Shown: positions 1 through 54,412 of the stretch, piece by piece
How positions within the stretch are numbered: position 1 is the first letter of the stretch
Layout: the number at the start of each line of letters is the position of its first letter
Source of the DNA: a virus
Length of the DNA stretch: 54,412 bases
IMG/VR virus record: IMGVR_UViG_3300025168_000113
Location: 1-54,412 of that record
Strand: one strand, 5' to 3'
The notes under the pieces: generated by a model
Told to the model about the DNA's origin: nothing
The model's database searches: none
The model's input: the letters and a program-made list of their open reading frames with translations, nothing else
Position numbers and translations under genes: made by a program

Positions 1-2
1 CT

Positions 3-104
3 CCTTGTCCAGAAGATGAACCAAATTGTGATAAAACTGGTTCTTCAATAAGAAAAATAGATATGGTAAGTGACTCAGGAGAAGACTTTTCTAAAGGTTT
101 TTAA
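3..104 (+). CDS. C-terminal end of an unidentified protein (cut by window edge)
   Basis: An open frame runs from the window edge to a TAA at 102-104, giving 33 residues that start with a Cys/Pro/Glu-rich stretch (PCPEDEPNCDKTG) and end in FSKGF. No start is visible because the gene begins upstream of the window. It is followed 10 bases later by the holin-like gene, so it is probably the preceding gene of the same rightward unit. Function cannot be inferred. Confidence 0.5.
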   Translation, partial: PCPEDEPNCDKTGSSIRKIDMVSDSGEDFSKGF

Positions 105-114
105 ATAAATATAT

Positions 115-318
115 ATGTCAGATAAATTAAAAAACATCATTACAAATGTTATCGGTTTACTTTTACTAGGATTAAATGTTTATATGTTTTACTTCGATGA
201 AGTAGAACTTACTTCTTTCTGTGTGATCTTATGTATATCGCTAGCACTATTCCTATTTAAAGGAACAAAGACAAAAGAATGGTTATCAAAAGGATTATCA
301 AAAATTATCTCCAAGTAA
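115..318 (+). CDS. Small two-helix membrane protein, candidate holin
   Basis: This 67-residue protein has two hydrophobic segments, roughly residues 9-27 and 33-48, separated by a short acidic turn (YFDEVE), and a basic C-terminus (KTKEWLSKGLSKIISK). That size and topology fit class II/III phage holins, which permeabilise the inner membrane at the end of infection. The 3' end overlaps the next gene, a u-spanin-like lipoprotein, by 40 bases, and the pairing with a spanin is the main support for a lysis role. The start is the ATG in an A/T-rich leader (ATAAATATATATG). It could also be an unrelated small membrane protein; no endolysin is visible next to it. Confidence 0.5.
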   Translation: MSDKLKNIITNVIGLLLLGLNVYMFYFDEVELTSFCVILCISLALFLFKGTKTKEWLSKGLSKIISK

Positions 319-725
319 TACTAATCTTTATATTTGTGGGATGTACTCCGCAAAAAAGATTAAATAGACTATTAGATAGATATCCTCAACTAACAGAACA
401 AGACACTATTGTTCTTAGAGATACTATAACTATAGAAAAATATCTACACGATACTACTACAGTATTAAAGTTTCACGATACTACAACTGTTATTAATAAT
501 GAAAGGGTAATACTAAAGTATTTCCACGACACTATAAAACAAGAAATTTACCACTATGTAGAATGTAAAGATTCTACTATCTACATAGAAAAACCTTATT
601 ATGTAGAAAAAGCAGTTTATAGGGAATTATCTTGGTGGGATAAGTACAAAGAATTTATATACATCATTTTAGGTTTACTTGGTGTATTAATGATTATGAA
701 AAAAATAAGTAAAACGATTATATAA
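279..725 (+). CDS. Lipoprotein with C-terminal transmembrane helix, candidate unimolecular spanin (u-spanin)
   Basis: The 148-residue protein starts with a basic region and a hydrophobic stretch ending in a lipobox (FIFVGC, Cys about residue 22), followed by a long periplasmic-type segment rich in Thr/His/Asp repeats (HDTTTV near 57 and 66, HDTIKQE near 83), and ends with a single hydrophobic helix (about 127-140) and a Lys-rich tail. An outer-membrane lipoprotein N-terminus plus an inner-membrane C-terminal helix is the defining topology of u-spanins such as T1 gp11, which fuse the two membranes during lysis. It overlaps the holin-like gene, as lysis genes usually do. No primary-sequence match to a known spanin is claimed; the call rests on topology and context. 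Confidence 0.55.
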   Translation: MVIKRIIKNYLQVILIFIFVGCTPQKRLNRLLDRYPQLTEQDTIVLRDTITIEKYLHDTTTVLKFHDTTTVINNERVILKYFHDTIKQEIYHYVECKDSTIYIEKPYYVEKAVYRELSWWDKYKEFIYIILGLLGVLMIMKKISKTII

Positions 726-735
726 AAGAAACAAA

Positions 736-1134
736 ATGGCGGAATATACAGAAATAGATATAGCCGGATTAGAAGGTAATGAAGCTTCTCAACCTAGAGT
801 GTTTGCGCACAGTGCTACTCCAATAACTGGAACCAATATCGTAACTCCGTTTGCTGGTCAGCAAGTGGTAACCACCGGTACTCCAATAGCTGGAGACACT
901 GTATCAGTATTAAGAAGAGGAGCTTGTCTATATGTAGGAGTTGCTTGCGATATTACAGTTGTTTTGGAAAGTCAAGATCCTGCAACTTTAATAGCTGATG
1001 CAATAACTTTTTATGGCGTTCCAGCAGGTTCTTTTTTACCAATACTAGTAACTAAAGTATTTAAAGTAACTAAAACAGATGGAACTGCATACTTAGCAGC
1101 AGATGTAGATAATAAGGTAATAGCTTTGTTTTAA
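736..1134 (+). CDS. Small beta-rich virion-type protein, possible decoration/spike protein
   Basis: A 132-residue protein, Ala/Thr/Val-rich with few charged residues, no signal peptide and no membrane segment. It contains alternating hydrophobic strands (for example VSVLRRGACLYVGVACDI and ITVVLESQDP), compatible with a small beta-barrel. It lies between the lysis genes and the LamG adhesin, with a 3-base gap to the adhesin start, so it is probably a surface or fibre-associated virion component. I do not recognise the family. Confidence 0.55.
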   Translation: MAEYTEIDIAGLEGNEASQPRVFAHSATPITGTNIVTPFAGQQVVTTGTPIAGDTVSVLRRGACLYVGVACDITVVLESQDPATLIADAITFYGVPAGSFLPILVTKVFKVTKTDGTAYLAADVDNKVIALF

Positions 1135-1137
1135 GAG

Positions 1138-3258
1138 ATGAATTTAGGTTTAGGAAATACAATACCAATTAATTCAGTTCGTCAAGGCTTAGGTGGCGGC
1201 GGTGGCGGTGGCGGCTTTGACAACACTTATTCCTTAGCCTTCGATGGTGTGGATGATTATGTAGATACAGGCATTTCTACTTTAACTGGAACAGATTTTT
1301 CAATTAGCTATTGGTTTAAAACAACTGCAACACTAACTAATTTTAATTATTATGTACCATTTTCTGCTGTTACAAATCAACAATTTGTTGGAGCTTATTT
1401 GTATTATCACCCAACAACAAAATTAACATTTCGTTCAAGAAATAGTAGTGGTACTTTAGTAAAGGGAACAGTAGATTTATCAGATGGTAATTGGCACAAC
1501 ATAGTAGTAACCTATGATTCAACTTCCTACGCATTAAAAATGTACGTTGATGGTTCTATTGATTATGACGAAACAATTTATTCTTATGCAGTTTTTAATC
1601 AACCTTTATTATTAGGTGGTAAAAGTTCAAGCCTAAATTTAATAGATTGCTCTATTGATGAAGCAAGTTTATTTAATTCTGTTTTAACCTCTGAAAATGT
1701 AACTTCAATTTATAATTCGGGAGTTCCTAACGATATAAGTTCTATAAGTGGTTTAACCGCTTGGTATCGCAACGGTGACAACGGCTCTTACAAATCTCCA
1801 CAGTGGCTCATTCCTAATAATAGTAATGTTGCTAATTCAAGAATATCGAATTATAGTTTTGATTTTGATGGTGTGAATGATTATATAGATACAGGTTCTA
1901 ATCCTTTAATAGGAGAAGGGAATTTATCTATTTCAGCGTGGTTTAAATCTTCAGATGTTGATTTTCAATATTTACTTGGAGATAATAGTTTAAGATTTAA
2001 TATTAAGCAATCCAATGGAGATACAAGAATATCTTTTACAGGTTCAGTTGACCCCTTTAGAGGTTTTGGCGTTTCTTATAGTGTTGGAAATTGGAATAAC
2101 ATTATATTAACATTTGATGGCTCACTTGTTCAAGCAGATAGGTTAAAACTTTATCATAATGGTGTAGAAATAAATAATATTAATGCAGGTACACCAAACA
2201 CAACATTATTGTTAAACACTGCTGCAAATCTTATGATAGGAAGGGCAGGTAGCACTTCATCTAATCCTTGGAATGGCTCTATTGATGAAGTTGCAACTTG
2301 GAATACTACGTTAACTCAAGAAAACATAACTTCAATTTATGGTGGCGGTACACCTTCTGCAATTAGCTCACTTTCACCAATTTCACATTGGAGAATGGGT
2401 GAACAAGCTAACTTTACTTCTAACTGGTTAGTAAACAATTCAGCATTAAGCAACTATTCAACAAGGTCATTTAATTTCGATGGTGTGGATGATTATATAG
2501 ATTTTGGCAATCCAGCAAGTTTACAAATAACAACAGATTTAAGTGTTTCGTTTTGGTTTAAAGGCTCAAGCACAGCCGACCAAGCAATAGTTGCTAAGGA
2601 CGCTTTAGGGCTAAGATGTTGGGGTATTTGGAATAATGTTTTTGGAGCTGGTAACAACTTGCAATTTTATATTTTTAATTCTAATTCTTTAACAGAAGTT
2701 CAAACGTCAGCAAATTATAATGATGGAAACTGGCATAATGTAGTGTGTGTTTTTAAACCTTCTACATATTTAAGAATTTACGTTGACGGTGTTTTAGATG
2801 GAGAAAATACAACATCAATCCCTGCAACTATTGACAATGACGCAGCAAATTTAACAGTTGGAGCAATAGTTTCAAGCGGTAGCCCAATTTATGAATTTGA
2901 GGGGAACGTTGACGAAGTAGCAATTTGGAATAGTGACCAAAGTAGCAACGTTAGTTCTATATATTCGTCAGGTACTCCTTCCGCAATTACAGGTGCAGTT
3001 TCACATTGGAGAATGGGTGAACAAGCAACATTCTCAACTAATTGGAATGTGCCTGATAATGGAAGTGCAAGCAACACAGGAACCTCAGCAAATATGACAA
3101 TAGCAGATTTAGAAGGTGACGCACCTAACTACACAGGTGGTGGCTTATCAAATAATATGACAATAGAAGATAGGGTAGGTGACGCACCTAATAGCACTTC
3201 GAATGCTTTAAGTTACAATATGACTGAAAGCGATAGAGAAGAAAATGTACCAACATAA
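1138..3258 (+). CDS. Adhesin/tail-fibre protein with three LamG (concanavalin-like) domains
   Basis: The 706-residue protein starts with a short N-terminus, a run of eight glycines (about residues 21-28) and then three similar LamG/ConA-like jelly-roll domains, each opening with F-DGV-DY-D-G (about residues 35, 242 and 447) and containing the W-H/N-N-V/I and YVDG/YHNGV strand motifs and a closing ID/VDEVA-WN segment. LamG folds bind carbohydrate, so this is a good candidate for host-surface glycan recognition. After the third domain come three degenerate repeats (NMTIADLEGDAPN, NMTIEDRVGDAPN, NMTESDREENVP). The three domains appear to be internal duplications. It is the largest gene of the right-pointing pre-terminase cluster. 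Confidence 0.7.
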   Translation: MNLGLGNTIPINSVRQGLGGGGGGGGFDNTYSLAFDGVDDYVDTGISTLTGTDFSISYWFKTTATLTNFNYYVPFSAVTNQQFVGAYLYYHPTTKLTFRSRNSSGTLVKGTVDLSDGNWHNIVVTYDSTSYALKMYVDGSIDYDETIYSYAVFNQPLLLGGKSSSLNLIDCSIDEASLFNSVLTSENVTSIYNSGVPNDISSISGLTAWYRNGDNGSYKSPQWLIPNNSNVANSRISNYSFDFDGVNDYIDTGSNPLIGEGNLSISAWFKSSDVDFQYLLGDNSLRFNIKQSNGDTRISFTGSVDPFRGFGVSYSVGNWNNIILTFDGSLVQADRLKLYHNGVEINNINAGTPNTTLLLNTAANLMIGRAGSTSSNPWNGSIDEVATWNTTLTQENITSIYGGGTPSAISSLSPISHWRMGEQANFTSNWLVNNSALSNYSTRSFNFDGVDDYIDFGNPASLQITTDLSVSFWFKGSSTADQAIVAKDALGLRCWGIWNNVFGAGNNLQFYIFNSNSLTEVQTSANYNDGNWHNVVCVFKPSTYLRIYVDGVLDGENTTSIPATIDNDAANLTVGAIVSSGSPIYEFEGNVDEVAIWNSDQSSNVSSIYSSGTPSAITGAVSHWRMGEQATFSTNWNVPDNGSASNTGTSANMTIADLEGDAPNYTGGGLSNNMTIEDRVGDAPNSTSNALSYNMTESDREENVPT

Positions 3259-3270
3259 TAATATATAAAA

Positions 3271-3579
3271 ATGGAAAATGAATTTAATTTAGAGAGTTAC
3301 AATTATCCCATTACAGTAGGGGGTAATAATTTAACTTATGCAATTTGTAATATTGCAACAGATTTAAGTAATATTGACTTTAGCCAAGTGGGGCAAAGTT
3401 CAGCAGGAACAATTAGAAGGAGTTTAGATGATACTCTTTTTATAATTAAATACAATGCAGAGCCTACTTTTATAAAAGATGGATCTGTAACCCCTTCACA
3501 GATTTTAAGTCATGAAGAATGTTTAGAATTGATGAGTACGCCAGATTGGTCAGAACCGATAGAAGAAGAAGTAAAATGA
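3271..3579 (+). CDS. Small acidic protein, likely adhesin-associated
   Basis: A 102-residue acidic protein that follows the LamG adhesin by 12 bases; it may assist or accompany the fibre. It has no signal peptide, membrane helix or motif I recognise. The C-terminus reads SEPIEEEVK. The same frame stays open for 30 more codons after the TGA and encodes an extremely basic tail (see findings); a separate small ORF starts on an ATGA overlap with this stop. Confidence 0.6.
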   Translation: MENEFNLESYNYPITVGGNNLTYAICNIATDLSNIDFSQVGQSSAGTIRRSLDDTLFIIKYNAEPTFIKDGSVTPSQILSHEECLELMSTPDWSEPIEEEVK

Positions 3580-3638
3580 AATTCAGTCACCAAAAAGAAG
3601 AAAAAAAGAAAACGAAGAAGGGTGAGGATGCGAACTAA
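3576..3638 (+). CDS. Possible tiny basic peptide gene
   Basis: Twenty codons beginning with an ATG that overlaps the TGA of the preceding gene (ATGA), the junction type used throughout this genome. The product starts MKFSHQKEEKKK and is rich in Lys and Glu. The overlap supports translation, but a second, still more basic frame is open across the same bases (through 3672), so this may not be the frame that is used. Treat it as one reading of the 3577-3672 stretch. Confidence 0.3.
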   Translation: MKFSHQKEEKKKTKKGEDAN

Positions 3639-3677
3639 TCGCGGAAAGAAAAGAAGAAAAAATAAAAATTAAATTAA

Positions 3678-3926
3678 ATGAAAATTAAAGAAGAACAGTT
3701 GAAACAAATTCAAGAACAACAAAAAGCATTAAATTCTATAATGCATGAAGTGGGAGTTTTAGAAGCTCAGAAACACGGGTTGTTACATAAGTTTGCTGGA
3801 ATCAATCAAGAGGTTGAAGATGTAAAAAGCGAATTAGAAAAAGAGTACGGAGCAGTTAATATTAATTTAGAGACTGGAGAGTACACTGAAATAGAGAAAG
3901 AACAAGAATTAAGTAAAGTAGATTAA
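3678..3926 (+). CDS. Small coiled-coil protein
   Basis: This 82-residue protein is highly charged and Gln/Glu/Lys-rich, with heptad-like hydrophobics (about residues 4-60) predicting a coiled coil; there is no Cys and no membrane helix. The start follows an A/T-rich leader (AAATTAAATG). It is one base upstream of the next gene and lies in the run leading to the terminase genes. Function is unknown; a scaffold-like or adaptor role is only a guess. Confidence 0.6.
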   Translation: MKIKEEQLKQIQEQQKALNSIMHEVGVLEAQKHGLLHKFAGINQEVEDVKSELEKEYGAVNINLETGEYTEIEKEQELSKVD

Positions 3927-3927
3927 G

Positions 3928-4155
3928 ATGTCTAGTGTAATAAGAAAGATCAGTATTGGTGCTGATTACAAAAACGAAGCTATGCATTACTCAGTCGGTC
4001 AACAAGTTTACGGTGGCCACACTATTTGTGATATAGTCACCAACGATTCAGATGGAGAGTACATGATCTACATAAAAAAGAATGATGAGGTTTTACCATG
4101 GAAGAAGTTTAATTCCAATATGGCTATAGCTGTTGAATTTGATCTTGAATACTAA
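3928..4155 (+). CDS. Small hypothetical protein
   Basis: A 75-residue protein with several beta-strand-like segments (YSVGQQVYGGHTICDIV; GEYMIYIKKNDEVLPWKKF), suggesting a small barrel. It shares one base with the start of the GroES-like gene (TAATG), so the two are probably translationally coupled. No family recognised. Confidence 0.6.
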   Translation: MSSVIRKISIGADYKNEAMHYSVGQQVYGGHTICDIVTNDSDGEYMIYIKKNDEVLPWKKFNSNMAIAVEFDLEY

Positions 4156-4760
4156 TGAAGAGTATATATAGATTTTTAATTAAACCTAAGAAAGAAAGAT
4201 ACAACAACACTATAGAACTAAACGGCCAAGAACTAATAATAAATACAAAGATTGAAACCTTTGAATCAGTTAGTAAAAACGCTATAGTAGAAATTGTACC
4301 AGAAGCTTTTAAAACAAAAATAAAACCAGGTGATGAAGTAGTCGTTCATCACAATGTTTTCCGTAGGTTTTACGATATGAAAGGTAGAGAGAAAAACTCT
4401 GCATCATTTTTTAAAGATGATTTATTTTTTTGTGATATAGAACAAATATATTTATACAAAAATAATAACTCTTGGAAAACAAATCTTAACTACTGTTTTG
4501 TTAAACCGCTCAAGAACGATGATAAGATGACACTAGAGAAAGAGAAACCATTGAAAGGTATTATCAAGTACAGTAATGACAAACTGTCCTCTAACGGCAT
4601 TAAAAGCGGTGATTTAATAACGTTTACCCCAAACTCTGAATTTGAGTTTATAATAGAAGGAGAACGTTTATATTGTATGAAATCAAATGATATTGCTATA
4701 AGACATGAACGCAAAGGAAACGAAGAAGAGTATAATCCAAGCTGGGCGCATTGCGGTTGA
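4155..4760 (+). CDS. Tandem GroES-like (Cpn10-fold) protein, candidate phage co-chaperonin
   Basis: The 201-residue protein seems to contain two GroES-like barrels. The first half has the FLIKPK opening strand and the segment IKPGDEVVVHHNVFR (about 56-70), resembling the V-x-G-D-x-V core of Cpn10 and the phage versions with a His-His pair. The second half repeats the plan: CFVKPLK (about 114), IKSGDLITFTP (about 151) and RLYCMKSNDIAI (about 172), like the end of GroES. Phage co-chaperonins (T4 gp31 is the model) cap host GroEL for capsid-protein folding, and the gene lies just upstream of the terminase/capsid module. Sequence similarity is weak, so the call is tentative. It overlaps the next gene by 56 bases in another frame. 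Confidence 0.5.
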   Translation: MKSIYRFLIKPKKERYNNTIELNGQELIINTKIETFESVSKNAIVEIVPEAFKTKIKPGDEVVVHHNVFRRFYDMKGREKNSASFFKDDLFFCDIEQIYLYKNNNSWKTNLNYCFVKPLKNDDKMTLEKEKPLKGIIKYSNDKLSSNGIKSGDLITFTPNSEFEFIIEGERLYCMKSNDIAIRHERKGNEEEYNPSWAHCG

Positions 4761-4983
4761 AGAACTCATTAAAGTCGCTAAAGAACCAATCGTCGATACT
4801 GATGATGATGTTACTGCAGATAGACTTAAAAATGCTGCTGCCACTAAAAAACTTGCTATATTTGATGCTTTTGAAATCCTCAACAGGATGGAACAAGAGG
4901 AAGCAATGCTCAATGGGAAAATCAAAGAAGAAGAAAAACCTCAAAGAGAATTTAGAGGATTTGCCGAGGGGAGGAGTAAGTAA
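4705..4983 (+). CDS. Putative small terminase subunit
   Basis: A 92-residue, charged, alpha-helical protein ending in the stop that shares one base with the TerL start (TAATG at 4981-4985). Position directly before the large terminase, size and predicted helical content fit a small terminase subunit, which recognises phage DNA for packaging. There is no direct motif proof. The start at 4705 overlaps the end of the GroES-like gene. Confidence 0.55.
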   Translation: MNAKETKKSIIQAGRIAVEELIKVAKEPIVDTDDDVTADRLKNAAATKKLAIFDAFEILNRMEQEEAMLNGKIKEEEKPQREFRGFAEGRSK

Positions 4984-7205
4984 TGTACGAACAAAGTTTA
5001 TGGAGCGAAGTTAAAGATGTTGTTAATCCTAAAATATTATCCAAGAATAATAGATTAAAAAAATGGGAGTATGGTTACAACAAAGATTATGATTTTATTG
5101 TAATAAGTAAAACTGGAAAAATTGGAAAGATCATTAAGATACAAAATCTCCGCATTGCTTTACCAGCAGAACATGAACCGTTTAAACGAAGCGAAGATAA
5201 ATCGGGACAATACTGGGAACAGTTCGAATACCCAAAAGAATTAAAAAAAATTAAGAGTAGGTTTGACTGGGAGAAATACCCAGTAGACTTCAGGGAAGAA
5301 TGGTGGGACTATATAGATGAAGAATTTAAAAGAAGAGATGAAGGGTTTTGGTTTTATAACAATGGTGAACCTACTTATATCACTGGTACTCATTACATGT
5401 ACTTGCAATGGTCAAAGATTGATATCGGAGCGCCAGACTATAGGGAAGCAAATAGGTTATTCTTCATATTTTGGGAAGCCTGTAAAGCAGATACACGAGC
5501 TTATGGAATGTGTTACCTTAAAAACAGACGATCGGGTTTTTCCTTTATGTGTTCCGCAGAACTGGTCAACCAAGCAACAATATCCAGTGATTCAAGATAT
5601 GGCATACTATCCAAATCAGGAGCTGATGCCAAGAAAATGTTTACCGATAAAGTTGTACCGATCTCAATTAATTATCCGTTCTTCTTCAAACCCATACAAG
5701 ATGGTATGGATCGTCCTAAAACCGAACTTGCCTATAGAGTGCCAGCGTCAAAGCTTACACGTAGAAAGATTGAGGCAAACGAAGAACTTAGAGAACTAGA
5801 TGGATTAGACACTACTATAGATTGGAAGAACACAGGAGATAATAGTTATGATGGTGAAAAACTTAAACTGTTAGGACACGATGAAAGTGGTAAGTGGGAA
5901 AGACCTGATAATATAAAGAATAACTGGAAGGTAACTAAAACTTGTTTAAGGTTAGGTAGTAGAATAATTGGTAAGTGTATGATGGGGTCGACTTCTAATG
6001 CTTTAGACAAAGGAGGTCAAAACTTTAAAGATATTTATCAAGGATCAAACTGTTTAGAAAGAAACAGAAACGGTCAAACAAAAGAAGGTTTATATTCACT
6101 GTTCATACCAATGGAATGGAACTATGAAGGATTTATAGACAGGTACGGTTATCCAGTATTTGATACCCCTAAAAAACCTGTGTTAGGTATAGATAACAAC
6201 TACATAGATATTGGTGTTGTAGAGCATTGGAATAATGAGGTTGAAGGATTAAAACAAGATCAAGATGGTTTAAATGAATACTATCGTCAATTTCCAAGAA
6301 CAGAACAACATGCCTTTAGAGATGAAACTAAACAAAGTCTATTTAACTTAGTAAAGATATACGAACAGATAGATTATAATGAATCTTTAAACAACAAAGC
6401 TAACGTCACTCAAGGTGGTTTTCAATGGGAAAATGGAATAAAAGATACTAAAGTAATATTTGTACCTAATTCTAGTGGTAGATTTAATATATCATGGGTA
6501 CCACCTAAAAATCTTCAAAATAGTGTGATATTAAAAAATGGAGTTAAGTATCCTGGAAACGAACACGTTGGTGCGTTTGGTTGTGATAGTTATGATATTA
6601 GTGGAACTGTAGATGGAAGAGGTTCTAATGGAGCTTTTCACGGGTTAACTAAATTTAGCATGGAAGACACCCCTCCAAATCACTTTTTTTTAGAATATAT
6701 ATCTAGACCTCAAACAGCGGATATATTTTTTGAAGAAATACTTATGGCTTTAGTTTTTTACGGTATGCCTATATTAGCTGAAAACAATAAACCTAGGTTA
6801 TTGTATTATTTGAAAAGAAGAGGTTATAGAGGTTTTTCAATGAATAGACCGGATAAAATATGGAACAAGTTGTCGGTAGCAGAAAAAGAAATAGGGGGTA
6901 TACCTAATTCAAGTGAAGACATAAAACAATCACACGCCGCCGCTATAGAATCTTACATAAATGATTATGTAGGGTTAAATGGAGAAGAGGCGGGAAATAT
7001 GTATTTTCAAAGAACGTTAGAGGATTGGGCAAAATTTGATATAAACAAAAGAACCAAACATGATGCTTCTATAAGTTCTGGGTTAGCAATAATGGCTTGT
7101 AATAGAAATAAGTATAAGCCTACTGCAGATAGAAAAACCAAACATATTAATTTAGGTATTAAGAGGTATGACAATAAAGGATCAATTTCAAAAATAATAA
7201 AATAA
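4983..7205 (+). CDS. Terminase large subunit (packaging ATPase and nuclease)
   Basis: The 740-residue protein has the two-part plan of TerL. In the N-terminal half a P-loop-like strand CYLKNRRSGFS (about residues 175-185) occupies the Walker A position; it lacks the canonical Lys-Ser, as seen in some divergent terminases. The C-terminal nuclease half has a conserved aspartate cluster at GCDSYDISG (about 533) and a later acidic/Asn motif ILAENNKP. It is directly followed by the portal gene (2-base gap), the usual order. It would cut concatemeric DNA and pump it into the prohead. The length is at the long end for TerL. Confidence 0.8.
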   Translation: MYEQSLWSEVKDVVNPKILSKNNRLKKWEYGYNKDYDFIVISKTGKIGKIIKIQNLRIALPAEHEPFKRSEDKSGQYWEQFEYPKELKKIKSRFDWEKYPVDFREEWWDYIDEEFKRRDEGFWFYNNGEPTYITGTHYMYLQWSKIDIGAPDYREANRLFFIFWEACKADTRAYGMCYLKNRRSGFSFMCSAELVNQATISSDSRYGILSKSGADAKKMFTDKVVPISINYPFFFKPIQDGMDRPKTELAYRVPASKLTRRKIEANEELRELDGLDTTIDWKNTGDNSYDGEKLKLLGHDESGKWERPDNIKNNWKVTKTCLRLGSRIIGKCMMGSTSNALDKGGQNFKDIYQGSNCLERNRNGQTKEGLYSLFIPMEWNYEGFIDRYGYPVFDTPKKPVLGIDNNYIDIGVVEHWNNEVEGLKQDQDGLNEYYRQFPRTEQHAFRDETKQSLFNLVKIYEQIDYNESLNNKANVTQGGFQWENGIKDTKVIFVPNSSGRFNISWVPPKNLQNSVILKNGVKYPGNEHVGAFGCDSYDISGTVDGRGSNGAFHGLTKFSMEDTPPNHFFLEYISRPQTADIFFEEILMALVFYGMPILAENNKPRLLYYLKRRGYRGFSMNRPDKIWNKLSVAEKEIGGIPNSSEDIKQSHAAAIESYINDYVGLNGEEAGNMYFQRTLEDWAKFDINKRTKHDASISSGLAIMACNRNKYKPTADRKTKHINLGIKRYDNKGSISKIIK

Positions 7206-7207
7206 GA

Positions 7208-9610
7208 ATGATTTATACTGATAGTAATAGTACGTTTCCAGATCAGGTTGTACCTGATGTAGAAAAAGAAACTTGGGATTATGGTCTTAAAGTAGGACGT
7301 GCAATTGAAGGAGAATGGTTTGGATACGCAAGAAACAATAGGTATATAAATAATTATAACAATTACCACAACTTAAGGTTATACGCAAGAGGGGAGCAGT
7401 CTATTCAAAAATATAAAGATGAATTATCTATAAACGGAGATTTGTCTTATTTAAACTTAGATTGGAAACCTATACCAGTACTTTCCAAGTTTGTAGACAT
7501 AATAGTAAATGGAATGTCACAAAGAGTTTACGATGTTAAAGCATACGCACAAGATCCAGCATCTCAAAAAGCTAGAACTCAATATGCAGAAGCTATTCAC
7601 AGAGATATAGCTACTAGAGCATATCTAGATGCAGTGAAGCAAAGTTTAGGTATAGATATTTCAAATGCTCAAAACAGAGAACAGGTACCTGAAAGTGAAC
7701 AAGAATTGTCTATTCATATGCAACTAGATTATAAGCAGTCTATTGAAATAGCAGAGGAAGAAGCAATTACTAACACTATGGCTAGAAACAAATATGATCT
7801 AACTAAAAGAAGAATGGATTATGATTTAACAGTTCTAGGTATTGGTGCAGTTAAAACTGGATTTAATAGATCAGAAAGTGTTACTATAGATTATGTAGAT
7901 CCAGCTAATCTAGTGTACTCGTATACTGAAGATCCTAATTTTGAAGACGTATGGTATGTTGGTGAAGTTAAAGGTATAAGTATTCCAGAATTAAAAAAAG
8001 AGTTTCCATATTTAACAGAAACAGATTTAGAAGAGATTCAAAAATACACTGGTAATGAAAATTATACTAGAAACTGGAACGGAAGAAAAGACAATAATAC
8101 AGTACAAGTATTATATTTTGAATATAAAACATACACTAATCAAGTATTTAAAATTAAACACACTTCTCAAGGGTTAGAAAAAGCTTTGGAAAAACCAGAT
8201 ACTTTTAACCCTGAGCCTAACGATAATTTTGATACAACATCAAGGTCAATAGAAGTGCTTTATTCGGGTGCTAAAATACTTGGACATGAGAAAATGTTAA
8301 AGTGGGAGTTAGCTAAAAACATGGTAAGACCAAAATCTAACTTGGTCAAAGTTAATATGAACTACGCTATTTGTGCCCCAAGAATCTATAGAGGAAAAAT
8401 AGAATCTATAGTTAGTAAAACTATGGGTTTTGCAGACATGATAAACTTAACTTCTTTAAAGTTACAACAAGTTCTTTCTCGAATGGTTCCAGATGGTGTA
8501 TTCTTAGACGTTGATGGATTAGGTGAAATTGATTTAGGAAATGGAACTAGCTATAACCCAGCTGAAGCATTGAACATGTACTTTCAAACTGGTAGTGTAG
8601 TTGGTAGATCTTTTACTCAAGACGGAGATATTAACCCTGGCAAAGTTCCTATACAAGAATTACAAACCTCTGGCGCACAAGCTAAAATAGCATCGTTGAT
8701 TCAAACTTATCAATATTATCTACAAATGATAAGAGATGTTACCGGTCTAAATGAAGCAAGAGATGGAAGTATGCCAGATAAAAACGCTTTAGTAGGGTTA
8801 CAAAAGTTAGCCGCTGCTAATTCTAATGTAGCAACTAGGCATATTCTTCAAGGAAGTTTGTACTTAACAGCTATGATGTGTGAAAATGTTTCTTTAAGAA
8901 TATCTGATGCTATAGAGTTTGACTTAACAAGAGAAGCTTTAATAAACAGTATTAGTTCTTACAATGTTGGGACGTTAGCTGAGTTAAGTGAAATACATTT
9001 GTATGACTTTGGAATATTCTTAGAGTTAGAGCCAGATGATGAAGAAAAAGCACAACTCGAACAAAATATTCAAATGGCTCTTCAGCAACAGTCTATAAAC
9101 TTAGAAGATGCTATTGATGTTAGGCAAGTAAACAATTTAAAACTAGCTAATCAATTATTAAAACTTAAAAGAAAAGAAAAGCAGCAAGCTGATCAACAAG
9201 CTCAGCAAGCAAATATTCAAGCTCAAGCCCAAGCTAATGCTCAAGCCGCTGAAGCAACAGCTTTAGCTGAAACTCAAAAACAACAAGTATTAACAGAGCA
9301 AAAAATTTCTTTAGAAAAAGCTAAAAGCGAATTTGAAATAAACAAGTTAGAGCAAGAAGCAATGATTAAGGAAAAGTTAATGCAGCAAGAGTTCAAATAT
9401 AACATGCAATTAGCTACTACTAAAGAAAGAGAGATAGAATCAAGAGAAACTAATAGAGAAGATAGGAAAGACAGAAGAGTTAAAATGGAAGCTACTCAAC
9501 AAAGTGAGATAACAAACCAAAGACAAAACGACTCAGGACCAATAGATTTTGAATCTACAGGTAATGATGTTTTGGGTGGAATAAACTTAGGACAATTTGA
9601 TCCTAAGTAA
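7208..9610 (+). CDS. Portal protein
   Basis: An 800-residue protein downstream of TerL. The central part is alpha/beta with the motif-like region RDVTGLNEARDGS (about residues 512-524) typical of portal wing/crown segments in podovirus-like phages. The C-terminal 170 residues form a Gln/Ala/Glu-rich coiled coil (many QAQ and EKAKSEFE heptads, about 620-770) and end with an acidic tail. The portal is the dodecameric ring through which DNA is packaged. The N-terminal region is unusually rich in Asn/Tyr. Gene order (TerL, portal, scaffold, capsid) is strong support. Confidence 0.85.
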   Translation: MIYTDSNSTFPDQVVPDVEKETWDYGLKVGRAIEGEWFGYARNNRYINNYNNYHNLRLYARGEQSIQKYKDELSINGDLSYLNLDWKPIPVLSKFVDIIVNGMSQRVYDVKAYAQDPASQKARTQYAEAIHRDIATRAYLDAVKQSLGIDISNAQNREQVPESEQELSIHMQLDYKQSIEIAEEEAITNTMARNKYDLTKRRMDYDLTVLGIGAVKTGFNRSESVTIDYVDPANLVYSYTEDPNFEDVWYVGEVKGISIPELKKEFPYLTETDLEEIQKYTGNENYTRNWNGRKDNNTVQVLYFEYKTYTNQVFKIKHTSQGLEKALEKPDTFNPEPNDNFDTTSRSIEVLYSGAKILGHEKMLKWELAKNMVRPKSNLVKVNMNYAICAPRIYRGKIESIVSKTMGFADMINLTSLKLQQVLSRMVPDGVFLDVDGLGEIDLGNGTSYNPAEALNMYFQTGSVVGRSFTQDGDINPGKVPIQELQTSGAQAKIASLIQTYQYYLQMIRDVTGLNEARDGSMPDKNALVGLQKLAAANSNVATRHILQGSLYLTAMMCENVSLRISDAIEFDLTREALINSISSYNVGTLAELSEIHLYDFGIFLELEPDDEEKAQLEQNIQMALQQQSINLEDAIDVRQVNNLKLANQLLKLKRKEKQQADQQAQQANIQAQAQANAQAAEATALAETQKQQVLTEQKISLEKAKSEFEINKLEQEAMIKEKLMQQEFKYNMQLATTKEREIESRETNREDRKDRRVKMEATQQSEITNQRQNDSGPIDFESTGNDVLGGINLGQFDPK

Positions 9611-9632
9611 ACATTAATTATTATATTATATT

Positions 9633-10820
9633 ATGTCAAAAGAACCAACAACATTAGGGGTTGAACAAGAAGGTGATTTCAAAATGAAAAAGAAAAAACC
9701 TAGAAAATTAACTTCTAAAAAAAATGAAACAGTTAAATTAGATTTAACAAGCAAAGAAACTAAAAAAGAAGAAGATGCCGTTCCAAAGTCAGAACCAGTG
9801 TTACTGGATGAAAATAAACAAACCGGCAATGTACAAGAAATGGATGCGAGAACATCCACACCAGAAGTGCCACCTGTTAAAAAAGAGAAAGTCGAAGAAG
9901 AGAGTGGGTCGCCTATAGAAGAAATAAAAATTGGTGAACAAGAAAAGGAAGTAGAACCTCAAGTAGCTTCTACACCTAAAGCTGAAGTACATAGCCATAA
10001 AACTTTGCCGGAAAATATTGAAAAACTAACAAAGTTTATGAATGATACTGGCGGCACTATTGAAGACTATGTTAGGTTAAATGCTGACTATTCTGGAGTT
10101 AGTGACGAAGCTTTATTAAAAGAATATTACAAGAAAAATAAACCATACTTAACAGCAGATGAAATTGAACTTCAACTAGAAGATAAATTTTCATATGATG
10201 AAAGTTATGATGAAGAAAAAGAAATTCGCAGGAAAAAACTTGCGATTAAAGAAGAGGTTGCGAAAGCAAAAGGTTTTTTAGATAATCTTAAGAGTGAATA
10301 TTACGAGGAAATCAAGTTGAGACCTGGTACCACTCAAGACCAACAAAAAGCAATGGACTTTTTCAACCGATATAACAAAGAACAAGAAATAGCTAAACAA
10401 CAACACGAGGATTTTAAATCTACAACTAAACAAATGTTCACTAACGAATTCAAAGGTTTTGAATTTAACGTTGGCGAGAAAAAATTTAGATATGGAATTA
10501 ATAATCCTAATGAAGTTGCTGATGCTCAATCAAACATTTCCAATTGGGTTAAGACGTTCTTAGATGAAGATGGTAGTGTTAAAGATCACAGAAGTTATCA
10601 TAAAGCTATGTACGCTGCGCGCAACGCGGATACTATTGCTAAACATTTTTACGAGCAAGGCAAAGCTGATGCTATTAAAAATATAAACGCAAAATCTAAA
10701 AATATAGGAGGTGAAGCAAGACAATCCGCTCCATCTGATGTATTTATAAACGGATTAAAAGTAAAAGCAGTGAACGGTGTAGATAGTTCTAAGTTAAAAA
10801 TTAAAAAAAGAAAACTATAA
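9633..10820 (+). CDS. Capsid assembly (scaffold) protein
   Basis: The 395-residue protein lies between portal and major capsid genes. Its first 130 residues are Lys/Glu/Pro/Thr-rich and apparently disordered; the rest is helical and strongly charged (about 150-270), ending in a very basic tail (KLKIKKRKL), which in scaffolds binds the coat protein. It starts after the A/T-rich leader TTATTATATTATATTATG, similar to that at 13396-13424. It would direct prohead assembly; no catalytic protease motif is visible. Confidence 0.7.
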   Translation: MSKEPTTLGVEQEGDFKMKKKKPRKLTSKKNETVKLDLTSKETKKEEDAVPKSEPVLLDENKQTGNVQEMDARTSTPEVPPVKKEKVEEESGSPIEEIKIGEQEKEVEPQVASTPKAEVHSHKTLPENIEKLTKFMNDTGGTIEDYVRLNADYSGVSDEALLKEYYKKNKPYLTADEIELQLEDKFSYDESYDEEKEIRRKKLAIKEEVAKAKGFLDNLKSEYYEEIKLRPGTTQDQQKAMDFFNRYNKEQEIAKQQHEDFKSTTKQMFTNEFKGFEFNVGEKKFRYGINNPNEVADAQSNISNWVKTFLDEDGSVKDHRSYHKAMYAARNADTIAKHFYEQGKADAIKNINAKSKNIGGEARQSAPSDVFINGLKVKAVNGVDSSKLKIKKRKL

Positions 10821-10839
10821 ATAACAAAAATTAAAAATT

Positions 10840-12333
10840 ATGGGATTTGCAACAAGCGGGAGTTTTCCTGCAAGCTTAATACCAGCTCAAAAGAAACAAG
10901 CTTTAGATAACAATTATCTAAATTTTGCTGATGGATCTTCTGACTGGGCACAACAATATTTACCTGAACTTTACGAACAAGAAGTAGAGAGATATGGAAA
11001 TAGAACACTATCTGGATTCTTAAGAATGGTTGGCGCTGAAATGCCAATGACTTCTGATCAAGTAATTTGGACTGAACAAAATAGGTTACATGTATCATAT
11101 AATGAATGTAACGTAAAAGGTGCTGCACCTACTAACACTATTCAAATTGAGTTGGCTAACGCTAACCCAACTACTAGTGGTAGAGGTAACAACACTGTAG
11201 CTATAAAAGCAAACCAAACCATTTTAATAGCAGATAATGCTACTGGTTTGATTACTTCTAAAGCAATTGTATCAACAGTGACACAACCAACTGCTCCAGC
11301 TACTGTAGCTGAAATAGTTGTAGTTCCTTATGCTGCTGTTGCTTTTCCAGCCGCTTTACAAGCGTTAACAACTGCTAATGATGTTAACTTGTTTGTTTAC
11401 GGCTCAGAATTTGGCAAAGGATCTGATGACGCTTCTATGGCTTCTATCGAACCTGGTTTTACAGAGTTCAATAACTCACCAATTATTATTAGAGATAAGT
11501 ACCAAGTTAATGGTTCTGATGCTGCTCAAATAGGATGGGTTGAAGTTGCTACTGAAGATGGAACATCTGGATATCTTTGGTATTTAAAAGCTGAATCTGA
11601 AACTAGATTAAGATTTGAAGATTACATGGAAATGGCTTTGGTTGAAGGTGAATTAGCTGGTCACACAGTTGCTATGCCTAATCAAACAAGCGTTAACCTT
11701 AAAGGTACTCAAGGTTTATTTAAAGCTATTGAAGCTAGAGGTAACGTATATCAAGGTTTTGCTGGTGCTGCTGCTCCTGGAGCTGGTGCTATGGGTGATT
11801 TCGATGAAATTCTTAAAAACCTAGATAAACAAGGCGCTATTGAAGAAAACATGCTTTTCTTACAGAGAGAAACAGCTCTTGATTTTGATGATATGATCGC
11901 AGCTATGGCTGGTGGAGGTTATGCTTCAACTGCTTCTGCTTCTTACGGTCTTTTTGACAATGAAGAAGACATGGCATTAAACTTTGGATTTTCTGGTTTT
12001 AGAAGAGGTTCTTATGACTTTTACAAAACTGATTGGAAATATCTAAACGATGCTTCTACTAGAGGTTTATCTAAAGCAATTGATGGTGTTTTGATTCCTG
12101 CTGGAACTTCAACAGTATACGATCAAATGTTAGGTGCTAACATCAGACGTCCATTCTTACACGTAAGATATAGAGCTTCTGAAACTGAAGATAGAAGATA
12201 CAAAAACTGGATTACTGGTTCAGTTGGTGGAGCTTACACTTCAGGTGTTGATGCAATGTCTGTACACTTCTTAACTGAAAGATGTTTAGTAACTCAAGCA
12301 GCTAATAACTTTGTGTTATTCAAAGCGGTTTAA
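10840..12333 (+). CDS. Major capsid protein
   Basis: A 497-residue Ala/Gly/Thr-rich protein without signal peptide, directly downstream of the scaffold and followed by a transcription terminator, as is common for the highly expressed coat gene. Features compatible with the HK97 fold include a long N-terminal arm with the LYEQEVERYGNRTL segment (about residues 45-58), a spine/P-domain region around 200-330 and a conserved-looking C-terminal segment RRPFLHVRYRASETED (about 439-454). The AATTAAAAATTATG leader is A-rich with no Shine-Dalgarno sequence, a Bacteroidetes trait. Confidence 0.85.
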   Translation: MGFATSGSFPASLIPAQKKQALDNNYLNFADGSSDWAQQYLPELYEQEVERYGNRTLSGFLRMVGAEMPMTSDQVIWTEQNRLHVSYNECNVKGAAPTNTIQIELANANPTTSGRGNNTVAIKANQTILIADNATGLITSKAIVSTVTQPTAPATVAEIVVVPYAAVAFPAALQALTTANDVNLFVYGSEFGKGSDDASMASIEPGFTEFNNSPIIIRDKYQVNGSDAAQIGWVEVATEDGTSGYLWYLKAESETRLRFEDYMEMALVEGELAGHTVAMPNQTSVNLKGTQGLFKAIEARGNVYQGFAGAAAPGAGAMGDFDEILKNLDKQGAIEENMLFLQRETALDFDDMIAAMAGGGYASTASASYGLFDNEEDMALNFGFSGFRRGSYDFYKTDWKYLNDASTRGLSKAIDGVLIPAGTSTVYDQMLGANIRRPFLHVRYRASETEDRRYKNWITGSVGGAYTSGVDAMSVHFLTERCLVTQAANNFVLFKAV

Positions 12334-12344
12334 TATTATATAGT

Positions 12345-12371
12345 GAGAGTGGCTTAGGTCACTCTCTTTAT
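12345..12371 (+). terminator. Hairpin terminator after the major capsid gene
   Basis: GAGAGTG pairs with CACTCTC (7 bp) around the loop GCTTAGGT, followed by a weak T-rich run (TTTATTAA). It begins 12 bases after the capsid stop codon and would reduce transcription into downstream genes. Confidence 0.75.
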
Positions 12372-12394
12372 TAACCTTTAAATAATAAAAAATT

Positions 12395-12736
12395 ATGGCA
12401 AACTTTATGAAATTCGAATTGGATGCTGACAACAGCATTCACTTAAATGTTGAAAACGTGTATAGAGTAGGACTTGCTGCAAACGATCCTACAGATGCAG
12501 ATGTTATATTTTATTACAATGTGGCGTCAGCTGCTGGCACAAATGTTTGGGCTGTTGTTGCAAAATTTGCTTCGGCAATTACGCAAAAACAAGCTAATGA
12601 TTTAGAGATACTCGTAAGACGTATCAATAAAAATCAAGGTGGTATTATTAATGCATCAGATGTGGTTGGAGTAGGCGCTTATTTAGACAGTGGTGTTCCA
12701 CTTGCTGTACCTAGTAACACAGCTCAACCAAGTTAA
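12395..12736 (+). CDS. Small virion-type protein downstream of capsid
   Basis: This 113-residue protein follows the capsid terminator. It is beta-rich and neutral with no cysteines, and short enough to be a head-decoration or head-stabilising protein, a common neighbour of the coat gene. No family is recognised, so the function is inferred from position only. Confidence 0.6.
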   Translation: MANFMKFELDADNSIHLNVENVYRVGLAANDPTDADVIFYYNVASAAGTNVWAVVAKFASAITQKQANDLEILVRRINKNQGGIINASDVVGVGAYLDSGVPLAVPSNTAQPS

Positions 12737-12754
12737 ACTTTAAAAATATATATT

Positions 12755-13360
12755 ATGCAAAATGGTATTAAAGTTCCACTTAGTGGAGCGTTTATTGCAG
12801 GAGCAATCGGACCAGCTGCTACAGATACACAACTAGACATATCAGCAATGGTATGGGTAGCTAATGGTACTCCATCACTGGACGCTGTTGGTGGATCTGG
12901 AACAGGTGCTAAAGCTACTGTTACAATTACTGGTGGTACGACTGCTGCTACTACTTTAACTTTTACCGCTGGTACAGGTTATAAAGTAGGGGATGTGTTA
13001 ACTATAACTCAATCTGGCGGTGCTAACTTTACAGGAAGCATTACATTAACAGTTATTGAAGAAGATTTATTAGGAGATGAAACTGAAGGTTACATTATGC
13101 GTCCACTTGCAGGTCAATGGACCAGCGTGTTGAAACCTGCACTTTTAGATTCTTTTAATAAAGTTTATATTCCTCAAATAGAATCAGATCACGAAAGACT
13201 ATGGACGATCACTTTAACTGGTGGATCTCCAACCAATGCCACAGCGGTAACTGTTGCTTTTGATAAAGCAATGGTTAAAGCTTGTCAAAGACCTCAACAA
13301 GACATTACTTTAACAGGACTTCCTACTGGAGTTTCTGTTAGTTCTGTTAAGTTAACTTAG
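12755..13360 (+). CDS. Virion protein carrying a GSGY/GD beta-module
   Basis: A 201-residue protein, Thr/Gly/Ala-rich. Residues about 48-105 form a module with GGSGTGAKATV, then a strand pair, then GTGYKVGDVLTITQSGG; the same pattern is found in two later virion genes (14252-15268 and 16482-19940). The C-terminal half is a separate beta-domain. It lies in the post-capsid cluster and is followed by a terminator. A head-decoration or fibre-attachment role is plausible but unproven. Confidence 0.6.
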   Translation: MQNGIKVPLSGAFIAGAIGPAATDTQLDISAMVWVANGTPSLDAVGGSGTGAKATVTITGGTTAATTLTFTAGTGYKVGDVLTITQSGGANFTGSITLTVIEEDLLGDETEGYIMRPLAGQWTSVLKPALLDSFNKVYIPQIESDHERLWTITLTGGSPTNATAVTVAFDKAMVKACQRPQQDITLTGLPTGVSVSSVKLT

Positions 13361-13373
13361 TCTTTAAAATAAT

Positions 13374-13398
13374 GATCCCGCTTAGGCGGGGTCTTTTT
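13374..13398 (+). terminator. Hairpin terminator
   Basis: GATCCCGC pairs with GCGGGGTC (8 bp, one G-T pair) around the tetraloop TTAG and is followed by TTTTT. It lies 13 bases after the stop of the preceding virion gene. Confidence 0.85.
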
Positions 13399-13423
13399 AA
13401 TTATTATTATATTATATTATATC

Positions 13424-14194
13424 ATGGAAAAAACAAAAGAAAAAACTACTCAAGTAAAAGATACTTGGGAATACAAAGATAGAAATTATTATTTAAGCGA
13501 TGGAAAATCTCCTTTGTCTTATACAATACCAAGTAGACATACTCGCAAGTACCCATTAGTCTGGTTTGACCCAGAACTTGGTTACGAAAGAGAATTAAGG
13601 TATGCTACTAATCAAAAGTCTATATTTGTTGATGAGCAAAAAGGAAGTGCTACATTAAGACACATTGTTTTTGCAGATGGAGTTTTGCATGTTCCTAAAA
13701 ACAAAAGAAGCTTGCAAGAGTTTTTAAGTATACATCCTCACAACGGTGTTATATTTAAAGAATTAGATAGACAGGTAGAAGCAGTTGATGAATTAGAATA
13801 CTTGGAGCTAGAAGATGATGCTGTAGGTTTAGCTAGGGCCATTGACATTGAACAACTAGAAGCAATACTTAGAGTTGAACAAGGGTCTAGTGTTTCCAAC
13901 TTGACATCTAAAGAAATAAAAAGAGATGGTATATTGCTTGCAAAAAGAAACCCAGCTTTATTTATTAATTTAGCTCAAGATGAGAATGTTATACTTAGAA
14001 ATTTTGCTATTAAATCTGTAGAAGCAAATATTGTTAAGTTGTCTAGTGATCAAAGAACTTTTAAATGGGCAACTAATGGTCGTAAATTAATGACTGTTCC
14101 GTTTGATGAAAATCCATACTCAGCTATGGCCGCGTGGTTTAAGACTGATGAAGGTTTAGAAGTTTACAAGTCTATAGAGAAAAAACTCTCTTAA
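13424..14194 (+). CDS. Conserved virion-module protein, unidentified
   Basis: A 256-residue soluble, charged protein. The N-terminal half has strands around PLVWFDPELGYERELRYAT (about 46-64) and IVFADGVLHVPKNKRSL; the C-terminal half is helical. It forms its own transcription unit: its leader (AATTATTATTATATTATATTATATCATG) follows one terminator and another follows its stop. Position between capsid and connector genes suggests a head-completion or structural role, but nothing in the sequence proves it. Confidence 0.65.
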   Translation: MEKTKEKTTQVKDTWEYKDRNYYLSDGKSPLSYTIPSRHTRKYPLVWFDPELGYERELRYATNQKSIFVDEQKGSATLRHIVFADGVLHVPKNKRSLQEFLSIHPHNGVIFKELDRQVEAVDELEYLELEDDAVGLARAIDIEQLEAILRVEQGSSVSNLTSKEIKRDGILLAKRNPALFINLAQDENVILRNFAIKSVEANIVKLSSDQRTFKWATNGRKLMTVPFDENPYSAMAAWFKTDEGLEVYKSIEKKLS

Positions 14195-14206
14195 CATGTA
14201 ATTATA

Positions 14207-14238
14207 AAAGGGTGGCTTAACCGCCATCCTTTTTTTTT
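14207..14238 (+). terminator. Hairpin terminator
   Basis: GGGTGGC pairs with GCCATCC (7 bp, one G-T pair) around TTAACC, flanked by AAA upstream and an eight-base T run downstream. It lies 13 bases after the stop codon of the 256-residue protein. Confidence 0.85.
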
Positions 14239-14251
14239 AAAAAATATTAAT

Positions 14252-15268
14252 ATGGTAAACGTAAATATAGTTTATAAAACAGTGTTGTATATTCTCAACA
14301 AAGAGCAAAGAGGATATGTTACTCCAGATGAATTTAACAAGTTAGGAATTCAAGTACAAAGAGAAATATTCGAACAGTACTTTGACGAACTTAACCAACA
14401 ATTACGTGTGCCTCAAAACAGTGACGAGTACGCTGACAGAGTTAAAAACTTAGAAGAAAAAATTGACGTTTTTAAAAAGTTTGGCAATTGTACTTACTCT
14501 AACCCTCACTTTTCTTTACCTACTGATGTTCATCGGTTAGGTATATTGGCTTATAGAGAAAAAGAAATACAAAAAATTGATAGAAGAAAATATCTATTAG
14601 TAAATAAGTCTTCATTAACAACTCCAACTACATCTAATCCTTTATACATTTTAGAGGGTACTGAATCACCTTCAGCTGCTCCTAGTAAAGCTTTTATTTA
14701 TCCAAGTAGCATAACCTCAGGCGTGATAGCTTATTATGTTAAAGCTCCTATCGATCCTAGATGGGGTTATTATGTTGGAAGTTTAGGACAATACGTTTAT
14801 GATAGCACTATTTATGGAGCTAATCTGCTAAATAATGGAGGGTCATTAAGTTCTATATTAACAAATCCTACAGGTGTTGCTCCTGATGGAGTTAAAACTA
14901 ATTTAGCAACAACAGTTGCTCCAGTTGGTGGTACTGGTGCTGTATTGTCAGCTGTAGTCAGTAGTGGAACTGTGACATCGGTTACTGTAACCACGCCTGG
15001 ATCAGGATACAATGTTGGTGATGTTTTAAAAGTAGATCAAGGGGCTTTTACAGGTGCACCAACTAGTGATTTAGATATTACTTTAACTGCTGCAGACTTC
15101 AACTCAGGTAGTACTTATGGTTCAACTCAATTTGAGTTACATCCTTCTGAACAAACTAATATAATAATGAATATATTAATGTACTGCGGTGTTGTGATTA
15201 GAGATCCACAGATAATACAAAGCGCAGCTCAAATGATAGCTCAAGATGAAGCACTAGAAAAAAGTTAA
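14252..15268 (+). CDS. Head-tail connector/adaptor-type protein with inserted GSGY/GD module
   Basis: The 338-residue protein begins with a helical region (GYVTPDEFNKLGIQVQREI, about residues 23-41) and a strand-rich middle, the layout of podovirus adaptor or tail-tubular proteins. Between about residues 224 and 282 it carries a GGTGAVLSAVV ... GSGYNVGDVLKVDQG module that also occurs in two other virion genes, which looks like an inserted domain. The last 50 residues are helical. It starts 13 bases after the terminator and is followed closely by another structural gene. Function is inferred from context. Confidence 0.55.
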   Translation: MVNVNIVYKTVLYILNKEQRGYVTPDEFNKLGIQVQREIFEQYFDELNQQLRVPQNSDEYADRVKNLEEKIDVFKKFGNCTYSNPHFSLPTDVHRLGILAYREKEIQKIDRRKYLLVNKSSLTTPTTSNPLYILEGTESPSAAPSKAFIYPSSITSGVIAYYVKAPIDPRWGYYVGSLGQYVYDSTIYGANLLNNGGSLSSILTNPTGVAPDGVKTNLATTVAPVGGTGAVLSAVVSSGTVTSVTVTTPGSGYNVGDVLKVDQGAFTGAPTSDLDITLTAADFNSGSTYGSTQFELHPSEQTNIIMNILMYCGVVIRDPQIIQSAAQMIAQDEALEKS

Positions 15269-15274
15269 TAAAAT

Positions 15275-16477
15275 ATGGGAGCAATAAGAGAAACAAACGA
15301 ACAATATTACGCAGGCACACAAATACTTCAAGCGGATGCGTTAGGTAGTGCTGGACAAACTTTTACTTTTACCTTTAACACTCCATTATCTTTAGGTAGT
15401 GCTACTAGTTGGGATCCTACAGTTAACGAGTATGCGTTAAATAATTTTAAAATATATACTTCTGCTACTGGTACATCTGGCTCTTGGGTTGAATACATAT
15501 TAGCTTACGCGGTGTCAACAACACCTGTAGGTCCTAATATAAATAGTTTAATAACTATAACAGCAGCAATACCTGCTAATGTGTATGTTAAAGTAGAATT
15601 ATCTACAAGTGCTGTTCAAAATAATTATGGTGGGTATGCTTATGTAACGATAAACGATATAGTTACTAACTTTTTAATTGCCTACGTTGGAGCAGGTAAG
15701 TTAATACCAAAAGCGGCTAGAACAGATGTAATGTTTCACGCTAAAAGAGGATTACAAGAGTTTAGCTATGATACATTAAGAAGTATAAAGTCACAGGAAT
15801 TAGTTATACCTCCAAGTTTGTCTTTAATCATACCACAAGATTACGTTAACTATGTTAAAATGTCTTGGGTTGATGAATTAGGCGTTAAACATATAATATA
15901 TCCTACACAACTAACTAGTAATCCAACTAGCATACCTATTCAAGATAATGAAGGAGTTCCTACTCAAGACAACTTTGGTAGTAACTTACAAGGAACTTCG
16001 TTAACTGAAAAGCGTTGGTCTGAAGCTTCTGACTATAAACTATCTGGAGCCTATAACACCGATCAATACAATGCTGGAGTATATGATTGGAGTTGGCAAA
16101 AGCTTGCTTATGGCCAAAGATATGGGTTAAACCCTGCTACTTCTCAGACAAATGGTTGGTTTACGATTAATGAAAGAGAAAATAAGTTTTCTTTTAGTAG
16201 TAACTTAAGTGGTAGATTAATACTGCTAGAGTACATATCAGACGGATTAGCTTACGAAGGAGATACTAAAGTTCCTAAAATGGCAGAGGAAGCAATGTAT
16301 ATGCATATAGCTTATTCAATTTTAGCAGGAAGAACTGGTGTTCAAGAGTATACTGTAGCAAGATTTAAAAAAGATAGAAGAGCAGCTTTAAGAAATGCTA
16401 AGATTAGATTATCTAATATTAAGTTAGATGAGTTCGTACAAATTATGAGAGGTAAGTCTAAATGGATTAAACATTAA
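15275..16477 (+). CDS. Virion structural protein, probable tail tubular/adaptor protein
   Basis: This 400-residue protein has an N-terminal beta-domain rich in Thr/Ser (about 1-130) and a C-terminal part containing KAARTDVMFHAKRGLQEFSYD (about 148-168) and VIPPSLSLIIPQDYVNYVKM, a pattern I associate with structural proteins of uncultured marine podovirus-like phages. It is closely spaced between the adaptor-like gene and the 1152-residue tail protein. A ring component of the short tail is the best guess. Confidence 0.55.
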   Translation: MGAIRETNEQYYAGTQILQADALGSAGQTFTFTFNTPLSLGSATSWDPTVNEYALNNFKIYTSATGTSGSWVEYILAYAVSTTPVGPNINSLITITAAIPANVYVKVELSTSAVQNNYGGYAYVTINDIVTNFLIAYVGAGKLIPKAARTDVMFHAKRGLQEFSYDTLRSIKSQELVIPPSLSLIIPQDYVNYVKMSWVDELGVKHIIYPTQLTSNPTSIPIQDNEGVPTQDNFGSNLQGTSLTEKRWSEASDYKLSGAYNTDQYNAGVYDWSWQKLAYGQRYGLNPATSQTNGWFTINERENKFSFSSNLSGRLILLEYISDGLAYEGDTKVPKMAEEAMYMHIAYSILAGRTGVQEYTVARFKKDRRAALRNAKIRLSNIKLDEFVQIMRGKSKWIKH

Positions 16478-16481
16478 TTAA

Positions 16482-19400
16482 ATGGCAGAAGCAAAAAATA
16501 CTTTCATTAAGTCTAAAATGAATAAAGACTTAGATGACAGGTTAATACACAATCAAGAATATAGAGATGCGCAGAATGTAGCAGTTTCAAGGTCTGAAGA
16601 TGCTGATGTTGGTGCTTTAGAAAACGTGTTGGGAAATATATCTGTTACTGATTTTGGATATAGTGTTAATGATCAGATAGATATTATAGGCAAATACACA
16701 GATTTAGATAATGATAGAGTCTTTGTTTTTTTAACAAACTTTATAGATACTTCAGCAGATAGGCTAAGTGTACATACTAATGATGGGAGTTTTTCTAATG
16801 TTAAGTGTGCTATTGGTGTATACAACATCAACAGTACTACATACAATATTTTAGTAGAAGGAGCTTTTTTAAATTTTTCTAAAACGCATATTATAACTGG
16901 AGTAAATCTTCTTGAAAATTTACTATTCTGGACAGATAATAGGAACCAACCTAGAAAAATAAATATTACTTCTGCTTTAAACGACTCTACTTATTACACT
17001 TTAGAACATCAAATTTCAGTTGCAAAGTATTACCCAAACACCGCGGCAGTTCTTATAAAGAATGAAACACTTACTGTAGGTGGAGATGATTATACTGATT
17101 ATTTCAGTACAATGAGGGATATGACTAGTAATTTACTGCCAGATAACGCTACTAATAATCCTTTTGGCCCATCAGAGTTAGGTGCTAATTGGGAAGGTGA
17201 TGCAGATTTTTTAAAAGAAAAATTTGTTAGATTTAGCTATAGGTTTAAGTTTGAAGACAATGAATACTCTTTATTGGCTCCATTTACTCAAATATGTTTT
17301 GTGCCTGAACAGGACGGTTATTTCTTAGCAAAGAAAAACCAAGCCTCTGGGGTTCCTGATCAAGAAGATGTTGACGTTGCTTACAAAGATACTGAAGTTA
17401 GGTTTATGAGAAATAAAGTTAATCAAATAACTTTAATGATACCTCCACCAACAAATGGAGTTACTAGTGGTTTATGGAGTGACGCTGACGCTGTTTTTAA
17501 AATTAAAGAAATACAAATTATATATAAAGAAGCTAATGGTTTAGCTTTGTATTTAATAGACAAAATAAGTAAAGAAGATTTTACTAGCGCAACTACGACT
17601 GCTTTAAATCTTCATAGGTTGCCATATATTTACAACTCGCAAAAACCATACAAGGTTCTACCTAATGACGAGATAGTAAGAGTTTCAGATAGAGTGCCAT
17701 TAAGAGCAGCTAGTCAAGAGGTTTCAGGTAACAGAGTTATTTATGGTAACTATATAGATAAAGGAACTCCTCCTAAAACTTTAAACTATCAAACCTCTGT
17801 TGCTGTAAAAGGAGCTTTACAAGGTGATGGTACAGCAAACCCTAGTGCTATAACTTCTCCAATAAGAAAAGAATATCAAAATCATACATTAAAGCAAAAC
17901 AGATCATATGATACTGCTATTGTTTTATCTGATCTATATGGTAGGCAATCTGTTCCTATACCTACCTCTCAAGCTAATGGTAAAGCTTCTACAATTTTTC
18001 ACAATTACAAACAAAGTTCTTTTTCGGATGGAGATTCTATATCAGCTGGTAACTTGTATTCAGCTACAGACACTTGGCCTGGAGACTGTTTAAGAATGAT
18101 TTTTTATGATGTTATACCATCAAGTATTGCCGATGAAGGCTATCCAGGTTTGTGGAGTGAATCTAATCCAACAGGTTGGTATAGCTATAAAGTTGTTGTT
18201 AAACAGAAGGAACAAGAATATTACAATATATATTTTCCAGGAGTATTAGTTGGATCTACCAACCCTAACAACCCAAGTGTAGCAGGTACATTGCCAGGAC
18301 AAGATAACCCAATATCTTACATGGTGCTACACAGCGACAACATAAATAAAGTTCCAAGAGATTTAAAAACTGTTGGACCAGAACAAGCTTTATTTAGAAG
18401 CGGTAATAAACCAGAAAAGCCTAATTTTCAAGAATATGTGTTAGCTCAAATGGGAGGTAACGTACAAAGTGCTGAATCTCTTACAAATATTTTAACAAAT
18501 TATAATCAGCTAGTTGAAGAGGCAGAAAAAAGAATTAAAGAAAGAGAAGATGAGTTAGCTAGATTCGAAAACGCAAGTGTCGAGCTTTATCCTAGAGTTT
18601 ATAACTGGACTACTAATTTAAACACGAGACAAGCATATCCATATGTTGTAGGTAAAAATTTAATACCTGAAGATATAGTTACTATAGGAACAGGTAGAGA
18701 TTTAGACTTAATTAATGGAAGCGGAACAGTTAGTGGTATAGAGATAATAAGTGGAGGTGGCATATATACATCACCAGTTCCTTCACCACAAACTCTTGGA
18801 GGCGGATCTGGCACAGGTTTGAACGTTGCGCTAACTGATGTAGGTGGAGTTGTAACATCTGTAAGTATTACAAATGGAGGGTCTGGCTATAAAAATGGAG
18901 ACATTGTGCAAATGACTTACCCAGCTCAAACAGCACCATTTGAAACTGCCACTTTTAAAGTAACTGTTGCTGAACCTGATCCACAGTTTTACGATAGTAA
19001 ATCAAATCCACTGCTCGGAAAGATTAGAACTCAAAATACTGAATGGGGAAAAACAGCTGTAGACGGAATGGGACCTACACTGGCAGTGTACGAAACTAAA
19101 CCTGTTAATTCTAATATAGATTTGTATTGGGAAACTTCTACATCTGGAGATGTATCAAGTTTAAATACTGATATACTAGCTAACACAACAGAAATATGTA
19201 CTGGTTGGGGTGGTTTAACTGGAGGTACTACTGTTACTAATTACAGCACTGACATTGTTCCTTTAAACGTAACTGGTTCACCTTCTGGTTTTGTAGAAGC
19301 ACAATCAGTTGGTTATCAAGTGACAGGTACTAATAGTGGTGATTTTGTTGCTGTTAATAATACAGGTGGTGTTAAAACAGCTTTAAACTGTGATATGTCT

Positions 19401-19940
19401 ATTGTTGAAGTTTTAGATGGAAAAGGTAATGATGTTACTAGTAGATTTACTTTAACAGAGCATACAGCCGGACCTCCCTCTCAGTTTAGAATAAACACTA
19501 ATTATAACTTCTTACATTGGGCAGACAACGATTTAAATAAGTTTACTTTTTACATGAAGATAACTGAAGCAGCTTCCACTATTGTTAGTTATAAAAGTAT
19601 AGGACCTATAAGCTTGCTTAACAGTCCTCCAACTTTCGTTGGACTTGGAACAACATTTAGTTTGACTACAGCTGGAGGAGTAGTTACAAATGTTTCTGCT
19701 ACTAATGGAAGTGCTAATACTTCTTTAAACAAAAAAGAATTAACTTTTGATATAGCTTCACAAGCGTTAGGAACAACACCGGTAAGTTATTTTACACTAG
19801 GACCACAAACAACAGAAGGTACTGTTCAACTTATGACTACTTCTACTATACCTGCAGGAACTTACTCTGTGTCCTTGAAAGTTACAGATGGTGGAGGATC
19901 TTCTATAACATCAAGTGTTATTACTGTTAAAGTAACTTAG
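16482..19940 (+). CDS. Large tail/stabilisation protein
   Basis: The 1152-residue protein begins with a region starting AEAKNTFIKSKMNKDLDDRL, typical of tail-nozzle or stabilisation proteins of large podovirus-like phages. Residues 1-670 are mixed alpha/beta with a helical stretch rich in Glu/Lys (about 660-705). Residues about 750-830 contain a GSGTGLNVALTDVGGVV ... GSGYKNGDIVQ module shared with two other virion genes. The last 300 residues are Thr/Ser/Gly-rich beta-domains, probably exposed at the tail tip. It may contact the adjacent 601-residue protein. No enzymatic motif is seen. Confidence 0.6.
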   Translation: MAEAKNTFIKSKMNKDLDDRLIHNQEYRDAQNVAVSRSEDADVGALENVLGNISVTDFGYSVNDQIDIIGKYTDLDNDRVFVFLTNFIDTSADRLSVHTNDGSFSNVKCAIGVYNINSTTYNILVEGAFLNFSKTHIITGVNLLENLLFWTDNRNQPRKINITSALNDSTYYTLEHQISVAKYYPNTAAVLIKNETLTVGGDDYTDYFSTMRDMTSNLLPDNATNNPFGPSELGANWEGDADFLKEKFVRFSYRFKFEDNEYSLLAPFTQICFVPEQDGYFLAKKNQASGVPDQEDVDVAYKDTEVRFMRNKVNQITLMIPPPTNGVTSGLWSDADAVFKIKEIQIIYKEANGLALYLIDKISKEDFTSATTTALNLHRLPYIYNSQKPYKVLPNDEIVRVSDRVPLRAASQEVSGNRVIYGNYIDKGTPPKTLNYQTSVAVKGALQGDGTANPSAITSPIRKEYQNHTLKQNRSYDTAIVLSDLYGRQSVPIPTSQANGKASTIFHNYKQSSFSDGDSISAGNLYSATDTWPGDCLRMIFYDVIPSSIADEGYPGLWSESNPTGWYSYKVVVKQKEQEYYNIYFPGVLVGSTNPNNPSVAGTLPGQDNPISYMVLHSDNINKVPRDLKTVGPEQALFRSGNKPEKPNFQEYVLAQMGGNVQSAESLTNILTNYNQLVEEAEKRIKEREDELARFENASVELYPRVYNWTTNLNTRQAYPYVVGKNLIPEDIVTIGTGRDLDLINGSGTVSGIEIISGGGIYTSPVPSPQTLGGGSGTGLNVALTDVGGVVTSVSITNGGSGYKNGDIVQMTYPAQTAPFETATFKVTVAEPDPQFYDSKSNPLLGKIRTQNTEWGKTAVDGMGPTLAVYETKPVNSNIDLYWETSTSGDVSSLNTDILANTTEICTGWGGLTGGTTVTNYSTDIVPLNVTGSPSGFVEAQSVGYQVTGTNSGDFVAVNNTGGVKTALNCDMSIVEVLDGKGNDVTSRFTLTEHTAGPPSQFRINTNYNFLHWADNDLNKFTFYMKITEAASTIVSYKSIGPISLLNSPPTFVGLGTTFSLTTAGGVVTNVSATNGSANTSLNKKELTFDIASQALGTTPVSYFTLGPQTTEGTVQLMTTSTIPAGTYSVSLKVTDGGGSSITSSVITVKVT

Positions 19941-19973
19941 TAATAATATTTTAAAATAAGTGATAATTTAATT

Positions 19974-21779
19974 ATGGCGTACGGTATAGATATAAAATAT
20001 TTTAATTCCTTCTGGTTAAAGAAAGCTACAAAGAACTATGGTGGAAGCACCGATGTAAAGTCATCCACATGGCCTGGGCTTCCATGGAATCCTTTTGATA
20101 AAGTACTAGCAAATGCATTTCCTGTTTTTCCATATGGGACTGGGGCCACACCTGGTGAATTTGCTGGAACTACTTCTACTCCAGTAATTCCATTTGCACA
20201 GAACTGGTTTGTAGAAGAAAGTAGAATTAGAGGAGGATATAATAACATGTCAGTAGATCTTGGAGCTAGGGCTTACTTAGTAGATCCAGAGAGCAAACAA
20301 GTACATAGAAAAAGTTCTTTAATATACTCAGGTATTTTTAATTCTAGAACAGGTATAAACGAGACTAATCAATTTTCAACCGGTGTAGATATAACTAGAA
20401 GTTTAGATCCAGCTCAAGGATCAATTCAAAAATTATACACAGAAGATACTAACTTAATAATATTTCAAGAAAACAAAGTTAACAGAGCTTTAATAGATAA
20501 AGATACTATATATACTACTGAAAGTGGTACTGCCACTCAATTAATGGGCGCTGTTATAGGGCAAATTGTTCCATATTTAGGTGAATATGGTATAAGTGAC
20601 AATCCAGAATCTTTTGCTATTTTTGGTTATAGAAAGTATTTTTGTGATAGATACAGAGGTGTTATATTAAGATTATCTAGAGATGGTATAACAGAAATTT
20701 CTCAATACGGAATGAGGGATTATTTTAGAGATTATTTAAGAACTGTACCCAATGATTGGACTTTAGGTTTAATATCTTTTCCCGTTACTGGATCTCCTAG
20801 TGGAAACTCTATAAGTATATTATCAGACAGTTATCCTAATATACCTATAGGTGCTACACCTTATTTATTAACAAACGGTAATTTAGGACCTGTTGAAGTA
20901 GCTACTGGCACTCCTGGTAACTTTCAACAACCTGTTTACTTTGATTCAATAACCGATTTAGGTGGCGGTGTATGGAGATTTACTGTCCCTGGTGAAGGTG
21001 TAGATACTAATAGTGGTTTGTTCTGGAATGATCCATCTTTAAACATAACAGAATTGTATTTTGGTTATGAATATAAATCTCATATACCTGGTGCTTGGGA
21101 TAATCACAGCTACAATTATACACTATCTTTACAGTCAAAACCTAGATGGTTATCAACCGAATCTTCTACTTACAATACATTGTCATTTGATGAGTCTGTT
21201 TTAGGTTGGACTAGTTTTTATAGTTACAAACCTATTTTCATGGATAGCCTAAAAAATAGTTTCTATTCATTTATTGATTCAAACGTATATCAGCACTACG
21301 ATGAAATAACTCAAAATACGAGAGGTGTTTTTTATAGTGTGCGTAACGATTCAAATGTTACTTTAGTATTCAACCCTAACGTATCAATAATGAAGAACTT
21401 CCAAACAGTTTCGTATGAAGGAAGTAATGGATGGGAGGTTGATGAATTTAAGTCTGGGTTTGAAGGCACAGATTTTGTTAATTCGTTAAATCAAGAGTAT
21501 CAAGATACTACAGCAACTGTAAAAAGTTATTCCGAAGGTTTATATACTGAAAATGGAATACCTAACAGAGCAGGTTTTGATAGGAAAGAAAATAGATATG
21601 TAGCCAACTTAATTAACTCTAGTGCTGCAAGACCAGGTGAAATTATATTTGGCGCAGCTTCTAGTGGAATTAAAGGTTATTTTGCTACAGTTAAATTATC
21701 AACAGATGCCACAACTGATTTAGGTGGAATGAAAGAATTATTTTCAGTTGGATCTAAATTTGTGACATCTTCATATTAA
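19974..21779 (+). CDS. Tail protein (probable nozzle/fibre-attachment component)
   Basis: A 601-residue protein rich in Tyr, Ser, Asn and Gly, with no signal peptide or transmembrane segment, and strand-type repeats such as GIFNSRTGINETNQFSTGVD (about 117-136) and FGYRKYFCDRYRGVILRLS. The composition fits a beta-rich tail component. It sits between the large tail protein and the GNAT gene in what appears to be a contiguous virion operon. Specific role not determined. Confidence 0.6.
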   Translation: MAYGIDIKYFNSFWLKKATKNYGGSTDVKSSTWPGLPWNPFDKVLANAFPVFPYGTGATPGEFAGTTSTPVIPFAQNWFVEESRIRGGYNNMSVDLGARAYLVDPESKQVHRKSSLIYSGIFNSRTGINETNQFSTGVDITRSLDPAQGSIQKLYTEDTNLIIFQENKVNRALIDKDTIYTTESGTATQLMGAVIGQIVPYLGEYGISDNPESFAIFGYRKYFCDRYRGVILRLSRDGITEISQYGMRDYFRDYLRTVPNDWTLGLISFPVTGSPSGNSISILSDSYPNIPIGATPYLLTNGNLGPVEVATGTPGNFQQPVYFDSITDLGGGVWRFTVPGEGVDTNSGLFWNDPSLNITELYFGYEYKSHIPGAWDNHSYNYTLSLQSKPRWLSTESSTYNTLSFDESVLGWTSFYSYKPIFMDSLKNSFYSFIDSNVYQHYDEITQNTRGVFYSVRNDSNVTLVFNPNVSIMKNFQTVSYEGSNGWEVDEFKSGFEGTDFVNSLNQEYQDTTATVKSYSEGLYTENGIPNRAGFDRKENRYVANLINSSAARPGEIIFGAASSGIKGYFATVKLSTDATTDLGGMKELFSVGSKFVTSSY

Positions 21780-21784
21780 ATTAA

Positions 21785-22198
21785 ATGGAATTAAATATAC
21801 GTAGACTTACAGACAAAGACTTTGATACATTAGCTTCGTGGTGGAAGCAATGGCCAGATTGGGAGGTAATGCCTAAAAGTTATTATCCAGAAGATGGCAC
21901 TGGAGGATTTATAGTAGAAAAAGGTGATAAACCTATAGTAGCAGGGTTTGTTTATTTAACGAACTCTAAGGGAGCTTTATTAGAATGGATAGTATCAGAT
22001 CCAGATTACCGTGAAGATGACAGACAGTCAGCGATAGAGCTGCTGATTGATGGATGTGAAAACGTTTGTAAAAGTTTAGGTTATGAATACATGTTTTCAA
22101 TAGGTAGAACAAAGAAATTAATAAATACGCATGAGAAAATGGGATGGCATGTTGATAAAAATCCGTCCTTTGAAATGATAAAAACTTTAAATAATTAA
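21785..22198 (+). CDS. GNAT-family N-acetyltransferase
   Basis: The 137-residue protein has the GNAT layout: N-terminal IRRLTDKDFDTLASWW (beta1-alpha1), central strands GFIVEKGDKPIVAGFVYL and GALLEWIVSDPDYR (motif A strand beta4; the usual Q/RxxGxG/A loop is replaced by DDRQSAIELL), and the C-terminal beta5 region YMFSIGRTKKLINTHEKMGW. Such acetyltransferases are found in the tail/internal-protein region of many podoviruses; the substrate is unknown, and acetylation of a virion or host protein is possible. It sits 5 bases after the tail gene and is followed by the next gene after one base. Confidence 0.7.
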   Translation: MELNIRRLTDKDFDTLASWWKQWPDWEVMPKSYYPEDGTGGFIVEKGDKPIVAGFVYLTNSKGALLEWIVSDPDYREDDRQSAIELLIDGCENVCKSLGYEYMFSIGRTKKLINTHEKMGWHVDKNPSFEMIKTLNN

Positions 22199-22199
22199 T

Positions 22200-22964
22200 A
22201 TGGCAGCATTAACAACTATCGCAGCGGTAGGAGGAATAGCATCGATTGCCGCAAGTACTGCTAACGCAATATCTTCTGGCAAAAAAGCTAAGGAAGCTAA
22301 ATCAGATATGGAGTTTCAGCAGAAAGCAGTAGCTAACTTAAAAGCGTCTAGAGAGGCTATAAAAAATCCTTATGAAAACGTAAGCAATCAATATGCTAAT
22401 TTAAGTGTTGCAACTCAAGCTGCAGAGTTTCAAGCTGAAGAAGCAGATATTGCTTTGGCAAATACGTTAGACACTTTAAGAGCAACTGGTGCTGGTGCTG
22501 GTGGAGCAACCGCATTAGCTCAAGCTGCTTTACAAAGTAAAAGAAATATATCAGCTAGTATAGAACAACAAGAAGTTAGTAATGCTAGATTAAGAGCTCA
22601 AGGGGCTATGACTGTTCAACAGCAAAAAGCTGCAGGTGAACAATGGAGATTCGCTACTCAAGACGCTAGAACTGCTGTAGATATGGATAGAGCTCAAGCA
22701 TTAACTGATAAAGCTGAAGCTCAACAGAATTACGAACGAAGCCAAATGTGGTCAGCTATAGGTAATATACCAGGACAAGTTATGAATTTAGGATCTTCTT
22801 TTGGAGGGTCGTCAAGTTCTGGTGTTACACCTCCAACAGGTGAGGGGATGTGGGGTTATGGAGATGCTCCAACAGGAACTACTGGTGGAATGGATCCTTC
22901 TGGCTCTACTTATTCTGTAGCTCCAGGTGCTATATACAATCCCGCTACTGGACAATACGAATAA
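22200..22964 (+). CDS. Internal virion protein (T7 gp14-like)
   Basis: A 254-residue protein with a hydrophobic Ala/Ile/Gly-rich N-terminus (about residues 3-25), a long Ala/Gln-rich helical middle (about 40-195) and a flexible Gly/Ser/Pro-rich tail. This profile matches the small internal core/ejection proteins of T7-like phages (gp14), which leave the capsid and form a channel in the host envelope. The next two genes, medium and giant, complete a gp14-gp15-gp16-like trio. The assignment is by composition and context, not by specific residues. Confidence 0.6.
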   Translation: MAALTTIAAVGGIASIAASTANAISSGKKAKEAKSDMEFQQKAVANLKASREAIKNPYENVSNQYANLSVATQAAEFQAEEADIALANTLDTLRATGAGAGGATALAQAALQSKRNISASIEQQEVSNARLRAQGAMTVQQQKAAGEQWRFATQDARTAVDMDRAQALTDKAEAQQNYERSQMWSAIGNIPGQVMNLGSSFGGSSSSGVTPPTGEGMWGYGDAPTGTTGGMDPSGSTYSVAPGAIYNPATGQYE

Positions 22965-22980
22965 CCTTAACTTATAGACA

Positions 22981-24474
22981 ATGGGAACATATAGACAACC
23001 AGGACAGATAATAGATCCCTCTAGCGGAGCAATAAATGAAGCTATAAAAAGCTTTGATGATAAGGTTAACAGTTTATTTAAAGACTTGAATAATCAAAAT
23101 ACTGACAATCAAGTTAAAAATAAAAAGCTACAGGAAGAAGCAGAGATAGACAAACTTAAAGGACACCGTGAATGGCAGAAGGCTGTTAGCAGCGCTAAAC
23201 CTAAAAAAGGTTTTAGCAAAGAAATGACACGTCAACTAAGAGAATGGGGAGATGAATATTATGATCTATATGGAAGTACTGATAAAGATGATTTAGATAG
23301 AATGTCTTTGCTGTTAAACTACCCAGAGGAAATCGCTAAAACACAAGGTGTTATTACAGCTAATATGAATCCTTACATGTCCGCTAATTCAGTAAGCAAT
23401 AATGGCGCTGGAGCAATAAACTATGATACAAGTTGGAATTTAGGATTAGAAATTATGAATGACATTGCTAAAAACAATGGAGATAATTTTGACTTAAGAG
23501 AGGAGAATGGGCAGTTGATATGGTCGTTAAATGGAAGTGATATCAATAATGATGAATTAGTTAAATACTCTGAAACTGGAGAATTACTGTTTGATATTAA
23601 CGGAGATATTGATAAAGTAATGATGACATATGTTAATGGTGATAGAAAAAGTGGGACTGAAGGTTGGAAAGATATAATAGATTACGACAAAGGGTTAAAA
23701 ATAGCTCAAAAAACTGGTAATCAAATTGTAACAACTTTAGACTACGATGAACTAAACGAAACGTTAAAACAAACTGCTTATACTTCAGACATGAGTGGCG
23801 CTTTAGATGATGCCGCTTTAATGAAGAGTGTTTGGCCTCAACTAGTTAGATGGGCGGAAGCTAATCAGCCAGAATTAATATACGGACCAGACGGAAAACT
23901 AGGTGGTGGAGATGATTTAATTACTGTTAACTACACCGGTGGTTCAGCTTTGTGGTTTAGTGGACAAAATAATAGTATACTACAAAAACAACAAGAGGTA
24001 GCTAAGTCTATTATGATAGAAAGAATGTTTGATCCTACATTAGCTTCTAAATATGGTATTAAAGAAACTAGAAAAACAGCTAGCAGACCGGCGCCAGGTG
24101 GTGGTAGTAAAAATAAACGTCCAGATGAAGCTAAGTTTAGAAATGAATACACAGATAAAGTTTTAAATGATAGCAATGTTATTTTTGATAACAGCGGTGT
24201 TATGACCTCTTATGACATTGAAGCTGTTATTGATCTTCTAAACGTTGGTAGACCTGGTGGTAAAAATAGATTTTATTTTACACCACAAGAAGTTTATGAT
24301 CAAGCTTTAAGTGCAGGAACTTTTGCAGATCAAGCTCAAGCAGATCAATGGTTAACTGACAATTCTAATAACGTGTTTACAAAACTAAAAGATATAAAAG
24401 CAATATTAGATCCAAGCACTTGGGATACTCAAAAAGAATTAGTTGAATTAATGTTAGATACACATTATAAATAA
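22981..24474 (+). CDS. Internal virion protein (T7 gp15-position)
   Basis: A 497-residue, largely soluble protein with charged helices near the N-terminus (about 20-90) and Asp/Asn/Gly-rich alternation in the middle. It occupies the place of the middle ejection protein in the gp14-gp15-gp16 order. No signal peptide, catalytic motif or membrane helix is seen. The stop lies 4 bases before the giant gene. Confidence 0.5.
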   Translation: MGTYRQPGQIIDPSSGAINEAIKSFDDKVNSLFKDLNNQNTDNQVKNKKLQEEAEIDKLKGHREWQKAVSSAKPKKGFSKEMTRQLREWGDEYYDLYGSTDKDDLDRMSLLLNYPEEIAKTQGVITANMNPYMSANSVSNNGAGAINYDTSWNLGLEIMNDIAKNNGDNFDLREENGQLIWSLNGSDINNDELVKYSETGELLFDINGDIDKVMMTYVNGDRKSGTEGWKDIIDYDKGLKIAQKTGNQIVTTLDYDELNETLKQTAYTSDMSGALDDAALMKSVWPQLVRWAEANQPELIYGPDGKLGGGDDLITVNYTGGSALWFSGQNNSILQKQQEVAKSIMIERMFDPTLASKYGIKETRKTASRPAPGGGSKNKRPDEAKFRNEYTDKVLNDSNVIFDNSGVMTSYDIEAVIDLLNVGRPGGKNRFYFTPQEVYDQALSAGTFADQAQADQWLTDNSNNVFTKLKDIKAILDPSTWDTQKELVELMLDTHYK

Positions 24475-24478
24475 TTTT

Positions 24479-27400
24479 ATGGCACAAGCATTTAAAAGTT
24501 TACAATTTAATAACCCAACTACTGAAGATAAAAAGAAAAGTAGAAAGGAGAGAAAAAGAAAAGTATTAGAAGATACAGTTAAAGGTGTAAAAGCTAAGAG
24601 CACTCGTAAAGGTACTACATCATATAATACTATGTGGGACAATTTTACTGTAGGAGAAAAAATACAATTAACTTTAGAGGGAAAAGGTAAATGGAGTATA
24701 AACGAGGATGGTAATCCAAACTGGTCTATATTTGGGTCTGGCACACAAGCTTCTGCTAAAGCGCAAGAGAAGTTAACTAAAATAACTGACAGAGAAAAAG
24801 CTAAACAAGAAAGACAAGATAAAAGAACAATAGCTAAAGAAGATTCAGAAGCGTATAAAAAAAGACAGCAAAGCTTAAGTAGTTTTAGTGGTGGTGGATG
24901 GATGGACTCTTCCGCATTAAGTGATTTTCAAAAAAGCAAATTAGATTTAGTGTTATCAGAAGAATTCCCTGATGCTAAAGTTGATGGTAACACTATAGCT
25001 ATAGAAGACGAGGTTTACAACATAGAAGGAATAAGTTTAGTAGATGAAAATAGAGAAAAGAAAGTAGACATACTTAGACCAACTCCTTATGCTGATCCAC
25101 TTGCTACTGGATTAAGACCGGCTTACGTTGAAGAAAAAGGTGGTGGCACTATGAAGCTACCTGATAGATATGACGTTCTGTTAACGAGACAGGATGGTAC
25201 TGGAGTAGTAGTAAATAAATTAGTACTTCCTTTCGTTGATCCTACTGACGAGGGAGAAGAAATACTAGGCGGACTAACGGGTTTTCCGGATGTTGAAATA
25301 CTAAATTTTGAAGATCCTGAGTTAATACAAGAAATTAAAGATGAAACTAGATCAGCTTTAGATAAAACTAATAGTAAAAGAATTCAAAATATATTAATAG
25401 ATAAAGGATTAATAGGAGAGTCGGAAGTTACCATAGAAGGAACCGGAGAAAAGAAATTAGAACCTACTACACAGTATGATATAAGACCAATGGAGAAAAT
25501 CGAAGATGCTCCAGTAAGTATATTGTATAAAAATGGTGCAGCTACTGACCTTGCTAAAGACATAATCAATGGAGATATAGGAGAAAAGAATGCTAAAGAT
25601 ATATTTCAAGAGATATATGGTGATTACGGAGTTACGGTAGAAGAAGGTGGTGATGTTGGAGATGAATTAATATTTAAAATTGGTTCTGAGGAATTAGAAG
25701 TTAATCTAGATGGAGGGATTAAAGAAGCGAAGAGTACAGCTAAAGATGTCCATGACTTTATAAAAGCTAATAGTAGAAAGTCTACATTTGAATCTTATGA
25801 TAAACCAACTATAGCTAACGTAAAAGAACTACAACAAAGGGCTAACGTTATAGCAAATCAAATAGCCGTAGCAAATAAAGAAGCTAAAGACTTATATTAC
25901 AAATATAGTACTGAGTTAGTAGAAATAATTGAACTTATAGTTGAAGATCCTATTAATTCAGTTTCTAGGTTATCAGATTTTTTAGAAAACAATCCAAAGC
26001 TAGAAGAAGCTACTGATACATTTTTAAACGATGTTGAAGAGTTAACTAAAAAGATTGAAATAAAACAAGCTTACTTAAATGATTTAGTTAAAGTTCAGCA
26101 AGAATTAGTTGCTAATTTAATTAAAGCAACAAAACAAGGAATAGATCCTTATACCGGCAAACCTGCTGGCGAAGGTACAATAGCTGGTTTTATAGGTAAC
26201 ACAGCTACAAAAACAGCTGTACAATCAATAGGTGGGGCAGCTACTTCCGCTTTAAGACTTTTAAGTTTATTTGGACCAGCATGGACAGACGAAGGGTCTA
26301 AAGCTGTGGAAGACACAATGCGTGAAATAAGAGGTAACATAAAAGCTTTATCTAATGAGCTTGCTACAGACACTGAAGAAGAATATATAAGAAGATTAGT
26401 AGATGACAGTATAATTGCTGCAGTTGGAGAGCAAGTTACTAGAATGGGTGCTCAATTTGTTCTATCTGGTTTTAACCCATACCTCATGTTTATAGCCATG
26501 ACAGGAGAGATGACTTATCAAAACGAAGAAATAATTGGTATTAATCAAAACATTCCTACACCAGTTAAAGGTGCTACAATATTTTCTACAGGATTAATAG
26601 GTGGTTTATTAGAAAGAGCTGGTTTTCAAAAAATGTTACCTAAATCAACTACTAAAAGAGCTATTCCATGGATACTATCAAAAATTAAAAATAGAAAAGG
26701 TGGGTTTCCAAAAACCCGTCAAGAACTTGCACAAGCAATAGGAGTACAGGTAGAGAAATTAGCTTATGCAGTTCAACAAGGAGGTGAAGCTGCTTTTGTA
26801 GAAACAATTACAGAAGTTGCTCAAGAAGGAGTAAATAAAACAGCTGTAGAAATATTAACAGCAGTGTATGAAGAAGAGGGTGATTCGCCTTTATTTGATT
26901 CGCAATTTAGGTTGTTAAATAATCCTAAGTTGCTAGATCAAATGATAGAAATTATTAAAATATCTGCTGCTACAGGTGGGTTAATGGGTAGTATAGGTGG
27001 TGTTGTAGATTTAAACAGAGAAAATAAACTTAGAAAAATCAACGCAAAAGAGTTTAATAAATTAATGACTTTTGTAAAAGACCCAGCTGCTGTTCAAGCT
27101 TTTGAGATACAAATGGTTCACGACTTAATGAAAGGAGCTTCGTTAGCTGATGTACAAGCAAAAGTTAATTCGCTGAAAGAAATACAAGATTTAATAGAAC
27201 AGATACCTACAAACTTAGATGAAGATACTAAGCAGAAAATATTTTTAAATCTTAAAAAAATAAAAGCTCTTGAAGCTTATATTAGTAAGTATAATGGTAC
27301 ATTAGTAAAAGCTGAAAAACAACAAATAGAAGATCTTAAAAAACAAAATGAAGAGTTAGCTGCTGATCCAGAAAATAGAGGTAAAGATTTAACCTTAGAA

Positions 27401-30400
27401 GAAAGACAAGAAATAGAAAAAGAAACGTTTAAAGAAGATACTAAAAAAGTATCAAAGTCTATTGATTCCTATATAGCTAAACTTAATAAGCAGTTACAAA
27501 AAGTTAAAGGCGCTACTATATTCACTATAGAAACTACAAAGAAAGAAGGTGAAAAAGGTTTTGAAAGATTAAAAGAAAAAATAAAGAAAGAGTATGGCGA
27601 AGATGCCGCTGGAAAAATGAACCCAAATGAGCCAGCTCAAATTATTCAATCACCTTCAGGTAAGTTTAAAAGCTTTATAATAATAAATAAACCTGTATTA
27701 ATTAGACAACCAGTAAATCCATTGGACGTTATTGATCATGAGGTCGGTCATTTCTTGTTTGAGAAAGCGTTGTTGTCTAATCCTGAACTTGCTTCTGAAC
27801 TAAAAAAGTCGTTAAGAGATCATTTGTTAGCGGAAGGAAAAAATGATTTAGTTAAGAAATTAGATAAAAGAATAGATGAAGACTATGTTGAACAAGATAA
27901 AGCAGAGAAAAAATTAGCTGAAGAAGAGGGAAGAGAGTATACTCCAATGACTCAGAGTGATTTTGATGAAGAATGGGTTATGAATTTTATTCAAATGGAC
28001 TCTATACCTGATCCTTCTTTCTGGCAAAAATTGTTAAAATTGTTTAACGATTTAATGGCGACTTTTGGTGTAGCAGAAGATGGAGCTCCGTTATTAGAAA
28101 GTACTGATGGAGAGTCTATATATAATTTTCTAAAAGGAATAAGAGAGTTTGGAGTAAGAGGTGAAGTAAAAATAGATTCTAGTAAAAAGACTGAAGATGT
28201 TGATAAAGATGTTAGCGCAACAAGTAAATCTTCAAAGAAGTTATCTCCTGAACAAAGTAAAACTGTAGAAGAAAGTATATTAGAGTTAAAACAAGAGATA
28301 AAAGAAAATGAAGAAATAGCTGCAAAGTTTGGTAAAGAACCTGTACCTACAGCTAAACAAAGAAGGTTAGAAGAATCAATACTTAAAGATCAGCTTAAAC
28401 CTACTATAGATAGTTTTGTTGAGTCTCAAACTAAAAGGTTATTTGATCCTATAGCACCAGATGCTAGGAACAATGTAACTAGACAAGCGTTTAGAGAGTC
28501 TATGGTTTCAGATATTGAAACTATGATTATTAAAGAGTTTGAACAGAAACAAGATATAGAAAAGTTTATTACTAGTAGAGGTTATTTAAGAGCTAATAGT
28601 CTAGCTAAAAGACTAGGTATTAAAAGCGTAGAGCAAGGTATTGATAAAGACATCGACCAAGCAAAAGGTGTTGCTGCAGAAACTGAAACAATTACTGTTG
28701 ATGAGAAAAAACCTACTAAACAGATTAAGCTTAAGGAAAGATTAGGTAACGATGCTATTGAGATAACCGAAGAAGTTAAAGAACGTGGTAAAGACATTGA
28801 TCTTGAAACTGTAGACTTTAAATCATTAAAAGATCTTACACCTGAAATGACTCAGGAAATGTTTGGTATATCTCCTAAACCTGGCAACTTAAGTAAAGCA
28901 GATGTAAGAAATGCTCAGCAGTTTATATCAAAGCATGCTGACGTGCTAATCGCAATGCTACCTGAAGGATCTACTCCATCTGGCACATCTACCGGTGTTC
29001 AAAAAGTTTTGTTAGATGCTTTTTATACTAAAGGAGATAGAGCAGTAATGGCAAAAACCGGTAGTAAAGCTGGATTACAAGAGCAAACAAAAAGAAATGA
29101 CATAACTAAAGAAGAGTTTTTAGAGTTGTTTGGTATTACCCCTGCGGGTCAGCCAAATATATCTGATAGAAATACTAGTTCTAAAATAAAAGCACTTGTA
29201 GCTCAAACAGGCAGAATGCTTACTAATCAAGCTTTAAGAGAACAAGCTGAAGACACTGGTAAAACAGTACCATCAAAAGTATTTGAAGGTAAAGCTAAAA
29301 CTATGTTTGCTAAAGCAGCAGAAAAAGAAGCTGAAAAATTAATAAACAATAAAAACGTTTTAGAAACTAGTGACGAAGTATTAATAGGAGAAGAACTAAT
29401 TAAAGAAATAGGAACGTGGAGAGGTTTAGTTGACGCTTATAAAGGTGTAGAAGCTTTAGATTTACGAGACGAAAATGATCTTGAAGAATATAAAAACTGG
29501 GTATTAACAGAATTTGCAAAAAGATTACCAAAAGAGTTTTTTAAAGCTGGTTTTTTTAGTGGAGGAAGGCGAACATTAGAAAGCGGTGCTTTAGCTTGGT
29601 TTGGTAAAGAAGATTTTAATAAAAGTATTAAAACGGTTGAGCAGTTTGGAGAGTTTGATCAAGACATTATTAATGCTGCAACAAGAGTTAATGATGGAAA
29701 AATAATTGTAAAAGATTCTAACGGTAAAAACAAAAAAGTTAAGTTTGGAGAAAAAGAATTTACTAAGTTTGCTGATAGTAAATTAAGAGGTTTAAAGAAA
29801 GTATTCGAGATTTTTCAAGATATGATAGTTGACGATCCTCAAAACATTAAATACATTGGTCAATTTTTAAGTAGTACTAGTGCTAACATGTCTCAATTTA
29901 TTCGTGTTGCAGCTCCTTGGAGATTTATGCAACAAAATTTAGAGGGTAAAAAGACTATAGAAGAACACACGTTACCTGTAAGTTTTACAGCTAAATATTT
30001 ATTTGAAAGAGCTATCGAGGAAAATGTAGATGACTATTGGTATGGTATAGAACAGAACTTCTTTCAAGGTTTAATAACTAAAGCTAATGATGATAAGTTG
30101 AAAGACCTGCCAGGTCAACCTAAAAGAAAATTAAGAGACTTTCCTCCTAAAGAACAGGCTTACGATATACTTATAGGTAACGATTCTATTTGGTTAAGAT
30201 ACTTTAATGACTTTGTAAATAACAATAAAAATGGCTTTAATGCAAATGAAATAGTTTTAGAAAACGGAAAAACAATAGCTCAAGAATTTAAAGTTGAAGT
30301 CGATAAAAAGTTCCAACAAGATCCTAACGTTATTCAATTTCAAAACGGTTTAATAGAAAAAGTGCTGTTAGGTGAAGATATAAAATCTCAACAAGAGATG

Positions 30401-33400
30401 GATATTTTTACAGAAAAACTAGCTAAAGAAAAGAAAAAAGCTAATAGCAAAAACAGTTTAAAACTTAAAGATAGTAAAGTAGTTAAAGTAAATGAAAACG
30501 CACCAACATCTGAAAATATAAGAGAAGCAGAAGTACTAGACAAAGCTTTAAATATAGCTCGTGATCCTAATGCTCCAGTTAAAAAGATTAGGGTATTTGA
30601 CTTTGATGATACGTTAGCTAGAACAAAAAGTAATGTATTGTATACTATGCCTGATGGAACTACTGGTAAATTAACTGCTGAAGAGTTTGCTAAGAAAGGT
30701 AGTGAGATGTTAGAGCAAGGAGCGGTATGGGATTTCTCAGAGTTCAACAAGGTAATGGAAGGTAAAGAAGGTCCATTATTAGGAGTTGCTAGATTAATTC
30801 AACAAGCAAGAGGAACTAAAGATGTATTTGTACTTACAGCTAGATCTCAAGAAGCTGCACCAGCTATTAAAGAATTCTTAGATAGTGTAGGGTTAAATAT
30901 ACCTATTGAAAACATAACAGGTTTAGGTGATAGTTCTCCACTTGCTAAATCAAACTGGGTTGTAGATAAAGCAGCTGATGGTTATAATGATTTCTACTTT
31001 GCTGATGATCACATGGGTAACGTAGATGCTGTACAGAAAGCATTAGCAGTAATGGAAGCTAAAGCTAAAGTGCAACAAGCAAAAATCAAATTCAGTCTCA
31101 ATACTAAGCGAGATTTAAAATGGAAAACTATAGGCGGTTCTTTTAACATTGTAGAAGCTGATTTCGAAGTTGATGGAAAAGATTATCAAATTGAAATAAA
31201 GAGAAAAGGCGTTGGACATATTTTTAGTAAATTAGAGGATCACTTTAGTACTTTAGAATTAGCGTTGAACCCTACTAAAGAAATTGCAGATGATAATTTA
31301 AGAGAAAAAGAATTAAGCGGTGGTAAACCTAAAATATTAGATGCGTCTTTTTATAGGATTACAGATAATTTCTACACAGGTATTGAAAAAGACGTTGACT
31401 TAACAGGTGAAGGTAATGCGGCTGAAGTGATATCAATAGTTGTCAACGGCTTGGTGGATAAATATAAGAAAACCAAAGGTGCGCAAGGTGTTACTTTCAC
31501 AGCCTACGAACCAAGCAGAACGAGATTATATAGAACACTAGCTAACATGTTTGGTGAAAAGTTAGGTTTAAAAGTTTTAGAAACAGAATTTGATGGTTCT
31601 GAGACAAGCACTGAATTTTTGTTATTAGATAAAACACTATTTGAAGAAGTTAAAAGAACACCTGTAACAAAGCTCAGCAAACAATCTAAATCAAAAACAC
31701 CTGCGATTAAGTTTAGTTTAAATACTAAACGAGATTTAAAATGGAAACTTATAGAAAAACCAGCTCGTGAAGGTGGAAATGTTCAAGAAGCGCTTTTTAA
31801 AGTCAAAGGTAAAGATTATTTAGTTGATGCAAATGTTGAAAATATTGAAGATCTTTTTTACAAGTTGGAAGACATGGTGGGTATGGAAATGACAGAATCT
31901 GAAGTGGAAGCTGTAAGTAATAAATTAAAAGAAGATAATGATGTTAAACCTAAAATAATTGAAACTTCTTTTTATAGGACTAGAAATCGGCCTTCAGGAA
32001 GAGATGGAAAAGATATTGATTTAACTGGTGAAGGTGACGCTGCTGAGGTACTATCGATAGTTGTTAATGGTTTAGTCGAAAAGTATAAAAATACTGAAGG
32101 TGCACAAGGTATTGCTTTTACATCGTTTGAACCAAGCAGGACAAGATTATATAGAACAATAGCGAACTTATTTGCTAGAAAATTAAATTTAAAAGTTTTA
32201 GAAAAAGAAGGCGACGGTAATTACATTCCAACTGGGTTTATATTGCTAGATAAAAACTTAATTGAAACATTTGAAGAAACGCCTGCGATCAAGTTTAGTA
32301 AACAGTCTAAGCCAGTTCAAACAGTATTAGACGTTGTTGATGTTAAATCTGACGTTCAAAAAGCTAAGACTAAGTTTAGTAAAACTGTGGATCAAGTAAT
32401 GAACACCATTATCTTCCAAAAAACTGGTATTCAACAATATAAAGAATTTGCGGAAGTATCGGCACAAGCTAAAGGTAGAGGAGTAAAGTCGTTTGATTTA
32501 ATACCTCCATCAGCTCAAGACTTTGGAGGGCTATTATATAAGTTACTATCTAAAGGTGAATTAGGTGACAAGCAATGGAAGTGGATGCAAGAGCATTTGA
32601 TTAGACCTTACGGCAGAGCAATGAACGACTTATCTGTGGCTCAGAATCAATTAATGGCTGACTTTAAAGCTTTGAAACAAAGTTTGAGCGGTGTACCTAA
32701 AAACTTAAAGAAAAAAGCTTTTGGTGGATTCACAAATGAAGACGTTGTTCGGATTACTACTTGGGATAGGCAAGGTATAAAAGTTGATGGTATATCCAAA
32801 AGAGATTTAGACGCTGCAAGAGATTACGTAGCAAACAAACCAGATCTCAATAACTTTATTGACCAATTGATTGCTATAACTAAAGGTGATGGTTATTATT
32901 ATCCAGGTAAAAACTGGTTAGCAGGTACTATTACTACAGATTTTAGAGAAGGTTTAAGAAAAGTTGCTAGAAAAAACTTACTTGAACAATGGCAAGAGAA
33001 CGTTGATTTAGCTTTCAATGAAAGCAATATGAATAAAATCGAGGCTGAGTTTGGTCCTAAGTATAGAGAAGCGTTAGAAGACTCTTTACGTAGAATGAGT
33101 ACTGGTCAAAACAGGGCTAAAGGTATGAGCCGTATTGAACAAAGATTTGCTGATTATATAAACAACTCTGTTGGTGCTGTAATGTTCTTAAATGCAAGAT
33201 CTGCGGTGTTACAGACCATATCTGCTGTTAACTTTATAAATTGGAATGACAACAACCCTATGAAAGCTGCTCAAGCTTTTGCTAATCAACCTCAGTATTG
33301 GAAAGATTTCATGAAGTTAATGAATTCAGATTTCTTAGTTGATAGAAGAAACGGTTTAAAGATTAATGTTAGTGAATCGGAAATAGCTGAAGCTGCTAAA

Positions 33401-34477
33401 ACAAGTAAAAATAAAGTTAAAGGAGTAATAGCGTATCTGTTGAATAAAGGTTTTGTATTTACTCAAATTGCTGATAGTTTTGCTATAGCTAGTGGAGGTG
33501 CTACTCTATATAGAAATAGAATTAAAACTTACAAGAAACAAGGTTTGTCGGAAAATGAAGCTATAGAGAAAGCATTCCTTGATTTTAGAGAATTAGCAGA
33601 AGAGTCTCAACAGTCTGCTCGTGCAGATAAGATATCACAGCAGCAAGCTTCAACACTTGGTAGACTCGTGCTTGCATTCGCTAACACACCATCTCAATAT
33701 GCTAGGATAATGGATAAAGCTGGTAAAGATTTAATAGCTGGTAGAGGCGATTGGAAATCTAATATGAGTAAAATCGCTTATTACGGTTTTGTTCAAAACT
33801 TGTTATTTACTACTTTGCAATCAGCATTGTTTGCTTATGGTATGGACGATGACGAAGAAGAAGATGCTAAAGTGTTTCCTGAAAGTAAAATGCTAGACGC
33901 AGCTAATAGCATGGCTGATAACTTATTAAGAGGTATAGGAGTAGGAGGAGTTATATTAGCCCAATCTAAAAATACAATTATAGGTTTAATAAAAAGATCT
34001 GAAAAAGATCCTTACTTTAACCCAGATGCTAGTGGGTTTCCTAAACCAGAATATACTGACGCTGTAGATAAACTTTTAGCTATAAGTCCTCCTGTATCTA
34101 TAAAACTTAGAAAAATAAAAGGTGGTATTACTGATTGGTATTATAATAGATGGAGACCTGAAGCTAGTGAACCATTTAATATAAACAATCCTAACTATAG
34201 AGCAGGTTCTAAAGTCATAGCTGGTGTTAGTAACGTTCCACTTGACAGGTTGTTTCAAAAATTAGAAAATATTCAAGGAGCTTTAGATGCTACAAACCCA
34301 ACTTGGAAAAGAATTTTTATGGCTTTAGGTTGGCCTAAATGGCAGCTTGAAAATGAAAAAGAAAAAGAAGAGAGAAAAGCAAAAGATAAAGCAGAAAGAG
34401 CTAGTATTAAGAAAACACAAAGCGGACCTAAGTTTAAGTCAGCTAATTTTAAAAAAGCTAAATTCAAAACACCGTGA
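24479..34477 (+). CDS. Giant multidomain internal virion protein (zincin, HAD phosphatase, tandem duplicated domain)
   Basis: At 3332 residues this is the largest protein in the window. In order: a charged N-terminal region; hydrophobic/Gly-rich stretches around residues 560-610, 660-700 and 825-850 that could insert in a membrane; a zinc-metallopeptidase motif DHEVGHFLFEK (HExxH, about 1086) with a candidate third ligand in FDEEWVMNF (about 1163); charged helices; a HAD phosphatase domain with DFDDT (about 2041), LTAR (about 2120), SPLAKSNW (about 2155) and FADDH (about 2180); two copies of a domain containing LTGEG-AAEV-SIVVNGLV and EPSRTRLYRT (about 2203-2390 and 2409-2595); and a helical C-terminal domain (about 2640-3332) with RxxxYRxRIKTYKKQGLSENEA-like charge patterns. 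Short K-F/L-S linkers separate the later domains. It is in the T7 gp16 position, so it is probably ejected into the cell. It resembles phage 'polyvalent' proteins; enzyme activities are inferred from motifs only. Confidence 0.75.
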   Translation: MAQAFKSLQFNNPTTEDKKKSRKERKRKVLEDTVKGVKAKSTRKGTTSYNTMWDNFTVGEKIQLTLEGKGKWSINEDGNPNWSIFGSGTQASAKAQEKLTKITDREKAKQERQDKRTIAKEDSEAYKKRQQSLSSFSGGGWMDSSALSDFQKSKLDLVLSEEFPDAKVDGNTIAIEDEVYNIEGISLVDENREKKVDILRPTPYADPLATGLRPAYVEEKGGGTMKLPDRYDVLLTRQDGTGVVVNKLVLPFVDPTDEGEEILGGLTGFPDVEILNFEDPELIQEIKDETRSALDKTNSKRIQNILIDKGLIGESEVTIEGTGEKKLEPTTQYDIRPMEKIEDAPVSILYKNGAATDLAKDIINGDIGEKNAKDIFQEIYGDYGVTVEEGGDVGDELIFKIGSEELEVNLDGGIKEAKSTAKDVHDFIKANSRKSTFESYDKPTIANVKELQQRANVIANQIAVANKEAKDLYYKYSTELVEIIELIVEDPINSVSRLSDFLENNPKLEEATDTFLNDVEELTKKIEIKQAYLNDLVKVQQELVANLIKATKQGIDPYTGKPAGEGTIAGFIGNTATKTAVQSIGGAATSALRLLSLFGPAWTDEGSKAVEDTMREIRGNIKALSNELATDTEEEYIRRLVDDSIIAAVGEQVTRMGAQFVLSGFNPYLMFIAMTGEMTYQNEEIIGINQNIPTPVKGATIFSTGLIGGLLERAGFQKMLPKSTTKRAIPWILSKIKNRKGGFPKTRQELAQAIGVQVEKLAYAVQQGGEAAFVETITEVAQEGVNKTAVEILTAVYEEEGDSPLFDSQFRLLNNPKLLDQMIEIIKISAATGGLMGSIGGVVDLNRENKLRKINAKEFNKLMTFVKDPAAVQAFEIQMVHDLMKGASLADVQAKVNSLKEIQDLIEQIPTNLDEDTKQKIFLNLKKIKALEAYISKYNGTLVKAEKQQIEDLKKQNEELAADPENRGKDLTLEERQEIEKETFKEDTKKVSKSIDSYIAKLNKQLQKVKGATIFTIETTKKEGEKGFERLKEKIKKEYGEDAAGKMNPNEPAQIIQSPSGKFKSFIIINKPVLIRQPVNPLDVIDHEVGHFLFEKALLSNPELASELKKSLRDHLLAEGKNDLVKKLDKRIDEDYVEQDKAEKKLAEEEGREYTPMTQSDFDEEWVMNFIQMDSIPDPSFWQKLLKLFNDLMATFGVAEDGAPLLESTDGESIYNFLKGIREFGVRGEVKIDSSKKTEDVDKDVSATSKSSKKLSPEQSKTVEESILELKQEIKENEEIAAKFGKEPVPTAKQRRLEESILKDQLKPTIDSFVESQTKRLFDPIAPDARNNVTRQAFRESMVSDIETMIIKEFEQKQDIEKFITSRGYLRANSLAKRLGIKSVEQGIDKDIDQAKGVAAETETITVDEKKPTKQIKLKERLGNDAIEITEEVKERGKDIDLETVDFKSLKDLTPEMTQEMFGISPKPGNLSKADVRNAQQFISKHADVLIAMLPEGSTPSGTSTGVQKVLLDAFYTKGDRAVMAKTGSKAGLQEQTKRNDITKEEFLELFGITPAGQPNISDRNTSSKIKALVAQTGRMLTNQALREQAEDTGKTVPSKVFEGKAKTMFAKAAEKEAEKLINNKNVLETSDEVLIGEELIKEIGTWRGLVDAYKGVEALDLRDENDLEEYKNWVLTEFAKRLPKEFFKAGFFSGGRRTLESGALAWFGKEDFNKSIKTVEQFGEFDQDIINAATRVNDGKIIVKDSNGKNKKVKFGEKEFTKFADSKLRGLKKVFEIFQDMIVDDPQNIKYIGQFLSSTSANMSQFIRVAAPWRFMQQNLEGKKTIEEHTLPVSFTAKYLFERAIEENVDDYWYGIEQNFFQGLITKANDDKLKDLPGQPKRKLRDFPPKEQAYDILIGNDSIWLRYFNDFVNNNKNGFNANEIVLENGKTIAQEFKVEVDKKFQQDPNVIQFQNGLIEKVLLGEDIKSQQEMDIFTEKLAKEKKKANSKNSLKLKDSKVVKVNENAPTSENIREAEVLDKALNIARDPNAPVKKIRVFDFDDTLARTKSNVLYTMPDGTTGKLTAEEFAKKGSEMLEQGAVWDFSEFNKVMEGKEGPLLGVARLIQQARGTKDVFVLTARSQEAAPAIKEFLDSVGLNIPIENITGLGDSSPLAKSNWVVDKAADGYNDFYFADDHMGNVDAVQKALAVMEAKAKVQQAKIKFSLNTKRDLKWKTIGGSFNIVEADFEVDGKDYQIEIKRKGVGHIFSKLEDHFSTLELALNPTKEIADDNLREKELSGGKPKILDASFYRITDNFYTGIEKDVDLTGEGNAAEVISIVVNGLVDKYKKTKGAQGVTFTAYEPSRTRLYRTLANMFGEKLGLKVLETEFDGSETSTEFLLLDKTLFEEVKRTPVTKLSKQSKSKTPAIKFSLNTKRDLKWKLIEKPAREGGNVQEALFKVKGKDYLVDANVENIEDLFYKLEDMVGMEMTESEVEAVSNKLKEDNDVKPKIIETSFYRTRNRPSGRDGKDIDLTGEGDAAEVLSIVVNGLVEKYKNTEGAQGIAFTSFEPSRTRLYRTIANLFARKLNLKVLEKEGDGNYIPTGFILLDKNLIETFEETPAIKFSKQSKPVQTVLDVVDVKSDVQKAKTKFSKTVDQVMNTIIFQKTGIQQYKEFAEVSAQAKGRGVKSFDLIPPSAQDFGGLLYKLLSKGELGDKQWKWMQEHLIRPYGRAMNDLSVAQNQLMADFKALKQSLSGVPKNLKKKAFGGFTNEDVVRITTWDRQGIKVDGISKRDLDAARDYVANKPDLNNFIDQLIAITKGDGYYYPGKNWLAGTITTDFREGLRKVARKNLLEQWQENVDLAFNESNMNKIEAEFGPKYREALEDSLRRMSTGQNRAKGMSRIEQRFADYINNSVGAVMFLNARSAVLQTISAVNFINWNDNNPMKAAQAFANQPQYWKDFMKLMNSDFLVDRRNGLKINVSESEIAEAAKTSKNKVKGVIAYLLNKGFVFTQIADSFAIASGGATLYRNRIKTYKKQGLSENEAIEKAFLDFRELAEESQQSARADKISQQQASTLGRLVLAFANTPSQYARIMDKAGKDLIAGRGDWKSNMSKIAYYGFVQNLLFTTLQSALFAYGMDDDEEEDAKVFPESKMLDAANSMADNLLRGIGVGGVILAQSKNTIIGLIKRSEKDPYFNPDASGFPKPEYTDAVDKLLAISPPVSIKLRKIKGGITDWYYNRWRPEASEPFNINNPNYRAGSKVIAGVSNVPLDRLFQKLENIQGALDATNPTWKRIFMALGWPKWQLENEKEKEERKAKDKAERASIKKTQSGPKFKSANFKKAKFKTP

Positions 34478-34830
34478 CAAAAATAAACGAAAACACAGAG
34501 TTAAAGTTAGATCTTAAAACTATTATAAGCATTATAATTATAACAGCTTCTTTCGTTGGCATGTATTTTACCTTGCAATCAGACATTGAAGTAGCTAAGA
34601 CTTTACCACCTAGTCAGATAAATAGAATAGAGTATGATCTTAAACATGAAGCTTACGAAAAAAGACTTGATCAATTAGAAGAGACTGTGGAAATAATATT
34701 TAAACTAGGTATAGAATTAGATAAAGAACTTCACATAATAGATGATGGTTATAATAGTAACATGGAATCTAAAATAAAAGAAGTTGAAGCTAAAATAAAA
34801 GCTACTAATAAGAAAAGAAAAAGAAGATGA
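34474..34830 (+). CDS. Small membrane-anchored coiled-coil protein (GTG start)
   Basis: A 118-residue protein using GTG at 34474, which overlaps the TGA of the giant gene (GTGA). It has one transmembrane segment (about residues 17-33, ISIIIITASFVGMYFTL), then a charged coiled-coil part and a Lys/Arg-rich tail. Similar TM-plus-coiled-coil proteins occur in flavophage genomes; function is unknown, possibly envelope-associated. Confidence 0.6.
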   Translation: MTKINENTELKLDLKTIISIIIITASFVGMYFTLQSDIEVAKTLPPSQINRIEYDLKHEAYEKRLDQLEETVEIIFKLGIELDKELHIIDDGYNSNMESKIKEVEAKIKATNKKRKRR

Positions 34831-35681
34831 AATACTTAAGTATAATACTGTCGTTGTTAATAAGTGTTGCTTATGGCCAGTGTGATAATGGTACAAACTA
34901 TTACCCATCTTTTATATACACGCCATTAGAAGATACTTGGGATTATGCTTCCACTTGTAACTGGGCTGGAGAAGTTATACAGCTTAATGTAAAAGCGGGA
35001 GATACATATGAATTTTCTACATGTGATCAGTATGGTTTTGAGCAAGCCGGTTATGACACACAAATAACTTTATTAGATGGACTAGGTAATTTATTAGATT
35101 TCAATGATGATTACGGTGGATGTGCAGGATATACATCTTATCTTAGATGGGCTGCTCCTTACAGTGGTACAGTGTATTTACATTTAAACGAATACTATTG
35201 TTTAACTAATTTTACATGTACTACAGTTATGATATACCGTACACCTTCATTTGCTTTACCTATAGAATTAATTTCTTTTGATGGTGAAGTATTAGGAGGA
35301 GATATACATCCTTTAGTGATGATTGATTGGGTTGTTGCTTCTCAAGTTAACAATGATTATTATGAAGTACAAAGAAGTGTAGATGTTGAAACTTGGCATA
35401 CAATAAGCACTGTGACAGGAGCCGGGAATAGTAACACCCAAATGTCATACTCTACTTTAGATGATAATCCACTGCATGGAGTTTCTTATTATCGTCTTAG
35501 ACAAACAGATTACGATGGACAAACCGAATCATTTAATCCTATATCAATCATAATCAGTTCAGAAGAAAAGATAATTGATAAAGTGATAAATTTTATGGGG
35601 CAAGAGGTTAATGATAACTATAAAGGAATGGTGTTAGAAATATACCGTGACGGAACTTATGTAAAGAAAAAATACGAATAA
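34827..35681 (+). CDS. Secreted protein with flavobacterial T9SS-type C-terminal region
   Basis: The 284-residue protein has a clear signal peptide (MKYLSIILSLLISVAYGQ, cleavage about residue 17), a Cys-rich PPC-like beta-domain (about 20-135) with EFSTCDQYGFEQAGYDTQIT, and a flavobacterial module: LPIELISFDGEV (about 148), then DWVVASQVNNDYYEVQRS, SYYRLRQTDYDGQTE and a tail VINFMGQEVNDNYKG ... DGTYVKKKYE. The last parts are characteristic of Bacteroidetes proteins exported by the type IX secretion system (C-terminal sorting domain). It was probably acquired from a host gene, and could alter the infected cell surface or be released. It overlaps the preceding gene by 4 bases (ATGA) and the next by 1 base. 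Confidence 0.75.
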   Translation: MKYLSIILSLLISVAYGQCDNGTNYYPSFIYTPLEDTWDYASTCNWAGEVIQLNVKAGDTYEFSTCDQYGFEQAGYDTQITLLDGLGNLLDFNDDYGGCAGYTSYLRWAAPYSGTVYLHLNEYYCLTNFTCTTVMIYRTPSFALPIELISFDGEVLGGDIHPLVMIDWVVASQVNNDYYEVQRSVDVETWHTISTVTGAGNSNTQMSYSTLDDNPLHGVSYYRLRQTDYDGQTESFNPISIIISSEEKIIDKVINFMGQEVNDNYKGMVLEIYRDGTYVKKKYE

Positions 35682-35806
35682 TGGCAACTAAGAGAAAGAA
35701 AAAGAAAATGAAGAACCCATGCTGGAAAGGTTATGAAGCTATAGGTATGAAGAAAAAAGGTGGTAGAAAGGTTCCTAACTGTGTACCCATTAAAAAGAAG
35801 AAATAA
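35681..35806 (+). CDS. Small, very basic protein with two Cys
   Basis: A 41-residue protein beginning MATKRKKKKMKNPCWKG and ending in KKKK. Its ATG shares one base with the stop of the T9SS-type gene, and its stop shares one with the next start (TAATG twice), so it is cotranslated. Cys14 and Cys34 could pair or bind a metal. The charge suggests a nucleic-acid-binding (DNA-condensing) role. A similar basic small gene lies convergently at 36168-36290. Confidence 0.6.
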   Translation: MATKRKKKKMKNPCWKGYEAIGMKKKGGRKVPNCVPIKKKK

Positions 35807-36066
35807 TGAATGATGCTAGCTACGAAAAGTCTAATCGTAAGATGCGATCAGAACATAAAAGAGAAACAGGTAAAACGCTAGGTAAAAGACTTACGTCAGG
35901 TAAGAATAAACGTAGAGTTTCATTTGCTTGTAGATTTGCGGGTATGAAAGGACCTATGAAGAAACCTAATGGTGAACCAACTAGAAAAGCTAGAGCTTTG
36001 AAAAAGTGGGGTTTTGGAAGTGTAGGTGCTGCTAGTAAGTTTTGTAACAGCAATAAAGAAAAATAA
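35806..36066 (+). CDS. Basic hypothetical protein with conserved Cys (DUF6321-like)
   Basis: This 86-residue Lys/Arg-rich protein contains VSFACRFAGMKGPM (about 44-57) and ends with GAASKFCNSNKEK. The pattern (RRVSFACRFAGMKGPMKK, then KKWGF) is one I associate with small DUF6321-type phage proteins; this is from memory and was not searched. It is the last gene of the rightward arm, with the terminator 46 bases beyond. A virion-DNA-binding role is plausible. Confidence 0.55.
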   Translation: MNDASYEKSNRKMRSEHKRETGKTLGKRLTSGKNKRRVSFACRFAGMKGPMKKPNGEPTRKARALKKWGFGSVGAASKFCNSNKEK

Positions 36067-36111
36067 AAGGAACAATAAGAAATGGGCACCATACCTAAAG
36101 TTCCTGTAACC

Positions 36112-36147
36112 AAAAAAGGGGATCTCAATACGAGGTCCCCTTTTTTT
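36112..36147. terminator. Bidirectional terminator between convergent arms
   Basis: GGGGATCTC pairs with GAGGTCCCC (9 bp, one G-T pair) around AATAC. It is flanked by six A on the left and seven T on the right, so it can terminate rightward transcription and, as a mirror image, leftward transcription. It sits between the last rightward gene and the last leftward gene. Confidence 0.9.
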
Positions 36148-36167
36148 ATTTGTGTATATAACTTTAG

Positions 36168-36290
36168 CTACTTAGGCTTAGTGTGCCCATAACCTTTGTT
36201 CTTTAATTCTAAATGTTTTTTATAAGTTTTAGCCATTGTAGAGCTTTTACCTTTATACATCATATGTGATTTAAATTTTTTAGTTGCCAT
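36168..36290 (-). CDS. Small basic protein
   Basis: A 40-residue basic protein (starts MATKKFKSHMMYKGKSS, ends GHTKPK) read leftward just after the reductase gene (10 bases after its stop) and before the terminator. Its start, MATKK, resembles that of the convergent small gene at 35681. No cysteine or membrane segment; possibly DNA- or RNA-binding. No other function is inferred. Confidence 0.6.
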   Translation of the reverse strand: MATKKFKSHMMYKGKSSTMAKTYKKHLELKNKGYGHTKPK

Positions 36291-36300
36291 TGTTTTTATT

Positions 36301-38163
36301 TTAAGTTATTTCACAAGCTCCACCAGCACAAGCTAACTCGCCTGATAGATCTGTTTCATCTGTTGTTTCTACTATCTTACTAAGATCAACTTGGTTTAAT
36401 GACTCCATCATTATTTCATATTGAGATTTTTTAATGTCCTCAAATGGAGCTTGAGTGTAAGTACCACCGTCATAAGGTAATACAGATAAGCCGTTGTAAT
36501 GTTCTCTGTTATCCCACATCCATTCACCGGCTGGTTCCCACTCTTCAGGTTTCAAACTTATTGTTGCTGAAACATTATGAGTGTTAGATCCTTTTCTATG
36601 ACCTGGTTTAACCCATTCAGTAGCTATCTTCTTAACTCTTTCTAATAAATCAAAAGATGATTCAGTTCTAAGTATAGCACCTTCAGGAGATTTTTGAGGA
36701 ATAGATATTACAGCAGTATCGTGTGGCCTGAAATATTCATCTTCTATTAGTTCTGGGTGGTACGTACTTAGATAATTATATATAGCTTCGTTCTTACCAA
36801 CCCTGATCCTACGGACATAATAATTGTTATGCCATGCGTGAATACCAGATGATGTTCCTAACGCCAGAGATGTCGTCCCAGCAGGCTTCACAGTTGTACA
36901 TCGTGCAGCTTTATTAATTCCAATCAACTTCGCGACCCTTGTGTTTTCCCTTTTTACAACTTGAGCGGCTTTCTCCATGTCGTATCCTAACACCGTTCCA
37001 CTCCCGATCCCCGTCATGCTCACCCCAATCAGTGCGTCTTTTTCGGTTGTCTCTTGCCATATCTCTCTTAAATAGTGAAAGTCAGTATAGCCTGCTTGTA
37101 ACGTTCCAATGAACGCAGCTGCTTTGACTCTATTGTTTAAATCTTCTTGTGACTCAAGGTCTGAAACATTGACTTCACATAAGTTACAAAATTGATAAGG
37201 TCTTAATGCTATTTCACAGCACGGGTTTGTCCCCCAATCCTTATCGTTATTAAAGTAAATGCCAGGTTCACCAGCACCACTTTTTTCTACACGTTCCCAG
37301 AGTTTCATAAAAAATTCTTTAGTAATTTTATGTCTCATTAAACATGCAGAGTTATTAGCTCTACCTCTTTGTGGGTTTGTTTCCCACCAATCTCCAGATT
37401 TACAAGATATCATTTCATGATCGTCTGCTGAAAATAAAGATATTAACGCTGCTCTTCTGATACCACCTGCTAATACAGCATCTGCTATATGGCAAACGAT
37501 ATCATGAACTTCTACAGTTGTTAATTGATCTCCATCTTCTTTTGATTGTAGTATTCCTTTAAGCTTTACTAAACATTCTTTCAAAGGTTGTGGGCCAGGA
37601 GCTTTACCTCCTGACGTCACTAGTTGAGCTCCTTTCGGTCTTATATCTGAGTAATCAAAACTAATTCTTGACGATCTTTGACCACCCATATAAGACTTCA
37701 TTAATACTTTAATAGCATCAGCCCATCCTTCAATTGAATCACCAATAAGGAATCTTCTCCTGCGTTTTTCATACGGTTTGTTTATAGGAGGTAATTTACC
37801 TACATGATGGTTCTGAACAGAGTAGCCTACACCAGTTCCTCCCAGAAGTAAGAACATTACTTCATGGAAAGAATCAATGTGGTCAATAGGTAAGTAAGCA
37901 CAATTATATACTCTGTTAGGAGATATTTCTATAGGCTTACCACCAAATTGTAAACTACGCATACTAGGTAAAACCTTTTTCTCATATACTAACTTGTAAA
38001 CCTCATTTATTTGAGCCGCTAACTGCGGGTATGTTTTAATATGCATTGCTTTGTTTCTATCCACTAATTCCTCCCAGGTTTCCCTACGATTCTTTTCAGG
38101 TAGATACTTAGCATATTTCATATGTACTGTTATATTAGATAAGATCTCACTTGCTAGTTCCAT
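36301..38163 (-). CDS. Adenosylcobalamin-dependent (class II) ribonucleoside-triphosphate reductase
   Basis: A 620-residue protein of the monomeric RTPR type, which makes deoxynucleotides from ribonucleoside triphosphates using vitamin B12 radical chemistry. Visible catalytic residues: Cys88 (YNCAYLP, the C119 of the Lactobacillus enzyme), the radical site CCE at 315-317 (NPCCEIAL, C408/E410), Cys326 in FCNLCE (C419 equivalent) and the C-terminal redox pair CAGGAC (Cys612/Cys617, C731/C736 equivalent). The LLLGGTGVGYSVQ segment (about 105-117) is also typical. It is about 120 residues shorter than L. leichmannii RTPR. It is the last large gene of the early arm; the start overlaps the next gene upstream by 17 bases. 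Confidence 0.9.
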   Translation of the reverse strand: MELASEILSNITVHMKYAKYLPEKNRRETWEELVDRNKAMHIKTYPQLAAQINEVYKLVYEKKVLPSMRSLQFGGKPIEISPNRVYNCAYLPIDHIDSFHEVMFLLLGGTGVGYSVQNHHVGKLPPINKPYEKRRRRFLIGDSIEGWADAIKVLMKSYMGGQRSSRISFDYSDIRPKGAQLVTSGGKAPGPQPLKECLVKLKGILQSKEDGDQLTTVEVHDIVCHIADAVLAGGIRRAALISLFSADDHEMISCKSGDWWETNPQRGRANNSACLMRHKITKEFFMKLWERVEKSGAGEPGIYFNNDKDWGTNPCCEIALRPYQFCNLCEVNVSDLESQEDLNNRVKAAAFIGTLQAGYTDFHYLREIWQETTEKDALIGVSMTGIGSGTVLGYDMEKAAQVVKRENTRVAKLIGINKAARCTTVKPAGTTSLALGTSSGIHAWHNNYYVRRIRVGKNEAIYNYLSTYHPELIEDEYFRPHDTAVISIPQKSPEGAILRTESSFDLLERVKKIATEWVKPGHRKGSNTHNVSATISLKPEEWEPAGEWMWDNREHYNGLSVLPYDGGTYTQAPFEDIKKSQYEIMMESLNQVDLSKIVETTDETDLSGELACAGGACEIT

Positions 38164-38374
38164 TCTGTTCTGCTTTCTTTTTTTCTTCTACTTCTTCTTC
38201 CATTTTAACTTTTAGTTTTTCAATGGCGTCTTCGTATCCGGGCATTAGCTTTAATGTTTCTAATGTTCCGACACCAAGTTCTCTAAGATGAGACGTTTCG
38301 TTAAATACATGTTGTAATAAACGTGTTAACGACTCAATTTTATTTTTCATTTCCAGTAATGTCTGTTCTTTCAT
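38147..38374 (-). CDS. Small coiled-coil protein upstream of the reductase
   Basis: A 75-residue Glu/Lys-rich helical protein (repeated KNKIESLTRLL and EAIEKLKVKMEEEVEEKK) overlapping the reductase start by 17 bases, so it is probably cotranslated with it. It carries no recognisable catalytic motif. Its start overlaps the end of the next small gene by 35 bases. Confidence 0.55.
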   Translation of the reverse strand: MKEQTLLEMKNKIESLTRLLQHVFNETSHLRELGVGTLETLKLMPGYEDAIEKLKVKMEEEVEEKKKAEQNGTSK

Positions 38375-38510
38375 GGTATATGTTTATACACAAATCAACT
38401 AAGGGTAAGTAAAACACATGGGAGGTTTTTCCGCCAATCTGGCCTCCATAGGTTCTCATTCCGATTAATAAACCTGGATACAGACCTACACTCAAATCCC
38501 AATTTCTCAT
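38340..38510 (-). CDS. Small hypothetical protein
   Basis: A 56-residue protein starting MRNWDLSVGLYPGLLIGMRTYGG, with a hydrophobic region about residues 7-18. The ATG at 38510 overlaps the stop of the next upstream ORF (ATGA), and its end runs 35 bases into the coiled-coil gene. The N-W-D-L-S-V-G-x-Y-P-G start seems familiar from other phage proteins, but I do not claim a named family. Confidence 0.6.
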   Translation of the reverse strand: MRNWDLSVGLYPGLLIGMRTYGGQIGGKTSHVFYLPLVDLCINIYHERTDITGNEK

Positions 38511-38665
38511 TTATATTGTTTTTCAAATTCTATTAATTCTCTATATTTCAAATATCCTTTCTGTTCGATACTCCATTTAATAAACTTATCAACTTGTCTA
38601 TTTTTATATTGTATCCTAGCTACTGCTTTTTTCTGGATAGGATTAGTTCTATAGTTGCGTCGCAC
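38507..38665 (-). CDS. Possible small gene, GTG start
   Basis: An open frame of 52 codons reads protein-like (KFIKWSIEQKGYLKYRELIE near its end) and its TGA overlaps the ATG of the next gene in an ATGA junction, which supports real translation. There is no ATG in frame; the best start is a GTG at 38665 inside the 3' end of endonuclease I, giving VRRNYRTNPIQKKAVARIQY. Lys/Arg-rich; function unknown. Confidence 0.45.
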   Translation of the reverse strand: MRRNYRTNPIQKKAVARIQYKNRQVDKFIKWSIEQKGYLKYRELIEFEKQYK

Positions 38666-39069
38666 TCTGTTCGATTTTGTGGTTTATAAATTGTATATCC
38701 AGGCAAATACATTTGGACATATCTTTTAAATAGTTTCCATCTAATAGGAAACGATTCATTAGGTCGACCTTTACATTCAATAATAAAGTCTTTACCTACA
38801 AAGTCAGGAGTGTATTTAATATTCTTTATATTTTTATCACCTCTGTTTTTAAAATCTCCTTTGCTATTTGCACATCTCTCGTATACATCGTTTTGAAATT
38901 TAAAACCATGTATTAGTTCGAAGGTCTCTCCTTCGTATTTAGCTTCTATACTAGCTTGTTTAAGTACTGTATACATATAAGCTTCTAAACCAGAAGCGAA
39001 AGAAAGACCATCAACGACGGTCTTCTTTGCTCTAACTGGTCCTTTCTTCTTTTTTTTACCCTGCCACAT
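38620..39069 (-). CDS. Endonuclease I-like Holliday-junction resolvase (PD-(D/E)XK)
   Basis: This 149-residue basic protein has the T7 endonuclease I active-site layout: Glu29 in FASGLEAYMY, Asp89 in YTPDF, and Glu98 and Lys100 in DFIIECKGR (the D-E-x-K set). The N-terminal 20 residues are strongly basic. T7 endonuclease I resolves branched DNA and degrades host DNA; the same is expected here, next to ligase, exonuclease and annealing genes. The start overlaps the next gene by 14 bases. Confidence 0.8.
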   Translation of the reverse strand: MWQGKKKKKGPVRAKKTVVDGLSFASGLEAYMYTVLKQASIEAKYEGETFELIHGFKFQNDVYERCANSKGDFKNRGDKNIKNIKYTPDFVGKDFIIECKGRPNESFPIRWKLFKRYVQMYLPGYTIYKPQNRTECDATIELILSRKKQ

Positions 39070-39334
39070 CTGTTACGTAATAAGGTAAACCTGGATTGAA
39101 ACTACCTGAGCTAGCTTCTTGTAACTCTTCTTTAGCAGCTTGAATATATAATATTGCATCCATTAACTCTTCTTGAACATCATTGAGGTAACCTGCCAAA
39201 TCTTTATGTCCACCTGTTCTTTCGTCATGTAATGTCTTACCATACTTTTCAAAGCCAACATCTGATCTTGATACAAACTTATCTACTACTCTTTCAACCA
39301 CTGGGTCTCTAAATTTAATTGTCTTCTCTTTCAT
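39056..39334 (-). CDS. Hypothetical protein with a MazG-like helical pattern
   Basis: From the ATG at 39334 (MKEKTIKFRDPVVERVV) the protein has 92 residues; an in-frame upstream ATG is possible at 39343. The middle segment LNDVQEELMDAILYIQAAKEEL (about 55-76) has the E/D-rich helix seen in MazG-type nucleotide pyrophosphohydrolase relatives, but not the full motif. It overlaps the end of the small membrane protein by 20 bases. A nucleotide-pool role is possible. Confidence 0.5.
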   Translation of the reverse strand: MKEKTIKFRDPVVERVVDKFVSRSDVGFEKYGKTLHDERTGGHKDLAGYLNDVQEELMDAILYIQAAKEELQEASSGSFNPGLPYYVTDVAG

Positions 39335-39437
39335 CTTTATCATCTTTAATCCACATAAATATCGCAAACAATCCTAGTAAAAACATTGCTCCGAACATTA
39401 AATACATTTGAGTAAACGCTGCTATCGGCTCACCCAT
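39315..39437 (-). CDS. Small single-span membrane protein
   Basis: A 40-residue protein, MGEPIAAFTQMYLMF then a transmembrane segment (about 12-30, AMFLLGLFAIFMW) and a charged tail KDDKDEREDN. Its ATG lies 8 bases inside the 3' end of the GIY-YIG/MazG gene, the same 8-base overlap as at several other junctions here. Function unknown. Confidence 0.6.
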   Translation of the reverse strand: MGEPIAAFTQMYLMFGAMFLLGLFAIFMWIKDDKDEREDN

Positions 39438-40317
39438 TTTTTACAAATGTTCCGTTAACCATTTTGCCTTTACGGTTTTTGATCTCACCATAAGCAACAT
39501 CAATACAAGTTTCAATTGATGTTCCACCTAACATAGCCATATTAGTTAACACTACGACCATATCGCCTATAGCATCCATAAACTCTATGTCGTCCTCTTT
39601 AAGTATAGCTCTACCTAATTCGCCAGCTTCTTCCATAAGCTTACAGAACTGAGTTTTAGTATCACCTTTGTCATACAATCCTCTTTCATCTGCCCAATCC
39701 CTGATCTTTTGAAATCTATCTGTTTCTTTAACTTCTAGATCTTGATAAGTTTCACGTGTATTAACAGCTCGTGAATGTGATATTAATTCTGCCTGCATTG
39801 CTTCTATATGTTCTAACGCTTTAACAGCAGCTTCCTTAGCATTGACCTTGGCTTGTTTAAGGTTGTTGTTAACGAACTTCTCAAAGAAAGCTTTGTTATA
39901 AATATAGCTACGCTTTGTATCATACATCGATGCTTTAGCGTTGTTAACGATCCAATCGACCGTGTCTCTGTCTAACTCGAACTTACCAAAAACAGTTTCC
40001 CATGTTTCACCCATGTTGTCCATTAAATTACCTTTAAGTTTGTTTAAAGGATATGGAAATGTTGATGTCATTTCTGTTGCGTTTATTTTCATCTTTTTAC
40101 CTAAATTTTTATATTCTACTCTGTCAATCTTATAGCCATAAGACTGTTGAAGTTCTATCTCACGTTTTGATATATAATCTATATCGTCACTATGATCAAG
40201 AACTTCATATTCGTCTGGAAAATATCCCTGTTGTTTTGTTACCCTATTATTAAGATCACGTGTGACCCCAATCTTTTTACCCGGGATGTGGTATAAATAA
40301 TACATTATTTTATCCAT
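39430..40317 (-). CDS. Fusion of GIY-YIG-like nuclease domain with MazG-like pyrophosphohydrolase
   Basis: From the ATG at 40317 (overlapping the TAA of the ThyA-like gene as ATGGATAA) the protein has 295 residues; an upstream in-frame ATG at 40347 is less likely. Residues 5-70 look like a GIY-YIG core: MYYLYHIPGKKIGVTRDL followed by a later Glu in REIELQQSYGY. A helical linker (about 150-205) leads to a C-terminal MazG domain with KLMEEAGELGRA and EFMDAIGDM (ExxE and ExxD metal ligands, about 229-260). MazG enzymes hydrolyse non-canonical or excess NTPs. The fusion is unusual and next to a pyrimidine-modifying enzyme. GIY-YIG assignment is weaker than MazG. Confidence 0.65.
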   Translation of the reverse strand: MDKIMYYLYHIPGKKIGVTRDLNNRVTKQQGYFPDEYEVLDHSDDIDYISKREIELQQSYGYKIDRVEYKNLGKKMKINATEMTSTFPYPLNKLKGNLMDNMGETWETVFGKFELDRDTVDWIVNNAKASMYDTKRSYIYNKAFFEKFVNNNLKQAKVNAKEAAVKALEHIEAMQAELISHSRAVNTRETYQDLEVKETDRFQKIRDWADERGLYDKGDTKTQFCKLMEEAGELGRAILKEDDIEFMDAIGDMVVVLTNMAMLGGTSIETCIDVAYGEIKNRKGKMVNGTFVKNG

Positions 40318-40993
40318 AGTAATTTGCCTTTCTTTGTAATAAGCCATTCTTGTTTAAATCTCTCTCGTACAAATGTAAATTGTGTGCAAAGTGGAAATAT
40401 GAACCCAGTTCATATCCTGTCCTCTCTGCAACAACCTTCATCAGTTCTGAAAAACAATATTGATCGTTACAGAAACCGAACCAGAGATCATTAGATCGCA
40501 TCGTCACACACATCTGCAGTCTATTATTTACAACTGTAAACTGAACCGCGTATGTACATGGAGTATCTTTACGATACTTATTTATTTCTTTACCATCGTA
40601 TATTGATATTGCAGCTTTTCTAGTATTAGGGTTGTCTTTTAATTGTTGTACAACTTTATCTAGTTGATGAGCTCTTTCCCATTGATAACCATAATTAGAG
40701 TTAACTAATTTTTTAGGTCCTAAAGCCATACGTTCCCATATTGCAGGTACTTTACCATACAGCTCTCCTAGTTTATCAACAGAATCATCACCTGATAAGT
40801 ACCATTCCCATTCTGCTTCTGCATATTTTAAATTCCAATCCCTGTACCAAGTATCTATGTGATTGTCTGTTGGGTTGTTTATATAAAACCCTACATTGAA
40901 CATAGCTTTAGTACCATCAAAACCAACTCCGTGTTGATCTATAAGATTGTAATAGTATTCAAATGCTTTTTCTGCGTTTTTAAAATTCTCCAT
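40310..40993 (-). CDS. ThyA-family enzyme: dCMP/dUMP hydroxymethylase or thymidylate synthase
   Basis: The 227-residue protein keeps the ThyA core with numbering close to the E. coli enzyme: nucleophile Cys146 in KDTPCTYAVQF, Arg166/Ser167/Asp169 in MRSNDLWFGF, and His207/Tyr209 in HNLHLYERDL. The E. coli Asn177 position, which selects dUMP, is Asp177 here (GFCNDQYCF), as in T4 dCMP hydroxymethylase (Asp179). This suggests dCMP or dUMP hydroxymethylation over canonical dTMP synthesis. It is cotranslated with the MazG fusion gene downstream. No glucosyltransferase is seen in the window. Either activity would change the phage's pyrimidine pool. Confidence 0.8.
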   Translation of the reverse strand: MENFKNAEKAFEYYYNLIDQHGVGFDGTKAMFNVGFYINNPTDNHIDTWYRDWNLKYAEAEWEWYLSGDDSVDKLGELYGKVPAIWERMALGPKKLVNSNYGYQWERAHQLDKVVQQLKDNPNTRKAAISIYDGKEINKYRKDTPCTYAVQFTVVNNRLQMCVTMRSNDLWFGFCNDQYCFSELMKVVAERTGYELGSYFHFAHNLHLYERDLNKNGLLQRKANYYG

Positions 40994-41248
40994 TTAATTA
41001 TATTTATCGTAGTAAAACTTGTAAAGCTCAAAAACTTTATCGTATAGCTCGTCTGGTCCGTAGCTTTTAGGACTCATTTGCTTTTTACCGTCTACTGTTA
41101 TTTGTATATCCCAGTCTCTATTTCTACTACCTGATGTACATGCTAAACAACCTATTGTTATTCCGTGGTTTATACACCAACTATAAGCTTCTAAGTTTTC
41201 TGGGTTACCCCAATCAGGGGGTTTTGGTTCTATTGTTTTTGCTGGCAT
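40994..41248 (-). CDS. Small hypothetical protein
   Basis: An 84-residue protein containing DWGNPENLEAYSWCINHG and two Cys (GCLAC) near the middle. The start follows the leader ATTAAAACCAAAAGAAG that is repeated upstream of the next gene (20 identical bases including the ATG). It ends right before the ThyA-like gene start. Function unknown. Confidence 0.55.
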   Translation of the reverse strand: MPAKTIEPKPPDWGNPENLEAYSWCINHGITIGCLACTSGSRNRDWDIQITVDGKKQMSPKSYGPDELYDKVFELYKFYYDKYN

Positions 41249-41702
41249 CTTCTTTTGGTTTTAATTCTTCTTTACTAACTAAAACATTATTTATTATTTC
41301 TTCATATTTTAGTGGTGGTATTGGCATCCAGTGCGTAATTGATTGACCGAAAAATGAATCGGCACCAAATGTATCCCACGCCCATGGTACCATATTGTTC
41401 CCGTGTTCATCTCCTTGTTTATAGGTATCACTTCTTAATCCACTAATCTTGTAAAATCCGTGGTCTTCTGCTGGACTATCTTGATAATCCTTGGAAGTGC
41501 CTTTCATTTCCTGCCGTTCTTTTTCACTAATTCCACGTACAAGTTTTACAACTACGGTATTTACATTTTCTTGGTCATCGCTATCGTGCCAAGTGCCTCT
41601 ATTGTGTTTTGCTAATACATATTTACCTTCTTCAGGTAATTTATCTTTTACGTTAATCCAACTCATCTTCTTTAACTTTAATTTCCATTTAGGTAGTTTC
41701 AT
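41214..41702 (-). CDS. DUF551-like protein
   Basis: A 162-residue protein with MSWINVKDKLPEEGKYVLAKH (about 13-33) and a late ITHWMPIPPLK (about 122-132), the two hallmarks of DUF551 phage proteins of unknown function. The start at 41702 is favoured because the 20-base leader ATTAAAACCAAAAGAAGATG ends there, as before the next gene; an ATG at 41666 is the alternative and matches the usual family start. Its 3' end overlaps the next gene by 35 bases. Confidence 0.65.
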   Translation of the reverse strand: MKLPKWKLKLKKMSWINVKDKLPEEGKYVLAKHNRGTWHDSDDQENVNTVVVKLVRGISEKERQEMKGTSKDYQDSPAEDHGFYKISGLRSDTYKQGDEHGNNMVPWAWDTFGADSFFGQSITHWMPIPPLKYEEIINNVLVSKEELKPKEDASKNNRTKTP

Positions 41703-41714
41703 CTTCTTTTGGTT

Positions 41715-43427
41715 TTAATCCCATGGCATTCTCTCTTCTAACTCAGGTTTAACTTCTGGTATGAAACAACCTGATTTATGTTCCCATGTAAAGAAAGCTT
41801 CTCCTTGGTTTTCACCTAGGTTTTGAAACTTAACTTTAAGAACTTTAACTTTAGTTGTTTTTTGTTCATAGTCTCTATGTACTAATAAACCGTGGTAACT
41901 AGCGTCATACCATTCACCACCACCTTTAATGTTGTACATTGTTGGTTCTTCAATCTTACCATCATTGTTCTTATACATCTTAGTAGGGTGAGCTACAATA
42001 AATACTAGTACATCATACTTTTTAGCAAATATTTCTATCTTAGTTAAGTACTCCATAGTATAACGATTAACATCTTCAGTTTGGCAATCAACATCTCTTA
42101 CTTTATTATAAGGATCTATTACTAAACATTTGATACCTTTACGTTTTACTAGCTCAGCACCTTTACGCAGTACAGACTCTAACGTGTATCTTTCCATATC
42201 TATAAAGAAGAAGTTGTCATTAATATGATCTGCCACTTCATTCCATTTAGCTTTACCTATATCGCACTTAGTAGGCATGTCACCCCATACTTTACGCATT
42301 AGCTTGTGAGCATGTAAATAAGTAGGATGGTTTTCAGGAGACGCAAAAGCAGTTTTCCAACCATAGTTTTGGTTATAGCCTACAACCATTTGATCCACCC
42401 AATCAGACTTACCTGATGAAGGAATACCGGTTACAGTTATAAACTGACCTGTATATGTACTAAATACATCATCAAAGTTTTCTAAACCTATTTGAAACCC
42501 AGGTTTAAACCCGTTTTCAACAAAATCAGTTATATCATCTTCAATGTCTCTAAACGTAGTTACGTTTTCTAGAGGTACAGGTTTTGCTTTAGTTATCCTT
42601 TCTTTTAACGCTTCTTTACCCTCTTTTAATAGGTATTCATTCGCGTCTTTGCAATCTTTAAAGTCTACTAAGAAACAAACCTCAGCGCCTAGTCTTCGTA
42701 TTAACTCAGCTTGTAAAGCTTGACCAGGAGCATCAGAATCAACCGCTAGTATTATCTTATCTTTATCGTCAAAATAATCTATACAGTTATCTAAGTAGTC
42801 TAAGTTATTAGTATTTAAGGTTGCGCCATTCGGAACTGAGATAGCGTTAGATATACCTGCCTCGTATAAGGCTAGAACATCCATTTCACCTTCGGTTATT
42901 ACACACCAATCGTGACCAACAGTGTTGTCTATATTATAAAATACTTTTTCAGCGCCTTTATATAATTTAAAATTCTTACGCCCATCTCTATATTTTATAT
43001 TTACAAGATTTCCACCTACAAAATAATTAAAGTGAATTGTATTTTCTGTTTTACCAGTTTGTGGCATAAACTCTTCACCTTCACCTACATGTAAATCTAT
43101 TAAAGTTTGTTTTGATATACCTCTAGTTTTAAACCATTTTTCTGCTTTTGTACTATTAATAGCATTATTAGGATGTGGAGGTGTAACATAAACTTTTTCA
43201 GCTTTACCTTTACGTTTGTAAGTGTGTAGTTGAAATGTTGAATCACAATTATGACAAGTACCTAATCCACGCTCCCAATCATAAGAAGCACATTTAGCTT
43301 TCTTATTTTCAGGTTTCCTAGAAGACGAACACAGGGGACAAGTCCCCTGCGATTTACCTGCTTCTAAGCCGTGCTGATTAAAGTTGTCAATTGTAAAACC
43401 ATTGATTTCTTTATCTTCGACTTGCAT
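41715..43427 (-). CDS. Primase-helicase (T7 gp4/DnaB-like)
   Basis: This 570-residue protein joins a primase and a replicative helicase. A zinc-binding region lies at residues 30-61 (CPLC, C46, CHNC). The TOPRIM domain follows, with CVITEGEMDVLALYEAG (about 175-191) and ILAVDSDAPGQAL (about 226-238). The RecA-like helicase has Walker A TGIPSSGKS (about 333-341) and a Walker B-like CLVIDPYNKV. It would synthesise primers and unwind DNA at the fork. It is the largest replication gene in the window; no DNA polymerase was found nearby. Confidence 0.85.
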   Translation of the reverse strand: MQVEDKEINGFTIDNFNQHGLEAGKSQGTCPLCSSSRKPENKKAKCASYDWERGLGTCHNCDSTFQLHTYKRKGKAEKVYVTPPHPNNAINSTKAEKWFKTRGISKQTLIDLHVGEGEEFMPQTGKTENTIHFNYFVGGNLVNIKYRDGRKNFKLYKGAEKVFYNIDNTVGHDWCVITEGEMDVLALYEAGISNAISVPNGATLNTNNLDYLDNCIDYFDDKDKIILAVDSDAPGQALQAELIRRLGAEVCFLVDFKDCKDANEYLLKEGKEALKERITKAKPVPLENVTTFRDIEDDITDFVENGFKPGFQIGLENFDDVFSTYTGQFITVTGIPSSGKSDWVDQMVVGYNQNYGWKTAFASPENHPTYLHAHKLMRKVWGDMPTKCDIGKAKWNEVADHINDNFFFIDMERYTLESVLRKGAELVKRKGIKCLVIDPYNKVRDVDCQTEDVNRYTMEYLTKIEIFAKKYDVLVFIVAHPTKMYKNNDGKIEEPTMYNIKGGGEWYDASYHGLLVHRDYEQKTTKVKVLKVKFQNLGENQGEAFFTWEHKSGCFIPEVKPELEERMPWD

Positions 43428-43438
43428 ATTTAATTGTA

Positions 43439-43744
43439 TTAAAATGGTAGATCATCTTCTGCTTCTACCTTAGCAGTTGGTTTTTGAGGTTGGTCTCCAA
43501 AATTCGGCTCTGGAAAATCTCCATTAGTCCAAACTACTTTGACGTTGCCTAAATAGGTCTTTTCAACTTTAGCTTCTCTTTCCTCTTTGGATTGATCAAC
43601 TATCACTGGACCTTGATTACCAAACTGGTCTGCTTCATCGTTAATAGTTATTGTAATTGGAAGATACCTACCCTTTTTTCCTTTGTATATTTTCTCTTTT
43701 GGTATCGCGTCTAAATTAATATTCGCTTTCACTATTCCTGCCAT
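43439..43744 (-). CDS. Single-stranded DNA-binding protein-like
   Basis: A 101-residue protein with an N-terminal beta-domain (KGRYLPITITINDEAD, about 24-39) and the acidic C-terminal tail VEAEDDLPF. A tail of acidic residues ending in D-L-P-F is the partner-binding signature of SSB proteins. It lies between primase-helicase and exonuclease, where a replication SSB is expected. The barrel itself is diverged, so the call rests on tail and context. Confidence 0.6.
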   Translation of the reverse strand: MAGIVKANINLDAIPKEKIYKGKKGRYLPITITINDEADQFGNQGPVIVDQSKEEREAKVEKTYLGNVKVVWTNGDFPEPNFGDQPQKPTAKVEAEDDLPF

Positions 43745-43746
43745 AA

Positions 43747-44484
43747 TTATAAGGTTTCGTTAATAAAATATTGTTGAGGTTCAAAGTCCTCAGACTCGTG
43801 AAACAATTCATACATTTCACAAGCTTTTTCTAATTTGTCCTTGCCTGACTTGTAAAAGTCTGGTGAACAGTCGAACAAGCCAATCTTGCCCGTATTTTTA
43901 TCTATAGCTATAAAAACCATTTCATAACCAAACAGTTCTCTGTAGATGTATGCTTGAGAATCATAATTGTATTTCTTAGCATTCCATCTAAATTTATCTA
44001 AATCACTTGTGGTTTTTAAGTCTATGATAAGTTGTTCCTCGTGGTTTAATATGTCAGCTTTACCTTTCCACATTTGACCATTGATCTCTGCAATAGCAGG
44101 TTCTTCGTAGTCTACATCTGCAACTGTTGGTGATATTAAGTCTCTACAAACATTGTTGTTCATCATCTTATCTACTAGAGCTTCGATCATATCAACTTCA
44201 TGCTGTAATAAACATAACTCACCGCCTGACATTTCTTTGTACACTTTAGTATTTCTACTACTTGATTCTATTATCTTGAAACTTTTTATTTTGTCAGGTT
44301 CTAGAATCGCTGTATGGAAATAACCACCTACTAAGAAGTTTGGATTGCTTTTAGTAGGTTTATGTAAGTCCAGAGGATTTTTAAGTAACGTTTTGATATT
44401 AGAATTGCTTAGATATTGTTGTCCAAACTCGCCATAGTAATGTTCGTCTATTCGTAACTTATCTATTATTTCTTGTTTTTTCAT
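43747..44484 (-). CDS. RecE/Cas4-like PD-(D/E)XK exonuclease
   Basis: The 245-residue protein has the exonuclease core of the RecE/Cas4-like family: GGYFHTAILEP (about 53-63, with conserved His57), then GKADIL (Asp144), IIDLKTTS (Asp155 and Lys157) and SQAYIYRELFG (Gln177, Tyr179). It would resect double-stranded DNA and hand 3' ends to the annealing protein. The 3' neighbour with which it overlaps in an ATGA junction is the ERF gene, so the pair forms a single-strand annealing recombination system. Confidence 0.8.
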   Translation of the reverse strand: MKKQEIIDKLRIDEHYYGEFGQQYLSNSNIKTLLKNPLDLHKPTKSNPNFLVGGYFHTAILEPDKIKSFKIIESSSRNTKVYKEMSGGELCLLQHEVDMIEALVDKMMNNNVCRDLISPTVADVDYEEPAIAEINGQMWKGKADILNHEEQLIIDLKTTSDLDKFRWNAKKYNYDSQAYIYRELFGYEMVFIAIDKNTGKIGLFDCSPDFYKSGKDKLEKACEMYELFHESEDFEPQQYFINETL

Positions 44485-45017
44485 AACGTTGCTTGCATTA
44501 ATTCTTCTTGCTTGGCTGATACAATATACTTATTTTTTATTGTATCAATACTACCGCCTTTAGCTATATACTCTTTAGCCTTTGCTAATGATTCATTTGT
44601 AAGCTTTTGTTTGGTTGTACCATTTTTGCCATGAGTGTTTGTCGCATCACTATCTTGCGTATCATCTATAAGGAATAAATTCCCTAAAGCATATTTCTTT
44701 CCATAAGAAGACGCAGCACCATATTTTTGTGGCATTTGCATTCCTTTCTGCTCAAGATCCACACCTACAATAGCTGTAGCTGATATAGCATCAGTACCAT
44801 CAAATATTGTAGCAGTGCATTGTAGCACAGGCGCAGCATCTGTTGGTAACAGTTCTTCGTTTATTCGAACTGTAACTCCTAACTCCTTTAAAAATGGTTT
44901 TGTAGCTTCTAGGATGTCTTCAGCAGATCGGAAATAATACTTACCGAATGAATTAAATCTACTCTTTTTCGATTTGAATTCAGTTTGGATTTTACTCAGT
45001 TTTTCATTGATCGTCAT
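44481..45017 (-). CDS. ERF-family single-strand annealing protein
   Basis: A 178-residue protein with the ERF core: FGKYYFRSAEDILEATKPFL (about 24-43), GVDLEQKGMQMPQKYGAASS (about 84-103) and SYGKKYALGNLFLIDDTQD (about 103-121). ERF proteins anneal complementary single strands in phage recombination and replication. It overlaps the exonuclease gene, its functional partner, by 4 bases. The ATG follows an AT-rich run (ATTATATATATATG). Confidence 0.8.
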   Translation of the reverse strand: MTINEKLSKIQTEFKSKKSRFNSFGKYYFRSAEDILEATKPFLKELGVTVRINEELLPTDAAPVLQCTATIFDGTDAISATAIVGVDLEQKGMQMPQKYGAASSYGKKYALGNLFLIDDTQDSDATNTHGKNGTTKQKLTNESLAKAKEYIAKGGSIDTIKNKYIVSAKQEELMQATL

Positions 45018-45060
45018 ATATATATAATTACATATTTAATTTAACATTTACAGTTCTAAC

Positions 45061-45825
45061 TTACAGATAATCAAGCACTTGCGAGTGATCTACGTTGTTA
45101 ATTAATTTCTCTACAGCTTGTTTTTTAAGCTCTGAAACCCTAACATAAGCAGACACACCTTTAATGTTTAACTTCCGTGCAATTTCCTTAGCAGACTTTT
45201 TATCACAGTCTAAACCGTAACTTAGTCTCAACACTTGATACTCCATATCGTTTAAATGTTTCTTAAGTAAACTTTTAAGATAAGCATTTAATATATTAGT
45301 ATTGTAAGGTTCTGATTTATCAGGTATGTTATTTACCCATGATCCATCCTTATCTGTGTCGTGTCGCTTAACTGCGTCAATGCTAAGGAATATACTGTTG
45401 AAGAACATTTCAACAAGTTTCCTGTCTTTACCGTTATCCTTTCGGATCTCGTTAAGTTTGTGTTCAGGTATACGAATATCACCTCTATTATGATCTATAG
45501 CTCTTCGTATAGTACCTTTAATTCTTTTAGCTAAAAATGATTTTAAAGTTCTTTCGACATCGTCGCTTTTTAAAAGATCATCAAAATCTAATTTATCTAC
45601 AGCAAGAATTAATCCTATACTACCGGCTTGCATAATATCCATGATACTCATTACACCTGAAGCTTCTTGTGAAGTTGAGAACTTTCGTCCTATGTTTTCT
45701 ACTAGCGGTAAGAACTTTATAATAAGTTCATCTCGAGTGTATTCATCCCACATTTTACCTTGCGGCTGTGAATGTTTTACATCTTCTTTATACCGAATGT
45801 AGTTTTGTACGTTGTACTTTTTCAT
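45061..45825 (-). CDS. Sigma-70-family RNA polymerase sigma factor
   Basis: The 254-residue protein shows sigma region 2 (GSIGLILAVDKLDFDD near 69-84 and FLAKRIKGTIRRAIDHN near 99-115, the core-binding and DNA-melting part) and region 4 (LSYGLDCDKKSAKEIARKLNIKGVSAYVRVSELKKQ near 204-239, a helix-turn-helix for the -35 element). It is shorter than primary sigma factors and lacks a region 1. A phage-encoded sigma could redirect host polymerase to middle or late promoters. It overlaps the upstream HTH gene by 4 bases. Confidence 0.8.
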   Translation of the reverse strand: MKKYNVQNYIRYKEDVKHSQPQGKMWDEYTRDELIIKFLPLVENIGRKFSTSQEASGVMSIMDIMQAGSIGLILAVDKLDFDDLLKSDDVERTLKSFLAKRIKGTIRRAIDHNRGDIRIPEHKLNEIRKDNGKDRKLVEMFFNSIFLSIDAVKRHDTDKDGSWVNNIPDKSEPYNTNILNAYLKSLLKKHLNDMEYQVLRLSYGLDCDKKSAKEIARKLNIKGVSAYVRVSELKKQAVEKLINNVDHSQVLDYL

Positions 45826-46475
45826 AATTCAGAATTTAATAGTTCTTTCTCTTTTTTAAGCTCATTACCTATAGTTCGGTAGATAGTTCTATCAGAACAA
45901 TTAAGGTACATAGCTAATTTATTAATAGTAATCTTTTCTCCAGTATCATTAATATGGAGCATTGCGTTATATATATCATCTTCATGTACAATCTTTGATC
46001 TACCACATAACAAACCTGTTATTGAAAGTTTTTCTTCAGGTGTTAAAAAACAATTAACATCGAATATAACTTTACGTTTTCGGTTTTTAGGTGGTTGTTC
46101 AAGATCAGACATACTGACTTCGTATATAACATGTTCTAGTAATCTTTTAGATATAGTAAACGTAGTAAAGCCATTTGACTTTTCTGAAATTACTGCAGCT
46201 AAATCTTTGAACTCATCAGGGTTCATACTAGGATTCAAATACCATAAAACTAATAAATGCCACTTCAGTGATTTATAAGTATTGATTTTCGCTTTACTTC
46301 TAAATAATTCGTAACATTCATATGTACCATTTTCGTAGTATCTTCCCCATGGGTGCTCGACTGTGGGAGTTTCTGTGGGTACTGTACGGTATATGATTTG
46401 TCTATGGTTTAAGTAGTCTAAATTTCTATCGTATGACAATAGGCCCTTATTCAATATCTTTAGGGCTTTTGTCAC
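45822..46475 (-). CDS. Helix-turn-helix protein next to the sigma factor (GTG start)
   Basis: This 217-residue protein begins at a GTG (46475). Its C-terminal part ITINKLAMYLNCSDRTIYRTIGNELKKEKELL (about 182-213) is a classic helix-turn-helix followed by a basic helix; the rest has mixed alpha/beta segments (for example RYYENGTYECYELFRSKAKI). It is cotranscribed and cotranslated (ATGA) with the sigma factor, so it is probably a transcription regulator acting with it. It overlaps the upstream 36-residue ORF by 29 bases. Confidence 0.65.
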   Translation of the reverse strand: MTKALKILNKGLLSYDRNLDYLNHRQIIYRTVPTETPTVEHPWGRYYENGTYECYELFRSKAKINTYKSLKWHLLVLWYLNPSMNPDEFKDLAAVISEKSNGFTTFTISKRLLEHVIYEVSMSDLEQPPKNRKRKVIFDVNCFLTPEEKLSITGLLCGRSKIVHEDDIYNAMLHINDTGEKITINKLAMYLNCSDRTIYRTIGNELKKEKELLNSEL

Positions 46476-46557
46476 AGTCTAGCGTTTGGTATAAAATTTC
46501 ATTAGCAATGAAATCATATTTCCACGTATAATATTTTTTGTTTTTTGTTGCTCCCAT
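46447..46557 (-). CDS. Small hypothetical protein
   Basis: A 36-residue ORF (MGATKNKKYYTWKYDF ... QTLDCDKSPKDIE), starting 2 bases after the stop of the preceding gene and overlapping the HTH gene start by 29 bases. The high aromatic/charged content and tight packing suggest it is real; no function is inferred. Confidence 0.55.
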   Translation of the reverse strand: MGATKNKKYYTWKYDFIANEILYQTLDCDKSPKDIE

Positions 46558-46559
46558 AT

Positions 46560-46772
46560 TTATAGGTTTAATAGGTTTAGTCGTCTACTGTATTTCTTTT
46601 GTAGACTAATATTGTTTTGTATTTCCATTCTCAATAGTTTCCAATCGTCTTCATCATATTTTGTCACTACATGCATAGCGTCAGTAAATATTTGTTCATG
46701 GAGTTCTACAATTCTTCTTTCAAGATATTTTATATGTCTTGATTTTCTTGGGTTAAATTCTATTTTATTCAT
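46560..46772 (-). CDS. Small basic helical protein with an unusual structured leader
   Basis: A 70-residue Arg/Lys-rich protein (MNKIEFNPRKSRHIKYLERR; ends KKYSRRLNLLNL). The start codon is the last part of a 24-base element that also ends at the start of the 48946-49128 gene (see findings); the frame is open upstream for 19 more codons without an ATG. A possible DNA/RNA-binding role, but no motif is clear. Confidence 0.6.
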   Translation of the reverse strand: MNKIEFNPRKSRHIKYLERRIVELHEQIFTDAMHVVTKYDEDDWKLLRMEIQNNISLQKKYSRRLNLLNL

Positions 46773-46803
46773 ACCTACGAAAGCCCATACCGTTTCTGGT
46801 ATG
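46770..46803 (-). promoter_or_regulatory. Shared leader element with hairpin (copy 1)
   Basis: On the minus strand ACGGTATGGGCTTTCGTAGGTATG ends at the start codon of the 70-residue gene and matches 49126-49149 with two 1-base indels and one substitution. The hairpin CATACC/GGTATG (6 bp, loop AGAAAC) lies at 46786-46803, immediately upstream. A translational operator is one interpretation. Confidence 0.5.
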
Positions 46804-46833
46804 AGCTGCTCAAAGGATGCCTGGTCGCCTTAT

Positions 46834-46920
46834 TTATTCGTAGTATTTATCTAATATTTTATTAGCAACGTCCATGCTAATCTCGTTGTTTAGATATAAT
46901 TGAAATATTAATTTTCTCAT
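46834..46920 (-). CDS. Possible 28-residue peptide gene
   Basis: An ORF (MRKLIFQLYLNNEIS ... KILDKYYE) starting 4 bases after the preceding gene ends. Tight spacing supports it, but it is too short for certainty. The start MRK resembles that of the 48946 gene. Confidence 0.35.
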   Translation of the reverse strand: MRKLIFQLYLNNEISMDVANKILDKYYE

Positions 46921-46924
46921 AATT

Positions 46925-47416
46925 TTAAAAACCTACCAATTCCACCCATGGAATTTCGGTATATATTTTTTCGTCTTTATTTGCTACTGTATGCTTTTCG
47001 CCTATGTAGTAATTCCAATAAGCTATAGTTGATAATTCATCTTTGTACTGATCAGGCATACATTGTGGTGGTTGGGTAAAACCTGTACAGGCTAAGCCAC
47101 CTGGTAGTATATTAAGTTTATCTTTACATTTAGTATAAGATAAATGCTCTTTGTTGTATCGCTTAGTATATTCTTCAGATAGTGCAACAAAATGGTCATA
47201 CAACCACGCGTAGTTTTGAGCTGATCTTCTCACCCATACTGTTGATGGATGGTTAACATGTGCACTTTTATAAGGTACATCTGCGTCCTCTCCCATTATA
47301 CAGTGATGTGCTGTACATAGCATTTGTGCTGATTCTAAGACCATCTTAACAACGTGTTTGTTGTATTGTACCTTAGCTGCGATAACTGGGTCTCTGTGTA
47401 AATAAAATATATTCAT
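46925..47416 (-). CDS. Conserved phage protein, sometimes annotated pyrimidine-dimer DNA glycosylase
   Basis: The 163-residue protein from the ATG at 47416 (overlapping the ligase stop as ATGA) contains MNIFYLHRDPVIAAK, KHVVKMVLESAQMLCTAHH (about 21-39), HPSTVWVRRSAQNYAWLYDH (about 55-74) and a late AYWNYYIGEKHT. This pattern belongs to a phage family often labelled pyrimidine-dimer glycosylase in databases, an assignment not proved by residues visible here. It is next to ligase, compatible with repair. I would describe it as conserved and of uncertain activity. Confidence 0.6.
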   Translation of the reverse strand: MNIFYLHRDPVIAAKVQYNKHVVKMVLESAQMLCTAHHCIMGEDADVPYKSAHVNHPSTVWVRRSAQNYAWLYDHFVALSEEYTKRYNKEHLSYTKCKDKLNILPGGLACTGFTQPPQCMPDQYKDELSTIAYWNYYIGEKHTVANKDEKIYTEIPWVELVGF

Positions 47417-48270
47417 TCGTAATTTCTTAAACATTTAAATAATGGGTGTCTGTAAGAACCTGCTTGAGTTCGTTGAAAATAAGTGAATGTAGCTATCTTA
47501 CCAATATAATCGTGTATATTTTCTAGTAGCTTAGCCATATCTTCGTAGTCGTAACCTTTACCAGGTGGACAACCGAATATATTACCATCTTCATCTTCCA
47601 TAATAAACTTACCTAGTGTACCTTCACGCTTACCTTTACCTACTTCGTAGTTAATAATTGTAGCTTCAGCATCATGGAAGTCTTTGAACTTCATAAGATC
47701 CCATGATCTAGTACCTTTATATAGTCCATTAGGATTTCTATAAATTGAGCCTTCATAACCTGCTTTTAATGCTTTATTATGTATATCTTTTGCGGCTTCT
47801 AAAGAATTAACTTTATGTGTTCCAACAGTACGAACCTGTTTCATGTTTAAAAACAAGCCGTTAGCATCTATTATATCAATTATATGATCTAGTCTTTCTT
47901 CATAAGTTGGAGATAGAACATCCTCTAACGGAACTATATCATATACGTGATATTGTACTAACTTTTCAGCTTCTTTTCTGTGTTCAAATGTAGGTTTAGT
48001 CTTTCTTACTAATGAAATAATCTTTTCGAAATCATCTTTTAGTTTGTGGTTGTACAGTTCGCCATCTAATCTAATGTATGGGTATTTTTTAAACAGTGGT
48101 TTTAATGTTTCTATAATGTGCTCTACATTTTTAAACTCTTTCCCTGTTCTAGAAAAAGCACCTTGTTTTGTAAATACACATCTAACTCCATCAAGTTTGG
48201 GTTGCATAAGAGCAGGAAATACTGCTTTATCAGGATTGAACTTGTGTGCTAACATTGGTTTTATTGTCAT
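47413..48270 (-). CDS. ATP-dependent DNA ligase
   Basis: This 285-residue ligase has the nucleotidyltransferase motifs: I QPKLDGVR with the adenylated Lys25; Ia/III region IRLDGELYNH (about 71-80); IV GYEGSIYRN (about 177-185); V WDLMKFKDFHDAEAT (about 195-209). The C-terminal part FGCPPGKGY and YFQRTQAGSYRHP is the OB-fold region. It seals nicks in replicated and recombined DNA. Its start overlaps the upstream gene by 4 bases (ATGA) and its stop overlaps the next gene. Confidence 0.85.
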   Translation of the reverse strand: MTIKPMLAHKFNPDKAVFPALMQPKLDGVRCVFTKQGAFSRTGKEFKNVEHIIETLKPLFKKYPYIRLDGELYNHKLKDDFEKIISLVRKTKPTFEHRKEAEKLVQYHVYDIVPLEDVLSPTYEERLDHIIDIIDANGLFLNMKQVRTVGTHKVNSLEAAKDIHNKALKAGYEGSIYRNPNGLYKGTRSWDLMKFKDFHDAEATIINYEVGKGKREGTLGKFIMEDEDGNIFGCPPGKGYDYEDMAKLLENIHDYIGKIATFTYFQRTQAGSYRHPLFKCLRNYE

Positions 48271-48569
48271 AATTTTCCTAATTTTCCTTGTATTATTTTT
48301 AATTTCTTTAGTATTCTAGCTGCTTTTTCATATTCTTCTTTATCTTCGTAAATCATTAGAATTGTTTGCAGTCTAGCTAATTCACCAATTAGCATTTCTT
48401 CATCAGACATATCTGCGAATATACTTGCTAAGTGGTCAGTTTGTTTGAAGTCGTCTTCAAATTGTTTCTTTGCATTAGCTCTAGTGTCTGCATCTCCGAA
48501 TAGTTCTAACACTATTTTTGATGCAACCATATCAGCTAATTTTCGTAAGTCTTTGTCTGTCATATTCAT
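48267..48569 (-). CDS. Helical hypothetical protein, first gene of the ligase unit
   Basis: A 100-residue charged helical protein (MNMTDKDLRKLADMVASKI ... KKLKIIQGKLGKL). It is preceded by a copy of the fixed-spacing promoter element at 48575-48606, with the start codon 5 bases after GATAATA. The ligase follows in an ATGA overlap. Function unknown. Confidence 0.65.
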   Translation of the reverse strand: MNMTDKDLRKLADMVASKIVLELFGDADTRANAKKQFEDDFKQTDHLASIFADMSDEEMLIGELARLQTILMIYEDKEEYEKAARILKKLKIIQGKLGKL

Positions 48570-48574
48570 ATTGT

Positions 48575-48606
48575 TATTATCTATGAGTATTCGTATTTAG
48601 TTTGTA
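48575..48606 (-). promoter_or_regulatory. Fixed-spacing early promoter candidate (copy 1)
   Basis: Minus strand TACAAACTAAATACGA, 9 bases, GATAATA, 5 bases, then the start codon of the 100-residue gene. Begins right after the stop codon of the upstream gene, so it is outside coding here. Confidence 0.65.
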
Positions 48607-48798
48607 TTATTGTTTTCTGTAATCGTTAAAATCAATTAGAAACCCTATAAATACAATTATATTGAGCCCTAAGGACGTAGCGATCTCAACTAGATCATTA
48701 TATACATTTAACGATAAATGAATGTGTCCTACAACCCAAAATGGGGTTGCTAAGTTTTCACTTATCCATACTAAAGTAAACTTTATTAATTTATTCAT
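48607..48798 (-). CDS. Small membrane-associated hypothetical protein
   Basis: A 63-residue protein with hydrophobic stretches at about 6-23 and 35-55 (IATSLGLNIIVFIGFLI), possibly two membrane segments. The ATG shares 8 bases with the end of the lipoprotein gene upstream (ATGAATAA). The promoter element follows its stop. Function unknown; a membrane role for early infection is plausible. Confidence 0.55.
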   Translation of the reverse strand: MNKLIKFTLVWISENLATPFWVVGHIHLSLNVYNDLVEIATSLGLNIIVFIGFLIDFNDYRKQ

Positions 48799-48949
48799 AA
48801 GTAAGTTCGTGTGGGTATGGGTTTATTTTTATATATTCTAGTATCTCCGCTTCAGTATAAGAATATTGCGGGCATTGTCTACAAGGTACAGCACGTTTAG
48901 TACTACAACTTGCGAATAATGCTATTGTTATTATTAGTATTTGTTTCAT
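48791..48949 (-). CDS. Small early lipoprotein
   Basis: A 52-residue protein, MKQILIITIALFASC, with a short signal peptide and lipobox ending at Cys15, then a Cys-rich segment (CSTKRAVPCRQCPQ). The ATG overlaps the preceding gene's stop (ATGA). It lies in the early arm, so it could modify the envelope of the infected cell (for example superinfection exclusion), though that is only inference. Confidence 0.6.
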   Translation of the reverse strand: MKQILIITIALFASCSTKRAVPCRQCPQYSYTEAEILEYIKINPYPHELTYE

Positions 48950-49128
48950 TTTATTAATTCTAAGCCAAGTTCCTTAGCTGCGTAGTTAATATGTTTCTGT
49001 GTAGTAACTGACCACCAACCTAGTTGATGCAGCTCATCTCCTTTTATTGTTGCAACATGCGTGGAGTAACTCCATATTTTATTACCATGCTGTCTTAAAT
49101 TTTCTTTATATTTATTAAATTTTCTCAT
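48946..49128 (-). CDS. Small hypothetical protein with an in-frame upstream extension
   Basis: From the ATG at 49128 this is a 60-residue protein (MRKFNKYKENLRQHGNKIWSY ... ELGLELIK) with His/Trp/Lys content. The frame extends to an ATG at 49194 (82 residues), across a chain of hairpins; whichever start is used, the start at 49128 is the one that matches the shared 24-base element. No motif recognised. Confidence 0.6.
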   Translation of the reverse strand: MRKFNKYKENLRQHGNKIWSYSTHVATIKGDELHQLGWWSVTTQKHINYAAKELGLELIK

Positions 49129-49231
49129 ACCACGAAAAGCCCGTACCGTGGAAACGCCTCTTTCCACATCTGCATGTGGCATGGGTCGGTCCATTGTACG
49201 AGCTACCGAGTTTCGGTGTGCCGAGTTTCGG
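49126..49231 (-). promoter_or_regulatory. GC-rich structured leader: mutually exclusive hairpins and tandem repeats
   Basis: In an AT-rich genome these 106 bases contain three overlapping stems: CCACAT/ATGTGG (49164-49179), GTGGAAA/TTTCCAC (49148-49167) and CCACG/CGTGG (49130-49151). Since they share bases, only some can form together. Upstream are two copies of CCGAAACTCGG (minus strand; 49206-49216 and 49221-49231, period 15). The block ends at the start codon of the 48946-49128 gene. Confidence 0.5.
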
Positions 49232-49259
49232 TTTGTCCTTCGTGGAAACTAAACTACTA

Positions 49260-49541
49260 CTAATCTAACAACACGTAGTATGCTTCTGGGTTATTCACCC
49301 TAAACCAAGTTAATCCTTTTTGAAATTCATTTATTCTTTTATCATTCATAAGGTTACCTAAGTGACTTGATTGTGATTCAAACACCATTTGACAACCTAT
49401 AATAAAGTCATATATGCTTAGTTCTAGTCCGTTTAATTCATAAGTTTCTCCACTGAAAGGATTTCTTACTTCAGCTCCTTCAGTGTAAATTTGTCCTTGA
49501 AACCATTTAGGCTTCTGCTGTTTCTTCGTCTTCGATTCCAT
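49260..49541 (-). CDS. Conserved small phage protein
   Basis: This 93-residue protein contains WFQGQIYTEGAEVRNPFSGE (about 13-32) and ends with LTWFRVNNPEAYYVLLD. The arrangement NPFSGE ... GLELSIYDFI ... WFRVNNPEAY is a pattern I recognise from small conserved phage (including cyanophage) proteins of unknown function. Its start overlaps the upstream gene by 35 bases. Confidence 0.65.
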   Translation of the reverse strand: MESKTKKQQKPKWFQGQIYTEGAEVRNPFSGETYELNGLELSIYDFIIGCQMVFESQSSHLGNLMNDKRINEFQKGLTWFRVNNPEAYYVLLD

Positions 49542-49935
49542 ATTCTTCTTTTAAATATTCTAATTCTTCCTCTGTAATAATTTCAGCCTGTAAAAAACTG
49601 TTAAAATCATTGCCGTTTACTAGATCGTCAAACATACTGTTTGCTATATAATCTTCAAAGTAACAATCGTTATAAAGCCACTCTTCAATATAGAATGTTT
49701 TATCACCCCATCTAACGTGTTCATTAAATCTTTCTGCAAGATCATGGTCATAATAATATACATCTTCACAAATACTTACGTGACTAGGATTATTAGTTAT
49801 AACAAATAGGTCATAACCATCTGCACTTGATTCATTATAAATAGTACAATCTACATTCTCAAAGTTCATTACGTCATGACTTATGTCTAGATCATAAAAT
49901 TCTTTTACTAGTTCTACTTTTCTTTCATCATCCAT
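49507..49935 (-). CDS. Acidic hypothetical protein
   Basis: A 142-residue, strongly acidic protein (Asp/Glu/Tyr-rich; DKTFYIEEWLYNDCYFEDYI in the middle), with an acidic tail EYGIEDEETAEA. Acidic small early phage proteins often bind host nucleic-acid enzymes as DNA mimics; that is only a possibility here. Overlaps the neighbours at both ends. Confidence 0.6.
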   Translation of the reverse strand: MDDERKVELVKEFYDLDISHDVMNFENVDCTIYNESSADGYDLFVITNNPSHVSICEDVYYYDHDLAERFNEHVRWGDKTFYIEEWLYNDCYFEDYIANSMFDDLVNGNDFNSFLQAEIITEEELEYLKEEYGIEDEETAEA

Positions 49936-50275
49936 TGTTTAATTTTTTAATAGCGTATAAAAATAATTTCTTTAATCTAGTTTTTCTAGAGTAAATAAGT
50001 GTTCTGCGTTTAGCACCTTCGTATCTATGTAATTTTCCATCACGTCCAATCACTTGATAAGGTACGTTATAAGTTGGGTTTAGTTGGTAACATCTACCAC
50101 CACCCACGCCTGGTTCTCTATATACATTTCTTCTAATATATCCTGTAATGTGTTCAGATACTACTTGACCTGTCGGTAATTTAAAAGCTGTAGTGCCATT
50201 ACCGCTTTGGCTTTGCGTAGTTACATTCTTACAACCTAGTGCAAGTAACGCGGTTTCATATTGTTTTTCTGTCAT
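49928..50275 (-). CDS. Basic hypothetical protein
   Basis: A 115-residue protein with TTAFKLPTGQVVSEHITGYIRR (about 28-49), then RNVYREPGVGGGRCYQLNPTY and a basic C-terminus (YSRKTRLKKLFLYAIKKLNNG). It could bind nucleic acid. Its stop shares bases with the next gene. Function unknown. Confidence 0.6.
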   Translation of the reverse strand: MTEKQYETALLALGCKNVTTQSQSGNGTTAFKLPTGQVVSEHITGYIRRNVYREPGVGGGRCYQLNPTYNVPYQVIGRDGKLHRYEGAKRRTLIYSRKTRLKKLFLYAIKKLNNG

Positions 50276-50276
50276 A

Positions 50277-50516
50277 TTATATGGTTTTAAATAAGTTATC
50301 TCCGTATAGAATATCGCTTTGTGTTACATTTGTACTATTCATATCTAGAAATGCATACATAGTCTTTAATTCTGTTAATGTTAATTCAGAGTATAACCTC
50401 TTTGTTTGTAAATTGTCAAAAATACTTTTAATAGTGTGCTCATATTGTAAATTTTGAGTCTCTAATTTCTTTTTGAGTTCTGGTTTTAATCTTTCGTATA
50501 ATGTTATTCTACTCAT
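50277..50516 (-). CDS. Small hypothetical protein
   Basis: A 79-residue helical protein starting MSRITLYERLKPELKKKLET. It lies between ATGA/TAATG-coupled neighbours in the early gene array. No motif, no membrane segment. Confidence 0.55.
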   Translation of the reverse strand: MSRITLYERLKPELKKKLETQNLQYEHTIKSIFDNLQTKRLYSELTLTELKTMYAFLDMNSTNVTQSDILYGDNLFKTI

Positions 50517-50707
50517 TTTTTACGTTTTAGTGGTTTATAGTTTTTTGCTAGTGTATTCCATATAACCATAAGTCCAGTTATATTGTATACGTAAGACTCT
50601 TTAGGTCCTCTTTCGACTACCATTTTAGCATAGTCAAAAGCTTCCATCAGTGTTTTTCTGTCACCGAACATTGGTTGTGGGTTTAAGGTTTCTTCTCTAT
50701 CTTTCAT
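50513..50707 (-). CDS. Small hypothetical protein
   Basis: A 64-residue protein (MKDREETLNPQPMFGDRKTLM ... LAKNYKPLKRKK) overlapping the next gene by 4 bases (ATGA) and the upstream one by 1 base (TAATG). Basic C-terminus. No function recognised. Confidence 0.55.
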   Translation of the reverse strand: MKDREETLNPQPMFGDRKTLMEAFDYAKMVVERGPKESYVYNITGLMVIWNTLAKNYKPLKRKK

Positions 50708-50928
50708 TATCGTAGCATTGTGCCGTAACCTTTACGACGTGTTAGTTTAGCGATGCGCTTTGCATCTTCGCGTGATAGTATTTCTATACTATTACCGGTT
50801 TTATGGTTTATAATTGGTGCACAACCGTAACGCTCTACTGTAGAACACGCTACGCAGTTGCTGTAACCGTATTTAATTCGTACTGGGTGGATCTCATTGC
50901 CACATTTGCATATTTTTGTATCATTCAT
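50707..50928 (-). CDS. Small zinc-finger-like protein
   Basis: A 73-residue protein, MNDTKICKCGNEIH, with four-Cys spacing CKCG ... NCVACS (Cys about 7, 9, 24, 27), which fits a zinc ribbon for nucleic-acid or protein binding. A TTG at 50949 would give 80 residues, but it lies in the variable part of the promoter element and the ATG at 50928 is exactly 5 bases after GATAATA, so the shorter form is preferred. Confidence 0.6.
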   Translation of the reverse strand: MNDTKICKCGNEIHPVRIKYGYSNCVACSTVERYGCAPIINHKTGNSIEILSREDAKRIAKLTRRKGYGTMLR

Positions 50929-50933
50929 ATATA

Positions 50934-50965
50934 TATTATCTGGCTTCAATCGTATTTAGTTTGTA
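50934..50965 (-). promoter_or_regulatory. Fixed-spacing early promoter candidate (copy 2)
   Basis: Minus strand TACAAACTAAATACGA, 9 bases, GATAATA, 5 bases, then ATGAAT. The end of the upstream gene, including its TAA, lies inside the first block. Confidence 0.65.
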
Positions 50966-51381
50966 ATATTTTTCATCACTTCAAACATAATCTCTCCATG
51001 GTGTTCATGGTAAAACTCAAAGAATTGATCTTCAAACTCATCCATACCGGCTTCAGTTAAGTAGTTTTGTGATTGGAATACACATCTGTTACCCATTTCT
51101 TCGCATATCATTTCAAATAACACGTCATGAAAGTGGTTAGATACTTTATTTATTATTTCTATCTTAGCTTCTTCTATATAATCACGTTCTATATCACCAT
51201 CGTATTCACTTGGATCATTATTAGCTGCTTCTTCTTGTGCTTTAATGAAACCTGGTGATGGTTGTGCATCAGCACCTTTATGTGGTACGGTATATTCACC
51301 GCCTTGGTCGCTTAGTCTATATTCTTTTGTTTGTCTCAGTGCATTCATCCACACTTCTTTTTTACTTTTTAAATTTGCCAT
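50956..51381 (-). CDS. Acidic hypothetical protein
   Basis: A 141-residue acidic protein (HHGEIMFEVMKNITN at its end; DEFEDQFFEFYHEHHGE before it), largely helical, with a Lys-rich start MANLKSKKEVWMN. It terminates inside the second promoter element. It could be one of the host-inhibiting early proteins, but no motif supports any particular target. Confidence 0.6.
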   Translation of the reverse strand: MANLKSKKEVWMNALRQTKEYRLSDQGGEYTVPHKGADAQPSPGFIKAQEEAANNDPSEYDGDIERDYIEEAKIEIINKVSNHFHDVLFEMICEEMGNRCVFQSQNYLTEAGMDEFEDQFFEFYHEHHGEIMFEVMKNITN

Positions 51382-51481
51382 TTTTATGTTTGGTTTTACG
51401 GGTGTATTTCTTTTTATTTCTTTCTACTGAAGGCTTCATAGCATCGTATATTTCCTTCATTGTTACTTTAATCTGTTCCAT
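51362..51481 (-). CDS. Small basic protein
   Basis: A 39-residue Lys-rich protein (MEQIKVTMKEIYDAM ... HKNGKFKK) overlapping the start of the next gene by 20 bases and beginning 1 base after the stop of the preceding one. Possible nucleic-acid binder. No family. Confidence 0.5.
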   Translation of the reverse strand: MEQIKVTMKEIYDAMKPSVERNKKKYTRKTKHKNGKFKK

Positions 51482-51482
51482 G

Positions 51483-51704
51483 TCACCACCCTAATTCTTC
51501 TTTAGCTTCTGCAGGTAAATATCCCACTTGTCTACCTTCTTCTAGGTAAACCATTTCTTTTTCGTTATCCTCACGATCTTTAACCGTAGTTTGTACTACT
51601 CCATATATAGAGTATTCAAAAGGCCAACTTGGTTGAGATGCAAATCTTACCGTTGCATCTTGATCTGCTAACCTTAATTCTTCTATTAGTTCTCTTACTG
51701 TCAT
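51483..51704 (-). CDS. Small acidic hypothetical protein
   Basis: A 73-residue protein starting MTVRELIEELRLADQDATV with a beta-rich middle (PSWPFEYSIYGVVQTTV). Its start overlaps the upstream small gene as ATGA. Function unknown. Confidence 0.6.
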   Translation of the reverse strand: MTVRELIEELRLADQDATVRFASQPSWPFEYSIYGVVQTTVKDREDNEKEMVYLEEGRQVGYLPAEAKEELGW

Positions 51705-51868
51705 AATTTCTTAGTTAATTTTATTATCAAGTTTTCTACTTCGTTATATTTTGAGAAGTCGTAACCTAAAAAACCCAAGCCATCTCCATAGTAATGATCT
51801 ACTATATCATCAAGCTTGTATTCTAACAAGGTTACTATTAAATCTATATCTTTTTTATTTAATTTCAT
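51701..51868 (-). CDS. Small hypothetical protein
   Basis: A 55-residue protein, MKLNKKDIDLIVTLLEYKLD, then HYYGDGLGFLGYDFSKY. ATGA overlaps at both ends place it firmly in the operon. No motif recognised. Confidence 0.55.
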   Translation of the reverse strand: MKLNKKDIDLIVTLLEYKLDDIVDHYYGDGLGFLGYDFSKYNEVENLIIKLTKKL

Positions 51869-52062
51869 TTAGTTAATTCCATTATTAAATCTTGTATGTG
51901 GTCATATCTTCCATGCCATACAGGGCAAGTTTCACCAAAGTCTTTTTGATATACGTGACAGTCACATTCTTCATGTAACAACCTGACTATCAGCTCGATA
52001 TCCTCGTTGTTTAAGTAAAAGATCTTACTTTCACTACCTGGTCCTAAGTCTATTTTCATCAT
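51865..52062 (-). CDS. Small hypothetical protein with Cys/His pair
   Basis: A 65-residue protein (MMKIDLGPGSESKIFYLNNED ... DLIMELTK) with CDCHV and TCPVWHGRYDH, a Cys/His set that might bind a metal. Overlaps both neighbours by 4 bases. Function unknown. Confidence 0.55.
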   Translation of the reverse strand: MMKIDLGPGSESKIFYLNNEDIELIVRLLHEECDCHVYQKDFGETCPVWHGRYDHIQDLIMELTK

Positions 52063-52346
52063 ATCAAATCTAGTTTTTTAATTAATTCTTGTGACTTATA
52101 CTTTAACATTTTCTCACTATGGTTAGTTAGTACCATTCTATGTAGTACACTATTTACTCCATGTGTACCTTGTACGTGAAATGATGTAGCGTCTGCTGCT
52201 GCATTTTGCTTGAAGTCATAGAACATAGTTCCACCATATTTATTTGATAGTTTATCAAGATCAGCAATAAATCTATCTACTATTACTCTGCACTCTTCGT
52301 TTACTTTAATCTGAAGTGCTTTTTCTATTGCATTAGTATCTTTCAT
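52059..52346 (-). CDS. Hypothetical protein
   Basis: A 95-residue protein (MKDTNAIEKALQIKVNEEC, then GGTMFYDFKQNAAADATSF and a basic C-terminus). It overlaps the 56-residue gene upstream by 4 bases. No domain recognised. Confidence 0.6.
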   Translation of the reverse strand: MKDTNAIEKALQIKVNEECRVIVDRFIADLDKLSNKYGGTMFYDFKQNAAADATSFHVQGTHGVNSVLHRMVLTNHSEKMLKYKSQELIKKLDLI

Positions 52347-52513
52347 TTCTTACCTCCTCTTCGCTTTTTCTGAGCCATTTTAAACTCGTTAATTTCTGAT
52401 TTTTTGCCATTGATCTGAAGTTGGCATGTCTTCATTTCCTTCCTCATAGTTCTACTTTGGTAAAACTGATTCCATGAGTATAGGTTTTGCAATTCTTTGA
52501 TTAATTTTTGCAT
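52343..52513 (-). CDS. Small basic hypothetical protein
   Basis: A 56-residue protein from the ATG at 52513 (MQKLIKELQNLYSWNQFY) with a very basic C-terminus (KMAQKKRRGGKK). The frame is open to an ATG at 52591, but that extension is the tRNA-like T-arm sequence read as protein, so the short form is chosen. Confidence 0.6.
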   Translation of the reverse strand: MQKLIKELQNLYSWNQFYQSRTMRKEMKTCQLQINGKKSEINEFKMAQKKRRGGKK

Positions 52514-52540
52514 GTTACTATATATTTTATAGTTTATAGA

Positions 52541-52559
52541 TTTACCTCGTGTAAATCTT
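52541..52559 (-). other. Short perfect hairpin
   Basis: Minus strand GATTTAC, loop ACGAG, GTAAATC, directly 3' of the tRNA-like sequence and 27 bases upstream of the next gene's start. Could be a weak terminator or RNA-processing signal. Confidence 0.35.
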
Positions 52560-52563
52560 TTTG

Positions 52564-52677
52564 AACGAGAGAGAGGATTCGAACCTCTCATGTCTAGAAC
52601 AGTTCAACTAACCACATAAGATTGCTGATGTGTTAAAGGTATCATCTTAATACCAATTAGTTCTACCTGACCTCGCT
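52564..52677 (-). other. tRNA-like relic with intact T-arm
   Basis: On the minus strand GAGAGGTTCGAATCCTCTC (52571-52589) is a perfect T-arm with the universal loop TTCGAAT, followed by UCUCGUU, which can pair with AGCGAGG at 52671-52677 as an acceptor stem (5 canonical pairs plus wobbles). In between, no D arm or anticodon arm of normal spacing can be fitted; a hairpin GGTAT/ATACC lies at 52638-52654. It could be a degenerate tRNA, one with an insertion, or a tRNA-like structure such as an attachment-site remnant. Confidence 0.4.
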
Positions 52678-52682
52678 TTCCA

Positions 52683-52702
52683 AGCTAAGCCGTCACTTAG
52701 CT
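52683..52702. other. Perfect 7-bp hairpin
   Basis: AGCTAAG pairs with CTTAGCT around a 6-base loop in the gene-free stretch between the zinc-ribbon gene and the tRNA-like block. The interval 52678-52759 otherwise holds nothing recognisable. Confidence 0.4.
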
Positions 52703-52759
52703 CCACAGTTGTTCTGCTTCTTCAACATCGCCTGTTGCAAGTATCGCAGTCGTGGTTTA

Positions 52760-52960
52760 TTAGTTATAATACGTCGTCCATATCTCATCTTCTTTCAAAG
52801 ACTTAGTCTTTTTACTTAGATCTTTAACTTCTTCTTCACCGATTAATCGTGGAGTACAGAAGTGACCATCGTCCCATGCTACAATAAATGGTGTAACACC
52901 TTGTGGAGTTTCAAACTTAGATCTACACTGTGGACAAATGTATTTTAATTTCTTTTTCAT
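52760..52960 (-). CDS. Small zinc-ribbon-like protein
   Basis: A 66-residue protein, MKKKLKYICPQCRSKFETP, with CxxC at residues 9-12 and a later HFCTPRL Cys, fitting a partial zinc ribbon. Basic N-terminus. Its start overlaps the upstream gene as ATGA. No specific role. Confidence 0.6.
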   Translation of the reverse strand: MKKKLKYICPQCRSKFETPQGVTPFIVAWDDGHFCTPRLIGEEEVKDLSKKTKSLKEDEIWTTYYN

Positions 52961-53124
52961 GAGATTATAAAGGTTAGACCTTTGTAGTTAAACCAGTGGT
53001 TATACTCTTCAGGTACGTTATTAATTGTAACTCCTTTATAAGTTCTCTTTTCTACTTGACCGTTAATAATTTTAGTTATTGTTACTTTTTTGCGGTCTGC
53101 TGCGTGTGTTTTTATCGTATTCAT
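52957..53124 (-). CDS. Small hypothetical protein
   Basis: A 55-residue protein (MNTIKTHAADRKKVTITKII ... GLTFIIS) rich in Lys and Asn. It is preceded by the fixed-spacing promoter element at 53130-53161, with the start codon 5 bases after GATAATA, and starts ATGAAT like the other three genes so arranged. Overlaps the next gene in ATGA. Confidence 0.6.
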   Translation of the reverse strand: MNTIKTHAADRKKVTITKIINGQVEKRTYKGVTINNVPEEYNHWFNYKGLTFIIS

Positions 53125-53129
53125 ATATA

Positions 53130-53161
53130 TATTATCTATTAGCGTTCGTGTTTAGTTTGTA
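53130..53161 (-). promoter_or_regulatory. Fixed-spacing early promoter candidate (copy 3)
   Basis: Minus strand TACAAACTAAACACGA, 9 bases, GATAATA, 5 bases, then ATGAAT. The first block lies inside the coding end of the upstream gene, in frame with LQTKHER. Confidence 0.65.
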
Positions 53162-53288
53162 ATCTATTAAATTCTCTTTTGTAAGCTTCTTGCAAGTATC
53201 CAGGTAAGTTCTTGTACCAGTTGTAAAATTCTCCACCTTTTACTTTCATCATTGCTTTTTTTATGTATGCGTCATCACTTTTACTCAT
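53139..53288 (-). CDS. Small hypothetical protein
   Basis: A 49-residue protein (MSKSDDAYIKKAMMKV ... EFNRLQTKHER), whose coding end contains the third promoter element. It overlaps the upstream gene by 8 bases. Highly charged and helical; unknown function. Confidence 0.55.
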   Translation of the reverse strand: MSKSDDAYIKKAMMKVKGGEFYNWYKNLPGYLQEAYKREFNRLQTKHER

Positions 53289-53424
53289 CTTTCTTTATTA
53301 GTTTAGCTACTTCGTGACCAAAATCTTGATCATTTGGGTATTTATTTCTTAATTCTCGTACTTGCAACCATCTTAGTTTAGCAATTTTTTCTTCTAAGAA
53401 AAAGTTATCTTTATTATCACTCAT
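53281..53424 (-). CDS. Small hypothetical protein
   Basis: A 47-residue helical charged protein (MSDNKDNFFLEEKIAKLRW ... KLIKKDE). Overlaps neighbours by 8 bases at both ends. Function unknown. Confidence 0.55.
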   Translation of the reverse strand: MSDNKDNFFLEEKIAKLRWLQVRELRNKYPNDQDFGHEVAKLIKKDE

Positions 53425-53596
53425 ATATTTCATTCATTAAACTTGTTATTAAATCTTCTTCTGTTTCTCCATCTTCAAGTACACAGTCGATTTCTACAAA
53501 TTCTTTGACCATGTTGTGGACTTCATTCACTGTTCCATAATTACTTGCGAATCTAAAATGATCTATCGTTTCCTTATTCCAATAAAACTCTTTCAT
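53417..53596 (-). CDS. Small acidic protein
   Basis: A 59-residue acidic protein (MKEFYWNKETIDHFRF ... SLMNEIYE), overlapping the upstream gene by 4 bases in ATGA and the downstream one by 8 bases. Function unknown. Confidence 0.55.
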   Translation of the reverse strand: MKEFYWNKETIDHFRFASNYGTVNEVHNMVKEFVEIDCVLEDGETEEDLITSLMNEIYE

Positions 53597-53796
53597 GCTT
53601 TCAGTATTACTTGAACATAGTCGTAACCTAGTTCATTAGTTTCTTTATTTACTATCCAGTCACCTCGATAGATCTTATCTGCTTGTAGCACTGCGTAAGT
53701 CCACTTCTGATACTCGGTTCCACATCTCTGCTTTTCACCGTAGTATCCTGCCATAATACCTTGTGCTATTTTCTCTATTTTATCTAGTTCACTCAT
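53593..53796 (-). CDS. Small hypothetical protein
   Basis: A 67-residue protein (MSELDKIEKIAQGIMAGY ... GYDYVQVILKA) with a beta-rich C-terminal half and a single Cys. It follows the small membrane-protein gene after 10 bases. Function unknown. Confidence 0.55.
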   Translation of the reverse strand: MSELDKIEKIAQGIMAGYYGEKQRCGTEYQKWTYAVLQADKIYRGDWIVNKETNELGYDYVQVILKA

Positions 53797-53806
53797 ATTA
53801 TTATTA

Positions 53807-53962
53807 TTACTTAGTTATCCAATTAGTTACTTCTACAATTACCCATATGAAAGCTGGTGTCCATATTGATAAGAATACTATAGCTGATACTATTTTTAGT
53901 ACGTTAGCTAATTTAATTTCGAATGCAGACACTTGATCCCACTTATTTGTTGTTTTTTTCAT
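53807..53962 (-). CDS. Small single-span membrane protein
   Basis: A 51-residue protein with a charged N-terminus (MKKTTNKWDQVSAFEIKL) and a transmembrane segment about 22-47 (VLKIVSAIVFLSIWTPAFIW). It overlaps the upstream gene by 20 bases. An early membrane protein, possibly acting on the host envelope; function unknown. Confidence 0.6.
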   Translation of the reverse strand: MKKTTNKWDQVSAFEIKLANVLKIVSAIVFLSIWTPAFIWVIVEVTNWITK

Positions 53963-54215
53963 AGTATTTATTTACTTTGGTTATTAATTCGTTAATTTCT
54001 TCATCAGGAAAGACAGAATACACAAAGCTTACCTGATATTTCACGTACTGCTTATCAAACTCGTGAAAGTCGACACCGTAAGGTGATCGTCTTAGATCTC
54101 TCTTAGTCCAACCATATGGTGATTCTTTTCTGTTAAATATTGCTAGTTTAACATAGTTATCAGCGATCATAGCGTCTAAGTTTTTAGTTGATATTGTTTT
54201 TATTTTGTCATTCAT
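53943..54215 (-). CDS. Hypothetical protein with promoter element upstream
   Basis: A 90-residue protein (MNDKIKTISTKNLDAMIADN ... NKYYEKNNK), moderately basic. It starts ATGAAT exactly 5 bases after the GATAATA of the fourth promoter element. No motif recognised. Confidence 0.6.
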   Translation of the reverse strand: MNDKIKTISTKNLDAMIADNYVKLAIFNRKESPYGWTKRDLRRSPYGVDFHEFDKQYVKYQVSFVYSVFPDEEINELITKVNKYYEKNNK

Positions 54216-54220
54216 GTTTA

Positions 54221-54252
54221 TATTATCTTTCTAGTATCGTATTTAGTTTGTA
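54221..54252 (-). promoter_or_regulatory. Fixed-spacing early promoter candidate (copy 4)
   Basis: Minus strand TACAAACTAAATACGA, 9 bases, GATAATA, 5 bases, then ATGAAT. The element lies inside the last codons of the upstream gene (in frame with YKLNTILER and its stop). Confidence 0.65.
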
Positions 54253-54402
54253 TTTCAGTGCATTTATATAAGTTTCGCCATAGTACTCTAATGGTTCTAC
54301 TTCAAACCTACCTGTTTCATCATAGAATCTGTTAGTAATCCACACACCTTCGTGTTCAAATTGCAGAAATACTTCTACAAAAGGATTTTCTTGTCTATTC
54401 AT
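54223..54402 (-). CDS. Small acidic hypothetical protein
   Basis: A 59-residue acidic protein (MNRQENPFVEVFLQFEHEG ... YKLNTILER), complete in the window. It is the rightmost gene and therefore the most promoter-proximal of those seen here; its own promoter lies beyond the right edge. Function unknown. Confidence 0.55.
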   Translation of the reverse strand: MNRQENPFVEVFLQFEHEGVWITNRFYDETGRFEVEPLEYYGETYINALKYKLNTILER

Positions 54403-54412
54403 TATTTGATTT

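What the first reader, a model, noticed from the sequence alone, without database searches (positions are those of the whole stretch)
34827..35681. Phage gene for a secreted protein with flavobacterial type IX secretion features
Seen: signal peptide, Cys-rich beta-domain, and a C-terminal half with LPIELISFDGEV, ASQVNNDYYEVQRS, SYYRLRQTDYDGQTE, then GQEVNDNYKG and DGTYVKKKYE. Known: this series is characteristic of Bacteroidetes surface/secreted proteins with T9SS sorting domains. Inference: captured from a flavobacterial host and delivered via the host T9SS, to alter the surface of infected cells or be released. It sits in the late arm at the end of the virion cluster, so expression late in infection is expected.
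Basis: partly seen in the sequence, partly recalled or inferred. Interest (0 to 1): 0.8.

Follow-up and report, generated by a model that had tools for sequence, protein, structure and literature searches.

The report
Phage-made protein with host export tag
A marine crAss-like phage carries a conserved gene for a secreted adhesion-type protein that ends in a short export tag otherwise used by its flavobacterial hosts, so the phage probably uses the host's type IX secretion machine to put its own protein on or outside the infected cell; dozens of related phages do the same with different payloads.

Summary
The gene is real: 284 aa, strong purifying selection (dN/dS about 0.1), same place in about ten related phages. 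It reads: signal peptide, PPC-fold domain, Fn3-like module, 39-residue tail. The tail is a compact signal those models miss. In Flavobacteriales chromosomes I collected 103 proteins with it: all 103 end in it, on 32 unrelated N-terminal clusters, 28 without the Fn3-like module, nearly all with a signal-peptide-like start; every tail genome tested has SprA. In viral contigs 57 of 57 tails sit at the stop codon. The best evidence is a natural swap: phage proteins 82-84% identical over about 312 residues end either in this tail or in a canonical TIGR04183 domain. Fn3+tail sequences of 15 phages form one clade among bacterial ones; a megaphage has a separate copy. Most likely a T9SS cargo that alters the infected cell's surface or surroundings; the surface role is inference. 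One phage with canonical T9SS cargo was published (Bellas 2020), so this is a new variant of a known kind; in the papers searched I found no description of the short tail.

The parts
34827..35681 (+). Whole gene: phage-encoded secreted cargo protein, 284 aa
34827..34877 (+). Sec-type signal peptide, residues 1-17 (MKYLSIILSLLISVAYG|QC); cleavage site inferred by eye
   Evidence: sequence, hydropathy; same type of start in the closed phage relatives
34878..35252 (+). Payload: Cys-containing beta-sandwich with PPC / collagen-binding-domain fold (residues 18-142)
   Evidence: AF2 model pLDDT 81.7, pTM 0.78; PDB fold matches 5sv5 PPC domain, ColG/ColH collagen-binding domains, PliG; bacterial homologs at 50-55% identity
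35253..35561 (+). Fn3-like linker module LPIELISF...YYRLRQTDYDGQTE (residues 143-245)
   Evidence: bacterial relatives at 40-52% identity
35562..35678 (+). Short C-terminal sorting tail EEKIIDKVINFMGQEVNDNYKGMVLEIYRDGTYVKKKYE (residues 246-284): a GQEV motif resembling motif B of type A signals, then G and a near-invariant Lys
   Evidence: three predicted strands 250-255, 267-273, 278-283
34474..34830 (+). Neighbour in the same operon: 118-aa protein with one predicted membrane segment and charged, coiled-coil-like C-terminus (holin/lysis-like by appearance only)
   Evidence: homologs upstream of the cargo in L004-L010 and L017; weak phrog_937 'hemolysin' E 0.004
35681..35806 (+). Neighbour: 41-aa basic protein overlapping the cargo stop codon (TAATG)
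   Evidence: sequence

Best explanation
The gene encodes a phage-borne cargo of the host's type IX secretion system. The signal peptide would send it through Sec into the periplasm; the short C-terminal tail would then be read by the host T9SS (SprA translocon, most likely with the PorV shuttle because the first half of the tail resembles type A signals), which exports it across the outer membrane. There it is anchored on or released from the infected cell, and its PPC-fold domain (CUB or other modules in related phages) binds something at the cell surface, most plausibly to mask or remodel that surface against competing phages. Shown by computation: architecture, conservation, the tail as a C-terminus-only tag on many unrelated host proteins, swap with a canonical T9SS signal, bacterial relatives of both modules. 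Inferred: actual secretion, PorV use, late timing, surface function.
For: (1) Tail behaves as a sorting tag: 103/103 distinct bacterial ORFs carry it within 10 aa of the stop, on 32 single-linkage N-terminal clusters; 28 lack the Fn3-like module; 75/80 complete ORFs have a hydrophobic start; one genome (G080) has 8 tail proteins with 8 unrelated N-terminal parts. (2) 14/14 tail-bearing genomes tested have SprA, and the five tested carry 79 to at least 150 canonical TIGR04183 proteins. (3) Natural swap: phage protein L312 has TIGR04183 above cut-off while relatives with 82-84% identical payload over ~312 aa end in the short tail; same for L012 and L257. (4) Tail half GQEV aligns with motif B of full type A domains, P = 0.002, 0 of 200 column shuffles as good; Lys near the end is 95% conserved in both bacteria and phages, as is the PorV-contacting Lys of type A domains (PMC10994853); the last 22 residues of HBP35 suffice for GFP secretion (PMC10202324). 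(5) Purifying selection, synteny. (6) Phage clade of 15 with support 100/97 among bacterial sequences. (7) 57/57 phage tails at the stop, with several payloads.
Against: No experiment. TIGR04183, PF18962 and TIGR04131 do not recognise the short tail. The second half of the tail does not match type A domains above chance (35 of 200 shuffles as good). The tail (3 strands) is far smaller than the 7-strand type A domain. All bacterial carriers were found in Bacteroidota, mostly Flavobacteriales, where T9SS is common anyway (154 of 198 sampled genomes), so co-occurrence with SprA is weak evidence. The phage's host is not known. Surface function rests on domain type alone. The tree's root was set at the midpoint.
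Confidence: 0.75

Rival explanations
1. Virion adhesin: the protein is a decoration or fibre of the particle, in the way Ig/Fn3-like domains decorate other phages, and the tail is only its last folded piece.
For: It lies in the virion-gene arm next to the giant ejection-type protein; PPC, CUB and Fn3 folds bind surfaces; in L011/L014/L015 it lies near a homolog of a fibre-like gene.
Against: Signal-peptide start in the closed phage relatives; the same tail ends 103 host proteins that are no virion parts; swap with a bona fide T9SS domain; it is absent from the corresponding place in the relatives Panino and ctfjg026 and found at other places in other phages, so it is not a core particle gene.
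Confidence: 0.07
2. Periplasmic effector: Sec exports it but it stays in the periplasm, for example acting on lysis or cell-wall enzymes; the payload fold resembles PliG lysozyme inhibitors as much as PPC domains.
For: Operon neighbour with a membrane segment and lysis-like look; PliG among top fold matches.
Against: A periplasmic protein needs no C-terminal tag; the payload is swapped for CUB and other modules while the tail is kept.
Confidence: 0.08
3. The tail is only a structural closing strand of the Fn3-like module or a cleavage/anchoring element of another pathway, not a T9SS signal.
For: 75 of 103 host carriers have the Fn3-like module directly before the tail; curated T9SS models miss it.
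Against: 28 carriers lack that module; it replaces canonical T9SS domains one for one in phage and bacterial homologs.
Confidence: 0.08
4. Passenger host gene without benefit, on its way to loss.
For: Host-like modules.
Against: dN/dS about 0.1 and kept across many lineages.
Confidence: 0.02

Closest known systems
T9SS type A sorting domain (TIGR04183 / PF18962)
   Same: C-terminal, behind a Sec signal; GQEV segment resembles motif B; near-invariant Lys close to the end; exchanged with this tail in nearly identical phage proteins
   Different: 39 residues and three predicted strands instead of ~70-100 residues and seven strands; curated models do not match
Phage-encoded T9SS cargo of 'Cryophage' (Bellas et al. 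2020, PMC7468147)
   Same: Phage genes with host T9SS signals, proposed to be exported by the host; also suggested to act in superinfection exclusion
   Different: Cryophage has canonical type A domains on an endoglucanase, a GH39 and a PA14 protein; here a short tail on PPC, CUB and other modules, conserved in a crAss-like podovirus lineage
T9SS sorting-domain proteins near BACON proteins in some gut phage clusters (PMC6949934)
   Same: Bacteroidota phages, T9SS domains near structural genes
   Different: Different payload; canonical domain; only noted in passing there
Pre-peptidase C-terminal (PPC) domain, PF04151 / PDB 5sv5
   Same: Payload fold
   Different: Sequence score below the Pfam cut-off

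Membership tests
T9SS type A sorting domain (TIGR04183) | Score above the curated HMM cut-off | tested here: not met
   No match for the window protein at E 10; only L012 of 16 aligned relatives matches
T9SS type A sorting domain (TIGR04183) | Position at the extreme C-terminus behind a Sec signal | tested here: met
   103/103 bacterial and 57/57 phage tails at the stop; 75/80 complete bacterial ORFs with hydrophobic start
T9SS type A sorting domain (TIGR04183) | Conserved motifs and near-invariant Lys near the end | tested here: inconclusive
   Motif B half matches (P 0.002), D/E half does not; Lys 95% conserved
T9SS type A sorting domain (TIGR04183) | Seven-strand Ig-like beta-sandwich | tested here: not met
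   AF2 model: three strands in the tail
T9SS type A sorting domain (TIGR04183) | T9SS- and PorV-dependent export | not testable with these tools
   Needs a secretion assay
T9SS type B sorting domain (TIGR04131) | HMM match | tested here: not met
   No match at E 10
Functional class: T9SS cargo (any signal) | Signal occurs on many unrelated secreted proteins of T9SS-bearing genomes | tested here: met
   32 N-terminal clusters; SprA in 14/14 genomes
Functional class: T9SS cargo (any signal) | Exchangeable with a known T9SS signal in close homologs | tested here: met
   L312 versus L227/L226/L314, payload 82-84% identical
PPC domain (PF04151) | HMM above gathering score | tested here: not met
   13.7 bits against 25.9
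PPC domain (PF04151) | PPC / collagen-binding beta-sandwich fold | tested here: met
   Foldseek E 6.6e-5, probability 1.0 to 5sv5, TM 0.54-0.62; PliG scores equally

The most novel reading that the evidence does not exclude
The short tail is an undescribed compact class of T9SS sorting signal of Flavobacteriales, and marine Bacteroidota phages have repeatedly taken it over to display swappable adhesion modules (PPC, CUB and others) on the cells they infect, as a common phage strategy to control the infected cell's surface.
Probability: 0.5. Interest if true: 0.75.

Novelty: new variant of a known kind. Interest (0 to 1): 0.62.

Why it matters
If true, phages of Bacteroidota commonly export their own proteins through the host's T9SS, and annotation pipelines miss most of these proteins because the tag lies outside the curated T9SS models. 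It also gives a compact natural signal with which to ask which part of a T9SS signal is really needed, a question the literature leaves open (PMC10202324), and a marker that narrows host prediction for many marine viral contigs.

Tried and rejected
Curated families: no match for the window protein in NCBIfam, only sub-threshold PPC in Pfam and nothing useful in PHROGs. PDB by sequence: none for the protein; the A4 profile hits only designed 'SAKe' proteins and A2 nothing significant, taken as uninformative. Cultured phages: tblastn finds only four uncultured megaphage records. Lipoprotein reading rejected (residues before Cys are Y-G-Q). Full-length fold search is dominated by multi-domain GH2 enzymes at TM below 0.3: not taken as an enzyme hint. 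Global hhalign of tail to full domain failed. Phylum-wide tail search found only G001 (1 of 198), against 45/80 in its family (E 1e-3) and 66/199 in its order: the tail is lineage-restricted. A self-BLAST for repeats in the giant protein returned nothing.

Full report
WHAT IS THERE. Residues 1-17 form a Sec-type signal peptide (MKYLSIILSLLISVAYG|QC; cleavage inferred, not a lipobox). Residues 18-142 hold all six cysteines and model as a beta-sandwich (pLDDT 81.7, pTM 0.78) whose best solved-fold matches are PliG lysozyme inhibitors and PPC / collagen-binding domains (5sv5, E 6.6e-5). Residues 143-245 are an Fn3-like module common in Bacteroidota secreted proteins. The last 39 residues form a three-strand tail. 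The gene overlaps its neighbours by 4 and 1 bases, in the plus-strand arm that holds the terminase large subunit and portal (PHROGs), a P22-like portal domain and a crAss muzzle domain (Pfam). The arm ends at 36066, where the minus-strand arm with ribonucleotide reductase and a Toprim/DnaB-type replication protein begins.

THE PHAGE FAMILY. Seventeen viral loci encode relatives. In L001, L002 and L004-L010 the gene follows the giant 3332-aa-type protein; in all of these except L010 the convergent ribonucleotide reductase follows it, and in L013 the cargo is inverted relative to the giant protein. In L011, L014 and L015 the same C-terminal part lies elsewhere in the genome, upstream of the homolog of window gene 279-725, behind a CUB-type N-terminal part (Pfam CUB in two aligned members, best E 1.9e-9). 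dN/dS is 0.09-0.11 among the window gene, L001 and L002. The corresponding place in Maribacter phage Panino (a tRNA cluster) and in the annotated region of ctfjg026 shows no such gene, and tblastn of the protein finds no cultured phage. The gene is therefore a conserved accessory gene, not a core particle gene.

IS IT A T9SS SIGNAL? By curated models, no: TIGR04183 and TIGR04131 do not match the window protein. By behaviour, yes. In genome contigs the Fn3-like module is followed either by a full type A domain of about 85 residues or by this short tail. A tail profile (A3) finds it in 45 of 80 genomes of one family (E <= 1e-3) and 66 of 199 of its order (E <= 1e-5), but in only 1 of 198 genomes sampled over the phylum, that one being the genome the search was centred on. 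E-values are per genome. I extracted 103 distinct tail-bearing ORFs: all 103 have the tail within 10 residues of the stop; their N-terminal parts fall into 32 clusters; 28 lack the Fn3-like module; 75 of 80 complete ones have a hydrophobic start; genome G080 has eight with eight unrelated N-terminal parts. All 14 tail-bearing genomes tested have SprA and the five tested have 79 to at least 150 canonical type A matches. An element that recurs only at the extreme C-terminus of otherwise unrelated exported proteins is what a sorting tag looks like.

THE SWAP. Phage protein L312 is 82-84% identical to short-tail proteins (L226, L227, L314) over about 312 residues of payload, but ends in a canonical domain scoring above the TIGR04183 cut-off. 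L012 and L257 show the same at about 60% payload identity. So the short tail stands where a recognised T9SS signal stands in near-identical proteins. This is the strongest computational evidence for equivalent function.

RELATION TO KNOWN SIGNALS. Aligned to full type A domains, the GQEV half matches their motif B (P 0.002; 0 of 200 column shuffles as good) but the second half does not (35 of 200 shuffles as good). A Lys near the end is conserved in 95% of bacterial and phage tails; type A domains have a near-invariant Lys near the C-terminus that contacts PorV (PMC10994853), and the last 22 residues of HBP35, holding motifs D and E, suffice to export GFP (PMC10202324). A compact signal is thus plausible. 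I do not file the tail under TIGR04183, because the score and the seven-strand fold were tested and not met; I say that it works like one.

ORIGIN. In a tree of the Fn3+tail region, 15 phage rows form one clade (100/97) inside bacterial short-tail sequences, and a 635-kb megaphage (LR745206) lies apart, suggesting a second capture (midpoint root, short alignment). The payload has chromosomal relatives at 50-55% identity in small Flavobacteriales genomes. A profile scan of viral contigs gives 120 relatives, 80 kept; among 71 distinct ORFs 57 have the short tail, all at the stop codon, and 12 a full domain, on several payload clusters. IMG/VR contigs may include some cellular sequence; the window's own lineage is clearly phage.

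HOW IT PROBABLY WORKS. Late transcription with the virion genes (inferred from strand and operon), Sec export, recognition of the tail by the host T9SS (inferred), then display or release, with the beta-sandwich payload binding glycan or protein at the surface (inferred from fold only). Exclusion of competing phages is the use I think most likely, because payloads vary while the export signals stay; Bellas et al. proposed the same for their phage.

NOVELTY. Phage-encoded T9SS cargo was reported once as a unique occurrence (Bellas et al. 2020, PMC7468147) and noted in gut phages near BACON proteins (PMC6949934). New here: a compact tail missed by the curated models, its tag-like distribution in host genomes, the natural swap with a canonical signal, and its spread over dozens of marine phage contigs. 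I did not find the tail described in the papers searched, but subscription papers are not in that library.

Noticed in passing
window 24479-34477: Giant 3332-aa virion-arm protein with what look by eye like two copies of a ~190-residue domain beginning IKFSLNTKRDLKWK, and an embedded HAD-like motif RVFDFDDTLAR near residue 2037 (position computed); a self-BLAST at E 1e-3 returned no repeat, so the duplication is unconfirmed.
   Followed up: partly
window 1138-3258: Fibre-like protein with three Laminin_G_3 (concanavalin-like) domains upstream of the terminase.
   Followed up: no
window 21785-22198: Small GNAT-looking acetyltransferase inside the virion gene cluster; no Pfam match at 1e-3, but the phage ctfjg026 has an ORF annotated as an acetyltransferase subunit in a similar position.
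   Followed up: no
L203 (LR745206.1): A 635-kb uncultured megaphage encodes an Fn3-like module plus the short tail (tail E 3.5e-17); its N-terminal part is not in the same frame, perhaps a sequencing error.
   Followed up: partly
L019, L020, L027: Tandem chromosomal genes for ~345-377-aa proteins ending in the short tail in Flavobacteriales, with a first domain (GLYDYSQ...WENRDGSW) that resembles the extra ~180-residue domain of the longer phage homologs.
   Followed up: partly
window 52592-53942: Early-arm stretch without any ORF of 70 aa or more; holds several minus-strand ORFs of 49-67 codons.
   Followed up: no
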